Below are positions 1-64,000 of a DNA stretch of 64,000 bases, piece by piece. The notes under the pieces were generated by a model. The model was not told where the DNA came from. It searched no databases and was given only the letters and a program-made list of their open reading frames with translations. The DNA lies in NCBI RefSeq assembly GCF_007828835.1, contig NZ_VIVL01000001.1, forward strand, positions 434,001 to 498,000, written 5' to 3'. How positions within the stretch are numbered: position 1 is the stretch's first letter; each line of letters opens with the position of its first letter. Position numbers and translations under genes: made by a program. This DNA comes from Variovorax beijingensis. Lineage in GTDB: Bacteria > Pseudomonadota > Gammaproteobacteria > Burkholderiales > Burkholderiaceae_C.

Positions 1-754
1 AGAAGAAGATCGTGATGCGCGAGAGCACGGCCCGCATGCGCTGCGACTGCCAGACGAACTGCACGCCCACGCGCATCGCGCTGATGAGTTTTTCGCGGCC
101 CAGCGGATTGGGCGTGTGCTCGCGCCGCCAGCGCAGCACCACGAAGCCCGAGGCCACCGACAGCACCGCGTTGAGCGCGAACACCCAGACGCTGCCCGCG
201 CTGGCAATCAGCATGCCGGCCGTGAGCGGGCCGATGATGCGCGAGGCGTTCATCGCGATGCCGTTCAGGCCCAGCGCCGCCGGCAATTGCGGCAGCGGCA
301 CCAGCTCGGGCACGATGGCCGAGAACACCGGCCAGCGCAGCGCCAGGCCGATGCCGTTGGCAAAGGTGAGCGCAAGCAAGAGCGGCGCGGTCATCAGGTC
401 CATGGCAATGGCCGCGCACAGCACGATGGCCGTGCCCGCCAGCCAGAACTGCGTGGCCATCAGCCAGCGCCGGCGGTCGAGGATGTCGGCCAGCGCCCCG
501 CTGGGCAGGCCCAGCAGGAACACCGGCAGGGTCGAGGCCGACTGCACCAGCGCCACCCAGATCGGCGAGGTGGTCAGCGAGGTCATCATCCACGCCGCCG
601 CCACGTCGTTCATCCACATGCAGATGTTGGCGATGAGCCAGGTGCTCCACAGCATGCGGAACACGGGCAGCTTGAGCGGCTCGAGCGCTGCGAACTTCGG
701 CGGCTGCGGCCGGGAGGGGGGAATGGGTGTTTCTTCGGGCGAAATCGGCGGCAT
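1..754 (-). CDS. MFS transporter, N-terminal part (runs off the window edge)
   Basis: The frame opens at an ATG whose complement lies at 752-754 and stays open to base 1, so about 251 N-terminal residues are visible and the C-terminus is missing. After a short proline-rich tail (MPPISPEETPIPP) the chain has regularly spaced hydrophobic helices. A GALADILDRRRW segment matches the loop-2/3 signature of the major facilitator superfamily. The style fits the EntS/MFS_3 group of inner-membrane exporters, but the substrate cannot be told. It lies 15 bases downstream of the ABC permease gene on the same strand and may be co-transcribed with it. Confidence 0.8.
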   Translation of the reverse strand, partial: MPPISPEETPIPPSRPQPPKFAALEPLKLPVFRMLWSTWLIANICMWMNDVAAAWMMTSLTTSPIWVALVQSASTLPVFLLGLPSGALADILDRRRWLMATQFWLAGTAIVLCAAIAMDLMTAPLLLALTFANGIGLALRWPVFSAIVPELVPLPQLPAALGLNGIAMNASRIIGPLTAGMLIASAGSVWVFALNAVLSVASGFVVLRWRREHTPNPLGREKLISAMRVGVQFVWQSQRMRAVLSRITIFF

Positions 755-769
755 GTCGCCCGATTGTGC

Positions 770-1540
770 CTATCCCCTGTCGCTGCGCGCCAGCCGGTGC
801 TCGAGCCGGCGCAGCATCGTCGTGAGCACGAGCGTCATCACCCAGTACACCACCGAGATCGCGAGGTACGGCTCCCAGTAGCGCGCATAGGCGCCGGCCA
901 CCGTGCGCGCGGCGTAGGCCAGCTCGGCCAGCCCGATGGCCGAGACCAGCGAGGTGTCTTTCAGCAGCGCGATCGCGTTGTTGCCCAGCGGCGGCAGCAT
1001 GCGCCTGAAGGCCTGCGGCAGCACCACGTAGCGCATCACCTGCAGGGGCGTGAAGCCGATCGAGCGGCCGGCGTCGAACTGCCCGCGCGAGATCGACTGG
1101 ATGCCGGCGCGGAACACCTCCGAGATGTAGGCCGCCGAATTGAGCGTGAGCGCCACCACGCCCGAGATCAGCGCGCCATGCTCCTGCTTGAGCTCGCGCG
1201 CCAGGTCGCCGCTGATCAGCAGGCCGGTCGCCGGATGGATGAACACCGGCATCACCGCGAAGTGGATCAAGAGGATCTGCACGAACAAGGGGGTGCCGCG
1301 GAAGAAGCTCACGTACACCGTGGCCGGCCAGCGCAGGAAGAAGCGCGCCACCCAGCTCCAGGGCGCATGGCGCGGCCGGGCGAGCCGCGCGAGCGCCAGG
1401 CACAGGCCCCAGCTCGAACCCAGCAGCACGCACACCACCGTCATGCGCAGCGTCATCCAGGCGCCCTGCCAGAACAGGTCCTTGTATTCGACCAGGATGT
1501 CCCAGCGGAACCATCCGAACAGAAGGATCGGCTGTTCCAT
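770..1540 (-). CDS. Amino-acid ABC transporter permease (HisM/GltK type)
   Basis: This is a 256-residue inner-membrane permease of the polar amino-acid uptake family. It shows several hydrophobic helices, the FFRGTPLFVQ segment typical of this family, and a cytoplasmic EAA-type loop (GRSIGFTPLQVMRYVVLPQA) that would contact the ATPase. It follows the binding-protein gene by 32 bases on the same strand, so the two form an operon. No ATP-binding subunit lies next to them; it would have to be encoded elsewhere or shared. Confidence 0.9.
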   Translation of the reverse strand: MEQPILLFGWFRWDILVEYKDLFWQGAWMTLRMTVVCVLLGSSWGLCLALARLARPRHAPWSWVARFFLRWPATVYVSFFRGTPLFVQILLIHFAVMPVFIHPATGLLISGDLARELKQEHGALISGVVALTLNSAAYISEVFRAGIQSISRGQFDAGRSIGFTPLQVMRYVVLPQAFRRMLPPLGNNAIALLKDTSLVSAIGLAELAYAARTVAGAYARYWEPYLAISVVYWVMTLVLTTMLRRLEHRLARSDRG

Positions 1541-1572
1541 CTATTGCGCCCTCGCGCTCGGACCGGCCGCGC

Positions 1573-2331
1573 TCATCGCGCGTTCGGGTCCTTGTTGAAC
1601 CACTTCTTGTAGATGGTGGCGTAGCTGCCGTCGGCGCGGATCGCGGCCAGGCCGGCCGTGAGCTTGTCGAGCAGCGCCTTGTCGCCCTTCTTCACGACGA
1701 TGCCGAAGCCTTCCTCGGGGAAGGACTTGTCGTCGATGGTCTTCAGCTCGGGGTTTTGCGCAACGCGGTAGGCGATCACGCCGTTGTCGCCCATGGCGGC
1801 ATCGACGCCGCCGCCGGCCAGCTCGGAAATGATGAGCGGCGTGCTCTCGAATCGGCGGATGTTGGGGCTGGTCTTGCCGAACTCGCGCGAGGCGATGTCG
1901 TCGGCCGTGGAGGCGCTCACCACGGCAATCTTCTTGCCCGCGAGGTCCTTCAGCGAGGCGACCGTGCTGTTCTTGGGCAGCGCGATCAGCTGGCGCGCCG
2001 CGAAGTAGGGCGGCGTGAAGTCGTAGCTCTGCTTGCGCTTCTCGTTGATGGTGACGCCCGAGATCACGAGATCGACGTCGCCATTGTTGAGCGCGCCGAA
2101 GATGCCGGTGAACGGCGTGTTCACGACCTTGATCTTCAGGCCCTGCTGCCTGGCGATGGCGTTGATGATGTCGATGTCGAAGCCGACGATCTGCTTGTCC
2201 TTGTTCTCGAACGCGAAGGGCGCGTAGGTGGCGCTGGAGGCCACGATGAGTTCGCGGTTCTGGGCCTGGGCGCCGAGGGCGAGCGTGGCGGCGGCAAGGC
2301 CGAGCGCCAGGGCGCGGCGGATGGGGTTCAT
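1573..2331 (-). CDS. Periplasmic amino-acid-binding protein of an ABC transporter
   Basis: This 252-residue protein starts with a signal peptide (MNPIRRALALGLAAATLALG, cleavage near AQA-QN). The mature chain has the family 3 solute-binding pattern: an N-terminal APFAFENKDKQIVGFDIDI stretch, then GALNNGDVDLVISGVT, and a C-terminal lobe ending KKWFNKD. This resembles lysine/arginine/ornithine or glutamine binders, but ligand choice cannot be read from sequence alone. It is first in the operon with the permease at 770-1540. The Lrp-type regulator gene lies 75 bases upstream on the same strand. Confidence 0.9.
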   Translation of the reverse strand: MNPIRRALALGLAAATLALGAQAQNRELIVASSATYAPFAFENKDKQIVGFDIDIINAIARQQGLKIKVVNTPFTGIFGALNNGDVDLVISGVTINEKRKQSYDFTPPYFAARQLIALPKNSTVASLKDLAGKKIAVVSASTADDIASREFGKTSPNIRRFESTPLIISELAGGGVDAAMGDNGVIAYRVAQNPELKTIDDKSFPEEGFGIVVKKGDKALLDKLTAGLAAIRADGSYATIYKKWFNKDPNAR

Positions 2332-2405
2332 TGCGGGGTCCTCTTCGACTTGATCCGCCGGCTGGCGGTGTGTGTATATGGGTGGGCGGGAATTCTAGGT
2401 TGCCG

Positions 2406-2882
2406 CTAGCGCGCCAGGTGCCCGAGCGGCCAGGCGCTGCTGGCCTTCACCTCGCCCAGCGAGAAGCTGGTGTGCAGGTCTTTCACGTTCGGCAGGTTCA
2501 TGAGGTGCTGGCGCGCGAAGGCCGAGAAGCTGTCCAGGTCCTGCGCCACCACCTGCAGCTCGAAGGTGCCGGTGCCGCTGATGTAGTGGCAGGCCACCAC
2601 CTCGGGCAGCTTGCGGATCGCGTCCTCCAGTTTCAGCGTTGCATCGTTGGTGACGCGCTCGGTGTCCACGCGCACGAAAGCGAGCACGCCCAGCCCGATC
2701 TTGTGGCGGTCGATCTCGGCGTGGTAGCCCTTGATGAAGCCGGCTTCCTCCAGCGCGCGCACGCGGCGCCAGCAGGGCGCGGCCGAGAGCCCCACGCGCT
2801 GCGCAAGCTCGGCGTTGGTGAGGCGGCCATCGGCCTGCAGTTCTTGCAGGATTGCGAGGTCGAACTTGTCAATGCTTTCCAT
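2406..2882 (-). CDS. Lrp/AsnC-family transcriptional regulator
   Basis: The 158-residue protein has an N-terminal winged helix-turn-helix (DKFDLAILQELQADGRLTNA, then GLSAAPCWRRVRALEEAGFI) and a C-terminal RAM domain (VACHYISGTGTFELQVVAQD) that binds amino acids and drives oligomer formation. I chose the ATG at 2882 (MESIDKFD), where family members normally begin; the frame is open 29 codons further upstream but that part looks non-coding. It is divergent from the indolepyruvate oxidoreductase gene across a 180-base gap, which suggests local control of that gene by an amino acid (inference). Confidence 0.9.
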   Translation of the reverse strand: MESIDKFDLAILQELQADGRLTNAELAQRVGLSAAPCWRRVRALEEAGFIKGYHAEIDRHKIGLGVLAFVRVDTERVTNDATLKLEDAIRKLPEVVACHYISGTGTFELQVVAQDLDSFSAFARQHLMNLPNVKDLHTSFSLGEVKASSAWPLGHLAR

Positions 2883-3062
2883 GGATGGCGATATTAAGCA
2901 AGATTCTTCCTGGAAGCCGCTTTTTTGGGGCACAGAACGCAAACACCTGTCGCGCACCCCGGCATACACTTTGCGTGATCATGGGCTCGCGCCCGACCCG
3001 GGCACAGACCCACACCCCATCAGCCAGGCCCAAAAGGCCCTGCCACACGGAGACAGACAACA

Positions 3063-6000
3063 ATGAACGCACCGCTGCCGGAGCACATTCGCAAGGCCCT
3101 CGAAACGGTCACGCTCGACGACAAATACAGCCTCGACTACGGCCGGGCCTTCATGAGCGGCGTCCAGGCGCTGGTCAAGCTGCCGATGCTGCAGCGCCTG
3201 CGCGACAAGCAGGCCGGCAAGAACACCGCGGGCTTCATCAGCGGCTACCGCGGTTCCCCGCTCGGCGGCTACGACCAGGCGCTGTGGAAGGCCAGCAAGT
3301 TCCTGAAGGAACAGAACATCGTCTTCCAGCCCGGCGTGAACGAAGAACTCGCCGCCACTGCGCTCTGGGGCACCCAGCAGCTGGGCTTCTCGCCCGCGGG
3401 CACCAACAGGTTCGACGGCGTCTTCGGCATCTGGTATGGCAAGGGCCCGGGCGTGGACCGCTGCTCCGACGTCTTCAAGCACGCCAACATGGCCGGCACC
3501 ACCGCGTGGGGCGGCGTGATTGCGGTGGCGGGCGACGACCACATTTCCAAGAGCAGCACGGCCGCGCACCAGAGCGACCACATCTTCAAGGCCTGCGGCA
3601 CGCCGGTGTTCTTTCCGGCCAACGTGCAGGAAATCCTGGACCTGGGCATTCACGCCTTTGCGATGAGCCGCTTCTCGGGCATCTGGTCGGGCATGAAGAC
3701 GATCCAGGAAATCGTCGAGTCGAGCGCCACGGCCATGATCGACCCGGACCGCGTCGAGATCGTCATTCCCACCGATTTCCAGATGCCGCCCGGCGGCCTG
3801 CACATCCGCTGGCCCGACCACGCGCTCGAGCAGGAAGCGCGCCTCATGCACTACAAGTGGTATGCCGCGCTCGCCTACATCCGCGCCAACCGGCTGAACC
3901 ACAACGTGATCGAAGGCCCGAACGACCGCTTCGGCATCATGGCCAGCGGCAAGGCCTACAACGACACCCGCCAGGCCCTGATCGACCTGGGCCTGGACGA
4001 CGCCACCTGCCGCCAGCTGGGCATCCGGCTCCACAAAGTGGGCGTGGTGTGGCCGCTGGAGGCGCAGCTCACGCGCGACTTCGCCACCGGCCTGCAGGAG
4101 ATCCTGGTGGTCGAAGAAAAGCGCCAGGTCATCGAATACCAGCTGAAGGAAGAGCTCTACAACTGGCGCGCCGACGTGCGCCCCACCGTGCTCGGCAAGT
4201 TCAACGAGCTCGACGGCGATTTCTCCGGCGGCGAATGGGCCATGCCCAACCCCACCGCCAACACGCTGCTGCGCGCCAACGCCGACCTGAACCCGGCGCT
4301 GATCGCCAAGGCGATTGCGCAGCGCCTGCGCAAGCTCGGCATCCTGGAGCAGGCCGGCGCCGACATGCGCGCGCGCATCGACGCCCAGATGGCCATCCTC
4401 GAAGCCAAGGAGCGCTCGATGGAAGTGCTCAAGGTGGGCGGCGTGCAGGGCGCCGACCGCCAGCCCTGGTTCTGCTCGGGCTGCCCGCACAACACCAGCA
4501 CCGTGGTGCCCGAGGGCTCGCGCGCGATGGGCGGCATCGGCTGCCACTTCATGGCCACCTGGATGGACCGCTCCACCATCGGCTTCACGCAGATGGGCGG
4601 CGAGGGCGTGCCGTGGGTCGGCCAGCAGCCTTTCACCACCGACCAGCACATCTTTGCGAACCTGGGCGACGGCACCTACTTCCACAGCGGCCTGCTCGCG
4701 ATCCGCCAGAGCATCGCGGCCGGCGTGAACATCACCTACAAGATCCTCTACAACGATGCCGTGGCCATGACCGGCGGCCAGCAGGTCGGCGAGCGGCCCG
4801 AGGGCCACTCGGTGCTGCAGATCGCCGAGAGCCTGCATGCCGAGGGCGCCAAGAAGGTCGTCATCGTGACCGACGAGCCCGAGAAGTACGAGGGCGTGAA
4901 CATCCCGGGCGACCATGTGGCGGTCAAGCATCGCGACCTGCTCGACGAGGTCCAGCGCGAATTCCGCCAGATCGCCGGCACCACCGCCATCATCTACGAC
5001 CAGACCTGCGCCACCGAGAAGCGCCGCCGCCGCAAGCGGGGCACGGCCGTCGATCCGGCCAAGCGCGTGGTCATCAACGAGCTGGTCTGCGAAGGCTGCG
5101 GCGACTGCAGCGTGCAGAGCAACTGCCTGTCGGTCGAGCCGCTGGAAACCGAGTTCGGCCGCAAGCGCACCATCAACCAGAGCAGCTGCAACAAGGACAT
5201 GAGCTGCCTCAAGGGCTTCTGCCCCAGCTTCGTCACGGTCGAGGGTGGGCAGCTCAAGAAGAAGGCCCGGGACAAGGCCGATTCGCCGCTCGCACTCGGC
5301 CCGCTGCCCGAGCCGGCCGTGCCGGTGCTGGCGCAGGACCAGGTGTGGGGCATCGTGGTGGCCGGCGTCGGCGGCACGGGCGTCATCACCATCGGCCAGC
5401 TGCTGGGCATGGCGGCGCACATCGAGGGCAAGGGCATCGTCACGCAGGACGCGGCCGGCCTCGCGCAAAAGGGCGGCGCCACCTGGAGCCATGCGCTGAT
5501 CGGCCAGTCGCAGGAGGCGATCCGCACCACGCGCGTGGGCACCGCCGCAGCCGACCTGATTCTGGCGGCCGATCCGCTGGTGGCCGTCAACGCCGAAACC
5601 CTGGCGCGCATGCGCGAAGGGCGCACGCACGTGGCGCTCAATACGCACAGCACGCCCACCGCCGCCTTCGTGCGCAACGCCAACTGGGTGAACCCGCAGG
5701 ACGACTGCGCCAGCCAGATCGCGCGCGCCGTGGGCGCCGACGCGCTCGGCACCTTCGATGCCGATGCCGCGGCCACCACGCTGATGGGTGACAGCCTCTA
5801 TGCCAACCCGATGCTGCTGGGCTTTGCCTGGCAAAAGGGCTGGATTCCGCTGGCGCTCGAGTCGCTGCTGCGCGCCATCGAGCTCAACGCGGTGGCGGTC
5901 GAGAACAACAAGACCGCCTTCGCATGGGGCCGCCAGGCGGCCGTCCATCCGGACGAGCTGCAAAAGCGCCTGCGCCCGGGCCAGGTGATCGAGTTCAAGA

Positions 6001-6659
6001 AGCGCGAGACCGTCGAAAGCCTGGTGGCGCGCCGGGTCGAATTCCTCACGGGCTACCAGAACGCGGCCTATGCCGAGGAATACCGGCAGTTCGTGGACAA
6101 GGTCCGGCAGGCCGAGTCGGCACTGGGCAAGACCGCGCTGGCCGAAACGGTGGCGCGCTACCTGTTCAAGCTCATGGCGTACAAGGACGAGTACGAAGTG
6201 GCGCGGCTGCATGCCGACCGTTCGTTCCTCGACCGCGTCGAGGGCATGTTCGAGGGCGACTTCAAGCTCAACTACCACCTCGCGCCGCCCATCATCGCCA
6301 GGAAGAACGCCAAGGGCCAGCTGCAGAAGCAGAAGTTCGGCCCCTGGATGCTCGCCGGCTTCAGGCTGCTGGCCCGGCTCAAGGGCCTGCGCGGCACGGC
6401 CCTGGACATCTTCGGGCGCACCGAAGAGCGCAGGACCGAGCGCGCGCTCATCGGCGAGTACCGCGCGAGCATCGAGGAAGTGATGGCTGGCCTTCGCGCC
6501 GAGAACCATGCGCTGGCGCTGGAGATCGCGAGCCTGCCCGAGCAGATCCGCGGCTACGGCCACGTGAAGGAGCGCAACCTTGCCGCGGCCCGCACCCGCT
6601 GGAGCGAGCTGCTCGCCAAGTGGCGCCATCCGCAGCAGGCGCAGCGCGCCGCCGCGTGA
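3063..6659 (+). CDS. Indolepyruvate ferredoxin oxidoreductase, alpha-gamma fusion
   Basis: This 1198-residue enzyme would oxidatively decarboxylate aryl- or other branched 2-oxoacids to acyl-CoA with thiamine diphosphate, passing electrons to ferredoxin. The N-terminal part is the pyrimidine-binding domain (GFISGYRGSPLGGYD). The thiamine diphosphate domain carries CSGCPHNTS and GDGTYFHSG near residue 535. A cysteine cluster (C676, C679, C682, C687, then SSCNKDMSCLKGFC) fits Fe-S binding. A gamma-type domain begins near residue 765 (VAGVGGTGVITIGQLLGM), followed by a helical C-terminal domain. Archaeal enzymes split these parts into IorA and IorB; the single chain is usual in proteobacteria. 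A GGAGA ribosome-binding site lies near 3050. The divergent Lrp gene is a likely regulator. Confidence 0.93.
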   Translation: MNAPLPEHIRKALETVTLDDKYSLDYGRAFMSGVQALVKLPMLQRLRDKQAGKNTAGFISGYRGSPLGGYDQALWKASKFLKEQNIVFQPGVNEELAATALWGTQQLGFSPAGTNRFDGVFGIWYGKGPGVDRCSDVFKHANMAGTTAWGGVIAVAGDDHISKSSTAAHQSDHIFKACGTPVFFPANVQEILDLGIHAFAMSRFSGIWSGMKTIQEIVESSATAMIDPDRVEIVIPTDFQMPPGGLHIRWPDHALEQEARLMHYKWYAALAYIRANRLNHNVIEGPNDRFGIMASGKAYNDTRQALIDLGLDDATCRQLGIRLHKVGVVWPLEAQLTRDFATGLQEILVVEEKRQVIEYQLKEELYNWRADVRPTVLGKFNELDGDFSGGEWAMPNPTANTLLRANADLNPALIAKAIAQRLRKLGILEQAGADMRARIDAQMAILEAKERSMEVLKVGGVQGADRQPWFCSGCPHNTSTVVPEGSRAMGGIGCHFMATWMDRSTIGFTQMGGEGVPWVGQQPFTTDQHIFANLGDGTYFHSGLLAIRQSIAAGVNITYKILYNDAVAMTGGQQVGERPEGHSVLQIAESLHAEGAKKVVIVTDEPEKYEGVNIPGDHVAVKHRDLLDEVQREFRQIAGTTAIIYDQTCATEKRRRRKRGTAVDPAKRVVINELVCEGCGDCSVQSNCLSVEPLETEFGRKRTINQSSCNKDMSCLKGFCPSFVTVEGGQLKKKARDKADSPLALGPLPEPAVPVLAQDQVWGIVVAGVGGTGVITIGQLLGMAAHIEGKGIVTQDAAGLAQKGGATWSHALIGQSQEAIRTTRVGTAAADLILAADPLVAVNAETLARMREGRTHVALNTHSTPTAAFVRNANWVNPQDDCASQIARAVGADALGTFDADAAATTLMGDSLYANPMLLGFAWQKGWIPLALESLLRAIELNAVAVENNKTAFAWGRQAAVHPDELQKRLRPGQVIEFKKRETVESLVARRVEFLTGYQNAAYAEEYRQFVDKVRQAESALGKTALAETVARYLFKLMAYKDEYEVARLHADRSFLDRVEGMFEGDFKLNYHLAPPIIARKNAKGQLQKQKFGPWMLAGFRLLARLKGLRGTALDIFGRTEERRTERALIGEYRASIEEVMAGLRAENHALALEIASLPEQIRGYGHVKERNLAAARTRWSELLAKWRHPQQAQRAAA

Positions 6660-6740
6660 TTCCGGCGCGGGGCGCGGCCCGGCGGCCCCCCGCCTCGGGC
6701 GTTTGCTTCTGAAAAGATAGCGACCGGAGCCCGTGGAAAG

Positions 6741-6777
6741 CCCCGCTCCGCGCGCCGGATAAGCGCGCGGAGTGGGG
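6741..6777 (+). terminator. Strong GC-rich hairpin after the oxidoreductase gene
   Basis: Bases 6741-6754 (CCCCGCTCCGCGCG) pair with 6764-6777 (CGCGCGGAGTGGGG) over a 9-base loop. This is a 14-bp stem with one G-T wobble. It sits 82 bases after the stop of the oxidoreductase gene and about 145 bases before yajC. There is no following T tract, so it is not a classical intrinsic terminator. It could end or protect the upstream transcript, or act in the yajC leader. Confidence 0.5.
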
Positions 6778-6920
6778 CATTGCCACGAATACAATGCCCG
6801 CTGCTGCGCGCGGCCGAGGCCGCCTCAAGCTCTGACTCGCGGCCTTTTCCCCGGGGCCGCGGAACCGCGGGCCCGGTCCGCGCTTCTGACATTCCTCTCT
6901 TCTCTCTGCTGGAGACTCTC

Positions 6921-7256
6921 TTGTTCATTTCCTCTGCTTTCGCCCAGACCGCACCCGCAGCTTCCGGCGGTGGCGACATGCTGTCCTCGCTGGGCAGCAT
7001 GCTGCCCCTGGTGCTGATGTTCGTGGTGCTGTATTTCGTGATGATCCGCCCGCAAATGAAGCGCCAGAAGGAAGCCCGCGCCATGATCGAGGCGCTGGCC
7101 AAGGGCGACGAAGTGGCCACCGCCGGCGGCGTGCTCGGCAAGATCACTTCGCTCGGCGACCAGTACCTCGGCCTCGAAATCGCCAATGGCGTGGAGATCA
7201 AGATCCAGCGCAGCGCTGTGGTCCAGGTCCTGCCCAAGGGCGCCGTCAAGCAGTAA
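6921..7256 (+). CDS. yajC: Preprotein translocase accessory subunit YajC
   Basis: This is a 111-residue inner-membrane protein of the SecDF-YajC complex. I chose the TTG at 6921 (FISSAFAQTAPAASGGG), which follows a purine-rich CTGGAGA site and gives the length usual for YajC. The frame is open further upstream but that part is not conserved in style. The single transmembrane helix (MLPLVLMFVVLYFVMIRPQ) is followed by a basic, helical cytoplasmic domain with GDEVATAGGVLGKI, the YajC signature. secD follows after 90 bases. Confidence 0.9.
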   Translation: MFISSAFAQTAPAASGGGDMLSSLGSMLPLVLMFVVLYFVMIRPQMKRQKEARAMIEALAKGDEVATAGGVLGKITSLGDQYLGLEIANGVEIKIQRSAVVQVLPKGAVKQ

Positions 7257-7346
7257 GCCCAGCAATCAACGCGCGGCTCGGCCTTGCGCTTCGTGGCGCA
7301 TGGCCTCAAGTCACGCCGGTGTCCTGTTTCTGAAAAGCGCTTTCTC

Positions 7347-9230
7347 ATGAACCGTTATCCGGTCTGGAAGTACGCGATCATCGTGATCGTGCTGCTTGTG
7401 GGGTTGATCTATTCCCTGCCGAACTTCTTCGGCGAGGCGCCTGCCGTGCAGGTGTCCGCGGCCAAGTCCACCGTCAAGGTCGACGCGGCCACCCAGAGCC
7501 GGGTCGAGGAGGCGCTCAAGGCCGCCGGGCTCGCGCCCGACCTGCTCACGCTCGAGGCCGGCTCGCTGCGCGCGCGCTTCGCCACGCCCGACGAGCAGCT
7601 CAAGGCGCGCGACACCCTGCAGCGCACGCTGGTGCCCGATCCGGCCGATCCACCCTACGTGGTGGCGCTGAACCTGGTCTCGCGTTCGCCGGCCTGGCTC
7701 ACGTCGCTGCATGCGTTCCCGATGTACCTGGGCCTGGACCTGCGCGGCGGCGTCGACTTCCTGCTGCAGGTCGACATGAAGGGCGCCATCGACAAGAAGG
7801 CCGAATCCTTCGCGAGCGACCTGCGCACCACCTTCCGCGACAAGGGCATCCGCGGCACCTCGGTGAGCCGCAACGGCCAAACCATCGAGGTCCTGTTCCG
7901 CGACGCGGCCGCGCTCGAAGCGGCCAAGCGCCTGATCCAGGACCAGTTCCAGGACCTCGCCACCACCGACAGCCAGGACGGCAGCAACTGGCGCCTCGTG
8001 GCCACCATCAAGCCCGAAGCCGCGCGCCGGCTCCAGGACGCGGCGCTCAAGCAGAACATCACCACGCTGCACAACCGGATCAACGAACTCGGCGTGGCCG
8101 AGCCGGTGATCCAGCAGTCGGGCCTGGACCGCATCGTGGTGCAGCTGCCCGGCGTGCAGGACACGGCCAAGGCCAAGGACATCCTGGGGCGCACCGCCAC
8201 GCTCGAGATGCGCCTGGTCGACGAAAGCGCCGAAGGCCGCGCGGCCGAGCTGAGCGGCGGACCGGTGCCCTTCGGCTCCGAGAAATTCCTCGAACGCAAC
8301 GGCCGCCCCGTGATCGTGAAGAAGCAGGTGCTCGTCACCGGCGAGAACCTCACCGATGCGCAGCCCGGCTTCGACCAGCAGAGCAACCAGCCCAAGGTCG
8401 ACCTGACCATGGACGCCAAGGGCGGCCGCATCATGCGCGACGTGAGCCGCGAGAACTACAAGAAGCGCATGGCCATGCTGATCTTCGAGAAGGGCAAGGG
8501 CGAAGTGCTCACGGCCCCGTCGATCAATGGCGAGCTCGGCAACCGCTTCCAGATTTCCGGCTCGATGACGGTGACCGAAGCCAACGACCTTGCGCTGCTG
8601 CTGCGCGCCGGCTCGCTGGCCGCGCCGATGGAAATCATCCAGGAACGCACCATCGGCCCGAGCCTGGGCGCCGACAACATCGAGAAGGGCTTCAAGAGCG
8701 TGATGTATGGCTTCCTGGCCATCATGGTGTTCATGTGCGCCTACTACGCGCTGTTCGGCCTGTTCTCGTCGATCGCGCTGGCCGTCAACCTGATGCTGCT
8801 GGTCGCCATTCTCTCGATGCTGCAGGCCACGCTCACGCTGCCCGGCATCGCGGCCATGGCGCTGGCCATCGGCGTGGCCATCGACTCCAACGTGCTGATC
8901 AACGAACGCGTGCGCGAGGAGCTGCGCAACGGCGCCTCGCCGCAGGCGGCCATCCATGCGGGCTACGACCGCGCCTGGGGCACGATCCTCGACTCCAACG
9001 TGACCACGCTGATCGCGGGCATCGCGCTGCTGGCCTTCGGCTCGGGGCCGGTGCGCGGCTTCGCGGTGGTGCACTGCATCGGCATCGTCACCTCGATGTT
9101 CTCGGCCGTGTTCTTCTCGCGCGGCCTCGTGAACTTCTGGTACGGCCAGAAGAAGAAGCTCAAGACGGTGTCGATCGGCACGGTCTGGCGCCCCAAGACC
9201 GACGGCACGGCCGTGGCTGAAGGCAAGTAA
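7347..9230 (+). CDS. secD: Protein translocase subunit SecD
   Basis: The 627-residue protein uses the proton-motive force with SecF to pull exported proteins through SecYEG from the periplasmic side. The start at 7347 (MNRYPVWKYAIIVIVLL) places the first transmembrane helix at the N-terminus as in other SecD proteins; the in-frame ATG at 7284 would add 21 unusual residues. A long periplasmic P1 domain carries the LGLDLRGGVDFLLQVD motif. The C-terminal six-helix block starts near residue 430 (ERTIGPSLGADNI) and contains AIGVAIDSNVLINERVREEL. secF follows after 18 bases. Confidence 0.96.
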   Translation: MNRYPVWKYAIIVIVLLVGLIYSLPNFFGEAPAVQVSAAKSTVKVDAATQSRVEEALKAAGLAPDLLTLEAGSLRARFATPDEQLKARDTLQRTLVPDPADPPYVVALNLVSRSPAWLTSLHAFPMYLGLDLRGGVDFLLQVDMKGAIDKKAESFASDLRTTFRDKGIRGTSVSRNGQTIEVLFRDAAALEAAKRLIQDQFQDLATTDSQDGSNWRLVATIKPEAARRLQDAALKQNITTLHNRINELGVAEPVIQQSGLDRIVVQLPGVQDTAKAKDILGRTATLEMRLVDESAEGRAAELSGGPVPFGSEKFLERNGRPVIVKKQVLVTGENLTDAQPGFDQQSNQPKVDLTMDAKGGRIMRDVSRENYKKRMAMLIFEKGKGEVLTAPSINGELGNRFQISGSMTVTEANDLALLLRAGSLAAPMEIIQERTIGPSLGADNIEKGFKSVMYGFLAIMVFMCAYYALFGLFSSIALAVNLMLLVAILSMLQATLTLPGIAAMALAIGVAIDSNVLINERVREELRNGASPQAAIHAGYDRAWGTILDSNVTTLIAGIALLAFGSGPVRGFAVVHCIGIVTSMFSAVFFSRGLVNFWYGQKKKLKTVSIGTVWRPKTDGTAVAEGK

Positions 9231-9248
9231 AGGTCAAGGACAAGCGCC

Positions 9249-10208
9249 ATGGAATTCTTCCGCATCCACAAGACCATCCCGTTCATGCGCCACGCGCTGG
9301 TGCTGAACATCATCTCCTTCGTCACCTTCGCGCTGGCGGTGTTCTTCCTGCTGCACCGCGGGCTGCACCTGTCGGTGGAGTTCACGGGCGGCACCGTGAT
9401 GGAGGTGGCCTACCAGCAGTCGGCCGACATCGGCAAGGTGCGCGAGGCCATCGGCAAGCTCGGCTACCCCGACGTGCAGGTGCAAAGCTACGGCACCTCG
9501 CGCGACGTGCAGATCCGCCTGCCGGCGCAAAAGGGCATGAACTCCGACCAGCAGAGCGCACAGGTGATGCAGGCGCTCAAGACGGTCGATCCCTCGGCCA
9601 CGCAGCGCGGCATCGAGGTGGTCGGCCCGCAGGTCGGCGAGGAGCTCACCACCAACGGGCTCAAGGCGCTCGGCATGGTGGTGGTGGGCATCATGATCTA
9701 CCTGGCGATCCGCTTCGAATGGAAGTTTGCGCTTGCCACCGTGCTCGCCAACCTGCACGACGTGGTCATCATCCTGGGCTTCTTCGCCTTCTTCCAGTGG
9801 GAGTTCTCGCTCGCGGTGCTGGCGGCGGTGCTGGCGGTGCTGGGCTATTCGGTCAACGAGTCGGTCGTGATCTTCGACCGGGTGCGCGAGAACTTCCGGC
9901 GCTACCGCAAGATGAACACCGTCGAGATCATTGACAACGCGATCACCTCGACCATCAGCCGCACCATCATCACGCACGGCTCGACGCAGCTGGTGGTGCT
10001 CTCGATGTTCTTCTTCGGCGGCCCGACGCTGCACTACTTTGCGCTGGCGCTGACCATTGGCATCTGCTTTGGCATCTACTCGTCCTGCTTCGTGGCGGCG
10101 GCCATTGCCATGTGGCTGGGCATCAAGCGCGAAGACCTGATCAAGGGCGGCCCGACCAAGCGCGACGGCGGCTCCGAGGACGACCCGAACGCCGGCGCCG
10201 TGGTCTGA
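9249..10208 (+). CDS. secF: Protein translocase subunit SecF
   Basis: This 319-residue partner of SecD has the N-terminal helix followed by the SVEFTGGTVMEV segment of the periplasmic domain. The SecF membrane block has GYSVNESVVIFDRVRENFRR and STISRTIITHGSTQL. The C-terminal cytoplasmic tail is acidic and polar (KRDGGSEDDPN). Length and motif order are normal for the family. It is the last gene of the yajC-secD-secF operon and is followed by a small hairpin near 10298. Confidence 0.96.
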   Translation: MEFFRIHKTIPFMRHALVLNIISFVTFALAVFFLLHRGLHLSVEFTGGTVMEVAYQQSADIGKVREAIGKLGYPDVQVQSYGTSRDVQIRLPAQKGMNSDQQSAQVMQALKTVDPSATQRGIEVVGPQVGEELTTNGLKALGMVVVGIMIYLAIRFEWKFALATVLANLHDVVIILGFFAFFQWEFSLAVLAAVLAVLGYSVNESVVIFDRVRENFRRYRKMNTVEIIDNAITSTISRTIITHGSTQLVVLSMFFFGGPTLHYFALALTIGICFGIYSSCFVAAAIAMWLGIKREDLIKGGPTKRDGGSEDDPNAGAVV

Positions 10209-10297
10209 TTGCGCCGGATCAACGGGACGCACCGCGCAAGCGCGCCGCCATGCCGCAGGTGATGCACACTTGTGCGGTGGCGCTTGCCGATGCAAGC

Positions 10298-10315
10298 TTT
10301 CGGCTTTCGCCGAAA
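10298..10315 (+). terminator. Short hairpin after secF
   Basis: TTTCGGC at 10298-10304 pairs with GCCGAAA at 10309-10315 over a TTTC loop, a perfect 7-bp stem. It lies about 90 bases after the secF stop and 33 bases before the DUF1631 gene. No T run follows on this strand, so termination is uncertain. Confidence 0.3.
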
Positions 10316-10347
10316 AATAGAGTCCCATTGGCCTTCCTGATCCTTCA

Positions 10348-12696
10348 ATGAGCACTGCGCGGTCCGCCTCTTCCCTGCAGCTCGCACGCGAGACGCGCGA
10401 GCGCTTCGTGCGTGCCACCGAGGGCGTCATCGTCCCGCTGGCGCAGGCGATACGGGACCGCCTGACGCAGCAGGCCTCGGAAATCGGCAGTGCGCGCACC
10501 ATGCAGGAGAGCCGCGACGACTTCGTGGCGTTCCAGGGCCAGGCCTCGCAATGGGTGTCGCTCGCGCAGGCGGGCTGGCGCAAGTCGGTGGACGCTACAG
10601 CGGGTGCGGCGCCCGCCGCGCCGGCCGCGAAGCTGCGGCTCGAACTCATCGGCGACGATGCCATGGAGAGCAGCATCCTGTCGTCGCGCCTCGCGCAGCT
10701 GATCCACGACAAGGCCAGCTTCGAACTCAGCGACCTGCGGCTGCGCATCCAGTTCCTGGAAGGCACCGCAGAACTCGACGCCCACGACGTGCTCAGGCCC
10801 GAAACGCTGGCCCGGCTGCTGGTGGACCAGTGGCTGGCGGCCGGCCTGAGTCGCGCGCTCTGGGCCCGCGTGCAGGACACCGTGCAGCAGCAGCTCGTCG
10901 GCGTGGTCGTCAAGGCCTACGAAGACGCCAACGCCTTCCTGGTCTCCCGGGGCGTGATGCCCGAAATCGATCTCAAGAGCTTTGTCCGCCGCACCGGCAG
11001 CAGCACCGGCAGCGTCAGTCCCACCGGGCCGGCGACGATGCCGGCATCGCCCTACGCCGGCGGCGCCGTGCAGCGCCCGGGCGCCGCGCCGGCCTTCACC
11101 ACGGGCGGCTCGCCGCTGATGGTCGCCCGCCAGCGCGCGCAGACGGCGCTCCTGAGCCTCAAGCGCTTCGTCGCCGCCCGCATCGGCGCGGAGCCGCCGG
11201 CCTCGCCTTCGCCCTCGATGACGACGACGGGAATGGACGGCCATGCGGCCGTCGCCGGCGCGACCGGCGCCGGGGGCGCCCGCGCCGTCTCCCGGACCTT
11301 TGTCGGCGCGATCGCCGAAGCCGAGGCCGCCTACCGGGTGGCTGCCTCGCAGTACATGCAGGGTTCGGTGCCGGGCTCCGCGGAGCAGGCCACCCTGATC
11401 CAGCAGACCGCGGTCGACCTCCGGCGGCGCAGCACCGAGCTCAAGAAAAGGGCGCCCACCACCGCCGACAAGGCCACGGTCGAGATCGTGGCGCTCATGT
11501 TCCAGGCCATCCTCGCCGAGGAGCGCATTCCTTTCTCGGCGCGCGTGTGGTTTGCCCGCCTGCAGATGCCGGTGCTGCGCGTGGCCATTGCCGAGCCCGA
11601 GTTCTTCGGCACGCTGCAGCACCCCGCGCGCATGCTGATCGACCGCATGGGCTCCTGCGTGATGGGCTTCGATGCCGCCGCCATCTCGGGCAGCGCGCTC
11701 GAGGGCGAGATCCGCCGCGTGGTGCAGGTGATCGAGCAGTATCCCGAAACCGGCCAGCGCGTCTTCAAGCTGGTGTTCGACGAGTTCGTCGCCTTCCTCA
11801 ACCGCTATCTCACGCAAAGCGACGCCACCCAGCGCGTCATGAGCGTGGCGCAGCAGGTCGAGCAGAAGGAAACGATGGCGATCCAGTACACCATCGAGCT
11901 GCGCAAGATGCTCAACGACATGCCGGTGCGCGAGGAGATCCGCGAGTTTCTCTTCAAGGTCTGGGCCGAGGTGCTGGCGATTGCCGCGCTGCGCTACGGC
12001 GCGCAGGGCGAGCAGACGGTGATGCTCAAGCGCGTGGCCTCCGAGCTCGTGTGGGCGGCCAGCGCCAAGCCCAACCGCGCCGACCGCGCCCGCGTGATCC
12101 AGGACCTGCCGCAGCTGCTGCAGCGCCTGCGCCTGGGCATGAACCTGCTGGGCATCATCGACGAGCCGCAGGAGGCCCACATCAAGGCCATCGGCGCCAC
12201 CCTGTCCGACGCCTTCCTGTCGAAGACCGAAGCCATTCCCGCGGCCAAGATCGAGGCCATGGCCGAGCGCCTCGCGCACCTGGAAGATTTCGTCAGCGAC
12301 GACGGCGGCGCCTCCAGCCTGCCGCTCGATGCGAACAGCATCGAACTGCTGCTGGGCGTGGATGCGGCCTCGATCGAGGTCGTGGCCGACACCATGGGCG
12401 GCGTTCCGGCCGAAGACATGCTCGCGTGGGCCCACGAACTGGAGGTCGGCAACTGGTTCATGCTCGACCACAACGACCGCGTGAGCCAGGTGCAGTTCGT
12501 CTGGCGCAGCGACCGCAAGCAGCTGCACCTGTTCGCCTCGGCCGACGGCCGCAGCTTCCTGATCCAGGTCGGCCGGCTGGCCAGCTACCTGCAGGCCGGC
12601 CTTCTGGTGCCGGCCGAGGAAGAAACGCTCACGGTGCGCGCCACGCGCGAGGCGCTGGCCAAGCTCGACGCGAATCCGGAGCGCCTGCTGAACTAG
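10348..12696 (+). CDS. DUF1631 family protein of unknown function
   Basis: The 782-residue protein matches, in length and style, the DUF1631 family that is common in beta- and gamma-proteobacteria and has no assigned reaction. It is mostly helical, lacks a signal peptide and transmembrane segments, and has a Ser/Pro/Ala/Gly-rich stretch near residues 210-305 that divides it into two lobes. The C-terminal part (ELEVGNWFMLDHND, then QVQFVWRSDRKQLHLFASADG) looks like a small beta-rich, PilZ-like module; that reading is inference. The gene is convergent with smg, only 4 bases away. Confidence 0.8.
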   Translation: MSTARSASSLQLARETRERFVRATEGVIVPLAQAIRDRLTQQASEIGSARTMQESRDDFVAFQGQASQWVSLAQAGWRKSVDATAGAAPAAPAAKLRLELIGDDAMESSILSSRLAQLIHDKASFELSDLRLRIQFLEGTAELDAHDVLRPETLARLLVDQWLAAGLSRALWARVQDTVQQQLVGVVVKAYEDANAFLVSRGVMPEIDLKSFVRRTGSSTGSVSPTGPATMPASPYAGGAVQRPGAAPAFTTGGSPLMVARQRAQTALLSLKRFVAARIGAEPPASPSPSMTTTGMDGHAAVAGATGAGGARAVSRTFVGAIAEAEAAYRVAASQYMQGSVPGSAEQATLIQQTAVDLRRRSTELKKRAPTTADKATVEIVALMFQAILAEERIPFSARVWFARLQMPVLRVAIAEPEFFGTLQHPARMLIDRMGSCVMGFDAAAISGSALEGEIRRVVQVIEQYPETGQRVFKLVFDEFVAFLNRYLTQSDATQRVMSVAQQVEQKETMAIQYTIELRKMLNDMPVREEIREFLFKVWAEVLAIAALRYGAQGEQTVMLKRVASELVWAASAKPNRADRARVIQDLPQLLQRLRLGMNLLGIIDEPQEAHIKAIGATLSDAFLSKTEAIPAAKIEAMAERLAHLEDFVSDDGGASSLPLDANSIELLLGVDAASIEVVADTMGGVPAEDMLAWAHELEVGNWFMLDHNDRVSQVQFVWRSDRKQLHLFASADGRSFLIQVGRLASYLQAGLLVPAEEETLTVRATREALAKLDANPERLLN

Positions 12697-12700
12697 CCAG

Positions 12701-13219
12701 CTAGTGTGCGGTTCTGCCTTCGCGGCTTTCGCAGAGTTCGTCGAGCACCAGCGCGTCGGGCTCGATGCCGGTGCTCCAGTGCACCATCAGCACGATGATC
12801 TTGAGCTCGTCGAGCGCGACCGGATCGCCCGGCGCCGCCATGGCGCGCTCGATGACGATCTCGCGCAGGCCGCAGGACAGCACGTTCGATGATTCGAGAA
12901 AGCGGATGAAGCCCAGGCAGTCGGCGCCCAGGTGCTCCTGCTCGGCCTGCGAGTAGACCCGCATGGCGTTGTCCGACTGGGGCAGGGCCGCTTCGGGCGC
13001 GCCGCGCAGCGTGACCGTGGCCACGGCGTCGTCGCCGGGACTTCGTTCGAGCTGCATGCCCTGCGTGGCAAGGCTCAGGCCGTCGAGCCAGTGAAGCGCA
13101 TCGCGGATTTCTTCGGGCTCGAAGCCGTGGGCGCTGAGCTTGCGGCCCAGTTGATGGGGTTCGGGGCAGGCATCGCCGCGCCAATAGTTTTCGTAGACAA
13201 ACACGAGCACTTCGAACAT
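12701..13219 (-). CDS. smg: Smg/DUF494 family protein
   Basis: The 172-residue protein begins MFEVLVFVYENYW, the characteristic opening of the Smg (DUF494) family, and continues with HGFEPEEIRDALHWLDGL. Its biochemical role is unknown. In many proteobacteria smg lies next to dprA and the def/fmt genes, as it does here. It is the last gene of the LysM-dprA-smg series on this strand, separated from dprA by a structured repeat at 13245-13338. Confidence 0.9.
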   Translation of the reverse strand: MFEVLVFVYENYWRGDACPEPHQLGRKLSAHGFEPEEIRDALHWLDGLSLATQGMQLERSPGDDAVATVTLRGAPEAALPQSDNAMRVYSQAEQEHLGADCLGFIRFLESSNVLSCGLREIVIERAMAAPGDPVALDELKIIVLMVHWSTGIEPDALVLDELCESREGRTAH

Positions 13220-13244
13220 GGGCCCAATATAGCCGAGGAAATGT

Positions 13245-13338
13245 GGCTCGCCCCCAGGCTTCGTGCACTTCGTGCCGCTTCGCCCACCCCTACCGGGGGC
13301 AACACCAGCGGCCCGGCAAAGCCGGTTCCGCGGTGTTT
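13245..13338 (+). repeat. Structured dispersed repeat, full copy A
   Basis: This 94-base element lies between dprA and smg, in the opposite orientation to both genes. It matches copy B at 45025-45120 over its whole length with about ten substitutions and one short gap. Three hairpins can be drawn: GTGCAC/GTGCCGC near its start, CCCC/GGGG in the middle, and a long terminal stem. In that stem AACACC-a-GCGG pairs with CCGC-GGTGTT around an inner CCGGC-AAA-GCCGG. The matching position in copy B reads GAGG/CCTC, so the stem is kept by a paired change. Confidence 0.85.
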
Positions 13339-13360
13339 CACGAAAAAGCGGGCCCGGGCG

Positions 13361-14521
13361 TCAGCCGATGGCTGCTCGCTGGAACAGGCCGCCGGGCAGC
13401 CGCGCGACGTGGCCGTCGAGCTCGAGTTCGAGCAGCCGGGCCTGCAGCGCGGCGGCGCTCCAGCCGGTGCGCGCGCTCAGCGCGTCCAGGCTCACGGGGT
13501 CGAAGCCGAGCGCGTCCAGCAAGGGCTCTTCGCGCGCGCCGGGCACAGCGCCGGCATCGCCGTTCGCGGCTGCCGGCGCCGGCGCCGCCGCCGCGCTGCC
13601 CGCGTGCAGCGACGGCAGCTCCTCGAGGATGTCGTTGACCGATTCGACCAGCTTCGCGCCCTGGCGGATCAGCGCATGGCAGCCGCGCGACTGCGGCGAA
13701 TGGATCGAGCCCGGAATGGCGAACACTTCCTTGCCTTGTTCCGAGGTGAGCCGCGCGGTGATCAGCGAGCCCGATGCCAGCGCGGCCTCGACCACCAGCG
13801 TGCCGCGCGCCAGGCCGGCGATGAGGCGGTTGCGCTTGGGGAAGTTCTGCGTGAGCGGCGGCGTGCCGAGCGGCAGCTCGCTCACGATCAGCCCTTGCAG
13901 CGTGATGCGGTGCGCCAGGTCGCGGTGCCGCGCGGGATAGACGCGGTCCAGGCCGGTGCCCACCACGGCCACCGTGGCGAGCCGCGGCATGTCGCCGGCC
14001 GCATCGAGCGCGCCCTGGTGCGCGGCGCCGTCGACGCCGAGCGCAAGGCCCGACACCACCGGCAGGCCCGCTTCGCCCAGCGCGCGCGCAAAGGCGCGGG
14101 CATTCGCGGCGCCCTGGGGCGTGGGGTTGCGGCTGCCGACCACCGCAATGCTGTGGCCGAGCTGGGTCAGGTCGAAGTCCGTGGCACCGAGCACGTAGAG
14201 CATTAGCGGGGGGTCGGCCATCTCGAGCAGCGAGGCGGGGTAGGCGGCATCGCCCAGCGTGACCAGGCGGCGCGCGCCGCCGTCATCGTGGCCGGGCTGC
14301 AGCCACTGCCAGGTCTGGTCGAGCTGGGCCTGCAGGCCCGGCAGCGGCTGGTGCAGGGCGTCGGCCTGCGCTGGCGAAACGACCTGGCGCAGCGCCTCGC
14401 CCGTCTGCGCAAAGATATTCTCGGGCAGCCCGAAGGCCGCCAGCAGCCGGCGCGCGGCGCCATCGCCGATGCCCGGCGTCAGTGAAAGCCGCAGCCAGCC
14501 TGCGAGTTCTGCTCGGTCCAA
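13361..14521 (-). CDS. dprA: DNA-processing protein DprA
   Basis: This 386-residue protein binds incoming single-stranded DNA during transformation and hands it to RecA. The N-terminal helix-hairpin-helix region (LRLSLTPGIGDGAARRLLAA) is followed by the Rossmann-like DprA core: VVGSRNPTPQGAANAR, then VVSGLALGVDGAAHQGAL, FPKRNRLIAGLARGTLVVEA and SGSLITARL. A C-terminal winged-helix domain (residues about 325-386) completes it. It lies 33 bases downstream of the LysM protein gene, which is the usual pairing. Confidence 0.95.
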   Translation of the reverse strand: MDRAELAGWLRLSLTPGIGDGAARRLLAAFGLPENIFAQTGEALRQVVSPAQADALHQPLPGLQAQLDQTWQWLQPGHDDGGARRLVTLGDAAYPASLLEMADPPLMLYVLGATDFDLTQLGHSIAVVGSRNPTPQGAANARAFARALGEAGLPVVSGLALGVDGAAHQGALDAAGDMPRLATVAVVGTGLDRVYPARHRDLAHRITLQGLIVSELPLGTPPLTQNFPKRNRLIAGLARGTLVVEAALASGSLITARLTSEQGKEVFAIPGSIHSPQSRGCHALIRQGAKLVESVNDILEELPSLHAGSAAAAPAPAAANGDAGAVPGAREEPLLDALGFDPVSLDALSARTGWSAAALQARLLELELDGHVARLPGGLFQRAAIG

Positions 14522-14554
14522 ATGAAGCGGAGAAAGAAGAAAGCGGAAAAAGCG

Positions 14555-15772
14555 TCAGGGATTGACGAGGAAGTCGCCCGCCTTCGGAGTGTCGGTGATC
14601 TCGAGCACCAGTGCGTACGAAACCTTTTCGAAGGGCCGGAACACCATCAGCAGGCCGATGCGTTCGTTCGGCAGCTTGATGGTTTCCTTGCGCGCGCCGG
14701 TGCGGTCGAGAATGGTCTCGCCGTTCTTCAGGATGGCCAGCACGTGGCCGCTGTCGATGCCGTCGCGCGTGCCCTTGTTGATGGCCACCACCTGGTTCTG
14801 CGCCGCGAACTGCACCGCATTGCCGTAGACCGAGATGATGCGGCCCTCGACCTGCGAGGAGGGCGCGCGCGGCACATAGCTCAGCAGCTGGCGCGGCGGT
14901 TCGGGCAGCAGGCGGTCGCCGGCGCGGATTTCCTCGCGCGCCGCGATGATGTCGATGCTGGCCGGCACCACGGTGATGACGTCCTTGTCGTCGGTGGTCT
15001 CGACCGTGGTCGATTCGCCGCGCTGCAGCTGCGCCTTGCCCAGGTACTGCGCCTCGTAGCCGAGGATTTCGCCGGTTCCCGGGTCCTTCAGCGGCGTGGC
15101 GCTGCGGAACACGCGGAAATTCTTCAGCGGGCCGGGCGTCTCGAGCAGCGGCGTCTCGGCGTTGCCGCGCGCATAGGCGCGGTCGCCGCGCGACAGCAGG
15201 ACGCGGCTGTCGTTGCCGGCAACGATGCGCGGCGCGGCCTGCAGCGTGTCGGCGTCCACCACGATCGGCTCGCTCAGGAAGGGCTCGATGATGCTCGGGT
15301 TGAGCGTGGGCAGGGCCATGCCGGCCAGCGAGTCGAAGCGCGTGCGCGGCGACAGCTTGATGGTGCCGCCATCGGCGCTGCCGCCAGCGCCGCGGCGCAT
15401 GGTCAGGCGTGCGCGGCCGCCAGTCTTGTCCAGGTAGAGAACCTGCCCGGGGTAGATGCGGTGCGGATTCGCGATTTCGCTGATGTTCATGCCCCACAGT
15501 TCCGGCCAGCGCCAGGGGCGCAGCAGGTAGAGGCGCGAGATGGCCCACAGCGTGTCGCCGGGCTTGACCGTGTATTCGTCGGGCGCGTTGGGCGCCAGTT
15601 CGCTCAGCGGAACGCCGTTCTGGGCGGTTTGCTGGGCGGTGGCGCGCTGCTGCGGCGTGACGGGGTAGTTCTGCGCCCACGCCGCCGTCGTGCCGCCAGT
15701 GATCACCGCAAGGGCAGCCAACGTGGCGAGAAGATGCGGGCGCTGGCGGACAGTGATTCGGAGCTTTTTCAT
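14555..15772 (-). CDS. Exported LysM-domain protein
   Basis: The protein has 405 residues from the ATG at 15772 (MKKLRITVRQ), chosen because it gives a clean signal peptide ending near AWA-QN; the frame is open 16 codons further up. One LysM domain lies near residues 60-110 (YTVKPGDTLWAISRLYL to NPHRIYPGQVLYL) and would bind peptidoglycan. The rest of the chain is beta-rich with no recognised catalytic motif. Its place upstream of dprA is common in Burkholderiales. The gene is divergent from def across 160 bases. Confidence 0.88.
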   Translation of the reverse strand: MKKLRITVRQRPHLLATLAALAVITGGTTAAWAQNYPVTPQQRATAQQTAQNGVPLSELAPNAPDEYTVKPGDTLWAISRLYLLRPWRWPELWGMNISEIANPHRIYPGQVLYLDKTGGRARLTMRRGAGGSADGGTIKLSPRTRFDSLAGMALPTLNPSIIEPFLSEPIVVDADTLQAAPRIVAGNDSRVLLSRGDRAYARGNAETPLLETPGPLKNFRVFRSATPLKDPGTGEILGYEAQYLGKAQLQRGESTTVETTDDKDVITVVPASIDIIAAREEIRAGDRLLPEPPRQLLSYVPRAPSSQVEGRIISVYGNAVQFAAQNQVVAINKGTRDGIDSGHVLAILKNGETILDRTGARKETIKLPNERIGLLMVFRPFEKVSYALVLEITDTPKAGDFLVNP

Positions 15773-15932
15773 GTCTGGATGGGTGAGCGCGCCGCGTATC
15801 GGCGTGCATACGAATCTCACAATTTGCTACGAATTCTGCGCCCGAAGCCCTTGGGAGGGCAACGTTTTCAGGCGATCCGGAGTCGCCGCGTCGCGGAATT
15901 GGCGAAAATAGCCACAACTTTCTCCCTGTTTC

Positions 15933-16454
15933 ATGGCCAAACGAATCATTCTGAGTTACCCGGACAAGCGCCTGCACACGGTGGCCAAGCCCGTGCAGGG
16001 CGTCGACGCGCGCATCAAGGCCCTGGTGGCCGACATGCTCGAGACCATGTACGACGCCAGCGGCATCGGCCTGGCCGCGACCCAGGTCGACGTGCACGAG
16101 CGGCTGGTCGTCATCGACGTGTCCGAGGAACGCAACGAGCCGCTGGTGCTCATCAATCCCGAAATTATCTGGGCAAGCGACGAAAAGGTGTTGAACGAAG
16201 AGGGCTGCCTCTCGGTGCCGGGCATCTACGACGGCGTCATGCGCTCCACCTCGGTCAAGGTCCAGGCGCTGGACGAGAACGGCGAGCTGCGCACCATCGA
16301 GGCCGAAGGCCTCCTGGCCGTGTGCATCCAGCACGAGCTCGACCACCTGCTGGGCAAGGTGTTCGTCGAATACCTGTCGCCGCTCAAGCGCAACCGCATC
16401 AAGAGCAAGCTGCTCAAGCAGCAGCGCGAAGAGGCCAAAGAGGGCCGGGCGTGA
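15933..16454 (+). CDS. def: Peptide deformylase
   Basis: This 173-residue metalloenzyme removes the N-formyl group from new proteins. All three family motifs are present: [17 protein letters not shown] and QHELDH, which supply the metal-binding cysteine and two histidines and the catalytic glutamate. The length is normal. The stop codon overlaps the GTG start of the following lipoprotein gene, and fmt follows, so the paired formylation and deformylation enzymes are co-transcribed. Confidence 0.97.
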
Positions 16455-16951
16455 CCGTCTCCCTGCGGCCCTGGGCCCTCGGCCTTGCCGCAGCAGGGCT
16501 CGTGCTGGCGGGCTGCGCGAGCGAACCCACGCGCATCGTGCCTGGCACCACCGCCGCCGAAACCCTGCAGCGCCTGGGCGCACCCACGGGCCGCTATCCG
16601 CTCAACGGCGGCGGCGAGCGCCTGCAATATTCGCGCATGCCGGCGGGTTTCGAGGTCATCGACATCGACGTCGATGCCGCCGGCAAAGTCGTTTCCGTGA
16701 CCCAGGTGCTCAACGAGGCGCGCTTCGGCCACGACATCAAGGTCGACCGGTGGCGCCAGAACGACGTGCTCGCCTTCTATGGCCGGCCTTTTGAAACCAG
16801 CCGCGTCAGCTCGTTCGACGGCGTGGTCTGGACCTGGCGCTACAAGGCCGTGAACGAGCGCCGCATGCTCTATATCTACATCGATCCCACCGGCGTGGTT
16901 CGCCGCTATCACACGGGGGACGACCTCGAACTCGATCGGATCCGCGATTGA
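16451..16951 (+). CDS. Outer-membrane lipoprotein with two BamE/SmpA-like modules
   Basis: This 166-residue protein starts at a GTG overlapping the def stop codon. The signal peptide ends in a lipobox L19-A20-G21-C22. The mature part appears to hold two similar small alpha-beta modules: the first from [15 protein letters not shown] to [12 protein letters not shown], the second from [12 protein letters not shown] to [12 protein letters not shown]. These resemble the SmpA/OmlA fold of BamE. It ends at a TGA that overlaps the TTG start of fmt, so it is translationally coupled on both sides. A role in outer-membrane assembly is inferred from fold only. Confidence 0.75.
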
Positions 16952-17904
16952 CCCCGCTGAAAGTCGTTTTCGCGGGCACGCCCGAGTTCGCGCGCGCCGC
17001 GCTCGAAGCCATTGCCGCCGCCGGCCATGAGATCGCGCTGGTGCTGAGCCAGCCCGACCGGCCCGCGGGCCGCGGCATGAAGCTGCAGGCCTCGCCCGTC
17101 AAGCAATGCGCCCTCGCCCACGGTTGGCCGGTGGCACAGCCGCGCAGCCTGCGGCTGGACGGCAAGTACCCCCAAGACGCCGCAGCCGCGCACGACGCGC
17201 TGCTGGCGGCCCGGCCCGACGTGATGGTGGTCGCGGCCTACGGCCTCATCCTGCCGCAATGGGTGCTCGACCTGCCGGCGCACGGCTGCCTCAACATCCA
17301 CGCCAGCCTGCTGCCGCGCTGGCGCGGCGCGGCCCCCATCCACCGCGCCATCGAGGCCGGCGACGCGCAGACCGGCATCACGATCATGCAGATGGACGCC
17401 GGCCTCGACACCGGCGACATGCTGCTGCGCGAAGCCGTCGACATCGGCAGCGACACCACCGCGCGGCTGCACGACCGGCTGGCCGAGCTGGGCGGGCGCC
17501 TGATCGTCCAGGCGCTGGCGAACATCGGCCACCTTGTGCGCACGCCGCAGCCCGCCGAAGGCGTCACCTACGCCAGCAAGGTCGAGAAGCACGAAGCCCA
17601 GATCGACTGGACCCAGCCAGCCGACGCCATCGTGCGGCGCATCCGGGCCTTCGACCCGTTCCCGGGCGCCAACAGCCTGCTCGACGGCGAAACCATCAAG
17701 CTCTGGGCCGCGCATGCGGTGCCGCCGGCCGAGGTTACGGCCGCGCCGGGCACCCTGCTGGCCGTGAGCGACGCCGGCGTGGCGGTGGCGGCGGCCGGCT
17801 CGGTGGTGATGGCGACCGAACTGCAGCGGCCCGGCGGCAAGCGCCTGGCCGTGGCCGACTTCCTGCGCGGCTTCGACCTGAAGCCCGGGCAGCGGTTCGG
17901 CTGA
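16948..17904 (+). CDS. fmt: Methionyl-tRNA formyltransferase
   Basis: This 318-residue enzyme formylates initiator Met-tRNA using 10-formyl-tetrahydrofolate. It opens with [15 protein letters not shown] and carries the catalytic-site segment [20 protein letters not shown] and the loop [11 protein letters not shown]. The C-terminal tRNA-binding domain starts near residue 210. I take the TTG at 16948 as start because it gives the normal N-terminus and overlaps the upstream stop codon. The stop overlaps the ATG of azlC. Confidence 0.96.
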
Positions 17905-18644
17905 TGTTCCTTTCCGCAGCCATTCGCCGCCGCCCCGAATTCCGCGCCGGCATCCGCGACATGTCCTCGGCCGCGCTGGGCATCGGCGCCTGGGGCCTGA
18001 TGACCGGCGTGGCCATGGTCAAGTCGAACATGAGCGTGCTGGAGTCGGTGGCCATGACGCTGCTGGTCTATGCCGGCAGCTCCCAGCTCGCGGCCATTCC
18101 GCTCTTGTTCGCGGGCGCGCCGGCCTGGGTGATCCTGGCCACGGGCTTTTGCGTCAACCTGCGCTTCGTGGTCTTCAGCCTGCACCTGCGGCCCTACCTC
18201 ATGCACATGCCGCGCTGGCGCCGCATGACGCACGGCTACCTGACGGCCGACCTGAGCTACGCGCTCTTCACCCGGCAGTACGCGGCGCCGCCGGCCACCG
18301 TTGCCGAGCAGCAGTCGCAGGAGGCCTATCTCACGGGCAACTACTTCGTGACCTGGTGCTCCTGGATGGGCATGAGCCTGCTGGGCATTGCGCTGGCCAA
18401 CTTCATCCCGCAGAGCTGGGGCCTGGGTTTTGCCGGCGTGCTGAGCCTGGTGGCGATCGTCTGCTCGATGGCCACCACGCGGCTGCGCGTGCTGGCCGCG
18501 CTGGTCGCGAGCGCCACCGCGGTGGCCGCCTATGCCCTGCCGCTCAAGCTCAACATCGTGGTGGCCATCGGTGCCGCGGTGCTGCTGTGCTTCTGGCTCG
18601 AGAAGCGGTTCGGGCTCGACCCCGACGCGGAGGACGACAAGTGA
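17904..18644 (+). CDS. AzlC family branched-chain amino-acid exporter, large subunit
   Basis: This is a 246-residue inner-membrane protein. It has the AzlC family features: an N-terminal RAGIRDMSSAALGIGAWGLMTG segment, a VYAGSSQLAAIPLL helix and the NLRFVVFSLHLRPYL segment, followed by several more helices. With AzlD it forms a two-part exporter of branched-chain or related amino acids. The ATG overlaps the fmt stop by one base and the stop overlaps the azlD start, so it is coupled to the formylation genes. Confidence 0.9.
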   Translation: MFLSAAIRRRPEFRAGIRDMSSAALGIGAWGLMTGVAMVKSNMSVLESVAMTLLVYAGSSQLAAIPLLFAGAPAWVILATGFCVNLRFVVFSLHLRPYLMHMPRWRRMTHGYLTADLSYALFTRQYAAPPATVAEQQSQEAYLTGNYFVTWCSWMGMSLLGIALANFIPQSWGLGFAGVLSLVAIVCSMATTRLRVLAALVASATAVAAYALPLKLNIVVAIGAAVLLCFWLEKRFGLDPDAEDDK

Positions 18645-18976
18645 GGGGCACCGACCTGTGGACGATGGGCGTGATCGTCGGGCTGGCCGCGGTCACGGTG
18701 CTGACGCGCTGCTTCTTCTTCATCCTCGACCGGCCCTGGGGCCTGCCCGAGTGGGCGCACCGCGCACTGCACTACGCGCCCGCCGCCGCGCTGGCCGGCG
18801 TGATCGCGCCCGAGATCGTGATGACCCAGGGCCACCTGATCACCACGCTGCACGACGCGCGCCTGTATGCGGCGGTGGTCGGCGCCGCTTACTACTACTG
18901 GCGGCGCGGTGTGCTCGGCACGATGCTCGCGGGCATGGCGGTGTACCTGCCGCTGCACCTCGGCCTGGGCTGGTAG
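18641..18976 (+). CDS. AzlD family exporter, small subunit
   Basis: This 111-residue protein begins at a GTG inside the GTGA overlap with azlC. It has about four hydrophobic helices and the family segments VLTRCFFFIL and LHYAPAAALAGVIAPE. It is the partner of the AzlC protein and the last gene of the def-fmt-azlCD series. It is convergent with the Bug binding-protein gene, 17 bases away. Confidence 0.9.
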   Translation: MRGTDLWTMGVIVGLAAVTVLTRCFFFILDRPWGLPEWAHRALHYAPAAALAGVIAPEIVMTQGHLITTLHDARLYAAVVGAAYYYWRRGVLGTMLAGMAVYLPLHLGLGW

Positions 18977-18993
18977 GGCCGGCGACTCTCCGT

Positions 18994-19968
18994 TCAATCC
19001 AGTTTCACGCCGGCGGCCTGGATGATCTTGCCCCAGCGTTCGCTCTCGGCCCGCGAGAGCTTGTAGAAATCCTGCGGCGTGCCCGGCAGCGCCTCGAAGC
19101 CGAACTCCGCGAACAGCTTCACCACCTTCGGGGCCTTCATCGCCTTGTGCAGTTCGCCGTTGATGCGTGCCACCGCTTCGGGCGGCATGCCGGCCGGGCC
19201 GATCAGGCCGTGGAAGGCATAGGCGTTGACGTCGCTGAAGCCGGCCTCGACGAAGGTGGGCACCTCGGGCAGTGCGCTCGCACGCTGCGGCAGCGCAATC
19301 GCCAGCACCCGCACCTTGCCCGCCTTGATGATCGGCAGGCCAGAGGCCAGGTCGAGCATCATCGTGGGCACCTGGCCGCCCATCACGTCGGTCATTGCGG
19401 GCGCGGCGCCCTTGTACGGCACGTGCGTGATGCTCAGGCCGGCCTTCTGCTTGAAGAGTTCCATCGCCATGTGGTGCGGCGAGCCGTTGCCGGGCGAGGC
19501 ATAGCTCACCTTCTCGGGGTTGGCCTTCACGTGGCGCACGAACTCGGCCACGTTCTTCGCGGGAAAGTCGGGGTGCACCACCAGCGCCACCGGAAAGCGG
19601 CCGATGGCGCCGATGTAGGTGAAGTCGCTCGCGGGCTTGTAGGGCAGCCTGGCGAACATGTGCTCGTTGAAGAGCAGCGCCGCGTTCTCGGCCTGCATGA
19701 TGGTGTAGCCGTCGGGCTTGGCCTGCATCATCACGGACACGCCGATGTTGGTCGATGCGCCGGGGCGGTTGTCGATGATGAGCGGCTGTCCGAGCGAAGG
19801 CTGCATCGCCTCGGCCAGCGCGCGCGCGAGGTTGTCGGTGCCGCCGCCGGCCACGTAGGGCACGATCCATTTGACGGGCTGGCTCGGGTAGGCGGCGGGC
19901 TGCTGCGCCGATGCGAAGGGGCTGGCCAGCGCGAGGGCCGCGGCCATGAGGGAAATCAGTCGCTTCAT
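18994..19968 (-). CDS. Bug-family (TctC-like) periplasmic substrate-binding protein
   Basis: This 324-residue protein has a signal peptide (MKRLISLMAAALALASPFASAQQ) and then the Bug pattern: YPSQPVKWIVPYVAGGGTDN, IIDNRPGASTNIG, THVPYKGAAPAMTDVMGG and a GLIGPAGMPPEAV segment. Bug proteins bind carboxylates or small polar molecules for tripartite tricarboxylate transporters, and most have no nearby TctAB, as here. It is the last gene of the six-gene operon and follows the metallo-hydrolase gene by 44 bases, so its ligand may be the substrate of that pathway (inference). Confidence 0.92.
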   Translation of the reverse strand: MKRLISLMAAALALASPFASAQQPAAYPSQPVKWIVPYVAGGGTDNLARALAEAMQPSLGQPLIIDNRPGASTNIGVSVMMQAKPDGYTIMQAENAALLFNEHMFARLPYKPASDFTYIGAIGRFPVALVVHPDFPAKNVAEFVRHVKANPEKVSYASPGNGSPHHMAMELFKQKAGLSITHVPYKGAAPAMTDVMGGQVPTMMLDLASGLPIIKAGKVRVLAIALPQRASALPEVPTFVEAGFSDVNAYAFHGLIGPAGMPPEAVARINGELHKAMKAPKVVKLFAEFGFEALPGTPQDFYKLSRAESERWGKIIQAAGVKLD

Positions 19969-20012
19969 CGTTTCTTGTCTCCGTTGCTTGTTGTCTTGAA
20001 ATCTGGTTCAGC

Positions 20013-20984
20013 TCATTCACCGCGCAGCGTCTGCCACAGTGCGCGGTCGCGCTCCGCGGTCCACACCACGGGGTGTTCGATGCCGCGCAGTTCGTCGTAC
20101 GCGCGCGAGACGTCGAAAGGCAGCACGTGCTGGAACACGGGCCAGCTGCCGAAGCGCGGCGCCATCGCCGCCTCGGCGCGTGCGAGGCAGCCCTTGAGCG
20201 TTTCGCCCGCGGCGATGCCGGCTTTCACGCTGTCGAGCAAGGTCTGGAGAAAAGCCTGGGTCAGCCCGATGGCTTCGACGCATTCGGCTTCGCCCTGCAG
20301 CACGGCGCCGCGGCCCGGCACCAGCACGCGCGGCTTCAGGGCCCGCACCGCATCGAGCGTGCCGGTCCAGTCGCCGATGTAGGCATCGCCCGCATAGACG
20401 CCGCAGCGGTTCTCGACCACGTCGCCCGAGAACAGCACGCCGCAGTCGGGCAGCCACGCGACCGTGTCGCCGCTCGAATGGCCGCGGCCCAGGGCCATCA
20501 GCCGAAGCTCGCGGCCCTGGCCGGGGCCGAGCCAGAGGCTCATCTCGCGCTCGAAGCTCTGCGTGGGAAAGGTCAGGCCTGGAATCTCTTCGACGCCCGC
20601 GAAGAGGCGCGGGAAGCGCCCCACCTCGGAATCGAAGTCAGCCTGGCCGCGCGTGCGGATCCAGTCGAGCGTGCCACGGCTCGCGATGACGGCCTCGACC
20701 TCGCCGAAGGCGCTCGCCCCCATCACGCGCACCGCGTGGTAGTGCGTGAGCACGATGGTCTTGATGGGCTTGTCGGTCACCGTGCGGATGGCCGCCAGGA
20801 AGTCGCGCGCCATGCGCGGCGTGGGGCGCGTGTCGATCAGCACCACCTGCTCGTCGCCGACGACGAAGCCGCAGTTGGGATCGAAGTCGCTGATGTAACC
20901 GTAGACGTCGGGCGCGAGTTCGCGCAGTTGCGGCTTCTGCTCGCGCGTGTCGGAGGCCGAGGCGAAGGAGATGTTGGCGGTCAT
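20013..20984 (-). CDS. Metallo-beta-lactamase-fold hydrolase with a reduced metal site
   Basis: The 323-residue protein starts at the ATG at 20984, overlapping the DUF2783 stop. The fold is recognised by VVLIDTRPTPRMARDF, LTHYHAVRVMG, GRGHSSGDT and LFSGD. The usual HxHxDH motif reads H81-Y-H83-A-V85-R86, so the Asp and last His of the second metal site are missing. The late PGHG motif is PGRG with R225. The three-His site (H81, H83, H169) and D188 remain. It would be a one-metal or altered enzyme. The reaction is unknown. Confidence 0.85.
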   Translation of the reverse strand: MTANISFASASDTREQKPQLRELAPDVYGYISDFDPNCGFVVGDEQVVLIDTRPTPRMARDFLAAIRTVTDKPIKTIVLTHYHAVRVMGASAFGEVEAVIASRGTLDWIRTRGQADFDSEVGRFPRLFAGVEEIPGLTFPTQSFEREMSLWLGPGQGRELRLMALGRGHSSGDTVAWLPDCGVLFSGDVVENRCGVYAGDAYIGDWTGTLDAVRALKPRVLVPGRGAVLQGEAECVEAIGLTQAFLQTLLDSVKAGIAAGETLKGCLARAEAAMAPRFGSWPVFQHVLPFDVSRAYDELRGIEHPVVWTAERDRALWQTLRGE

Positions 20985-21184
20985 GGTGCGGTGCTTGTCG
21001 TGGGGTCTTCGGCCGCGGCGTGGATGCAGGCCAGCAGCACGGCCTGGTCGCCGCACTGGCTGGCCAGCAGCAGCACGAGCCGGGCGTTGAGATCGGCGCT
21101 CTGCGCTTCGCTCAGTCCTTCGTGCGCGGCCAGCAAGGCGGCGTAGAAGCCGTCGGGGTCGGGGATGCGGGGCTCGGTGATCAT
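20981..21184 (-). CDS. Small DUF2783 family protein
   Basis: This is a 67-residue soluble protein with the DUF2783 pattern DGFYAALLAAHEGLSEAQSA, then LNARLVLLLASQCGD. Members are nearly always found beside a flavin monooxygenase gene, as here. It overlaps the monooxygenase stop by four bases upstream and the metallo-hydrolase start by four bases downstream. No function is known; a role as a partner of the monooxygenase is inference from context. Confidence 0.82.
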   Translation of the reverse strand: MITEPRIPDPDGFYAALLAAHEGLSEAQSADLNARLVLLLASQCGDQAVLLACIHAAAEDPTTSTAP

Positions 21185-22833
21185 GGGGCGTGGTGGTCGT
21201 GGGCGAGGGCCGTGCGCAGCGCGCTGGCGATCGCATTGGGCGTGGCCTGCGCCAGCGTCGCGGCGCGGTAGGCGTCGGGCCGCACGAGGACGAAGCTGCC
21301 CGCATCGTGGATGCCAAGGTGGCACGTGAACTTCTCGTCGGCTTGCAGCGTCGGCAGCCCGCTGTCGCCGCCGATGGCCAGCAGACGCAGCGGCAGCGAG
21401 GCCGTGGCGTCCATCGCCGCTCTGGCTGCGGCGCGCGTGGGTGCGAGCCACAGGCCCAGGCACTGCGTGCCCTCGGCCAGCAGTTGCATCAGCGTGGTCT
21501 CGCGGCCATCGGCCCAGCGCAGCGGCAGGTTCTGCACCGTGCGTGCGCCTTCGGGCAACTGCGGCGCGGGTGGATAGTCGTTGGCAACCGACATGCGGCC
21601 GGTGTTGACCAGCGCACGCGCAAATGGATGGCGCGCGGCCAGCGCCACCACCGCGCGGCGCAGTGTGTGCTCGGCCGGCGAGCGTGGCGCAAGGAAGCGC
21701 GCCGAGCGGCTCGTGACTTTCAGATTCTCTTTCGCGGCCGGCTGCCGTTCGGCGTCGTAGCTGTCGAGCAGCGCATCGCCGGCCTGCCCCTGCGCGACCA
21801 GCGCGAGCTTCCAGCCGAGGTTCGCCGCATCCTGGATGCCGCTGTTGCCGCCGCGCGCGCCGAAGGGGCTCACCACATGCGCTGCGTCGCCGATGAAGAA
21901 CACGCGGCCGTGGCGGAAGCTGTCGAGCAGGTGATCGCGGTAGCCGTACGGGCCGATCCAGACGAACTCGAACTCCACGCCCGGTCCGAGCTGCTCGCGC
22001 AGCCGCGCGCCCGCCACTTCGGGCCGGCTGATGTGGGCGGTGTCGCAGTCCTCGGGCATCTGGTAGTCGATGCGCCAGACGCCATCGGCCATCAGGTGCT
22101 GCCAGACACCGCGGCCTTCGTTGAAAGGTGCGTCGACCCAGGTCCAGCGCTCAGTGGGCAGCGGCTTTCTGAAGCGCACGTCGCTGATGCACCAGCGGTC
22201 GGTGCTGCGCGAGGCGTGCGCGTCGATGCCGAGCTGCGTGCGGATCGGGCTGTTGGCGCCGGTCGCGTCGACCAGCCGGTCGGCCTCGATCGTGTAGCGG
22301 CCGGCCGGCGTTTCGATGCCGATGCGCACGCCATCGCTCAAGGGCTCGATGGACGTCACGCGGCTTCTCCAGCGCACATCGGTGAGCCCGAGATCGAGGA
22401 TGCGCTCGACCAGGAACCACTCGATGTAGAACTGCTGCAGGTTGATGAAGGGCGGCTGCCTGGAGACGCTCTCTGCCTGCAGGTTGAAGCTGTAGACCTC
22501 CTGTTCGCCCGAGAAGGTGCGCCCGAGCGACCAGGTGATGCCCTTGGCCGCGATGCGCTCGTAGATGCCCAGGCGCTCGAATATTTCGAGGCTCTTCTGC
22601 GCGTAGCAGATGCCGCGCGACGACGCGCCGCGCACGCCCACGGTGTCGTCCTCGTCGAGCAGCACCGCGCGTATGCCGCGCTGCGCGAGGTCGCAGGCCA
22701 GCGTGAGGCCCGAAGGCCCGGCGCCGATGATCACGATGGGGTGGCGCACGACCGTCGCACTGCCCAGTTCGGGCGGCGGCACGAAGGGCCAGACCGGCAA
22801 CTCGTAGGCCGGTGCGAATGCAAAGCTTTCCAT
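21181..22833 (-). CDS. FAD-dependent aromatic monooxygenase (PheA/TfdB/MhpA-like)
   Basis: This 550-residue flavoprotein has the dinucleotide-binding motif IIGAGPSGLTLACDLAQRG near residue 35, and the second FAD motif GDAAHVVSPFGARGGNSGIQ with a following NLGWKLA. This is the arrangement of class A aromatic hydroxylases such as 3-(3-hydroxyphenyl)propionate hydroxylase. The ATG at 22833 (MESFAFAP) is preferred over one 13 codons upstream. The small C-terminal thioredoxin-like domain is present. The substrate is unknown. It lies in a tight operon between the hydrolase and DUF2783 genes. Confidence 0.88.
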   Translation of the reverse strand: MESFAFAPAYELPVWPFVPPPELGSATVVRHPIVIIGAGPSGLTLACDLAQRGIRAVLLDEDDTVGVRGASSRGICYAQKSLEIFERLGIYERIAAKGITWSLGRTFSGEQEVYSFNLQAESVSRQPPFINLQQFYIEWFLVERILDLGLTDVRWRSRVTSIEPLSDGVRIGIETPAGRYTIEADRLVDATGANSPIRTQLGIDAHASRSTDRWCISDVRFRKPLPTERWTWVDAPFNEGRGVWQHLMADGVWRIDYQMPEDCDTAHISRPEVAGARLREQLGPGVEFEFVWIGPYGYRDHLLDSFRHGRVFFIGDAAHVVSPFGARGGNSGIQDAANLGWKLALVAQGQAGDALLDSYDAERQPAAKENLKVTSRSARFLAPRSPAEHTLRRAVVALAARHPFARALVNTGRMSVANDYPPAPQLPEGARTVQNLPLRWADGRETTLMQLLAEGTQCLGLWLAPTRAAARAAMDATASLPLRLLAIGGDSGLPTLQADEKFTCHLGIHDAGSFVLVRPDAYRAATLAQATPNAIASALRTALAHDHHAP

Positions 22834-22840
22834 GTCTCTT

Positions 22841-23962
22841 CTACAGCGCGTGGGCGAATTCGGCGATGGCATCGGCCGCCTGGGGGATCAGCTCGGGCTG
22901 GCCCGCGAGATAGTGGTTGCCGCCCACGATGTCGACGTTGCGGATGCGCGCGCCGCCCGCGGCCATCCACGCATCGCGCGTGCTCGGAAAGGTCGACTGG
23001 TCGCCGGTGTAGGTCAGCAGCAGCTTGGGGCAGGTGGTGCGCGCGAGGTTGGTGGGTCCGTCCGCCTGCGAGCGCGAGGACCATTGCGAGAGGAACGCGG
23101 TGAGCGAGGTGGTGCGGCCCATCGCGTTGGCCGAGTAGTTGACCTGGCGCGCATCGCCCCACACGCTGCCCGGCAGGCGGTCGTTGGCATCGAGCGACAG
23201 GTCCACGCAGCGCGGGTCGGCGTGCGTGCGGTAGACGATGAAGGCCTGGTCGCGCGGCGCGCCCGGGGTGCTGCGCAGCAGCGCGAGGCGATCGACGCAC
23301 CACTGTTCGATGCGATCGAGCCGCGCCTGCTGCGCCGCGCTGAAGCGCGCGAGAAAGCCACGGTCGTAGGGCATGCGGTGGCGCGGGTCGTACATGTCGA
23401 GCTCGGGGTCCACCGAGAGCGGATCGTGCTCGTCGGTGACGGACGGGTCGATCCAGTCGCGCATCAGCCGTGTGCGGCCCAGGTGCGCGGCGCACAGCGC
23501 GATGCCGTCCACCGGCGGCAGGTCGTCGGGGTGCAGGTGCGTGGGGTCGCCGTCGGGCAGGTGGGTGGCGGTGAGATTCTCGGCCTGTGCCTGGTAGAAG
23601 GCCGAGAGCGCCGCGCCGCCGGAGTTTCCGACCAGGAACACCTTCTCGTAGCCCGCCGCGCGCAGGTACTGCACGCCGGCACCCAGGTCCTGGATCGCAC
23701 GCTCCATCAGCAGCACAGTGTCGTTTCCCACGTAGCGCGAGTTCAGGCCCATGCAGCAGATGCCGCGCTCGGCCAGCGGGCCGATCAGGTAGTGGCCCAT
23801 GAAGTTGCTGGTCGGGTGCATCACGATGGCCGCGACCTTCTCCGGGCCCGGCGGCGCGCGAAAGGCGCCGTAAATGCGCGGCCGCAGCAGCTGCAGGCCC
23901 GACTGGCTTTCCATCGCCGCGCCGGGCTTCACGTCGATGACGGCGAGTTGCAGCTCAGCCAT
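22841..23962 (-). CDS. Alpha/beta-hydrolase of the catabolic operon
   Basis: The 373-residue protein starts at the ATG at 23962 (MAELQLAV), overlapping the VOC gene by eight bases. It has VAAIVMHPTSNFMGHYL near the first strand of the fold, the nucleophile elbow GNSGG in VFLVGNSGGAALSAF, and a late histidine in IVGGNHYLAGQPELI. There is no signal peptide. It does not look like the MhpC class of C-C hydrolases, so an ester, lactone or thioester substrate is as likely. The substrate is unknown. Confidence 0.82.
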   Translation of the reverse strand: MAELQLAVIDVKPGAAMESQSGLQLLRPRIYGAFRAPPGPEKVAAIVMHPTSNFMGHYLIGPLAERGICCMGLNSRYVGNDTVLLMERAIQDLGAGVQYLRAAGYEKVFLVGNSGGAALSAFYQAQAENLTATHLPDGDPTHLHPDDLPPVDGIALCAAHLGRTRLMRDWIDPSVTDEHDPLSVDPELDMYDPRHRMPYDRGFLARFSAAQQARLDRIEQWCVDRLALLRSTPGAPRDQAFIVYRTHADPRCVDLSLDANDRLPGSVWGDARQVNYSANAMGRTTSLTAFLSQWSSRSQADGPTNLARTTCPKLLLTYTGDQSTFPSTRDAWMAAGGARIRNVDIVGGNHYLAGQPELIPQAADAIAEFAHAL

Positions 23963-24503
23963 GCGCCGCGTCCTTCGCTGCGCGCAGCCCGGCCTTGCGC
24001 ATGGTCCACGCATCCAGCTCGGCACGCGCGCGCAGCGCATGCGCCTCCATCTCGGCCTGCGGCACGGTCGGCGTGGTCAGTTCCACGCGCAGGCCGTTGG
24101 GATCGAAGAAGTAGATCGATTCGATGATGTGGTGGTCGGTCACGCCCAGCACTTCGACGCCCGCGCCTTCGAGCCGCGCCTTGGCGGCGAGCAGGTCGGC
24201 CACGGAATCGACCCGCAGCGCGATGTGGTTCACCCACGCCGGCGTGTTGGGCGAAGGCAGCGCGGCGATGCCGTCGCCCAGGTCGAAGAAGGCGATGTAC
24301 GAACCATCGCGCATGCGAAAGAAGATATGCACGTAGGGGCAGTACTCGCCCGTGCTCGGCACGTGGTCGCTCTTGATGACGTGCGCGAGCGGCAGGCCCA
24401 GCAGGTCTTCGTAGAAGCGGCGGGTTTCCTCGCTGTCGCGGCAGCGCCAGGCGAAATGGTGCAGCCCGCGAACTGGCGGGGCCGCGGGGTCGGTCGTCGG
24501 CAT
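23955..24503 (-). CDS. VOC-superfamily protein, possible one-domain extradiol dioxygenase
   Basis: This 182-residue protein has two beta-alpha-beta-beta-beta modules. Candidate metal ligands are H16 (GLHHFAW), H93 (VNHIALRV) and E141 (GLRVELTTP), the 2-His-1-Glu set of type I extradiol dioxygenases and many glyoxalases. The YFFDPNGLRVEL segment is typical of the superfamily. The start at 24503 (MPTTDP) is preferred over an ATG 18 codons upstream. It is first in the operon with the hydrolase and monooxygenase. Ring cleavage is plausible from context but not shown. Confidence 0.8.
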   Translation of the reverse strand: MPTTDPAAPPVRGLHHFAWRCRDSEETRRFYEDLLGLPLAHVIKSDHVPSTGEYCPYVHIFFRMRDGSYIAFFDLGDGIAALPSPNTPAWVNHIALRVDSVADLLAAKARLEGAGVEVLGVTDHHIIESIYFFDPNGLRVELTTPTVPQAEMEAHALRARAELDAWTMRKAGLRAAKDAAHG

Positions 24504-24554
24504 GGCTTCTTGTCTCCGGTAAGCCGCGATTGGGCAATGCCTCGTCTTATGATG

Positions 24555-24583
24555 CAATCGAAATTAATTCATAGATTGATGAA
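24555..24583. promoter_or_regulatory. Candidate LysR operator between the operon and its regulator
   Basis: In the 88-base gap between the VOC gene and the LysR gene there are two overlapping inverted repeats. CAATC at 24555-24559 pairs with GATTG at 24574-24578, and TTCAT at 24568-24572 pairs with ATGAA at 24579-24583. The stretch is AT-rich against its surroundings and ends 8 bases before the LysR ATG. The position fits autoregulation plus control of the divergent operon. Confidence 0.45.
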
Positions 24584-24591
24584 ATAAACAT

Positions 24592-25497
24592 ATGAATTTG
24601 ACCCTGCGCCAACTGCGCGCCTTTGCAGCCGTGGCCGAGACCGGCAGCTTCACCGCGGCCGCGCGGCAGCTGCACCTCACGCAATCGGCGCTCAGCGTGC
24701 TGGTGCGCGAGCTCGAGCGCGAGATCGGCGTGCAGCTGCTCGACCGCCATACGCGGCGCGTGCAGCTCTCGGAAGCCGGGCGCGAGTTCCTGCCTTCGGT
24801 GCACCGGCTGCTGGGAGACCTCGCGGGCGCGGTGGCCGGCGTCACGGATTTGCGTGACAAGAAGAAAGGGCTGTTGCGGCTTGCAGCGCCGCAGCTCATG
24901 GCCTGCACGCTGATGCCGCGCGTGATCGCGCTCTACCGCGAGGCGTTTCCCGACGTCGACGTGCGCCTGGCCGACACGCTGCCCGAGCACCTGCTCGCGG
25001 GCGTGGCGGCCGGCGACGTGGAGCTTGCGGTGGGGCAGGACGTGGCGGTCGACGGCGCCATCGAGCGCCGCACCCTCTTTCGCGACCGGCACTGGCTGAT
25101 CTGCCCGCCCGGCCACGCCTTTGCGAAACGCCGCAAGGTGCGCTGGAACGAACTCGGCCCCTACACCTTCATCGCGCCCACGCGCGACTTCCGCCAGCGC
25201 GTGCTGCCCGAGCTGGCGCCGGCCGAGCGCGAGCTCATGCTGCGCCCGGGCACCCAGGAGGTGTCGTACATGACCACTGCGCTGGGCATGGTGGCCTCGG
25301 GGCTCGGGCTCACGGTGTGCCCGACCTATTCGGCGCCGCTGGTGCGCGCCCACGGCCTGCAGATGGTGCGGCTCGAATCGCCCGACTTCCACCGCGAGGT
25401 GTGCATCTACAGCGCAGCGCGGCGCACCCTGTCGCCCGCGGCCGCGAGCTTCGTCGAGATCCTCGAGCGCTTTGCCAGGACGCAGCCAAAGGGGTGA
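24592..25497 (+). CDS. LysR-family regulator of the adjacent catabolic operon
   Basis: The 301-residue protein has an N-terminal winged helix-turn-helix ([20 protein letters not shown], then [16 protein letters not shown]) and the two-lobed inducer-binding domain from about residue 90. It is divergent from the VOC-hydrolase-monooxygenase operon, the standard arrangement for a LysR activator that senses a pathway substrate or intermediate. The inducer is unknown. Confidence 0.93.
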
Positions 25498-25591
25498 AAA
25501 GGATCGGCGCGCCGCAACAGGCGCTCGGAGCGGCGCCGGGGCCAAACCTACAATGGAAGGCGACTCGTCTTCCACCACATCCTCCAGATCC

Positions 25592-26785
25592 ATGAACGTC
25601 ATTCGATTCACCGACCTCTGCGCGCAGGGCAAGGCCGCCGGCCAGCGCGTCTTCATCCGTGCCGACCTCAACGTGCCGCAGGACGATGCCGGCCACATCA
25701 CCGAGGACACGCGCATCCGCGCCTCGGTGCCCTGCATCCAGCTGGCGCTCGATGCCGGCGCCGCCGTGATGGTGACCTCGCACCTGGGCCGCCCCACCGA
25801 AGGCGAATTCAAGCCCGAGGACTCGCTCGCTCCCGTCGCCAAGCGCCTGGGCGAGCTGCTCGGCCGCGAAGTGCCGCTGGTCGCCAACTGGGTCGACGGC
25901 GTCGACGTCAAGCCCGGCCAGGTCGTGCTGCTCGAGAACTGCCGCGTCAACAAGGGCGAGAAGAAGAACGACGAGGCACTGGCCCGCAAGCTCGCAGCGC
26001 TCACCGACATCTACGTGAACGACGCCTTCGGCACCGCCCACCGCGCCGAAGCCACCACCTACGGCATCGCGCAGTTCGCCAAGGTGGCCGCGGCCGGCCC
26101 GCTGCTCGCGGCCGAGATCGACGCCATCACCAAGGCGCTGGCGCAACCCAAGCGGCCGCTGGTGGCCATCGTGGCCGGTTCCAAGGTCAGCACCAAGCTG
26201 ACCATCCTGAAGAGCTTGTCGGCCAATGTCGACCAGCTGATCGTCGGCGGCGGCATCGCCAACACCTTCATGCTCGCGGCCGGTCTCAAGATCGGCAAGT
26301 CGCTGGCCGAGCCCGACCTGGTCGACCAGGCCAAGGCAGTGATCGAAGCCATGCGCGCGCGCGGCGCCGACGTGCCGATCCCGGTGGACGTGGTCACGGC
26401 CAAGACCTTCGCGGCCGATGCGCCCGCCACCGTCAAGGAAGCGAACGACGTGGCCGACGACGACCTGATCCTGGACATCGGCCCCAAGACCGCCGCGATC
26501 CTGGCCGCGCAGTTGCGCGAAGCCGGCACCATCGTCTGGAACGGCCCGGTGGGCGTGTTCGAGTTCGACGCCTTCGCGGGCGGCACCAAGGCCATCGCCC
26601 AGGCCATCGCCGAGAGCAGCGCGTTCTCGATTGCCGGCGGCGGCGACACGCTCGCGGCCATTGCCAAGTACGGCATCGAGAAGCAGGTCGGCTACATCTC
26701 GACCGGCGGCGGCGCCTTCCTCGAAGTGCTCGAGGGCAAGACGCTCCCGGCTTTCGAAATCCTCGCCAAGCGTGCCGCAGGCTGA
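25592..26785 (+). CDS. pgk: Phosphoglycerate kinase
   Basis: This 397-residue glycolytic enzyme converts 1,3-bisphosphoglycerate and ADP to 3-phosphoglycerate and ATP. Motifs are [13 protein letters not shown] near the N-terminus, [26 protein letters not shown], the [12 protein letters not shown] segment and the C-terminal GGGDTLAAI and [17 protein letters not shown]. The ATG at 25592 (MNVIRFTDL) is the family start; the frame is open upstream without similarity. pyk follows after 84 bases. Confidence 0.97.
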
Positions 26786-26832
26786 TTTTTCGCGCCCGCG
26801 CCGCGGTGCCCGCTTCCTGTTGTCACACAAAG

Positions 26833-26840
26833 TGTATACA
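26833..26840. promoter_or_regulatory. TGTATACA palindrome upstream of pyk
   Basis: An 8-base perfect palindrome TGTATACA lies 29 bases before the pyk start, in the short pgk-pyk gap. A GTATAC core is common in sites of FadR/VanR-type GntR regulators, but one short palindrome is weak evidence. It may be chance. Confidence 0.2.
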
Positions 26841-26869
26841 GTAGCGGATACAAAATGGAGACACGCTCA

Positions 26870-28318
26870 ATGATCACGGATCGCCTTCCCCGCCACGCCA
26901 CCAAGATCGTCGCCACGCTCGGCCCGGCGTCCAACACGCCCGAGCTGCTGGAGCAGATGATCCTGAACAAGGTCAGCGTGGTGCGGCTCAATTTCAGCCA
27001 CGGCACTGCGCAGGACCACATCGACCGTGCGGCCATGGTCCGGGAGGCGGCGCGCAAGACGGGCCGCGAGGTGGCGATCATGGCCGACCTGCAGGGCCCC
27101 AAGATCCGCGTCGGCAAGTTCGCGCAGGGCAAGGTCTGGCTCGAGCCGGGCGCCAAGTTCGTGCTCGACGCCTCGCGCACCGAGCCCGGCGATGCAGAGG
27201 CGGTCGGCCTCGACTACAAGGACCTGCCGCGCGACGTGCGCCCCGGGGACCGGCTGCTGCTGAACGACGGCCTCATCGTGCTCACGGTCGACGCGGTGCG
27301 CGGCGAGGCGGTGCACACCACCGTGAAGCTCGGCGGCGAGCTCTCCAACAACAAGGGCATCAACAAGCAGGGCGGCGGCCTCACGGCGCCGGCGCTCACG
27401 GCCAAGGACATGGAGGACATCAAGACCGCGATGAGCTTCCAGGCCGACTACGTGGCGGTGAGCTTTCCCAAGAACGCCACCGACATGGAAATGGCGCGCC
27501 AGCTGTGCAACGTGGCCGCGGCCGAGTACGGCCACAAGCCGGGCCTGATCGCCAAGATCGAGCGCGCCGAGGCCATTCCCAAGCTGGAGGAGATCCTGCG
27601 CGCGAGCGACGGCATCATGGTGGCGCGCGGCGACCTCGCGGTGGAGGTGGGCAATGCCGCCGTGCCGGCGCTGCAGAAAAAAATGATCCGCATGGCGCGC
27701 GACATGGACAAGGTGGTGATCACCGCGACTCAGATGATGGAGTCGATGATCACCAACCCCGTGCCCACGCGCGCCGAGGTGAGCGACGTGGCCAACGCCG
27801 TGCTCGACGGCACCGACGCCGTGATGCTCTCGGCCGAGACCGCGTCGGGCCGCTACCCGCTCGAGACCGTGCAGGAGATGAGCCGCATCTGCGAAGCCGC
27901 CGAAGCGGCCGAGGACAAGACGCTGGACGCCGACTTCAGCGGCAAGACCTACAGCCGCATCGACCAGTCGATTGCGATGGGCGCGCTGTTCACGGCCCAC
28001 CACCTGGGTGCCAAGGCCATCGTGGCGCTTACCGAGTCGGGCTCCACGCCGCTGTGGATGAGCCGCCACCGCGCGCACATCCCGATGTACGCGCTGACCT
28101 CGCGGCTGGCCACGCAGCGCCGCATGGCGCTCTACCGCAACGTGCGCCCGCTGCTGATGGATTCGGAGAGCGACCGCGACACCGCGCTCGAGCAGGCCGA
28201 AGCCCACCTGAAGAAGCGCGGCATCGTGCAGACCGGCGACGTCTATGCCATCACCTGCGGCGAGCCGATGGGCGCCCCCGGCGGCACCAACATGCTCAAG
28301 ATCTGCCGCGCGAGCTGA
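26870..28318 (+). CDS. pyk: Pyruvate kinase
   Basis: This 482-residue enzyme makes pyruvate and ATP from phosphoenolpyruvate. It has RHATKIVATLGPAS, VVRLNFSHGTAQDH, the active-site stretch LIAKIERAEAIPKLEEI with MVARGDLAVEV, and TATQMMESMI. The start at 26870 is chosen because GGAGA at 26857-26861 is well spaced for it; an in-frame ATG at 26855 overlaps that site and would add five residues. The gene is convergent with acdS, six bases away. Confidence 0.96.
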   Translation: MITDRLPRHATKIVATLGPASNTPELLEQMILNKVSVVRLNFSHGTAQDHIDRAAMVREAARKTGREVAIMADLQGPKIRVGKFAQGKVWLEPGAKFVLDASRTEPGDAEAVGLDYKDLPRDVRPGDRLLLNDGLIVLTVDAVRGEAVHTTVKLGGELSNNKGINKQGGGLTAPALTAKDMEDIKTAMSFQADYVAVSFPKNATDMEMARQLCNVAAAEYGHKPGLIAKIERAEAIPKLEEILRASDGIMVARGDLAVEVGNAAVPALQKKMIRMARDMDKVVITATQMMESMITNPVPTRAEVSDVANAVLDGTDAVMLSAETASGRYPLETVQEMSRICEAAEAAEDKTLDADFSGKTYSRIDQSIAMGALFTAHHLGAKAIVALTESGSTPLWMSRHRAHIPMYALTSRLATQRRMALYRNVRPLLMDSESDRDTALEQAEAHLKKRGIVQTGDVYAITCGEPMGAPGGTNMLKICRAS

Positions 28319-28324
28319 GCCCGC

Positions 28325-29341
28325 TCAGCCATTCCTGAACAGGAAGCTGTAGGCGTTGAGGGCCGGCACGCCGCCCAGGTGCGCGTAGAGCACCTTCGAG
28401 CCGGCCGGGAATTCGCCCAGGCGCACCTTCTCGATCATGCCGTGCATCGACTTGCCCTCGTACACCGGGTCGGTCAGCATGCCTTCCAGGCGCGCGCAGA
28501 GGCGGATCGATTCCAGCGTGCCTTCGTTGGGCAGGCCGTATTCGGGGCCGCCGAAGCGGCGGTCGAGCACCACGTCCTTGTCGGTGATGTCGCGGCCCAG
28601 TTCGACCAGTTCAGCCGTGCCCTTGGCAATGCGCACGATCTGCTCGAAGGTCTGCTGCGGCTTGGCCGAGGCGTCGATGCCGATCACGCGGTCGGCCCGG
28701 CCGTCGGCCGCGAAGCCCACCACCATGCCGGCCTGCGTGCTGCCCGTGACCGAGCAGGTCACGATGTAGTCGAACTTGAAGCCCAGCTCGGCCTCCTGCT
28801 GCCGCACTTCTTCCGCAAAGCCGACGAAGCCCAGGCCGCCGCGCGGATGCTCCGAGCAGCCGGCCGGAATCGGAAAGGGCTTGCCGCCGGCCTTGCGCAC
28901 GTCGGCCATGGCCTCTTCCCAGCTCTTGCGGATGCCGATGTCGAAGCCTGCGCTGTCCAGCCGCACGTCGGCGCCCATGATGCGGGACATCTCGATGTTG
29001 CCGACGCGGTCGTACACCGCATCGGAATAGTTGACCCAGTTCTCCTGCACCAGCACGCACTTCAGGCCCAGATGCGCGGCCACGGCCGCCACCTGCCGCG
29101 TCTGGTTCGACTGGATGCCGCCGATCGACACCAGCGTGTCGTAGCCACCCTCGAGCGCCTCGGGAATCAGGTATTCGAGCTTGCGCGTCTTGTTGCCGCC
29201 GAAGGCGAGGCCGCTGTTGCAGTCCTCCCGCTTGGCGTAGAGCTCGACCTCGCCGCCCAGATGGGCACTCAGGCGCTTGAGCGGGTGGATCGGGGTGGGG
29301 CCGAAGGTCAGGGCATGGCGGGGGAATTTCTTGAGGTTCAT
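28325..29341 (-). CDS. acdS: 1-aminocyclopropane-1-carboxylate deaminase
   Basis: This 338-residue PLP enzyme cleaves ACC, the plant ethylene precursor, to 2-oxobutyrate and ammonia. The five positions used to tell true ACC deaminases from D-cysteine desulfhydrases are all present: K51 (the PLP lysine, in [12 protein letters not shown]), S78 (GGIQSNQ), Y294 and E295 (VYEGKS), and L322 (AHLGG). Length is exactly that of characterised AcdS. It is divergent from acdR and lies between pyk and fba, which are usually adjacent in related genomes (from general knowledge). Confidence 0.96.
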
Positions 29342-29358
29342 CGATGTGCTCCAGAGAA

Positions 29359-29454
29359 GTGGAATGCCATCGATCGTAGGAAGAAGCCGCCGAAACGTGC
29401 TTGCAAACTTTGGTGGAATTTCGGTGTAAAAAAAGACAAGATCGGGGATTCCAC
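29359..29454. promoter_or_regulatory. Candidate AcdR operator region with repeated GTGGAAT
   Basis: The 137-base gap between acdS and acdR holds GTGGAAT at 29359-29365 and 29413-29419, and the inverted copy ATTCCAC at 29448-29454. The last two form a perfect 7-bp inverted repeat 28 bases apart, within an A-rich tract. Lrp-type regulators commonly bind spaced half-sites of this kind. The role is inferred from placement. Confidence 0.5.
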
Positions 29455-29478
29455 GTTTTTTGAGTCGTAAGAACAAAA

Positions 29479-29988
29479 ATGAGCACAACAAAATTGCGTT
29501 CCACGCCGGCGCAGGCGGCCGAAGCGGCGGCGGAGCTCGACCGCACCGATCGCGCCATCCTGCGCGCCCTGCAGCGCGACGCCTCGGTGTCGAATGTGGC
29601 CCTGGCCGCCAAGGTCAACCTCAGCGCGCCCGCATGCCTGCGCCGGGTCGAGCGGCTCAAGGCCGCGGGGCTCGTCAAGGGCATCGTGGCGCTGCTCGAC
29701 GCCCAGGCGCTCGAGCTCGGCATGCTGGTGATGATCGGCGTGGTGCTCGACCGCTCCACGCCCGATTCCTTCGCCGATTTCGAAAAGGCCGCGCAAAAGG
29801 TCTCGGGCTGCCTCGAATGCCACGTGGTCACGGGCGAGTTCGACTACTTCATGCTCGTGCGAACGCGCGACAACGACAGCTTCAACCGGCTGCATGCCGA
29901 GCAGCTGCTGTACCTGCCGGGCGTGCGGCAGATCCGGACTTTCGTGGTACTCAAGCAGGTGCTGTCGACCACGCAGCTGCCCATCTAG
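29479..29988 (+). CDS. acdR: Lrp-type regulator of ACC deaminase
   Basis: The 169-residue protein has an Lrp/AsnC helix-turn-helix ([20 protein letters not shown], then [20 protein letters not shown]) and a RAM domain ([18 protein letters not shown]). A divergent Lrp-type gene beside acdS is the known arrangement of acdR, which in Pseudomonas activates acdS in response to ACC. It has a 15-residue N-terminal extension rich in Ala before the HTH domain. Confidence 0.9.
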
Positions 29989-30100
29989 CAGCGCCTGCGC
30001 CGCGTGTCAGTGCCGTCCCACAAGGGGGCTCGATAGAATTGGGGCAGTTTTCTCTCGTCTTTCCGCCTTCTTTTTCCCCTATTTCCGCGAGGTATTTCCC

Positions 30101-31165
30101 ATGGCACTCGTCTCGATGCGCGAACTGCTGGACCACGCAGCCGCCAACGGCTACGGCATTCCGGCCTTCAACGTCAACAACCTCGAACAGGTCCAGGCCG
30201 TCATGGAGGCCGCCAAGGAAACCGGCGCGCCTGTCATCCTGCAGGCCAGCGCGGGTGCCCGCAAATACGCCGGCGAAGCCTTCATCAAGCACCTGATCCA
30301 GGCTGCGATCGAGCAGTACCCGAACATCCCGCTGGTCATGCACCAGGACCACGGCCAGAGCCCGGCCATCTGCCAGGGCGCCATCGACCTCGGCTTCTCG
30401 TCCGTGATGATGGACGGCTCGCTCAAGGAAGACGGCAAGACGCCGGCTTCTTTCGACTACAACGTCGACGTGACCCGCAAGGTGGTCCAGCTGGCGCACA
30501 AGGTCGGCGTCACGGTCGAAGGCGAACTGGGCTGCCTGGGTTCGCTCGAAACCGGCATGGCCGGTGAAGAAGACGGCATCGGCGCCGAAGGGGTGCTCGA
30601 CCACTCCGCGCTGCTGACCGATCCCGAGGAAGCCGCCCAGTTCGTCAAGGCCACGCAGCTCGACGCGCTGGCCATCGCCATCGGCACCAGCCACGGCGCC
30701 TACAAGTTCACCCGCAAGCCCACGGGCGACATCCTGTCGATCTCGCGCGTGAAGGAAATCCACGCCCGCCTGCCCAACACCCACCTGGTGATGCACGGCT
30801 CGTCGTCGGTGCCGCAGGACCTGCTCGAGATCATCCGCAAGTACGGCGGCAACATGAAGGAAACCTACGGCGTGCCGGTCGAGGAAATCCAGGAAGCCAT
30901 CAAGTACGGCGTGCGCAAGATCAACATCGACACGGACATCCGCCTGGCCATGACCGGCGCGGTGCGCAAGTTCCTGGCCGAGAACCCTGAGAAGTTCGAC
31001 GCCCGCGAGTGGCTCAAGCCCGCGCGCGAGGCCGCCAAGCAGATCTGCAAGCAGCGCTACATCGAGTTCGGCTGCGAAGGCCAGGGCCCCAAGGTCAAGG
31101 GCGAGACGCTGCAGGTCGTCGCCGCCAAGTACGCCAAGGGCGAGCTCGCGCAAGAAGTGGTCTGA
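30101..31165 (+). CDS. fba: Fructose-bisphosphate aldolase, class II
   Basis: This 354-residue zinc enzyme splits fructose 1,6-bisphosphate in glycolysis and the Calvin cycle. Metal and substrate motifs are [42 protein letters not shown] and [11 protein letters not shown]. The ATG at 30101 gives the standard [14 protein letters not shown] start. The type resembles the CbbA/Fba-IIB enzymes of Burkholderiales. A strong intrinsic terminator follows at 31192-31215. Confidence 0.96.
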
Positions 31166-31191
31166 AGACAAACTTTTTCCGCGAATCACAG

Positions 31192-31215
31192 GCCACCGTT
31201 CGCGGTGGCTTTTTT
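31192..31215 (+). terminator. Intrinsic terminator after fba
   Basis: GCCACCG at 31192-31198 pairs with CGGTGGC at 31203-31209 over a TTCG tetraloop, directly followed by six T residues. This is a textbook Rho-independent terminator, 26 bases after the fba stop and 56 bases before purC. Confidence 0.92.
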
Positions 31216-31271
31216 CTGCGCGCACAATCCGTTTTCCCCCGTCACCCGTTTCCGCACAGCAGCACCGTCCC

Positions 31272-32177
31272 ATGACCACCGTCCACACCTCTTCCATCCA
31301 GAGCCTGCCCCTGCTTGCGCGCGGCAAGGTGCGAGACAACTACGCCGTCGGCGAAGACCGCATCCTGATGGTCGCGAGCGACCGGCTCAGCGCCTTCGAC
31401 GTCATCATGGGCGAGCCGATCCCGGGCAAGGGCGAGATCCTCACGCAGATGGCGCTGTGGTGGTTCGACCGCCTCGGCCAGCTGTGCCCCAACCACCTGA
31501 CGGGCGAAGCGCCCGAGAGCGTGGTCACGCCCGAAGAGGTGCCGCAGGTCACCGGCCGCTCGATGCTGGTCAAGCGCCTCACGCCGATCCCGGTCGAGGC
31601 CGTGGTGCGCGGCTACCTGGCCGGCAGCGGCTGGAAGGAATACCAGGAAAGCCGCTCGGTCTGCGGCGTGCCGCTGCCCGAAGGGCTCACCAACGCGAGC
31701 AAGCTGCCGCGCCCGATCTTCACGCCCGCGGCCAAGGCCGCGGCCGGCGAGCACGACGAGAACATCAGCTACGACCGCGTGGTCGAGATCGTCGGCCCCA
31801 AGCTGGCGCAGCAGATCCGCGAGACCAGCCTGGAGATCTACGAAACCGCCGCGCAGATCGCGCTGGCCAAGGGAATGATCATTGCCGACACCAAGTTCGA
31901 GTTCGGCCTGGACGAGGCCGGCACGCTGGTGCTGATGGACGAGGTGCTCACGCCCGACAGCTCGCGCTACTGGCCGGTCGAGGGTTACCAGGCCGCGCTG
32001 GCCGCGGGCACCAATCCGCCGAGCTACGACAAGCAGTTCGTGCGCGACTGGCTCGAGGCCACCAAAATCAACGGCAAGCCCTGGGACAAGACCCCGCCGG
32101 CGCCGCGCCTGCCGGCCGAGGTGATCGAGAAGACCGCGGCCAAGTACCGCGAGGCGCTGGAGCGCCTGACCGGCTGA
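31272..32177 (+). CDS. purC: Phosphoribosylaminoimidazole-succinocarboxamide synthase
   Basis: This 301-residue enzyme of purine synthesis joins aspartate to CAIR with ATP. It has [31 protein letters not shown], the [13 protein letters not shown] segment, [11 protein letters not shown] and [14 protein letters not shown]. The length matches the longer beta-proteobacterial form. It is convergent with the META lipoprotein gene; purE and purK lie 1.5 kb further on. Confidence 0.97.
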
Positions 32178-32198
32178 AGAAGAAGCGGGCTCGCCCCC

Positions 32199-32651
32199 TC
32201 AGCGGCTCGCCGAGTTCAGCGTGGCCACGGTCCGCCCGCTTGCGTCGAGCAGCGCGAGCCGTCCCGGGCCGGCCAGGCGATAAGTAGTGGTGGTCTGCAG
32301 CGCCGAGATGAATTGCGCTTCGTTGGCGCCGCGCACCGGGTCCGCGCAGGCCATGCGGGTCGAGGCCAGCTGGCCGATGCGCAGCGTGATGCCGCTGCGC
32401 GTGAACGACCCCGACACGCGGTTGCAGCCGCCCGTTCCGCTGACGCGCCCGCTGCTGCGGTCGAACTGGATCTGCGCCTCGCCGCCGGGCGCCACGGGTT
32501 CGTCGCCCAGCTGCACCAGGCGCCAGACCGGTCCCTCGATCGGCTCGTCGAGGCTGATGCCGCTGCCGCAACCGGCCAGGGCGGCGGCCAGCAGTGCGGT
32601 CGCGAAAACGGGGAGCGCGATGCGGGCGCGGTGGCGGGCGGGGAGACGCAT
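32199..32651 (-). CDS. META-domain lipoprotein (HslJ-like)
   Basis: The 150-residue protein starts at the ATG at 32651. A signal peptide ends in the lipobox L-A-G-C28. The mature part has the META-domain pattern: [33 protein letters not shown] and [14 protein letters not shown]. Related HslJ proteins are heat-inducible and linked to novobiocin resistance in E. coli; the molecular role is unclear. It sits between purC and the thioredoxin-TPR gene, facing purC. Confidence 0.85.
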
Positions 32652-32759
32652 GGCCGGGATTTCCTTTTCAATTGCAACAAGTTGAATCGTTGCCATCGTA
32701 TGCGACGCCGCACCGGCTCGCCAAGATGCGTCCGTTCCCCGCAATTTGCCGCCAGGCGG

Positions 32760-32779
32760 CTCAGTTCAGCTCAGCTCAG
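32760..32779. repeat. Tandem 5-bp repeat at the end of the thioredoxin-TPR gene
   Basis: Four units read CTCAG TTCAG CTCAG CTCAG. They span the stop codon of the gene on the minus strand (stop at 32771-32773). Loss or gain of a unit would leave the encoded C-terminus unchanged, because the stop lies within the first units read. Confidence 0.7.
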
Positions 32780-33691
32780 CACCACGCTGCTGAGGCGGCG
32801 GCGGTAGGTGGCCACCACCGGATCGTCCGGCGGAATCTGCCCGTCCGCCACCTTCACCTTGGGCGGCTCGATCAGGTCGAGGATCGCGATGTAGGTCTTG
32901 CGCGCGAGCTCCTCGTTCCAGGCCTTGTCGCGCATCAGGATCTCGAGCAGCTCGTCCATCGCATCGGTCCAGCGCTGCTCGGCCATCAGCAGGCGGGCGC
33001 GGCCGAAGCGGGCGTCGAAGTCGCGCTTGCCGGCGGCGATCTTCGCGTCGAACTCGGCGATCGCGGGCGCGGCGCCCGAGGCCGGCGCCGCAAAATCGAG
33101 GGCGTCCATCCAGCGCTGCAGCGAATCGAAGCGGCGCACCAGCGTGGTCCGGGCGATCACCGGCGCGAACGCCACCTTGGCATCGTCGATGCGGCCCATC
33201 TGCAACAGCAGCTTGATGTAGTCGAAGCGCGCGTCGTCGTTGGCCGGGTCGGTCGCCACCGCATGCTGCAGCCGCTCGAGCGCACCCTCGGTGTCGCCTT
33301 CGGCCAGCGCTTCCTGGGCCGCGGCCTCCTGGGAGGCGGCTTCGACCTGCTCGGCGGCGGGCACGTGCTTGTCGAGGAATTCGCGGATCTTGTCGGCCGG
33401 AATGGCGCCGACGAAGCCGTCGACCGGCTGGCCATCCTTGAACATCACGCAGAACGGGATGCTGCGCACGCCGAACATTTCGGACAGCTGCGACGAGATC
33501 TGCGGCACCTTGTCGGCGTCCAGCTTGGCCAGCGTGAAGCGCCCGGCGTACTCGGTTTCGAGTTTTTCGAGCACCGGGCCGAGCTGCTTGCACGGTCCGC
33601 ACCATTCGGCCCAGATGTCGAGCAGCACCGGCGTGGCGACCGAGCCTTCGATCAGTTCAGCCTGAAAATTTTCGAGAGTGATGTCGATCAT
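32771..33691 (-). CDS. Thioredoxin-TPR protein (YbbN/CnoX-like)
   Basis: This 306-residue cytoplasmic protein has an N-terminal thioredoxin domain with an intact W30-C31-G-P-C34 site and a C-terminal helical TPR-like region. This is the YbbN/CnoX layout, which protects substrates from oxidative aggregation and passes them to chaperones. E. coli CnoX lacks a redox-active CxxC pair, so this form can also reduce disulfides (inference from the motif). The ATG at 33691 ([10 protein letters not shown]) is only 36 bases from the divergent purE start. Confidence 0.9.
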
Positions 33692-33727
33692 CGGGAACAA
33701 CTGGGGGTGAAACGTAAAATTGGAACC

Positions 33728-34273
33728 ATGAACGAAACCATTCAGGTCGGTGTTGTGATGGGCTCGAACTCCGATTGGGAGACGATGCGCCACGCGGTCG
33801 AGATTCTCCAGCAATTCGGGATCCAGCACGAAGCGAAGGTGGTCTCGGCCCACCGGATGCCCGATGCGCTCTTCGCCTATGCCGAAAGCGCCGCCGGGCG
33901 CGGGCTGGCTGCGATCATCGCGGGCGCGGGCGGCGCCGCCCACCTGCCGGGCATGCTGGCCGCCAAGACCACGGTCCCGGTGCTCGGCGTGCCGGTGGCC
34001 AGCCGCCACCTGCAGGGCGTCGATTCGCTCTACAGCATCGTGCAGATGCCCAAGGGCGTGCCGGTGGCCACCTTTGCCATCGGCAATGCGGGGGCAGCCA
34101 ATGCGGCGCTGTTCGCGGTGGCGATGCTGGCGGTGAAGGATCCGGCGCTGCGCAGCCGGCTCGATGCCTTCCGCGCTGCGCAAACCGCCGCGGCCGAGGC
34201 GATGGTCCTGCCGCCGCCGGTGGACGGCGCTGCCGTGTCGCCCTTTTCGCCGCAGGGCGGGGGTGCGCTGTGA
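33728..34273 (+). CDS. purE: N5-carboxyaminoimidazole ribonucleotide mutase
   Basis: The 181-residue enzyme converts N5-CAIR to CAIR. It has the class I motifs [36 protein letters not shown] and PVLGVPV. A short proline-rich tail follows the core. The stop overlaps the GTG start of purK, so the two are coupled. The promoter must lie in the 36-base gap or within the divergent gene. Confidence 0.97.
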
Positions 34274-35460
34274 GCAACAACGATCTGCCCATTCTTCCGG
34301 GCGCCACGCTCGGCGTGCTCGGCGGCGGCCAACTGGGCCGCATGTTCGCCCACGCCGCCCAGCGCATGGGCTACTTCACGGCCGTGCTCGACCCCGACGC
34401 CGACAGCCCGGCCGGCCGCGTGAGCCACCACCACATCCACACCGACTACGCCGACGTCGACGGCCTGGCGCGGCTCGCGGGCCTGGCCGATGCGGTCACG
34501 ACCGAGTTCGAGAACGTGCCGGCGCCCTCGCTGGAGAAGCTGTCGGTGGCTCGGCCCGTGGCCCCCGACGCGGGCGCCATCGCCATCGCGCAGGACCGCA
34601 TCGCCGAAAAGGCCCATTTCACGCGCTGCGGCGTGGCCTGCGCGCCCTATGCGGTCATCGAGACCGCGGCCCAGCTCGCCGCCGTCGAGGACATGCTGCT
34701 GCCCGGCATCCTCAAGACCGCGCGCCTGGGCTACGACGGCAAGGGCCAGCAGCGCGTGTCCACGCGCGCCGAACTGGTCGACGCCTGGCAGGCCGCGGGC
34801 TGCGTGCCCTGCGTGCTCGAAAAGCTGCTGCCGCTCGAATTCGAATGCTCGGTGATCGTCGCGCGCGGCCGCGACGGGCAGCTGGTGCACTTTCCGCCGC
34901 AGCGCAACCTGCACCGCGACGGCATCCTGGCCGTGACCGAGGTGCATGCGCAGAACATGCCCAAGACCGTGGCGCAGGCGGCCATCAACTCGGCCAAGAG
35001 CATTGCCACCGGGCTGGACTACGTGGGCGTGCTGTGCGTGGAGTTCTTCGCGCTGGCCGACGGCTCGCTGGTGGTGAACGAAATGGCGCCCCGGCCGCAC
35101 AACAGCGGCCACTACACCATGGAAGCCTGCGACGTGTCGCAGTTCGAACTGCAGGTGCGCACCCTCGCGGGCCTGCCGCTGGCCGCGCCGCGCCAGCACA
35201 GCCCGGCGGTCATGCTGAACCTGCTGGGCGACCTCTGGTTCAACGCGGGCGGCGACAAGCCGGTGGCGCCGCGCTGGAGCGAAGTGCTCGCGCTGCCCGG
35301 CGTGCACCTGCACCTCTACGGCAAGATCGAACCGCGCCGCGGCCGCAAGATGGGCCACCTCACGCTCACCGGTGCCACCCTCGAAAGCGTGCGCGCCGCG
35401 GCCTCCCGGGCCGCCACCGTGCTCGGCCTGCCGGCGCTGTCGGCGGCCGACTTCGCATGA
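34270..35460 (+). CDS. purK: N5-carboxyaminoimidazole ribonucleotide synthase
   Basis: This 396-residue ATP-grasp enzyme carboxylates AIR with bicarbonate and ATP. It starts at the GTG in the GTGA overlap with purE. Motifs are [39 protein letters not shown] and [16 protein letters not shown]. The following gene overlaps by four bases (ATGA). Confidence 0.97.
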
Positions 35461-36458
35461 TCCTCGACGGCCAATCCCCGGAAGCCATTGCCGAGGCCGT
35501 GCGCGTGCTGCGCGCCGGCGGGCTGGTCGCGTTCCCGACCGAGACCGTCTACGGCCTGGGCGCCGACGCCACCAGCGACATGGCGGTGGCCGGCATCTTC
35601 AAGGCCAAGGGCCGACCGGCCGACCATCCGCTGATCGTCCACGTGGCGGCCGGCATCAAGGGCACCGAGGCGCTGTCGCGCTTTGCGCAGCCGCTGCCGC
35701 CCTTTGCGCAGAAGCTGGTGCAGGCCTTCTGGCCCGGCCCGCTGACGCTGATCGTCACGCGCCAGCCCGGCGTGGCGGCCGCGGCCGCCGGCGGGCAGGA
35801 CACCATCGGCCTGCGCTGCCCGTCGCATCCGGTCGCGCAGGCCCTGCTCGAGGCCTGCGCAGAGCAGGGCGTGCCGGGGCTCGCGGGCCCGAGCGCCAAC
35901 CGCTTCGGCCGCGTGAGCCCCACCACCGCACAGCATGTGCATGACGAGTTCGGCGACGCGCTGACGGTGATCGACGGCGGCGCCTGCGAGGTGGGCATCG
36001 AGTCGACCATCGTCGACTGCAGCCGCGGTGCACCCGTGCTGCTGCGCCCGGGCCTGATCACGCGCGCGCAGATCGAGGCCGCCGCGGGCGAGCGCCTGAG
36101 CAACCGCGAGGTGCTCGAGACGCCCGATCCGCGCGCCTCCGGCACGCTCGAGGCGCACTACGCGCCGAACGCCAAGCTGCGGCTGATGGATGCCAAGGCC
36201 ATCCAGGCCGGCCTCGACGTGCTCGGGCCGGGCGCGGCCCACATCGCGGTGTGGACGCGCGCCGAGGTGCGCAGCCATTCCCAGCGCGTGCTGCAGCGGC
36301 GCATGCCCGACGACGCGGCGGCCAGCGCACACCAGCTGTTCGCGGTGCTGCGCGAGTTCGATGCCGAGGGCGTCAAGCTGATCTGGGTCGAGACGCCGCC
36401 CGACACGCCCGAATGGGAAGGCGTGCGCGACCGCCTCCACAGGGCGTCCATGGGCTAA
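35457..36458 (+). CDS. L-threonylcarbamoyladenylate synthase, Sua5 type
   Basis: This 333-residue enzyme makes the threonylcarbamoyl-AMP used by TsaD for the t6A base of tRNA. The N-terminal YrdC domain has FPTETVYGLGADATSD, the KGRPADHPLIVHV segment, GLRCPSHP and GPSANRFGRVSPTTA. The C-terminal Sua5 domain starts near residue 215 (PGLITRAQIEAAAGE). Its partner gene tsaB lies at 42123. The ATG at 35457 overlaps the purK stop. Confidence 0.94.
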   Translation: MILDGQSPEAIAEAVRVLRAGGLVAFPTETVYGLGADATSDMAVAGIFKAKGRPADHPLIVHVAAGIKGTEALSRFAQPLPPFAQKLVQAFWPGPLTLIVTRQPGVAAAAAGGQDTIGLRCPSHPVAQALLEACAEQGVPGLAGPSANRFGRVSPTTAQHVHDEFGDALTVIDGGACEVGIESTIVDCSRGAPVLLRPGLITRAQIEAAAGERLSNREVLETPDPRASGTLEAHYAPNAKLRLMDAKAIQAGLDVLGPGAAHIAVWTRAEVRSHSQRVLQRRMPDDAAASAHQLFAVLREFDAEGVKLIWVETPPDTPEWEGVRDRLHRASMG

Positions 36459-36470
36459 CCCCGGTCTTCG

Positions 36471-38054
36471 CTAGCCGCCGGCGGCCAGCACGCCCTGGAA
36501 GAAGCCTCGCGCCGAAGCCAGGCAGAACGGCGGCGCCAGGGTGCCGTGGTAGGCCAGGGTGACGGCCTGCCGCTTGTCGGCGTCGCTGCCGGGGGTGTTC
36601 TGCGCCAGGGTGCTCTTGGCCTGGGCGAAGCCGGCGCGCGCGGCGGAATACGCGTCGGTGGTGGCGTTATCTTCCAGGTCGACCACGGTCAGCGCGGCCG
36701 CGGGCATGCCGCGGGCGCGGAAGTAGCCGGCGGTGGCGCGGGTGCTCAGGAAGTTCACGGTCGGATCGTTGGCGCCGCCGCACATGAGCACCGGCCGCGC
36801 CGGCAGCCAGTTGCGCAGGTCGTTGGCGCGCGCCGCCTTGCGGAAGCCCACGGCCGGCTTGCAATCGAGCGGCGAGGTGGTGCCCAGCGAGGCGGCCGTG
36901 GCGGGCAGCGCATTGCCGGGGCAGGGATTCGCCTGGATGTCGCCGGCCGCCTGCGTCAGGTAGCTCTGGCGGATGAGGTTGTTCGCGCCGTAGAAGATCG
37001 ACAGCTCCGGGCTCACCGGCCCCGGCGTCGCGCCGGCGGGAAAGAGCGCAAGCTGCGGCAGCTTGCCGTTGGCATACAGCGTGGTGAGGGGCGTGAGGCT
37101 CGGCAGCAGGGTGTCGATGCCGGTGGCGTACTGCGCTTCGTAGATGTCGCCGGTGCTGCCGTAGACGTCGCCGAACTGCTGCTGCCAGCTGGCCGAGAGC
37201 AGCGGCACGAAAAGCGTGCTGCCGAGCGCCGGCCAGCCCATGAAGGTGTAGTCCGCCAGCAGGCCGATGGCCGAAGGCGCCGAGAGCGGCGCCGACGCCG
37301 TCACCGCCCGGCCCGTGGCCTGCATCTCGCGGTGCGCCGCCAGCGCCACGTAGCCGCCCTGCGAATAGCCGGTGATCAGCAGCGAGCCCGCGTCCGTGGC
37401 GTCGATGCCCGTGAAGGTCTTGCGCGCCGCGGTGAGCGCATCGACCATGTCCTTGCCCTGCTGGTCGCCATTGAGGTACGGGTGATAGGGCAGCGTCGAC
37501 TTGTCGTAGCCCGCGTAGTTGGGCGCCACCACGATGTAGCCCTGCGCCGCGAACATGGCGGCGACCGTGAGGCCTTCGCCGGCGGCCGGCTGCGTGGAGT
37601 CGGTCCATTTGGCGAGGTTGTAGTTGCGCGCGGCGGTGGTGCCGTGGGCATACAGCACCACCGGCCGCGGCCCGTTGCAGGCCACGTCGGCGCCGGAGGG
37701 CAGCATGATCGCGGCGGTGGCGTTGGTGGCTTCGTTCTTGCCGCCGATGGTGCGGTACTCGAGATAGCGCACCTCGACCCCGCACCTGGGCGTGCCCGCC
37801 ACCTGCAGCAGGGCCTTGCCCTGGTCGGTGGCCTGGAGGTTGGTCCGGAGCTGGTCGGCCGAGAGCTTCGCGGTCTGCTCGGGCGGATCCGTGACGACCG
37901 AGCCGCGGCCGGTGTCGCCGACGGGAGGCGGCAGTCCCACGCCGATGCCGCCGCCCCCTCCACCGCCGCCGCAGGCCGCCAGCAGCAGCGTGACGCCGCC
38001 GAGTGCCGCAATCTTGTGCAGCGGAGTGGATGGTTGTCGTTGCGGCTTTTTCAA
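36471..38054 (-). CDS. Secreted alpha/beta-hydrolase (lipase/esterase-like) lipoprotein
   Basis: The 527-residue protein has a signal peptide with lipobox L-A-A-C28, then a run of glycines that would act as a flexible tether. The hydrolase core shows VVLYAHGTTAARNYN near the oxyanion region, APNYAGYDKS, and the nucleophile elbow GYSQGG in LLITGYSQGGYVALAAH. A late region (VLMCGGANDPTVNF) holds the likely Asp of the triad. It resembles secreted lipases or prolyl-oligopeptidase-type esterases. The substrate is unknown. It follows dacB by 118 bases. Confidence 0.82.
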   Translation of the reverse strand: MKKPQRQPSTPLHKIAALGGVTLLLAACGGGGGGGGIGVGLPPPVGDTGRGSVVTDPPEQTAKLSADQLRTNLQATDQGKALLQVAGTPRCGVEVRYLEYRTIGGKNEATNATAAIMLPSGADVACNGPRPVVLYAHGTTAARNYNLAKWTDSTQPAAGEGLTVAAMFAAQGYIVVAPNYAGYDKSTLPYHPYLNGDQQGKDMVDALTAARKTFTGIDATDAGSLLITGYSQGGYVALAAHREMQATGRAVTASAPLSAPSAIGLLADYTFMGWPALGSTLFVPLLSASWQQQFGDVYGSTGDIYEAQYATGIDTLLPSLTPLTTLYANGKLPQLALFPAGATPGPVSPELSIFYGANNLIRQSYLTQAAGDIQANPCPGNALPATAASLGTTSPLDCKPAVGFRKAARANDLRNWLPARPVLMCGGANDPTVNFLSTRATAGYFRARGMPAAALTVVDLEDNATTDAYSAARAGFAQAKSTLAQNTPGSDADKRQAVTLAYHGTLAPPFCLASARGFFQGVLAAGG

Positions 38055-38172
38055 GGCGTGGCTCCTGATGTTGTCGAATCGAACGGGCGTCCGATTCTGT
38101 GCAGTGCCATGGCCACGCGCAAGCGGCGCGTATACCTAGAGAAGTTTTCAGTACACGGACGCTTGATGGCCG

Positions 38173-39606
38173 TCAGTTGTCCTGCGAAGCCCAGTCGACC
38201 AGCGCGTCGAACGCGGCGCGCGCAGCCCCTGCGTTCTCGCCGTTGGCAATCGCCACCAGCACGTAGCGGCGGCCGCTTGCACCGTGCACATAGCCGGCCA
38301 CGCCGGCGGCATCGCGCAGCGAGCCGGTCTTCAGGTGGGCCGCGCCGCCCGAGCGCAGCGTGCGCTTCCTGAGCGTGCCGTCCACCCCCATGGCGGGCAG
38401 CGACGACACCAGCTCCGGCATCAGCGGCGAGCGCCAGGCCACCTGCAGCATCTTGCCGAGCGCCGCGGCGCTGATGCGCTCGTCGCGCGACAGGCCCGAG
38501 CCGTTGTCGAACACCGGCGGCGCCTCGCCGGTGCCGATGCGCTCGCGCCACCACTGGCCCAGCGCGCTGCGCGAGGCCTCGAAGCTGCCGCGGTTCCTCT
38601 GCGTGAGCCCGAGCGTGAGGAACAGCTGCTGCGCCATCACGTTGTTGCTGTACTTGTTGATGTCGCGCACCACCTCCGCAAGCGGCGGCGAGCCGAATTC
38701 GAACACCGGCCTGAGCCCGGCCGGCACGCGGCCGTCGCGCATCTGGCCGCCGACCCGGCCACCCATCTCGGCCCACATGCCGCCGATGGCGCGCAGGCCG
38801 TAGGTGCGCGGATCGGCATAGGCCACGGCCCAGCTCTTCTCGCCGCAGGCGGCCGGCAGGGCGCCCATGAAGCGGATGCGGTTCGGGTCGCTGAAGTCGG
38901 GCTTGATCGCGGCGCGCCAGTCGCCGCATTCGCCGGGCGCGAGCGCAACCGCGGGCTGCATCGACACGCTGGCGAGCGGCGGCTCGTAGCTCACGCGTGC
39001 CTGCTGGCCGCCGCGCTCGGGTGTGAAGACCATGTTGACCGACTTGAAGTTGACCAGCAGCGCCTCGGGCGAGGCGTTGTAGGGCCGCAGCGGCTCGCCG
39101 TCGAAGGCGGCCGGGTCGTTCTCGCTCGTGCCGTCGAAGGCGCTGCGGTCCAGCACGATGTCGCCGCTCACGGTGGTGATGCCCAGCCCCTGCACGCGCC
39201 GCAGCAGCAGCCAGGCGCGCTCCAGCACCAGCTTGGGATCGCCCTGGCCCTTGATGTAGAGGTTGCCGTTGAGCACGCCGTTGCTCACCGTGCCGTCGAC
39301 GTAGACCGGCGTGCTCCAGCTGTAGGCCGGCCCGAGCAGGTCGAGCGCGGCGTAGGTCGTGACCAGCTTCATGATCGACGCCGGATTCACCGGCACCTGG
39401 GCGCGCCAGGCCAGGCGCGGCGGGCGCAGGCCGTCGGCGTCGGCCACCAGCATCGTCACCGCGTCGCGCGGCACCTTGGCGCGCGCAAGGGCGGTCTCCA
39501 CTTCGCCCGGAAGGGCCTGCTGTGCAAGCGCGCCCGGAGCGGCCAGGGCGGTGAAGGAAAGCGCGCAGGCGGCGCGCAGGAAGAAGGAGAGACGACGAAG
39601 ACGCAT
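38173..39606 (-). CDS. dacB: D-alanyl-D-alanine carboxypeptidase/endopeptidase PBP4
   Basis: This 477-residue periplasmic penicillin-binding protein trims peptidoglycan peptides. It has a signal peptide ending near ALA-QQ, the active-site S77-I-M-K80, the second motif S-N-N in INKYSNNVMAQQLF and the third KTG motif in AHLKTGSLRDAAG. A large inserted domain between the first two motifs is typical of class C PBP4. It lies eight bases downstream of nudK on the same strand. Confidence 0.95.
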   Translation of the reverse strand: MRLRRLSFFLRAACALSFTALAAPGALAQQALPGEVETALARAKVPRDAVTMLVADADGLRPPRLAWRAQVPVNPASIMKLVTTYAALDLLGPAYSWSTPVYVDGTVSNGVLNGNLYIKGQGDPKLVLERAWLLLRRVQGLGITTVSGDIVLDRSAFDGTSENDPAAFDGEPLRPYNASPEALLVNFKSVNMVFTPERGGQQARVSYEPPLASVSMQPAVALAPGECGDWRAAIKPDFSDPNRIRFMGALPAACGEKSWAVAYADPRTYGLRAIGGMWAEMGGRVGGQMRDGRVPAGLRPVFEFGSPPLAEVVRDINKYSNNVMAQQLFLTLGLTQRNRGSFEASRSALGQWWRERIGTGEAPPVFDNGSGLSRDERISAAALGKMLQVAWRSPLMPELVSSLPAMGVDGTLRKRTLRSGGAAHLKTGSLRDAAGVAGYVHGASGRRYVLVAIANGENAGAARAAFDALVDWASQDN

Positions 39607-39614
39607 CGTGCCGA

Positions 39615-40205
39615 TTATCTCGGCGCGAAAACATGCAGTTGCGCGTGATACAGCAGCATCACCGTCTTGGCGTCGGCGATGCGCCCGTCCGCCACCATGG
39701 CCAGCGCCTCGTCGATGCCGAGCTCGAGCACCTCGATGTCCTCGCCCTCCTCGGCCAGGCCGCCACCGCCGCCGATGCGCATCGAGGGCTCGTACTCGGC
39801 GACGAAGAAGTGCAGCTTCTCGGTCACCGAACCCGGGCTCATGAAGGCTTCGAACACCTTCTGCACCGCGTCCAGGCGATAGCCCAGTTCTTCCTCCACC
39901 TCGGCGCGGATGCGCTCCTCCGGCGCCGCGTTGTCGAGCAGGCCGGCGGCCGCCTCGATCAGCAGCTCGTCATGCCCGTTGACGAAGGCCGGGTAGCGGA
40001 ACTGCCGCGTCAGCAGCACCGTGCGCTGCGCGAGGTTGTAGGGCAGCAGCGTGGCGCCGTTGCCGCGGTCGTAGGTTTCGCGGTGCATGCGCTGCCACTG
40101 GCCGTCGCTGCGCCGCCAGTCGAAGGCGGTGGTCTTGAGGGTGTACCAGTTGTCGGAAAGCAGGGTGACTTCGTGCACCCGGACGCGGTCGTGGAGGGTT
40201 GTCAT
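39615..40205 (-). CDS. nudK: GDP-mannose hydrolase, NudK-type Nudix protein
   Basis: This 196-residue protein matches the E. coli NudK pattern closely: AAGLLDN, a shortened Nudix helix ending AEVEEELGYRL, then FEAFMSPGSVTEKLHFFVAEY and EDIEVLELGIDEAL with DAKTVMLL. The Nudix box is one residue shorter than the consensus, a property of this subfamily. The start at 40205 (MTTLHDRV) is preferred over an ATG 12 codons upstream. It is divergent from the DeoR gene across 79 bases. Confidence 0.9.
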   Translation of the reverse strand: MTTLHDRVRVHEVTLLSDNWYTLKTTAFDWRRSDGQWQRMHRETYDRGNGATLLPYNLAQRTVLLTRQFRYPAFVNGHDELLIEAAAGLLDNAAPEERIRAEVEEELGYRLDAVQKVFEAFMSPGSVTEKLHFFVAEYEPSMRIGGGGGLAEEGEDIEVLELGIDEALAMVADGRIADAKTVMLLYHAQLHVFAPR

Positions 40206-40284
40206 GGCGCGCAGCTTATGCGCAAATTCGTGCAGAAGCAAGAAAATTCGTGCAATCGGCAGTCCTGCCCGCTACCATCGCCCG

Positions 40285-41049
40285 ATGCTCACCCGCCAGC
40301 GCAAGCAACACATCCTCTCGGTCCTGCAGCGCGACGGCAACGTCGTCGCCAAGTCGCTCAGCGAAGAGCTGGCGCTGTCGGAAGACACGATCCGCCGCGA
40401 TCTGCGCGAGCTGGCCGCCGAGGGGCTGCTGCAGCGCGTGCACGGCGGCGCGCTGCCGGTCGCCCCGGCCGAAGCCGACTTCGCGGGCCGCCTGCAGCTC
40501 GCAACCGCGGAAAAGGTGGCCATCGGCCGCGCCGCGGCACGGCTGGTGCGGCCCGGGCAGGTGGTCTTCATCGATGGCGGCACCACGGCCGTGCAGATGG
40601 CGCGGCACCTGCCGGCCAGCCTGCGCGCCACGGTGGTCACGCACAGCCCGTCGGTGGCGGTCGAGCTGGCGAGCCATGCCGGCATCGAGGTGGTGCTGAT
40701 CGGCGGGCGGCTGTTCCGGCATTCGATGGTGGCGGTGGGCGCCGCGGCCATGGACGCCATCTCGCGCGTCCACGCCGACACCTGCTTCCTCGGCGTGACC
40801 GGCGTGCATGCCGAGGCGGGCCTGACCACCGGCGACGTCGAGGAGGCCGCGATCAAGCGCGCACTCATGGCGGCCGCGGCCGAGACGGTGGTGCTGGCCT
40901 CGTCGGAAAAGATCGGTGCGGCCTCGGCCTGGGTCATCCACCCGGTCTCGGCCGCCACCAGCCTGCTGGTGTCGCCGGAAGCGCCCGTCGCCGCGCTGGC
41001 ACCGCTGCGCAAGGCCGGGCTCGCCATCCTGCGCAGCGACGGTGGTTGA
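40285..41049 (+). CDS. DeoR/GlpR-family transcriptional regulator
   Basis: The 254-residue protein has the DeoR helix-turn-helix at the N-terminus (RQRKQHILSVLQRDGNVVAK, then LALSEDTIRRDLRELAAEGLLQRVHGGA) and the C-terminal sensor domain with VFIDGGTTAVQMARHLP and CFLGVTGVHAEAGLTT. Such regulators usually sense a sugar phosphate. No sugar operon is adjacent; the nearest targets are nudK (divergent) and the DMT transporter downstream. Confidence 0.92.
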   Translation: MLTRQRKQHILSVLQRDGNVVAKSLSEELALSEDTIRRDLRELAAEGLLQRVHGGALPVAPAEADFAGRLQLATAEKVAIGRAAARLVRPGQVVFIDGGTTAVQMARHLPASLRATVVTHSPSVAVELASHAGIEVVLIGGRLFRHSMVAVGAAAMDAISRVHADTCFLGVTGVHAEAGLTTGDVEEAAIKRALMAAAAETVVLASSEKIGAASAWVIHPVSAATSLLVSPEAPVAALAPLRKAGLAILRSDGG

Positions 41050-41113
41050 CGGCGCCCGGGCGCCGATTCGCCCCTGGCCGGCGCGGCCGCGGCCTGCCCT
41101 GGATAATCGCGGG

Positions 41114-42130
41114 ATGCCCGCCCTGCCCCGTTTTTCGCCCCGCACGATCGGCATCGGCGCGGCCGTGGTCACCGTGCTGGTCTGGACTGCCTTCATCGTG
41201 ATCGCGCGGGCTTCGGCCGCACGCTCGCTCACCCCGTTCGACCTGGCGCTCGCGCGCATCTGCGGTGCCAGCCTGGTGCTGGTGCCCTGGGGCGCCTGGA
41301 TGGTCATGAAGGGCCAGCGGCAGAAGGACGACGCCGCGTCGTCGCTGTTCGGGCTGTCGCCGCTGTCGCTGCGCGTCACGGCCAGCGCCGGCATCTTCGG
41401 CGGCGTGGCCTATGCCCTGCTGGCCTACAGCGGCTTCTTCTTCGCGCCCGCGGGCCACGCCTCGGTGCTGATGCCCGGCAGCCTGCCGCTGTGGACCACG
41501 CTGCTGGCCGCGCTGGTGCTGCGCGACCGCATCACGCCGGCCCGCGCCTTCGGCCTCGCGCTGATCGTGGCCGGCGACCTGGTGGTCGGCGGGCGCAGCC
41601 TGCTGCATGCCTTCGAAGGCGGCGAGGTCTGGAAGGGCGACCTGCTCTTCATGGCCGCGGCCTTCTGCTGGGCCTGCTACAGCGTGGTGGCGCGCCGCCA
41701 CGGGCTCGACGCCGTGCGCGCGACCATCGCCATCACCGTGTTCGCGCTGCTGGCCTATGTTCCGGCCTACGGCCTGCTGGTGGCGGGCGGCGCGGTCGTG
41801 AGTCGCATCGGCGCCGCGCCCTGGGGCGAGGTGGCGTTCCAGATGCTGTTCCAGGGCGTCGGCTCGGTCGTCGTCTCGGGCATCACCTTCACGAAGATGA
41901 TCCAGTACTTCGGGCCGGTGCGCAGCACCATGATCACGGCGCTCGTACCCGGCCTCTCGGCCTTCGGCGCGGTGATCTGGCTCGACGAGCCGCTTTACTG
42001 GAACCTGATCGCCGGCCTGCTGCTGGTGACCGCGGGCATCCTGTTCGGCGTGCAGAAAACAACAGCCGGGGGGCGCGCGGCTGCGCGACCCGCGATACCG
42101 GCCACCGCCGCGGGGTGCCGCGATGCCTAG
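41114..42130 (+). CDS. DMT-family (EamA) membrane transporter
   Basis: This 338-residue inner-membrane protein has about ten helices in two EamA repeats. The first opens IGIGAAVVTVLVWTAFIVIA; the second begins near residue 175 with GDLLFMAAAFCWACYSVVAR. The segment FGPVRSTMITALVPGLSAFGAV is typical of drug/metabolite exporters. The C-terminus is a charged Ala/Arg-rich tail. It overlaps the tsaB start by eight bases. The substrate cannot be told. Confidence 0.9.
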   Translation: MPALPRFSPRTIGIGAAVVTVLVWTAFIVIARASAARSLTPFDLALARICGASLVLVPWGAWMVMKGQRQKDDAASSLFGLSPLSLRVTASAGIFGGVAYALLAYSGFFFAPAGHASVLMPGSLPLWTTLLAALVLRDRITPARAFGLALIVAGDLVVGGRSLLHAFEGGEVWKGDLLFMAAAFCWACYSVVARRHGLDAVRATIAITVFALLAYVPAYGLLVAGGAVVSRIGAAPWGEVAFQMLFQGVGSVVVSGITFTKMIQYFGPVRSTMITALVPGLSAFGAVIWLDEPLYWNLIAGLLLVTAGILFGVQKTTAGGRAAARPAIPATAAGCRDA

Positions 42131-42839
42131 GCTCCTGGCTTTCGACACCAGCACCGAGCACCTGTCGGTGGCGGTGCGCCACGGCGAGCGCCTGTTCACG
42201 CACAGCGGTGCCGGCGGCGCACAGGCGTCGAGCACGCTGATCCCGCTCATCCTGCAGCTGCTGGCCGAGGCCGGGCTCGAACTTGCTGCGCTCGACGCCA
42301 TCGCCTTCGGCCGCGGGCCGGGCTCCTTCACGGGCCTGCGCACCGCCTGCTCGGTGGCGCAGGGCCTGGCCTTCGGCGCCGGCGTGCCGCTGCTGCCGGT
42401 CGACACGCTGCTGGCCGTGGCCGAGGAGGCGCGCCATGCCTTCGGCGCGCGCCAGGTGGTGGCGGTGCTCGACGCGCGGATGGACCAGCTCTATGCCGCG
42501 CGCTACGACTTCGATGGGGGCGGTGCGCTGGGCGGCGCGGACGGCGAGCCGCTGCTGCTCGCGCCCGAAGCGCTCGAAGTGCCCACCGGCTGGTCCCTCG
42601 CCGGCAACGCCTTTGCCGCCTACGGCCCGCGCCTGGCCCCGGCCGCGGCGCGCCACGAAGTGCTGCCGACGGCCACCGCCATGCTGCGGCTGGCGCCCGC
42701 GCTGCTGGCCGCGGGGCGCACGGTGGATGCGGCACATGCCTGGCCGCTCTATGTTCGCGATAAAGTGGCGCAAACCACCGATGAGCGTGCTGCCATCAAG
42801 GCGGCCGCGCTGACGGTTCCACCTGTTGCCAATCCATGA
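42123..42839 (+). CDS. tsaB: tRNA threonylcarbamoyladenosine biosynthesis protein TsaB
   Basis: The 238-residue protein is an ASKHA-fold partner that dimerises with TsaD in t6A synthesis. It shows LLAFDTSTEHLSVAV and FGRGPGSFTGLRTACSVAQG, the two family signatures. The stop overlaps the rimI start by four bases; tsaB-rimI pairs are common. The synthase that supplies the adenylate intermediate is at 35457-36458. Confidence 0.95.
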   Translation: MPRLLAFDTSTEHLSVAVRHGERLFTHSGAGGAQASSTLIPLILQLLAEAGLELAALDAIAFGRGPGSFTGLRTACSVAQGLAFGAGVPLLPVDTLLAVAEEARHAFGARQVVAVLDARMDQLYAARYDFDGGGALGGADGEPLLLAPEALEVPTGWSLAGNAFAAYGPRLAPAAARHEVLPTATAMLRLAPALLAAGRTVDAAHAWPLYVRDKVAQTTDERAAIKAAALTVPPVANP

Positions 42840-43378
42840 GCGCTGTCCTCCAGCCCGTCGAAGCCCGCCTCGAACCGCTCACCGTCGAGCGGCTCGATGC
42901 CGTCTGCGCGGTCGAGCAGACGGCCTACAGCCATCCGTGGACGCGGGCCAACTTCATCGATTCGATGGCGGTCGGCTACCACTGCCAATGCCTGCTGGCC
43001 CCGGTTTCGCGGCCCGACCTGGGCACGCCGATCACCAGCCTCGGCGAGACGCTGATCGGCTACTTCGTCGCCATGAAGGGCGTGGACGAAGTGCACCTGC
43101 TCAACATCACCGTGGCGCCGGCCTTCCAGCGCCAGGGCTGGGCGCCGCTGATGCTCGAGGCGCTGACCGGCTGGTCGCGCGCGCAGGGCGCGCAGTGGCT
43201 CTGGCTCGAGGTACGCCAGAGCAACCGGCGCGCGCTCGACATCTACATGCGCCAGGGTTTCCGCAGCGTGGGCGTGCGCAAGGGCTACTACCCCGCCCAT
43301 GAAGGCAAGCGCGAGGACGCGGTCGTCATGAGCCTGCGATTGAACGAATCAGGCTCTGCCTGGGGAGCCTTGCGATGA
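42836..43378 (+). CDS. rimI: Ribosomal protein S18 alanine N-acetyltransferase
   Basis: This 180-residue GNAT enzyme acetylates the N-terminus of ribosomal protein S18. It has the acetyl-CoA pocket LLNITVAPAFQRQGWA, the WLWLEVRQSNRRALDIY strand-helix and the C-terminal GFRSVGVRKGYYP. It carries an extra 15 to 20 residues in the loop after AVGYHCQCLL. It overlaps tsaB and the next gene by four bases on each side. Confidence 0.93.
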   Translation: MSAVLQPVEARLEPLTVERLDAVCAVEQTAYSHPWTRANFIDSMAVGYHCQCLLAPVSRPDLGTPITSLGETLIGYFVAMKGVDEVHLLNITVAPAFQRQGWAPLMLEALTGWSRAQGAQWLWLEVRQSNRRALDIYMRQGFRSVGVRKGYYPAHEGKREDAVVMSLRLNESGSAWGALR

Positions 43379-44169
43379 GCGCGGTACAGACACTGAAGCT
43401 CGACGCCCGCCAGCGCGCGATGCTCGACGAGATGGGCGTGAAGGTCTGGTGGCCGATGCCCGAAGCTGCCGAAGCGGCGCCCGCGGCCGTGGAAGCGGCA
43501 GCGGTGGCCGAGCCGCCGTCCGCGGTCCGCGAGCGCGCGCCCGCCGTGGCCGAAGCGCCGTCCGCCGCGCCCACGCCGGCCGCAAGGCCCGTTGCAGCCG
43601 CACCGGCCCCGGCGGCGCGTCCCACCGCGCCCGCGCTGCTCGCGCAGGGCGCCGCCGTGCTGGTCGATGCGCCGCGCCGCCTTTATGCCGAGGCCTCGGC
43701 CGAGGCAGCGCAAGGCGGCTGGCTGGTGGTGGCCGACATGCCGCCCGAAGCCGACGGCCGCCACGGCGAGCCCTTTGCGGGCGATGCCGGCAAGCTGCTC
43801 GACAACATGCTGCGCGCCCTCCAGCTGCACGACGGCAAGACGCCGGTGCACCTGATGCGCACGCACCGCGGCGTCGGCGCCGGCCAGCCCGGCAGCCCGC
43901 GTCCGATGGACGAGGCGTTCGCGGAACATGCGGCCGCGCTGGCGCCGAGCCTGGTGCTCGCCATGGGCCCGCTGGCCGCCCAGAGCCTGATGCAAAGCAC
44001 CGATCCGCTCGGCAAGCTGCGCGGCCGCGCGGTGCCGCTGCCCTCGGCCAGCGGGGTGCCGGTGGTGGCCACTTACCACCCTGCCTACCTGCTGCGAAAC
44101 CCGGCCGACAAGGCCCGCGCCTGGGCGGATTTGTGCCTGGCCGCTGAACAGCAAACACCGCCGACCTGA
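43375..44169 (+). CDS. Degenerate uracil-DNA-glycosylase-fold protein
   Basis: The 264-residue protein aligns by eye with family 4 uracil-DNA glycosylases: GEPFAGDAGKLLDNML at residues 131-146, GPLAAQSLM, and HPAYLLRNPADKARAW from residue 235. The catalytic motif normally reading GEAPGxxED is VADMPPEAD (119-127). The segment that normally holds VKCRPP lacks its Asn and Cys, and the only cysteine is C254. A [4Fe-4S] cluster with four Cys ligands is therefore impossible. Residues 30-90 form an Ala/Pro linker. It is coupled to rimI. It is probably not a normal glycosylase. Confidence 0.82.
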   Translation: MSAVQTLKLDARQRAMLDEMGVKVWWPMPEAAEAAPAAVEAAAVAEPPSAVRERAPAVAEAPSAAPTPAARPVAAAPAPAARPTAPALLAQGAAVLVDAPRRLYAEASAEAAQGGWLVVADMPPEADGRHGEPFAGDAGKLLDNMLRALQLHDGKTPVHLMRTHRGVGAGQPGSPRPMDEAFAEHAAALAPSLVLAMGPLAAQSLMQSTDPLGKLRGRAVPLPSASGVPVVATYHPAYLLRNPADKARAWADLCLAAEQQTPPT

Positions 44170-44202
44170 GGGCCGGCGGGCGGGTCCTTAAAATCGGACC
44201 CC

Positions 44203-45024
44203 ATGACTTTCCTCGACAAGCTGGCCAATGCACAGCAAAAAAACGGTTCGTTGCTCTGCGTGGGGCTCGATCCGGAGCCAGCCAAGTTCCCGGGGCAGCT
44301 CAAGGGCGACGCCAGCCGCATCTTTGACTTCTGCGCGCGCATCGTCGACGCGACGGCCGGCCTGGTCATCGCCTTCAAGCCGCAGATCGCCTATTTCGCG
44401 GCCCACCGCGCCGAAGCCCAGCTCGAACAACTGATGGAGCACATGCGCCGCAACGCGCCCGACGTGCCCGTGATCCTGGACGCCAAGCGCGGCGACATCG
44501 GCTCCACGGCCGAGCAGTACGCCATCGAGGCCTTCGAACGCTACGGCGCCGACGCCGTGACCCTGTCGCCCTTCATGGGCTTCGACTCGGTGGCGCCCTA
44601 CCTCAAGCACCAGGGCAAGGGCGCCTTCCTGCTCTGCCGCACCAGCAATCCCGGCGGCTCCGACCTGCAGGGCCAGCGACTGGCGGACATCGAGGGCCAG
44701 CCCTTTCTCTACGAGCACGTCGCCAAGCTGGCGCAGGGCCCGTGGAACCTCAACGGACAGCTCGGCCTCGTGGTGGGTGCGACCTATCCGGCGGAGATCG
44801 AGCGCGTGCGCGAACTCGCGCCGACGGTGCCGCTGCTGATTCCGGGCGTCGGCGCCCAGGGCGGCGATGCGGTGGCCACGGTGCGCGCCGGCTGGCGCCC
44901 CGACGCGCCGATCATCGTGAACTCGTCGCGCGCCATCATCTACGCCTCCTCCGGCGACGACTTTGCCGAGGCGGCCCAAAAGGCCGCGCGCACCACGCGC
45001 GACGCACTAGAGGCCGCGAAATAA
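44203..45024 (+). CDS. pyrF: Orotidine 5'-phosphate decarboxylase, type 2
   Basis: This 273-residue enzyme makes UMP from OMP. The catalytic D-x-K-x-x-D array is seen in [17 protein letters not shown]. Other features are [14 protein letters not shown] and the C-terminal [16 protein letters not shown]. The length fits the longer type 2 form. It follows the glycosylase-fold gene by 33 bases. Its stop codon is directly followed by repeat copy B. Confidence 0.96.
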
Positions 45025-45120
45025 GGCTCGCCCCCAGGCTCCGCGCACTTCGTGTCGCTTCTCCAACCCCCTGCCGGGGGCAACACCGGAGGCCCGGCAA
45101 AGCCGGTTCCTCGGTGTTCC
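45025..45120 (+). repeat. Structured dispersed repeat, full copy B
   Basis: This 96-base element starts immediately after the pyrF stop codon, between pyrF and the convergent XRE gene. It matches copy A (13245-13338). Hairpins: GCGCAC/GTGTCGC near its start, CCCCC/GGGGG in the middle and a long 3' stem. In that stem AACACC-g-GAGG pairs with CCTC-GGTGTT around CCGGC-AAA-GCCGG. The A-T pair here replaces the C-G pair of copy A. Confidence 0.85.
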
Positions 45121-45142
45121 TGGGGTGGGCGGCTGCCTGGCC

Positions 45143-45877
45143 TCAAGCTCTGCGCAGGCGTGTGAAGGCTTCGAACTCCCAGTTGCGCATGCCCAGCAGC
45201 AGCGTGTAGCCCTCGCGGTCCTTGGCCGAGAGCTTCTGGTCGGTCTGGTGCTGCTGCGCGAAGTCCTGCGCCACGCGCTGCAGGCGTTCCAGGAAGGCCG
45301 GCGCGAGCGAGCGGCTGATCGACCCGTGCACCAGCAGCAGTCCTTCGGCCGGGCCATCGAAGCCGCCGCGGTAGTAGTCGAGCACCACGTTCTCGCGGAA
45401 GAACTCCATCACCGGGCCGTGCGGCCGCCAGCGGAAGGTCTTGGCCAGCTTCAGCCGGTAGCGGTTCAGCGGGCGCAGTTCGATGATGCCGATGCGGTCC
45501 AGCTGCGCCAGACAGCCGATGCACTCGGCCTCGCTGATCCGGTACGAAGCCACGATCTGCTCCAGCGTCCACTGGCTCAGCACGCTGATGGCCACCAGCA
45601 GCAGCTTCTTGTCCTTGACCACCGCCTTTTCCTGCTCCTGGGTCAGCTCCTTCAGCAGCGGCTGGGCGTCGGCCACGCGGCGCGCCAACTCCGCGAAGTC
45701 GATCTTGAGCGCACGGCAGATCGCATCGACGCGCGACAGCGGCATGTCGCTCTTGGCCAGCATGCGCTTCACGCTGGATTCGGCCATGTCGAGCGAGCGC
45801 GCCAGGTCGGCGTAGGTCATGCGGGCGCTCTTGAGTTCGTTCTTGAGGGCTTGGACGAGGTCGACGGTGGTGCTCAT
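45143..45877 (-). CDS. XRE-family helix-turn-helix regulator with a large C-terminal domain
   Basis: The 244-residue protein has an N-terminal helix-turn-helix near residues 18-60 (MTYADLARSLDMAESSVKRM, then LSRVDAICRALKIDFAELAR). The remainder (residues about 75-244) is a helical domain with a possible second winged-helix region (LSQWTLEQIVASYRISEAEC) that I cannot assign. It is divergent from the CREST-type gene. A 17-base palindrome lies 23 bases before its start and recurs before the envelope cassette. Confidence 0.85.
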   Translation of the reverse strand: MSTTVDLVQALKNELKSARMTYADLARSLDMAESSVKRMLAKSDMPLSRVDAICRALKIDFAELARRVADAQPLLKELTQEQEKAVVKDKKLLLVAISVLSQWTLEQIVASYRISEAECIGCLAQLDRIGIIELRPLNRYRLKLAKTFRWRPHGPVMEFFRENVVLDYYRGGFDGPAEGLLLVHGSISRSLAPAFLERLQRVAQDFAQQHQTDQKLSAKDREGYTLLLGMRNWEFEAFTRLRRA

Positions 45878-45899
45878 GAGGGTGCTGATGCGGAAGGAG

Positions 45900-45916
45900 G
45901 TATTAGAAAAAGATAC
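45900..45916. promoter_or_regulatory. Candidate XRE operator, GTAT-N9-ATAC copy 1
   Basis: The 17-base site GTATTAGAAAAAGATAC lies just upstream of the XRE gene, in the gap it shares with the divergent CREST-type gene. It has the same outer arms and the same right half (AAGATAC) as the site at 48944-48960. The site could serve autoregulation and control of the divergent gene. Confidence 0.45.
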
Positions 45917-46015
45917 TGAAAGGTGTGAATTAGTGCCTCGTATCGATTCTCGATGCCTGTAGAGAGACTGGCAACTAAATTCCGCGGCTCGTACCACCCA
46001 CCACCGAGGACCGCC

Positions 46016-46876
46016 ATGCCTTTGCCCACCCTCAGCCGCCGCGAGCGCGGACTGCTCTTCACCTTCGCGCTGCTCGCGCTGGTGGCCCTGTTCGGACCCG
46101 CATTGCCGGCGGCCGAGGTGGCCATTGCCTCGGTGTTCGCCGACGACCGCAGCTGGCACGGCCTGCCCAACGCCATGGACGTGCTGAGCAACCTGCCCTT
46201 CATGCTGATCGGCTTCTGGGGCCTGTACCGGCTCAACCGGATCGACCGCGCCCACCAGGAGGCGCTGGCGCAGTTCCCGCTGGCGCCGCCGGCCAACGAT
46301 CCGCCGGACAACACGCTCGACTGCGCCTGGCTTTTCTTTGCCGGGCTGGTCGCCACTGCTGCGGGATCGGCCTTCTTCCACCTGATGCCCGACGGCGCCC
46401 GGCTCGCGGCCGACCGCGCCGGCATGGCGGTGGCGTTCGCGGGGCTGATCGGCATCGCGGTCTGCGAGCGCGTGAGCCAGCGCGCCGGCTGGCCGGCCGC
46501 CTGGTTTGTGCTGATGGCCGGGCTGCTGTCGGCCGAGGTGTTCCAGGAAAGCGGCAACGTGCTGCCCTGGGCCATCGTGCAGTTCGGCGGCATGGCGCTG
46601 GTGCTCACGCTCGCGATCGCCACGCCGATGCGCGGCGCGGTCGGGCTCAAGCTGGGCTGGGTGATCTGCTTCTATGCCCTGGCCAAGGCATTCGAGCTGG
46701 CCGACCACGCGATCTACGAGGCGACGCAGCAGGTGGTTTCGGGCCACACCCTCAAGCACCTGACCGCATCGCTGGCGGGCCTGCCGGTGCTGGCGGCGCT
46801 GCGCAAGCTCGACATGAACTGGCGCGCGACCCTGCTGCGGCACAATCCCGACGCAGCCGCCGCCGTGACGGCATGA
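46016..46876 (+). CDS. CREST-superfamily membrane hydrolase (alkaline-ceramidase-like)
   Basis: The 286-residue protein has about seven hydrophobic helices. It carries the hallmarks of the CREST superfamily: a serine in MDVLSNLPFMLIG, the H and D residues in SAFFHLMPDGARLAADRAGMA, and an H-x3-H in SGHTLKHLTASLAG in the last helices. Relatives include alkaline ceramidases and PAQR receptors, which hydrolyse amide bonds of lipids. The substrate is unknown. The next gene encodes a lysophospholipid-repair fusion, which supports a lipid role. Confidence 0.78.
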   Translation: MPLPTLSRRERGLLFTFALLALVALFGPALPAAEVAIASVFADDRSWHGLPNAMDVLSNLPFMLIGFWGLYRLNRIDRAHQEALAQFPLAPPANDPPDNTLDCAWLFFAGLVATAAGSAFFHLMPDGARLAADRAGMAVAFAGLIGIAVCERVSQRAGWPAAWFVLMAGLLSAEVFQESGNVLPWAIVQFGGMALVLTLAIATPMRGAVGLKLGWVICFYALAKAFELADHAIYEATQQVVSGHTLKHLTASLAGLPVLAALRKLDMNWRATLLRHNPDAAAAVTA

Positions 46877-46880
46877 CATA

Positions 46881-46922
46881 GGCCCGCCCCCAGTCTTCGC
46901 GCACTGCGTGTCGCTGCGCCAG
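46881..46922 (+). repeat. Structured dispersed repeat, 5' half only (copy C)
   Basis: Forty-two bases starting four bases after the stop of the CREST-type gene match the first part of copy B at about 35 of 42 positions. The first hairpin (GCGCAC/GTGTCGC) is kept, with a changed loop. The middle and 3' hairpins are absent and the sequence runs straight into the ribosome-binding site of the next gene. Confidence 0.75.
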
Positions 46923-46947
46923 TAGATAACAAGAGGAGATGCTCCGA

Positions 46948-48909
46948 ATGACAACCCCCGCCGCTGCTGCCACTGCCGCCACCGCGCCCCACGAGGCGAA
47001 CGCCCACGCGAACCAGTTCGCGCTTCTCGGGCAGCGGCGCTTCGCGCCCTTCTTCTGGACCCAGTTCGCGGGCGCGGCCAACGACAACCTCTTCAAGTTC
47101 GCCTTCACCGTCATGGTGACCTACCAGCTCCAGCTGAGCTGGATGCCGCCGGCCATGGCGGGCCTGGCCATCGGCGCGCTGTTCATCCTGCCGTTTTTGC
47201 TGTTCTCCGCCACGGCGGGGCAGCTCACCGACAAGTTCGACAAGACGAAGATGATCCGCTTCGTCAAGAACCTCGAGATCGCGATCATGCTGCTCGCGGC
47301 CTGGGGCTTCGTGCGCGCCGATGCGGTGGTGCTGCTGGGCTGCGTGTTCCTCATGGGCCTGCATTCCACGCTGTTCGGGCCGGTCAAGTTCGCCTACCTG
47401 CCGCAGGTGCTCGACGCGCGCGAGCTCACGGGCGGCAACGGCATGGTCGAGATGGGCACCTTCGTCGCCATCCTGCTCGGGCAGGTGGCGGGCGGGCTGC
47501 TGGTGGCGCTGCCGCAGGTCGGCCACACGACGGTGGCGGTGGCCTGCGTGCTGCTGGCACTGGTGGGGCGCGGCGTGGCCCAGGCCATTCCGCGGGCGCC
47601 GGCCACCGACCCGGGGCTGATGATCAACTGGAACCCGTTCAGCGAGACCTGGCGCAACCTCAAGCTCGCGCACGGCAACATCGTGGTGTTCCGCTCGCTC
47701 CTGGGCATCTCGTGGATGTGGTTCTTCGGCGCGGTGTTCCTGAGCCAGTTCCCCAGCTTCGCGAAGGAAGTGCTGCACGGCGACGAGCAGGTGGCGTCTC
47801 TGCTGCTGGTGGTGTTCTCGGTGGGCATCGGCGTGGGCTCGCTGCTGTGCGAGACGCTGAGCCGCCGGCAGGTCGAGATCGGCCTGGTGCCGCTGGGCGC
47901 GATCGGCATGAGCGTGTTCGCCATCGACCTGTACTTTGCATCGCGCGCGCTGCCTCCGGTAGCGGTCATGGGGCTGGGCGCCTTCATGGGCCAGGCCGCG
48001 CACTGGCGTGTGATGGCCGACTTGGCGCTGCTGTCGCTCTTCGCGGGGCTCTACAGCGTGCCGATGTACGCGCTGATCCAGCTGCGCAGCCAGCCCACGC
48101 ACCGCGCACGCATCATCGCAGCCAACAACATCCTCAACGCGCTGTTCATGATCGGCAGCTCGGTCATCGCGGGTGCGCTGCTCGGCGCCGGCTTCACCAT
48201 TCCGCAGATCTTCCTGTTCACCGGCATTGCCAACGCCGTGGTGGCGTTCTACATCTTCATGCTGGTGCCGGAATACCTGCTGCGCTTCATCGCGTGGATG
48301 CTGTCGCACTTCGTCTACCGCTTCGAGATCAAGGGCGACGAGCACATTCCCACCGAGGGCGCCGCGGTGCTGGTGTGCAACCACGTGAGCTTCATCGACG
48401 CCATACTGCTGATGGCCGCGAGCCCGCGTCCGATCCGCTTCATCATGGACCACCGCATCTTCAAGGTGCCGGTGCTCGGCTGGCTGTTCAGGCTGGCCAA
48501 GGCGATTCCGATCGCGCCGCAAAAGGAAGACCCGGCGGCCTACGAAGCGGCGTTCGCGAAGGCGCTGGGCGTGCTGCGCGAGGGCGACCTGCTGGCCATC
48601 TTTCCCGAGGGCGCCATCACGCGGGACGGCCAGCTGCAGCCCTTCAAGGGCGGCGTGATGAAGATCATCGAAAGCGCGCGCGCCGAAGGCATCGAGCCGC
48701 CGGTGATCCCGATGGCGCTGACCAATCTCTGGGGCTCGTACTTCAGCCGCATCGAGCTGCGCGGCGGCCAGAACGTGGCCATGGCCAAGCCCTTCCGCCG
48801 CGGCTTCTTTAGCCGCGTGGGGCTCAACGTCGGCCATGCCGTGCCGCCGGCCGAGGTGCGGCCCGAGGCGCTGCAGCAGCGCGTGAGCGGATTGCTGCTG
48901 GCCGCGTAA
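46948..48909 (+). CDS. LplT-Aas fusion: lysophospholipid transporter and acyltransferase
   Basis: In this 653-residue membrane protein the N-terminal 430 residues form an MFS domain of the LplT type (FFWTQFAGAANDNLFKFAF, then ATAGQLTDKFDKTKMIR). The C-terminal part is a PlsC-type acyltransferase with the HX4D motif in NHVSFIDA and the FPEGAITRDG motif. Together they would flip lysophospholipids inward and re-acylate them. The AMP-ligase domain of E. coli Aas is absent. The start at 46948 is chosen because GAGGAG at 46933 is well placed for it; an ATG at 46939 overlaps that site. Confidence 0.9.
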   Translation: MTTPAAAATAATAPHEANAHANQFALLGQRRFAPFFWTQFAGAANDNLFKFAFTVMVTYQLQLSWMPPAMAGLAIGALFILPFLLFSATAGQLTDKFDKTKMIRFVKNLEIAIMLLAAWGFVRADAVVLLGCVFLMGLHSTLFGPVKFAYLPQVLDARELTGGNGMVEMGTFVAILLGQVAGGLLVALPQVGHTTVAVACVLLALVGRGVAQAIPRAPATDPGLMINWNPFSETWRNLKLAHGNIVVFRSLLGISWMWFFGAVFLSQFPSFAKEVLHGDEQVASLLLVVFSVGIGVGSLLCETLSRRQVEIGLVPLGAIGMSVFAIDLYFASRALPPVAVMGLGAFMGQAAHWRVMADLALLSLFAGLYSVPMYALIQLRSQPTHRARIIAANNILNALFMIGSSVIAGALLGAGFTIPQIFLFTGIANAVVAFYIFMLVPEYLLRFIAWMLSHFVYRFEIKGDEHIPTEGAAVLVCNHVSFIDAILLMAASPRPIRFIMDHRIFKVPVLGWLFRLAKAIPIAPQKEDPAAYEAAFAKALGVLREGDLLAIFPEGAITRDGQLQPFKGGVMKIIESARAEGIEPPVIPMALTNLWGSYFSRIELRGGQNVAMAKPFRRGFFSRVGLNVGHAVPPAEVRPEALQQRVSGLLLAA

Positions 48910-48943
48910 GGCGCGGCCTCTCCGGCGCACAAGGTGCCGAAAA

Positions 48944-48960
48944 GTATCTCTTCAAGATAC
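48944..48960. promoter_or_regulatory. Candidate XRE operator, GTAT-N9-ATAC copy 2
   Basis: GTATCT at 48944-48949 and AGATAC at 48955-48960 form a perfect 6-bp inverted repeat over five bases. It lies 98 bases before the YiaAB gene. The 17-base length and right half AAGATAC match the site at 45900-45916, so the XRE regulator is a candidate to bind both. Confidence 0.45.
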
Positions 48961-49057
48961 CCGTAGCGGCTCAAACCGGAACTGGTCGAAGCATCCGAGT
49001 CCCGTGGCGCGGGAGCGGACCATCATTCGCTCACCTTCACTACGCCGCGAGGCACGC

Positions 49058-49555
49058 ATGCAAACCTTCCCTTCCACCACCGTTTCGATCCAGCGCGACA
49101 CGCGGGCCTGGCAGTTCCAGGTCTGGGCTTCCTTCGCGATCGCCGTGTTCCTGTGCGCCACCGGCCTGAGCTGGCTGCCGGGCGAGGCGCTGGACCGTGC
49201 GTTCATGGTGATGGGCTATGTGTTCTGCCTCAGCACCGCCTTCATGCTGGCCAAGTTCGTGCGCGACAGCCAGCAGGCGGGCGCCAGCGGCACGGCGGGC
49301 CGCGACGTGCCGATGTGGCGCCTGGTGGTCTGGGGCAGCTTCTTCACCGCGATGGGCCTGACCGGCTGGGGCCTGGTCCGCATGGAGATCAACGACGCCT
49401 ACAAGGCCTTCCTGGGCGTGAGCTGGCTGTTCCTGATCAGCTCGGCCTTCACGCTGGCCAAGACCCTGCGCGACCGCCACGAGGCCGACCTGGCCGAAGC
49501 GCGGCTGCAAGGCCGCCGCGCCGCCCGCCAGGAAGCCGCCGCCTCGGCCGAATGA
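49058..49555 (+). CDS. YiaA/YiaB-family inner-membrane protein
   Basis: This 165-residue protein has two copies of the YiaAB two-helix module: WQFQVWASFAIAVFLCATGL to CLSTAFMLAKFVRD, and WRLVVWGSFFTAMGLTGWGL to LISSAFTLAKTLRD. The C-terminal tail is charged and helical (RHEADLAEARLQGRRAARQE). The ATG at 49058 is preferred over one 18 codons upstream. The family is linked to envelope stress gene neighbourhoods but has no known activity. It is the first gene of a five-gene cassette. Confidence 0.85.
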   Translation: MQTFPSTTVSIQRDTRAWQFQVWASFAIAVFLCATGLSWLPGEALDRAFMVMGYVFCLSTAFMLAKFVRDSQQAGASGTAGRDVPMWRLVVWGSFFTAMGLTGWGLVRMEINDAYKAFLGVSWLFLISSAFTLAKTLRDRHEADLAEARLQGRRAARQEAAASAE

Positions 49556-49596
49556 GCGCCGCTTTTTCTTCATCCATCCATCCACGAAAGACCGCC

Positions 49597-50055
49597 ATGA
49601 AAAAATCCGTTGCTGCGCTTCTGATCGCCGCCTGCACCGCCTTCGCAGGCGCCACGCTGCCCCTTCATGCCCAGGCGCAGAGCGAGGCTTCGGCCGCACT
49701 CTCGCTGCTGCCGGTGGCCTCGGTCGTGGGTGCCGCTTCGGCGGTGGGTGCCTCCGCGACGGCCGTGGCCGCGCTGCCCGCCGCGCTCTCGGTGGGTGGC
49801 TCGATGCTTACGGTGGTGGCGGTCGAGGCCTCGGCCGACGGCACCGTCTACCTGCTGGAGCGCGCCTCGGACGGTGCGCGTGCCAGCGTCAAGGTGATGG
49901 GGCGCGCCGCCAATGCCGCATCGGCGGCGGTCGGCACGGGCGTGCTGGTCAGTGTGATCGGCACCGGCGTCGTGCTGTCGGCCGCGGGCGAGGTGCTGGC
50001 CTTCGTGCCCAATGCCATCGGCCGTGCGCTGCTGTACAACGAGAGGCTGTCGTGA
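49597..50055 (+). CDS. Small exported protein, STM0539-like
   Basis: The 152-residue protein has a signal peptide (MKKSVAALLIAACTAFAGAT, cleavage near AQA-QS). The mature part is Ala/Val/Gly/Ser-rich with two long hydrophobic stretches (AASAVGASATAVAALPAALS and GVLVSVIGTGVVLSAAGEVL), so it may sit in or on a membrane. The layout resembles the STM0539-type family; I hold that loosely. It overlaps the DUF2145 gene by four bases. Confidence 0.72.
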   Translation: MKKSVAALLIAACTAFAGATLPLHAQAQSEASAALSLLPVASVVGAASAVGASATAVAALPAALSVGGSMLTVVAVEASADGTVYLLERASDGARASVKVMGRAANAASAAVGTGVLVSVIGTGVVLSAAGEVLAFVPNAIGRALLYNERLS

Positions 50056-50849
50056 AGCGCGCGGTCTTCCCTGCGTTCCTGCTTGCGCTCTCGGCGGCAC
50101 TGCCGCTGCAGGCGCAGGCCGGCCGCTCCTGCGAGCAGGCCAGGCCGACCGCCGAGCTGATCGCCAAGGGCATGCAGCTGGCCGAGCGCACTTCGCAGCA
50201 GCTCGATGCGAGCGGCGCGCGCGTCGTGCTGCTGGCGCGCGCCGGGCAGGACCTGGGCAAGTACGGCCTGCGCTATTCGCACCTGGGCATCGCCTACAAG
50301 ACCGACGAGGGTCCATGGCGCGTGGTGCACAAGCTCAACCAGTGCGGCAGCGCCGTGGCCGCGGTCTACCGCCAGGGGCTCGGCGAGTTCTTCCTCGACG
50401 ACCTGTGGCGCTACGAGGCCGCCTGGGTCGTGCCCGCGCCCGCCGTGCAGGTGCAGTTGCTGGCCGCGCTCCGCGAGCCGCCCGCGCGCATCGTGCGGCT
50501 GAACATTGCGCCCTACAGCATCGTGAGCTACGCCTGGGGACAGAAGTACCAGCAGTCGAACCAGTGGGCGGTCGAGACGCTGGCCGCGGCCATGGAGCCC
50601 GCCACCATCGCGAGCCGCGCGCAGGCGCAGGCGTGGCTGCAGTTCAAGGGCTACGAGCCGACCACGCTCAAGCTCGGCCCGCTGACGCGGCTGGGCGGCC
50701 GCGTGGGCTCGGCCAACGTGGCTTTCGACGACCATCCGAACGAGAAGCGGTTCTCGGACCGCATCGAAACCGTGACGGTCGACTCGGTGTTCGCGTGGAT
50801 GCCGCGCGCAGGGCTCGGCGCGGCGCCGGTGGCGTTCAAGCTGCAGTAA
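50052..50849 (+). CDS. Exported DUF2145 protein
   Basis: This 265-residue protein has a signal peptide ending near AQA-GRSC. The mature part shows the DUF2145 features: GARVVLLARAGQDL, YSHLGIAYK, WRVVHKLNQCG, YSIVSYAWGQKYQQSNQW and the HPNEKRFSDRIETVTVDSVFAW tail. The conserved His in YSHLG and the Asn/Gln-rich QQSNQW segment recall papain-like NlpC/P60 or amidase folds; that is inference. Translationally coupled to the small exported protein. Confidence 0.82.
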   Translation: MKRAVFPAFLLALSAALPLQAQAGRSCEQARPTAELIAKGMQLAERTSQQLDASGARVVLLARAGQDLGKYGLRYSHLGIAYKTDEGPWRVVHKLNQCGSAVAAVYRQGLGEFFLDDLWRYEAAWVVPAPAVQVQLLAALREPPARIVRLNIAPYSIVSYAWGQKYQQSNQWAVETLAAAMEPATIASRAQAQAWLQFKGYEPTTLKLGPLTRLGGRVGSANVAFDDHPNEKRFSDRIETVTVDSVFAWMPRAGLGAAPVAFKLQ

Positions 50850-50879
50850 GAAATCTCTCTCTCTCACCGAAAGAATGAA

Positions 50880-52001
50880 ATGAGCAAGTCATTGCGTCTG
50901 TCCGAAAAATGGTTTCGCCGCGGCCTCTGGCTCGTGGCGCTGGTGTTCGCGAGCTTCCTGATCGGGCTCGGCGGCGCTATCGTGGACGACCTGCCGCGGG
51001 TCGAGCGCACGCTCGAACTCGACGACTTCATCGACCGCCCCGCGGCCGAGCCGCTGCGCAGCACCATCAAGGCGTCGGAGGCCGCCGAGCTGCAGGCGAC
51101 GCGGCAGCTGGAGCAGGTCCGCCTGCAGCAGAGCGCCGCACGGCAGGCCAGTGCCAACGCCCGCGAGACCTTCGGCAACTGGATCGCCACGCGGCGCGCC
51201 ACCGCGCAGCCCGACCAGGACACGGAGCTGATCGCGCGTACCAAGGCGCTCGATGCCTTCAAGCAGAAGGAAGACGAGGCCCAGCGCCTGGTCAATGCGC
51301 AGCAGCAGATCGTGCTCGATGCGCGCCAGGCCGAGCAGCGCGCCCGCGAGGCGCTGTCGCTGCTGGAGCGCGATGCGCAAAAAAAGCTCGAAGCGGAGTA
51401 CCGCCGCGTCGAGCTGCGCGTGTTCGCCTACCGCCTCGCGCTCACGCTGCCGCTGCTGGTCGTGGCCGGCTGGCTCTTTGCGAAGAAGCGCAAGAGCACC
51501 TACTGGCCCTTCGTCTGGGGCTTCATCTTCTTCGCGCTGTTCGCCTTTTTCGTCGAGCTGGTGCCCTACCTGCCGAGCTATGGCGGCTACGTGCGCTACG
51601 CGGTGGGCATTGTGGTCACGGTGCTCGTGGGGCGCTATGCGATCGTTGCGCTCAACGCCTACCTCGCGCGCCAGAAGCTCGCCGAGCAGCAGCCCGACCA
51701 GGTGCGACGCGAGGAGCTCAGCTACGACGTTGCGCTCGCGCGGCTCGGCAAGGGCGTGTGCCCCGGCTGCGAACGCCCGGTGGACCTGAAGAACGGCGAG
51801 ATCGACTTCTGCCCGCACTGCGGCATCGGCCTGTTCGACCATTGCGGCCAGTGCGAGACGCGCAAGAGCGCGTTCTCGAAGTTCTGCCATGCCTGCGGCA
51901 CATCCGCTCTGCCGCGCGTGCCGCAGGCAGCGGCCGGTGGATCGGTGCCCGGGTCTGTGGATTCGTTCACGCCCGGCGGTCCGCTGAAGCCGGCCGTGTA
52001 G
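50880..52001 (+). CDS. Membrane protein with coiled coil and double zinc ribbon
   Basis: The 373-residue protein has an N-terminal membrane helix (WFRRGLWLVALVFASFLIGL), a long charged coiled coil at residues about 60-185, then three or four membrane helices (about 185-265). A C-terminal cytoplasmic domain has four CxxC pairs at C294/C297, C311/C314, C322/C325 and C336/C339, enough for two zinc ribbons. No catalytic motif is visible. It is part of the YiaAB-DUF2145 cassette and may link envelope state to a cytoplasmic partner. Confidence 0.8.
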   Translation: MSKSLRLSEKWFRRGLWLVALVFASFLIGLGGAIVDDLPRVERTLELDDFIDRPAAEPLRSTIKASEAAELQATRQLEQVRLQQSAARQASANARETFGNWIATRRATAQPDQDTELIARTKALDAFKQKEDEAQRLVNAQQQIVLDARQAEQRAREALSLLERDAQKKLEAEYRRVELRVFAYRLALTLPLLVVAGWLFAKKRKSTYWPFVWGFIFFALFAFFVELVPYLPSYGGYVRYAVGIVVTVLVGRYAIVALNAYLARQKLAEQQPDQVRREELSYDVALARLGKGVCPGCERPVDLKNGEIDFCPHCGIGLFDHCGQCETRKSAFSKFCHACGTSALPRVPQAAAGGSVPGSVDSFTPGGPLKPAV

Positions 52002-52093
52002 CGGCGCTGCCGCATGCGCGTGCTACAACCGCCGGCTGCGGCACGGACGTGCCGCGGTTTCAGTCAGCCACCCACCTCGACGGAGCAAGAAGC

Positions 52094-52471
52094 ATGAGCA
52101 TTTTCGGCAAGATTTTTTCCAAGATTTTCCCGTCGGCCAACGCCGCTGAAGTCGTCGCCGCACCGCCGGCGGCTGCACCGGGCGCGCCGGCCGCTGCCGC
52201 ACCGCCGCCTGCGATCCCGCTGGGCGACGTGCCCGCCGTCCTGGACGCGATGCCTGGTGCCGCCGGCCTGAACTGGCGCACCTCGATCGTCGACCTGCTC
52301 AAGTTGCTGGGCCTGGACAGCAGCCTCGCCGCGCGCAAGGAACTGGCCAGCGAAATTCTCTACAGCGATGGCGAGCCGGGTTCGGCCGAATGGAACATCG
52401 GCCTGCACAAGCAGGTGATGAGCCGCATCGCCGCCAATGGCGGCACGCTGCCGGCCGAACTGCGCGACTAA
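52094..52471 (+). CDS. DUF3597 family protein
   Basis: This is a 125-residue protein. An amphipathic N-terminus (MSIFGKIFSKIFP) is followed by an Ala/Pro linker and a C-terminal helical domain (VLDAMPGAAGLNWRTSIVDL, then ARKELASEILYSDGEPGSAEWN), which is the DUF3597 pattern. LysM-like or peptidoglycan-linked roles have been suggested for relatives, but no function is established. It is the last gene of the envelope cassette and convergent with the SDR gene. Confidence 0.82.
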   Translation: MSIFGKIFSKIFPSANAAEVVAAPPAAAPGAPAAAAPPPAIPLGDVPAVLDAMPGAAGLNWRTSIVDLLKLLGLDSSLAARKELASEILYSDGEPGSAEWNIGLHKQVMSRIAANGGTLPAELRD

Positions 52472-52516
52472 GAAGATCGGTACCCGGGAATTTTCTTTTT
52501 TGGGGGCGAGCCTATT

Positions 52517-53302
52517 TCAGGTCCAGCCCGCGTCCACCACGTAGTCCTGCGCGGTGCACATGCGCGAATCGTCGGCGGCCAGGAACAGCGCCATCGCCGC
52601 GATGTCCTCGGCCATCACACGGCCCGGCAGGCACTGGGCCGCATCGATCTCCGCGCCCGACTCGGGCTTGACCCACAGCTTGATCTGCCGCTCGGTCATC
52701 ACCCAGCCCGGCACGATCGAATTGACGCGGATGTTCTGCTTGCCCAGGTCGCGCGCCAGCGAGCGCGTGAGGCCGCGCGCGGCCGCCTTGCAGGCCTGGT
52801 AGACCGGGTAGCCCCGGCCCTTGATCATCCAGCTGATCGAGCCGAAGTTGATGATCGAGCCGCCGCCCAGCGCGCGCATGTCGTCCGCCACCGCCTGCGC
52901 GGCAAAGAACTGGTGCTTGAAGTTCACGGCCACGAGGCGGTCGAAGTCTCCGCTCGTGACGTCGGCCATCTCGTGGCGCCGGTCGTTGGCGGCATTGTTG
53001 AGCAGCACGCCGATGGGGCCGAATTGCGCGCGCACCGCGGCAATGGTGGCCGCGAGCGCCGCCGTGTCGGTCACGTCGCATTCGCGGAACAGCGCGGGCG
53101 TGTCGTCCTGCAGCTGCGCCGCGAGCGCGGTGCCGGCGGCCGTGTCGAGGTCGCAGAACCCGACCTTCGCGCCCTGCGCGTGGAAGGCCCGGACCAGCGC
53201 CTCCCCGATGCCGCTCGCACCGCCCGAGATGAACACGGTGCGGCCGGCCAGCGAGGGATAGCGGGCGGTGTAGGACGAAAGTGGTGATGCGTCGGTGGTC
53301 AT
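52517..53302 (-). CDS. SDR-family dehydrogenase, D-xylose/L-arabinose 1-dehydrogenase-like
   Basis: The 261-residue oxidoreductase has the nucleotide-binding motif ISGGASGIGEALV, the NNAAND segment, a catalytic Ser in INFGSISWMI and the Y-x3-K pair in VYQACKAA. The segments HEMADVTSGDFDRLVAVNFKH and AAQCLPGRVM, and the VDAGWT end, closely recall Caulobacter D-xylose 1-dehydrogenase. An aldose such as xylose or arabinose is the likely substrate (inference). No other sugar genes are adjacent. Confidence 0.87.
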   Translation of the reverse strand: MTTDASPLSSYTARYPSLAGRTVFISGGASGIGEALVRAFHAQGAKVGFCDLDTAAGTALAAQLQDDTPALFRECDVTDTAALAATIAAVRAQFGPIGVLLNNAANDRRHEMADVTSGDFDRLVAVNFKHQFFAAQAVADDMRALGGGSIINFGSISWMIKGRGYPVYQACKAAARGLTRSLARDLGKQNIRVNSIVPGWVMTERQIKLWVKPESGAEIDAAQCLPGRVMAEDIAAMALFLAADDSRMCTAQDYVVDAGWT

Positions 53303-53439
53303 GTGAATGCGGCAACAGCGATGGCTACGAGCGGCAAGCGTACCGGATGGGCGTGCCCCTGCATGGCGAGGGGCCGCCGGCCGGCGTATGGCTTCCGGCG
53401 AATGGCCGGCGCGGGCGTTGGTGGCTACGCTCCTTCTCC

Positions 53440-53808
53440 ATGACGACGAACACGCTTCCCCGCCGCACCCTTCTTGGGCTCGCGCTTCTTCCCGCTGTGC
53501 TGGCGGTGCGCCCCGTGCGCGCCCAGGCGGCGGCGTCCATGCAGCTCTTCAAGCTGGTCTCGCCGCGCGACGAGGTGATCGTGGGCGCCGATGCGGCGCA
53601 GCTGGGGTCGGGCTCCAATCCTGCCGTGGAACGGCTGGCCGCTCAGCTCGCGGCCAAGGGCCAGCTCACGCTGTGGCAATACGCCTCGCACAAGGACGCG
53701 GGCGGCGCGCTGGTGCAGGCGCCCCTCAGGCAGATCGTGGTGTTCAGGAACGAACTGCTGCGCATCGAGCCCTACGCCACGCCGCTCGCGATCCAGCCGC
53801 CGAAGTAG
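53440..53808 (+). CDS. Small exported protein of unknown function
   Basis: The protein has 122 residues from the ATG at 53440. The N-terminus (LPRRTLLGLALLPAVLA) has a twin-arginine pair before a hydrophobic stretch and a cleavage site near AQA-AA, so Tat export is possible. The mature part of about 90 residues has no motif I recognise. It ends 9 bases from the convergent tgt stop and is divergent from the SDR gene. Confidence 0.65.
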   Translation: MTTNTLPRRTLLGLALLPAVLAVRPVRAQAAASMQLFKLVSPRDEVIVGADAAQLGSGSNPAVERLAAQLAAKGQLTLWQYASHKDAGGALVQAPLRQIVVFRNELLRIEPYATPLAIQPPK

Positions 53809-53817
53809 CGCTGCGCG

Positions 53818-57322
<3,505 letters not shown>

Positions 57323-57404
57323 GGTGCTTGAGGGCCGGACGGGCCCGTGCCAAGGAGGCATGGAAGATGAGGAGGACGTGGCTGGAGCCGGGCAGAATTG
57401 TCCC

Positions 57405-59534
57405 ATGCCCGCTTCCGCGAAGTCCGTGCCGCCCGAAAAGACCACAAGCCCGCCCGCCGCCGCCCCGGCCGCGCCCGGTGCCGGGCTGAGCGCCGTGCAG
57501 CGCGCGCTGCGCAAGCTCGGCCTGGTGCGCGACATCGACTTCGCGCTCTACCTGCCGATGCGCTACGAGGACGAGACCCGGATCGTGCGGCTGGCCGACA
57601 CGCGCGACGGCGACATGGCACAGGTCGAGGGCGTGGTGACCGAATGCGAAGTGGTGTTCCGCCCGCGCCGGCAACTGATCGCCACCATCGACGACGGCAG
57701 CGACACCTGCCAGCTGCGCTTCTTCAACTTCTATCCCTCGCAGCAGAAGCAGCTGGCCGTCGGCGCGCGCGTGCGCGTGCGGGGCGAGATGCGCGGCGGC
57801 TTCGTCGGGCGGCAAATGATGCATCCCACCGTCAAGGCTGCCGGCACGGCGCTGCCGCAGGCACTGACGCCGGTCTATTCGACCATTGCCGGACTGCCCC
57901 AGCCGGTGCTGCGGCGCGAGGTGCGCTCGGGCCTGGCGCGCGCGGTGCTCGACGAGACGATTCCCGTGCAGATCGGATGGCGCGGCGCCTGGGACCTGCG
58001 CAGTTCGCTGACCTTCCTGCACTACCCGACGCCCGACGTGGCGATGGCCACGCTCGAAGACCACAGCCACCCGGCGTGGCAGCGCATCAAGGCGGAAGAG
58101 CTGCTGGCGCAGCAGCTCTCGCAATTGCAGGCGCGGCTGGAGCGCGCGGCGCAGCGTGCGCCGATGCTGTCTTCCTCGGCCGAGCCGCAGGCGAGCTCGC
58201 TGCATGCGCAGCTGCTCGCGGTGCTGCCCTTCGGCCTGACCGGCGCGCAACAGCGCGTGGGCGAGGAAATCACGCGCGACCTCGCCCGCGAGATCCCGAT
58301 GCACCGCCTGCTGCAGGGCGACGTGGGCTCGGGCAAGACCGTGGTGGCGGCGCTCGCGGCGGCGCGCTGCATCGACGCGGGCTTTCAGTGCGCGCTGATG
58401 GCGCCGACCGAAATCCTCGCGGCGCAGCACTTCGGCAAGCTGGTCGGCTGGCTCGATCCGCTCTTGGCCGAACGCGGCCTGCGCGTGGCCTGGCTCACCG
58501 GCAGCCAGAAGAAGAAGGAGCGCGACGCGATGTCGGCCGCGGTCGAGAGCGGCGAGGCGGCCTTGGTCATCGGCACCCATGCCGTCATCTCGGAGAAGGT
58601 GCGCTTCAGGAACCTCGCACTGGCGATCATCGACGAGCAGCACCGCTTCGGCGTGGCGCAGCGCCTGGCGCTGCGCGGCAAGGCCGTGGGCCACCTCGAA
58701 CCGCATCTGTTGATGATGAGCGCCACGCCGATCCCGCGCACGCTGGCGATGAGCTACTACGCCGACCTGGACGTTTCCACGCTCGACGAACTGCCGCCGG
58801 GCCGTACGCCCATCGTCACCAAGCTGGTGGCCGACCACCGCCGCGACGAGGTGATCGACCGCATCCAGGCGCAGATCGCCCAGGGCCGGCAGGTCTACTG
58901 GGTCTGCCCGCTGATCGAGGAAAGCGAGGCCGTCGACCTGCGCAACGCCACCGAGACGCGCGACGAGCTCGCCGATGCGCTCGGCAAAGCCGTCAACGTC
59001 GGGCTGCTGCATTCGCGCATGCCCACGGCCGAGAAGCAGGCGGTGATGGCCGCTTTCACGGCCAACGAGATCCAGGTGCTGGTGAGCACCACGGTGATCG
59101 AAGTGGGCGTGGACGTGCCGAACGCCTCGCTGATGGTGATCGAGCATGCCGAGCGCTTCGGGCTCTCGCAGCTGCACCAGTTGCGCGGCCGCGTGGGGCG
59201 CGGCGCCGCAGCCTCGGCCTGCGTGCTGCTCTACGCGCCGGGCGACAGCGGCCGCGTCGGCGAAGCGGCCCGGGCCCGGCTCAAGGCCATGGCCGAAACC
59301 GGCGACGGCTTCGAGATTGCGCGGCGCGACCTCGAGATCCGCGGCCCGGGCGAATTCCTGGGCGCGCGCCAGTCGGGCGCGCCGCTGCTGCGTTTTGCCG
59401 ACCTTGCCACCGACACGATGCTGCTCGACTGGGCGCGCGAGCTTGCACCACTGATGCTCGACAAGCACCCCGACCTGGCCCAGCGCCACATCGATCGCTG
59501 GCTCGGCACCAAGGCCGAGTACCTGAAGGCGTAG
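57405..59534 (+). CDS. recG: ATP-dependent DNA helicase RecG
   Basis: This 709-residue helicase remodels stalled replication forks. It has an N-terminal wedge domain ([17 protein letters not shown]), the Walker A motif GDVGSGKT, a DEQH box in [13 protein letters not shown], motif [14 protein letters not shown], and [14 protein letters not shown] with QLRGRVGRG in the second helicase domain. A short Pro/Ala-rich leader precedes the conserved part. The length is normal. Confidence 0.97.
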
Positions 59535-59619
59535 GCCGCGTCAGGCGGCAGTCCTGCGCGTGAACGCGAGGATCAAGCACCGCGATCCGGTCCAGGGAAA
59601 CTCGCCGAAATAAGCGCCC

Positions 59620-60558
59620 TCAAGCCTTGGGGCGGGGCTTGAGAAAGGCCGCAAGGGCCTTCTGGTCCTCGGCAAGCTGGATGCGCATGAGCTGCAGCAT
59701 GCGCAGCGCAAGCCCCGACAGCGGCTGGCCCGGTGGCAGCACCAGCAGCCCGGCGAAAGAGACATCGAGCGACAGCGGGCGGATGACCAATCCGCGCCGC
59801 GCGTACTCCAGCGCCGTGACCGGATTGACGACGCCGATGCCCATTCCGCTCAGCGCCATTTCGCAGACGCTCGCCGCATACGGCGTTTCGACCAGCACGC
59901 TCAGGGCGACGTTGCGCTCCGCCAGCCCGCGCTCGAGGCGCCTTCGCGAAGCGTCCTCGGGGTTGAGCGCAAGAAACGGCTCTTCCGCAATCTGCTGCGG
60001 CTGAATGGTCCTGGCATTGACCAGGCGGTGCTTCGGATGCATGACCACCACGCCCGGAAAGCGCGCGAATTCGGAGTGCTCCAGGCCCGTGGTCGGCATT
60101 TCGTCGGCCATCAGCCCGAAGTCGACCTGGCGCCCCAGCACGGCCTCGTGCACCTCCCGCGAACTGAGCACCTGCAGCGAAATCTGTGGCCGGGCATCGG
60201 CGTCCAGACGCTCGGTGACCAGGCGCGACAGCACCCGCGGCACGAAGGTCAGGCCGAAGGCGGGATAGACCGCCATGCGCAGCGTGTTGACGCCGAAGCG
60301 CTTCAGGCTGCGCATGCGGTGCTCGATGCTGCTGAGGCCCACGAAAACCCGCTCCACCTCGACCAGCAGCGCCTGCGCTTCGGGTGTTGGATGCAGGCGG
60401 CCCCGCAGCCGGCGGAAAAGCGCGAAGCCGGCCGCGTCTTCGAGCCGTTTCAGCGACTGGCTGATGGCGGGTTGTGTGACCCCCAGCAGCGCGGCGGCCT
60501 TGCTGGCGGACCCCACCGACATCACCGAACGGAACACCTCGATCTCGCGCAGCAACAT
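59620..60558 (-). CDS. LysR-family regulator
   Basis: The 312-residue protein has the LysR helix-turn-helix (EIEVFRSVMSVGSASKAAAL, then LGVTQPAISQSLKRLEDAAG) and the two-lobed effector domain. It is divergent, across 96 bases, from the genes for the small exported protein, lyase and amino-acid transporter, which it may control. The 96-base gap shows no clear T-N11-A palindrome. It is convergent with recG. Confidence 0.92.
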   Translation of the reverse strand: MLLREIEVFRSVMSVGSASKAAALLGVTQPAISQSLKRLEDAAGFALFRRLRGRLHPTPEAQALLVEVERVFVGLSSIEHRMRSLKRFGVNTLRMAVYPAFGLTFVPRVLSRLVTERLDADARPQISLQVLSSREVHEAVLGRQVDFGLMADEMPTTGLEHSEFARFPGVVVMHPKHRLVNARTIQPQQIAEEPFLALNPEDASRRRLERGLAERNVALSVLVETPYAASVCEMALSGMGIGVVNPVTALEYARRGLVIRPLSLDVSFAGLLVLPPGQPLSGLALRMLQLMRIQLAEDQKALAAFLKPRPKA

Positions 60559-60654
60559 ATAACAACCACTTATGGAGAAAAAACTTTGAGCGCGATTCAG
60601 ATTATCTATGCGGTCCTAGAGTTGCGGCTTCAGCCACCCACCTGGAGAAGCGAC

Positions 60655-61107
60655 GTGAAACTTCGAACCGTCATTGCAGTGACCGCACTGGCTTTGGCTG
60701 CGCCCTCGTGGGCACATGACCTTTCGGCCGACATCGCCAAGTTCAACGCCGTTGCGGCGACGAAGAAGCTCGACAGCGAAGCGGCCCTGGCCGCGAAGCT
60801 CGCATTCGAACGCGCGCAAGCCGAGATGGAGCAATCCGACGTGAGGATGGTGCTGCGCATCCGCTCGATGACCAATGCCGGCCTGCGGGCGCTGGGCGAG
60901 CAGCCGGCCTTGCTCACCAGCGAGTACAAGCGCCTCGAAGCGGCGCTGGCCAATCCGAAGACCAACGATCCGGCCAAGGTCGCGGCGGCACGGGAGACCT
61001 TTGCGCGGCTGTCGGCGGACATGAAGGTCTACACCGACCTGGAGAACATGGCCGTCGACCAGATGAAGCAAGCCTTGCGGCTCATTGAAACCGCGCCGGC
61101 GCAGTGA
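60655..61107 (+). CDS. Small exported helical protein of unknown function
   Basis: This 150-residue protein starts at a GTG at 60655, supported by GGAG at 60643-60646. A signal peptide (KLRTVIAVTALALAAPSWA-HD) is followed by about 130 residues that are almost all helical and charged, with no cysteine. I do not recognise the family. It lies 31 bases before the lyase gene on the same strand, so the two are probably co-transcribed. Confidence 0.7.
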   Translation: MKLRTVIAVTALALAAPSWAHDLSADIAKFNAVAATKKLDSEAALAAKLAFERAQAEMEQSDVRMVLRIRSMTNAGLRALGEQPALLTSEYKRLEAALANPKTNDPAKVAAARETFARLSADMKVYTDLENMAVDQMKQALRLIETAPAQ

Positions 61108-61138
61108 ACTGCAGCCAAGGCACCGACCCCTCTTTCCC

Positions 61139-62311
61139 ATGTTGAATTCCCAGACCCCTGCTCTCGACGCTTCAGCTGCGGGCGCCTTCGCCAGCCTGGC
61201 ACCGCCGGTATGGCGGGCCTCCACGGTCGTCTTCGATTCGCTCGACGATTTCGTGCACCGGCGCAACCGCCTGCCGGACGGCTTCAGCTACGGAACCACC
61301 GGCACGCCCACGCAGCGCGCGCTGGAACTCCGCATTGCCGAACTGGACGGCGCCGCGCACTGCGTTGTCTTCCCTTCGGGCCAGGCGGCCATTTGCAGCG
61401 TGCTGCTCGCATTGCTCAAGAAGGGCGACCACCTTCTGATGACCGACGCCGCATACGGTCTCGCCAAATCCTTCGCGGTCGAACGGCTGCAGGCTCTCGG
61501 CGTCGAGGTCGAGTTCTACCCGCCGCGCATCGGCTCGGACATCGAGCGGCTCATCCGCCCCAACACGCGGCTGATCTGGCTGGAGTCGCCGGGAACCGTG
61601 ACGATGGAGGTGGAGGACATACCGGCGATCACCGCCGTGGCCCGCCCCCGCGGCGTGCTGACGGCCATCGACAACACCTGGGCCAGCCCGCTGGGCTTTG
61701 CCGCCCTGGCGCATGGCGTGGACCTGTGCGTCCATGCCTGCACCAAGTACATGGGCGGCCATTCGGACGTGCTGATGGGCAGCATCGCGATTCAGGACGA
61801 GAACCTGTACCGGTCCTTGCGCGGCCTTCAATCGCAGATGGGGCTGGCGGTGAGCCCGGAGGATTGCTTTCTCGTCGCCCGCGGCCTGGACACGATGCAG
61901 GTGCGCATGGAGCGCCAGGCCGGCAGCGCGCAACTGATTGCCGGGCGGCTTGCCGAGCACCCGCTGGTGCGCCGGATGCTCTTTCCCGCGTTGCCCGGAA
62001 CACCGGACCATGCCCTGTGGGCGCGCGACTTCAAGCAGGCGGGCTGCGTGATGTCGCTGCAGCTCGTGGACGCTCCCTACGACGCCTACCGCGCGATGTT
62101 CCGTGAGCTCAGGCATTTTTCCATCGGCGCGAGCTGGGGCGGCGTGCGCAGCATCGCGGCCTTCTATCCCGCGCAAGAGCTGGCCGGGCGCAAATTTTGC
62201 GACGTGCACGGCCCGGTCATCCGCCTGTCCATCGGCCTTCAGGACCCGCAGGCGCTGCTCGACGAGCTGCTGGGCGCGCTGAACGCCTTCCAGAAGAGTT
62301 CCACCCTTTGA
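61139..62311 (+). CDS. Cystathionine beta-lyase-like PLP enzyme
   Basis: The 390-residue enzyme is of the Cys/Met metabolism PLP family. PLP lysine is K203 in HACTKYMGGHSDVLMG. Other motifs are FSYGTTGTPTQRALE, VVFPSGQAAICSVLLAL, IWLESPGTVTMEVED and FSIGASWGG with RLSIGLQD. The tyrosine and glycine pattern is that of MetC-type lyases, which release thiols from cystathionine or cysteine conjugates. It sits in front of an amino-acid ABC transporter, so the true substrate may be an imported sulfur amino acid. Confidence 0.85.
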   Translation: MLNSQTPALDASAAGAFASLAPPVWRASTVVFDSLDDFVHRRNRLPDGFSYGTTGTPTQRALELRIAELDGAAHCVVFPSGQAAICSVLLALLKKGDHLLMTDAAYGLAKSFAVERLQALGVEVEFYPPRIGSDIERLIRPNTRLIWLESPGTVTMEVEDIPAITAVARPRGVLTAIDNTWASPLGFAALAHGVDLCVHACTKYMGGHSDVLMGSIAIQDENLYRSLRGLQSQMGLAVSPEDCFLVARGLDTMQVRMERQAGSAQLIAGRLAEHPLVRRMLFPALPGTPDHALWARDFKQAGCVMSLQLVDAPYDAYRAMFRELRHFSIGASWGGVRSIAAFYPAQELAGRKFCDVHGPVIRLSIGLQDPQALLDELLGALNAFQKSSTL

Positions 62312-62333
62312 TCCAAGACCACCGGAGCCCACG

Positions 62334-63236
62334 ATGACCCTCAAGCCCCTGATTCGCTCCTGTATCGCCTCTGCCGCACTGGCGCTGTGCGCCGCTGCCG
62401 CCGCGCAGCCGCTGGACGGCACGCTCAAGAAGATCAAGGACACTGGCTCCATCACGCTGGCAACCCGCGGCGCGTCCATTCCCTTCAACTACCTGGACGA
62501 CAACAACAAGCAGGCGGGCTTTGCCTGGGAGATCTCGCAGCGCGTGGTCGAGCAGGTGAAGAAGGACCAGAAGCTCGCCAGGCTGGAGGTTAAGACGCTG
62601 GAGGTGACGCCGCAGACGCGCATTCCGCTGGTGGCCAACCAGACGGTCGACCTGGAGTGCAGCTCCACCACGAACAACGCCGAGCGGCAGAACCAGGTGT
62701 CGTTCTCCACCACCTTCTTCGTGGTCGGGGCACGGCTGCTCGTGCGCAAGAACTCGGGCATCAAGCACTGGTCCGATCTGGTCGGCAAGAACGTTGTCGT
62801 GAGCGCGGGCACCACGGCCGAGCGCATGCTGCGGCAGCTCAACGAGAAGAACAAGTGGGGCATCAACATCATCCTGGCCAAGGACATCAACGAGAATTTC
62901 CTGACCGTTGAAACAGGCCGGACCGTCGCCGCCACGCAGGACGACATCATTCTGTTCAGCAACATCGCGCGAGCCCGCAATCCGTCCGACTGGGAAGTGG
63001 TTGGCGTGCCCCAGCAGAAGGAGGCCTACGGCTGCATGCTGCGCAAGGGCGATGCTGCCTTCAAGAAGCTCGTCGACGGCGTGATCACCGGGATGATGCG
63101 ATCGGGCGAGTTTGCCTCGCTGTACGAGAAGTATTTTCTCAAGCCGATTGCCGTGAAGGGCAGCATCACGGTCAACTTCCCGATGTCGCCCGACATGCAG
63201 GAACTCCTGCGCCATCCGAACGACCAGCCGCTGTGA
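62334..63236 (+). CDS. Glutamate/aspartate-type periplasmic binding protein
   Basis: This 300-residue protein has a signal peptide (MTLKPLIRSCIASAALALCAAAAA). The mature chain has the GltI features: LDGTLKKIKDTGSITLATRG, IPFNYLDDNNKQAGFAWEIS, VDLECSSTTNNAERQNQVSF, and the YGCMLRKGDAAFKKLVD and YEKYFLKPI segments. The family binds dicarboxylic amino acids, though context with a MetC-like lyase leaves sulfur amino acids open. The permease gene follows after 62 bases. Confidence 0.9.
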   Translation: MTLKPLIRSCIASAALALCAAAAAQPLDGTLKKIKDTGSITLATRGASIPFNYLDDNNKQAGFAWEISQRVVEQVKKDQKLARLEVKTLEVTPQTRIPLVANQTVDLECSSTTNNAERQNQVSFSTTFFVVGARLLVRKNSGIKHWSDLVGKNVVVSAGTTAERMLRQLNEKNKWGINIILAKDINENFLTVETGRTVAATQDDIILFSNIARARNPSDWEVVGVPQQKEAYGCMLRKGDAAFKKLVDGVITGMMRSGEFASLYEKYFLKPIAVKGSITVNFPMSPDMQELLRHPNDQPL

Positions 63237-63298
63237 GCGGCAGCGCTCACTCCCGCACGACCGCTTGAAAGCGCCCGCCACTCCAATCGCCCCGCACA

Positions 63299-64000
63299 AT
63301 GCACTACACCTGGGATTGGTTGATCTTTTTCAAGCCTTCAGTCACGGGCGAGGGCCTGTACGGCCTGATGCTTCTGCGCGGGTTGTGGTGGACGGTGCTC
63401 CTGTCGTTGCTGGCCTGGACGCTGGCGCTGGGCCTCGGCCTGGTGGCCGGTGTCGCAAGGACGCTGCCGAACCGTCCCGCGCGCTACCTGTCCACGGTGT
63501 ACATCCACTGCTTTCGGAACACGCCGCTGCTGGTCCAGCTGTTTCTCTGGTACTTCGTGGTGCCCGAATTGTTGCCTGTCGATTGGGGCAATGCACTGAA
63601 GCAGATGAACCCGACGACGAACCAGTTTCTCACCGTGCTGGTGGGACTCACGCTGTACACGGCCGCGAAGGCGGCCGAACAGGTGAGGGCGGGCATCGAG
63701 TCGGTGCCGCGCAGCCAGAAGCAGGCGGCCATGGCGCTCGGCCTGGGGACCGCGGCGGCCTATCGGTACGTGATCCTGCCGCAGGCCCTGCGCATCGTCA
63801 TTCCGCCGCTGACTTCGGACTTCCTGAACGTGTTCAAGAACTCGGCGGTGGCGCTCACCATCGGGCTCATGGAATTGACGGGGCAGACCCGCCAGCTCAG
63901 TGAATTCAGTGCGCATCCGTTCGAGGCCTTCATTGCCGCGACCTTCGTCTACATGGCGATCACCTACGGCGTGATCGTGCTGATGCGCCACATCGAGCGG
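63299..64000 (+). CDS. Amino-acid ABC transporter permease (GltJ type), C-terminus cut by the window
   Basis: The frame starts at the ATG at 63299 (MHYTWDWLIFFKP) and stays open to the last base, giving 234 residues with no stop. It has the FRNTPLLVQLFLWYF segment of the family and the cytoplasmic EAA loop (KQAAMALGLGTAAAYRYVILPQA). It would be the first permease of the pair that serves the binding protein just upstream; the second permease and ATPase should follow beyond the window. Confidence 0.9.
   Translation, partial: MHYTWDWLIFFKPSVTGEGLYGLMLLRGLWWTVLLSLLAWTLALGLGLVAGVARTLPNRPARYLSTVYIHCFRNTPLLVQLFLWYFVVPELLPVDWGNALKQMNPTTNQFLTVLVGLTLYTAAKAAEQVRAGIESVPRSQKQAAMALGLGTAAAYRYVILPQALRIVIPPLTSDFLNVFKNSAVALTIGLMELTGQTRQLSEFSAHPFEAFIAATFVYMAITYGVIVLMRHIER

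Follow-up and report, generated by a model that had tools for sequence, protein, structure and literature searches.

A short palindromic repeat of Variovorax and its relatives that lies in one orientation at stop codons

A three-hairpin repeat of about 85–105 bp occurs in at least 89 copies in the genome of Variovorax beijingensis, and most of these copies share one orientation, with their 5′ end at a same-strand stop codon. This oriented anchoring, which was overlooked in the first-pass annotation of the region, is unusually strict: 71 of 82 copies had their 5′ end within 8 nt of a same-strand stop codon when second units of tandem arrays were dropped. The explanation that we favor, with a probability of roughly 0.6, is that the repeat is a family of short non-autonomous mobile palindromic elements, present in Variovorax and its relatives, with habits like those of MIRUs and REPs.

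The window, that is, the whole 64,000-nucleotide stretch analyzed, comprises positions 434001–498000 of contig C1 of a 6.94-Mb draft genome; the coordinates below are those of the window. The top-ranking relatives of its pyrF were from Variovorax. The first-pass annotation had reported two whole-length copies, and both were present, with 89% identity over 94 nt. Copy B (45025–45120, + strand) is a full element whose 5′ end is directly behind the TAA stop codon of pyrF (45022–45024); the HTH gene convergent to pyrF and copy B ends at 45143. In copy B, hairpin 1 (GCGCAC-TTC-GTG.CGC; 45043–45058, + strand) was located by single-sequence folding and its pairing is kept across alignments, and hairpin 2 (CCCCC...GGGGG; 45067–45080, + strand) was located by folding and the 43-copy alignment. 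Hairpin 3 (45082–45118, + strand; arms 45082–45098 and 45102–45118) is the covarying one and contains GAGG/CCTC. Copy A (13245–13340, + strand), also a full element, lies between dprA and smg (DUF494) and is inverted relative to both; its hairpin 3, at 13301–13337 on the + strand (arms 13301–13317 and 13321–13337), contains GCGG/CCGC. With no same-strand stop codon at its 5′ end, copy A is an exception to the anchoring. Beyond the two copies first reported, the window contains a truncated third one, a 5′ half copy (46881–46920, + strand) located 4 nt past the TGA stop codon (46874–46876) of the gene at 46016–46876.

Copies were collected with a covariance model built from 43 aligned copies, a search of the genome and its relatives that the first-pass annotation had proposed. 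The 89 copies are a lower bound, the best 150 of 9866 first-look candidates having been scored; a BLAST search of the same genome with copy B gave at least 42 matches, with 40 of 97 candidates scored. The family is thus far larger than the two copies that the first-pass annotation had reported. Model matches were found in all 41 genomes of the genus (per-genome counts are minimum values where 97 was reached) and, with strict filters and the best 20 candidates per genome, in 9 of 200 genomes of the order, including the V. beijingensis genome. Named Polaromonas loci (L152, L155, L171, and L191) carried the element as well. A search of a phage collection gave no match to the element, and a plasmid collection gave eight records (five from Variovorax, two from Comamonadaceae, and one from Diaphorobacter), all rated non-mobilizable. 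Subfamilies differed chiefly in hairpin 1 and the 5′ leader, and the tandem units present in the V. beijingensis genome were direct. The statement that no named family was known for the repeat still stands: no Rfam family reached its gathering threshold for the element in the window, where the single hit was unrelated; copy B gave one sub-threshold Rfam match (dauA, 15.5 of 45 bits, E = 4.9); and no account of the repeat family was found in open-licence PubMed Central papers, a collection in which most subscription journals fall outside coverage.

Three side observations belong here. A match to RF02835 (Bcj11, Burkholderia RNA 11) at 47654–47775 on the + strand, scoring 99.9 bits, is inside the MFS/acyltransferase coding sequence at 46948–48906, so RF02835 may be a family of conserved coding sequence instead of a separate RNA. 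In one genome of another genus (G138; loci L205–L264), a shorter related element was clustered, with two to three or more copies in a single gap, and often lay a long way past a stop codon. In another (G233; loci L207, L212, L217, L222, and L232), the same 5′ module (CACCCCCAGGCT...CCCCCTCCAGGGGGC) was joined to a different third hairpin (GCAACAT...ATGTTGC), and these elements were likewise at stop codons. Judged from the G233 variants, the modules of the element seem to be exchangeable.

Pairing of the hairpins was examined in three sets of copies. In the 43-copy alignment, which was made from sequence alone, 99.2% of 1106 pair cells paired; two-sided changes were present in 22 cells at five pairs, and the covariation score was reached by no shuffle. 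One of five measures, the number of further pair types (11, compared with a shuffled mean of 11.7), was not above the shuffles. The other two sets were fitted to the model and lean towards it. One consisted of 32 copies outside model building, in which hairpins 2 and 3 alone were scored: 97.8% of 635 cells paired and 21 were two-sided. The other, made up of 50 distinct copies found in Variovorax genomes other than that of V. beijingensis, had 98.0% pairing among 1277 cells, with two-sided changes in 64 cells at 17 pairs. These results bear out both the paired GCGG/CCGC to GAGG/CCTC change between copies A and B and the conservation of the two further hairpins, and they show the stems to be kept far more often than broken. 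The folds of single sequences were less striking: copy A was unremarkable (z = −1.5 on either strand) and copy B moderate (z = −2.6 and −3.1).

The kind of exchange seen in hairpin 3 was also informative. When the three sets were pooled, its 1868 cells comprised 1826 Watson–Crick pairs, 11 G-U, 12 A-C, and 19 other mismatches. An RNA under selection is expected to accept G-U more readily than A-C. Because G-U was not the commoner of the two, the pattern gives no pointer to the sense RNA as the selected thing. It would fit a DNA hairpin, arm-to-arm copying, or the spread of ready-made variants.

For the analysis of position, gene ends were taken from a custom codon-usage caller trained on the window. 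Three of the 89 copies were set aside because their 5′ side had no called gene or because a called gene overlapped the copy. Among the remaining 86, 71 were anchored, and four of the 15 exceptions were second tandem units; with these excluded, 11 of 82 copies, copy A among them, were unanchored. In anchored copies the 5′ end of the element fell from −7 to +6 nt relative to the end of the same-strand stop codon. Random position and orientation within the same gaps, repeated 5000 times, anchored 17.7 of the 86 copies on average and never more than 32. Orientation was equally biased: between co-directional genes, 54 copies were sense and 7 antisense, and of the 16 convergent pairs that lay outside arrays, 15 had the 5′ side nearer its stop codon and one was equal. 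The best-scoring loci from five more genera of the order were then scored in the same way. Anchoring was found again in four of these five (G211, 27 of 30; G089, 12 of 15; G178, 5 of 6; and G233, 5 of 7); in the fifth, G138, 6 of 31 were anchored. The 25 misses in G138 included 22 that were 13–281 nt behind a same-strand stop codon, many in clusters of copies, and three with no same-strand gene on that side.

Three simple causes of this placement were rejected. A preference for TGA as target predicts at best 0.346 of copies at stop codons, compared with the 71 of 82 observed, and other motif preferences (TG, TGAA, and similar) predict 11–20%, so that the whole range of motifs spans 11–35%. Shielding of the ribosome-binding site of the next gene was ruled out as the source of the asymmetry, because convergent pairs, which have no such site to guard, show the same asymmetry. 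Lastly, the anchoring could be an artefact of truncation if elements landed inside genes and supplied a stop codon; at eight sites, the upstream protein ended at the same codon as in element-free relatives or one codon away, except that at the CNNM/CorC site some of these relatives were longer by 9–10 codons and others had the same end codon.

Presence and absence of the element were seen at eight orthologous sites and at the dprA site. The pyrF site was compared in 17 named Variovorax loci that share the convergent neighbor: four had a sense element at the pyrF stop codon, two an inverted element, and 11 none. The two inverted elements were at the stop codon of the opposite gene. In this gap, L124 and L130 carry insertions of opposite orientation, each at the stop codon of its co-oriented gene. 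At 46876–46948, where the window has its half copy, the same 17 loci comprised three with a full element (L123, L126, and L136), one with a remnant, and 13 without. The dprA-smg site had a model match in 2 of 30 loci (the V. beijingensis genome and G038); G025 had an internally deleted copy and G032 a fragment, some others may hold remnants, and G020, the closest relative, was empty. By eye, the carboxyl transferase and glnE sites were each full in 2 of 24 loci (V. beijingensis and G032). The flgG-flgH and flgH-flgI junctions had full, part-deleted, and empty alleles side by side. The remnants at several sites kept the 5′ end and the stop codon (the half copy in the window; G031 and G004, G011 and G018, and G020), and others had no kept 5′ end (G025 at dprA; C7:57074).

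Junctions between element and flanking DNA were read from these alleles. At two sites, element-free relatives had TGA where the filled ones had a TAG built from the first bases of the element (GTC TGA compared with ATC TAG GCTCTCC, and ACT TGA compared with ACT TAG CTCGCC). On the other side, GAA occurred within 4–8 nt past hairpin 3 in 48 of 86 copies; at control offsets the count was 2–9 of 89. The empty dprA allele, read along the strand of the element, was CCGT-GGAAAAG and the filled ones CCGT-element-GAAGAAG or similar. On the simplest reading of these junctions, from which we infer the exact ends of the element, the joint would lie at T-G(G)A. Copies A and B had no terminal inverted repeat in common; copy B alone had a 7-nt pair (45032–45038 and 45119–45125). 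No clear target duplication was present at the sites read, where one of up to about 3 nt (TGA) might escape notice. Of the classes named in the first-pass annotation, a folded, dispersed element of REP or MITE size agrees with the stems kept and the at least 89 copies, whereas a strict MITE does not agree with these ends.

The element also altered reading frames. In five genomes (G007, G009, G010, G016, and G032; loci L339, L344, L346, L349, and L350), the unit behind flgH was open in frame, and an ATG next to the stop codon began a 402-aa frame that continued as what we take, from synteny, to be FlgI; FlgG and FlgH were named by Pfam. This is a candidate frame, in which FlgI would have a repeat-derived N-terminus ahead of its signal peptide. 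The frame through the repeat was open in the V. beijingensis genome too, where a later ATG is available. Coding potential in general was weak: all three sense frames were open in 57 of 79 copies, compared with 58% in shuffles.

Comparison with known repeats was made on these grounds. MIRUs, which were set against the Variovorax repeat by their description, are likewise short, folded, mobile-looking units that lie at gene junctions in operons, do little harm, and form tandem direct units. PMC12548453 describes their insertion at start codons as nearly harmless and gives them an internal ORF coupled at −4 nt. The Variovorax copies at stop/start overlaps (flgG-flgH and the glnE site) and the frame open through the repeat at flgI in five genomes are similar. 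The Variovorax repeat differs in that it is tied to the stop codon of the gene before it, including that of convergent pairs (18 of 82) with no start codon nearby, and in that its open sense frames are barely above those of shuffles. Enterobacterial REPs and GTAG REPs are also high-copy intergenic palindromes, a share of which is near stop codons. According to PMC12306157, 446 of 4072 E. coli REPs by one tool, and 260 of 496 in an earlier study, lie no more than 15 nt from a stop codon; according to PMC3733652, a REP/RAYT system is marked by a palindrome that carries an invariant GTAG or CGTC tag, and GTAG REPs often provide a TAG stop codon. The Variovorax repeat has three hairpins and about 100 bp, compared with 20–40 bp for REPs, has neither a constant tetranucleotide tag nor an adjoining transposase gene, and is anchored in one orientation. 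Bacterial MITEs and the ERIC, Correia, and RUP elements resemble it in length (about 100–160 bp), in being non-autonomous and folded, and in having empty and filled sites. Most such elements, according to PMC2229807, have terminal inverted repeats, TA ends, target duplications, and A+T-richness, none of which was seen in the Variovorax repeat. In PMC2817692, Variovorax is named solely as a taxon that received DNA by transfer. The repeat thus shares habits with REPs and MIRUs and fails the tested marks of REPs, MITEs, and intrinsic terminators; we therefore regard it as a variant within a known kind, with unusually strict placement.

In the explanation that we favor, an enzyme recognizing the hairpins would move the element, probably as single-stranded DNA, and would make the joint at a T-G step, in many cases within a TGA stop codon or immediately past it. 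The first bases of the element would then rebuild the stop codon (T+AG, T+AA, or T+GA), so the upstream protein would hardly be changed, and stop codons and stop/start junctions would be safe landing places. The parity of G-U and A-C in hairpin 3 is what would be expected of a hairpin whose role is played as DNA. Because even a TGA preference predicts only 35% at stop codons, safe landing alone is insufficient to account for the placement. No autonomous relative with the same ends was seen by eye among partial matches, and no mobilizing gene was found; with copy A as the BLAST query, no match fell within 1.5 kb of the only Y1 transposase gene in the genome.

A possible but unlikely alternative is that the repeat is a domesticated mRNA element, whose fold behind the stop codon would stall terminating ribosomes or shield them and would govern mRNA decay or the ratio of neighboring cistrons, and whose position and orientation would be held by selection for this function. 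Its sense orientation and its range of −7 to +6 nt agree with the acting distance reported for E. coli REPs, which lower translation when less than 16 nt from a stop codon (PMC12306157, citing Liang et al. 2015). In addition, genes for solute-binding proteins seem to be over-represented upstream (at least 14 of 71 anchored copies compared with 3 of 58 other window genes, p = 0.018), recalling malE-REP-malF of E. coli; this is only a lead, because the idea came from the same data and the counts are minimum values. Against this alternative, hairpin 3 does not vary like an RNA under selection, part-deleted copies are numerous, and the element is patchy among close relatives: at two sites G020 (95–96% identity in the neighboring gene) is empty and the more distant G032 (88–93%) is filled, which also means that loss or recombination must act besides gain.

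A rather more speculative form of the mobile-element explanation, which we think quite unlikely, is that translation termination directs the insertion event; stop codons would then be the true target and not merely sites at which insertions persist. A putative transposition system would act on DNA laid bare at the point of ribosome release from the mRNA, such as the displaced strand of an R-loop just past a stop codon, and would join the hairpin element to it in the sense orientation.

It is doubtful that the repeat is a REP that owes its movement to the genome's only Y1/RAYT transposase (PF01797; L042, 1465–2157). RAYT genes are usually present in single copy. One PF01797 gene is present in 38 of the 41 genomes of the genus, and the element is hairpin DNA with a constant loop; nevertheless, no copy lies beside the gene in the V. 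beijingensis genome, the constant GTAG or CGTC tag before the hairpin was absent by eye in 89 copies, and pairs in alternating orientation were not seen. The three genus genomes with no PF01797 match carry 69, 54, and 22 copies; completeness is below 90% for two of them, but G035, with 22 copies, is 99% complete.

A traveling transcription terminator, or a transcript end as the first-pass annotation had suggested, is highly improbable: the position behind stop codons, the very stable hairpin, and a C-rich first half that might load Rho would suit it, but none of 89 copies had TTTT in the 20 nt at or after the hairpin, which with the copies inside flgG-flgH-flgI rejects the intrinsic type, no terminator-like site was found around copy B, and 54 of 82 copies, including two in flgG-flgH-flgI, lie between co-directional genes.

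Palindromic repeats near stop codons may land there or may merely be kept there. The tight one-way anchoring, its occurrence in several genera, and the many empty and filled alleles in culturable bacteria make targeting and selection directly testable against each other. Because the element rewrites stop codons and start regions, it also matters for the annotation of genes in this group.
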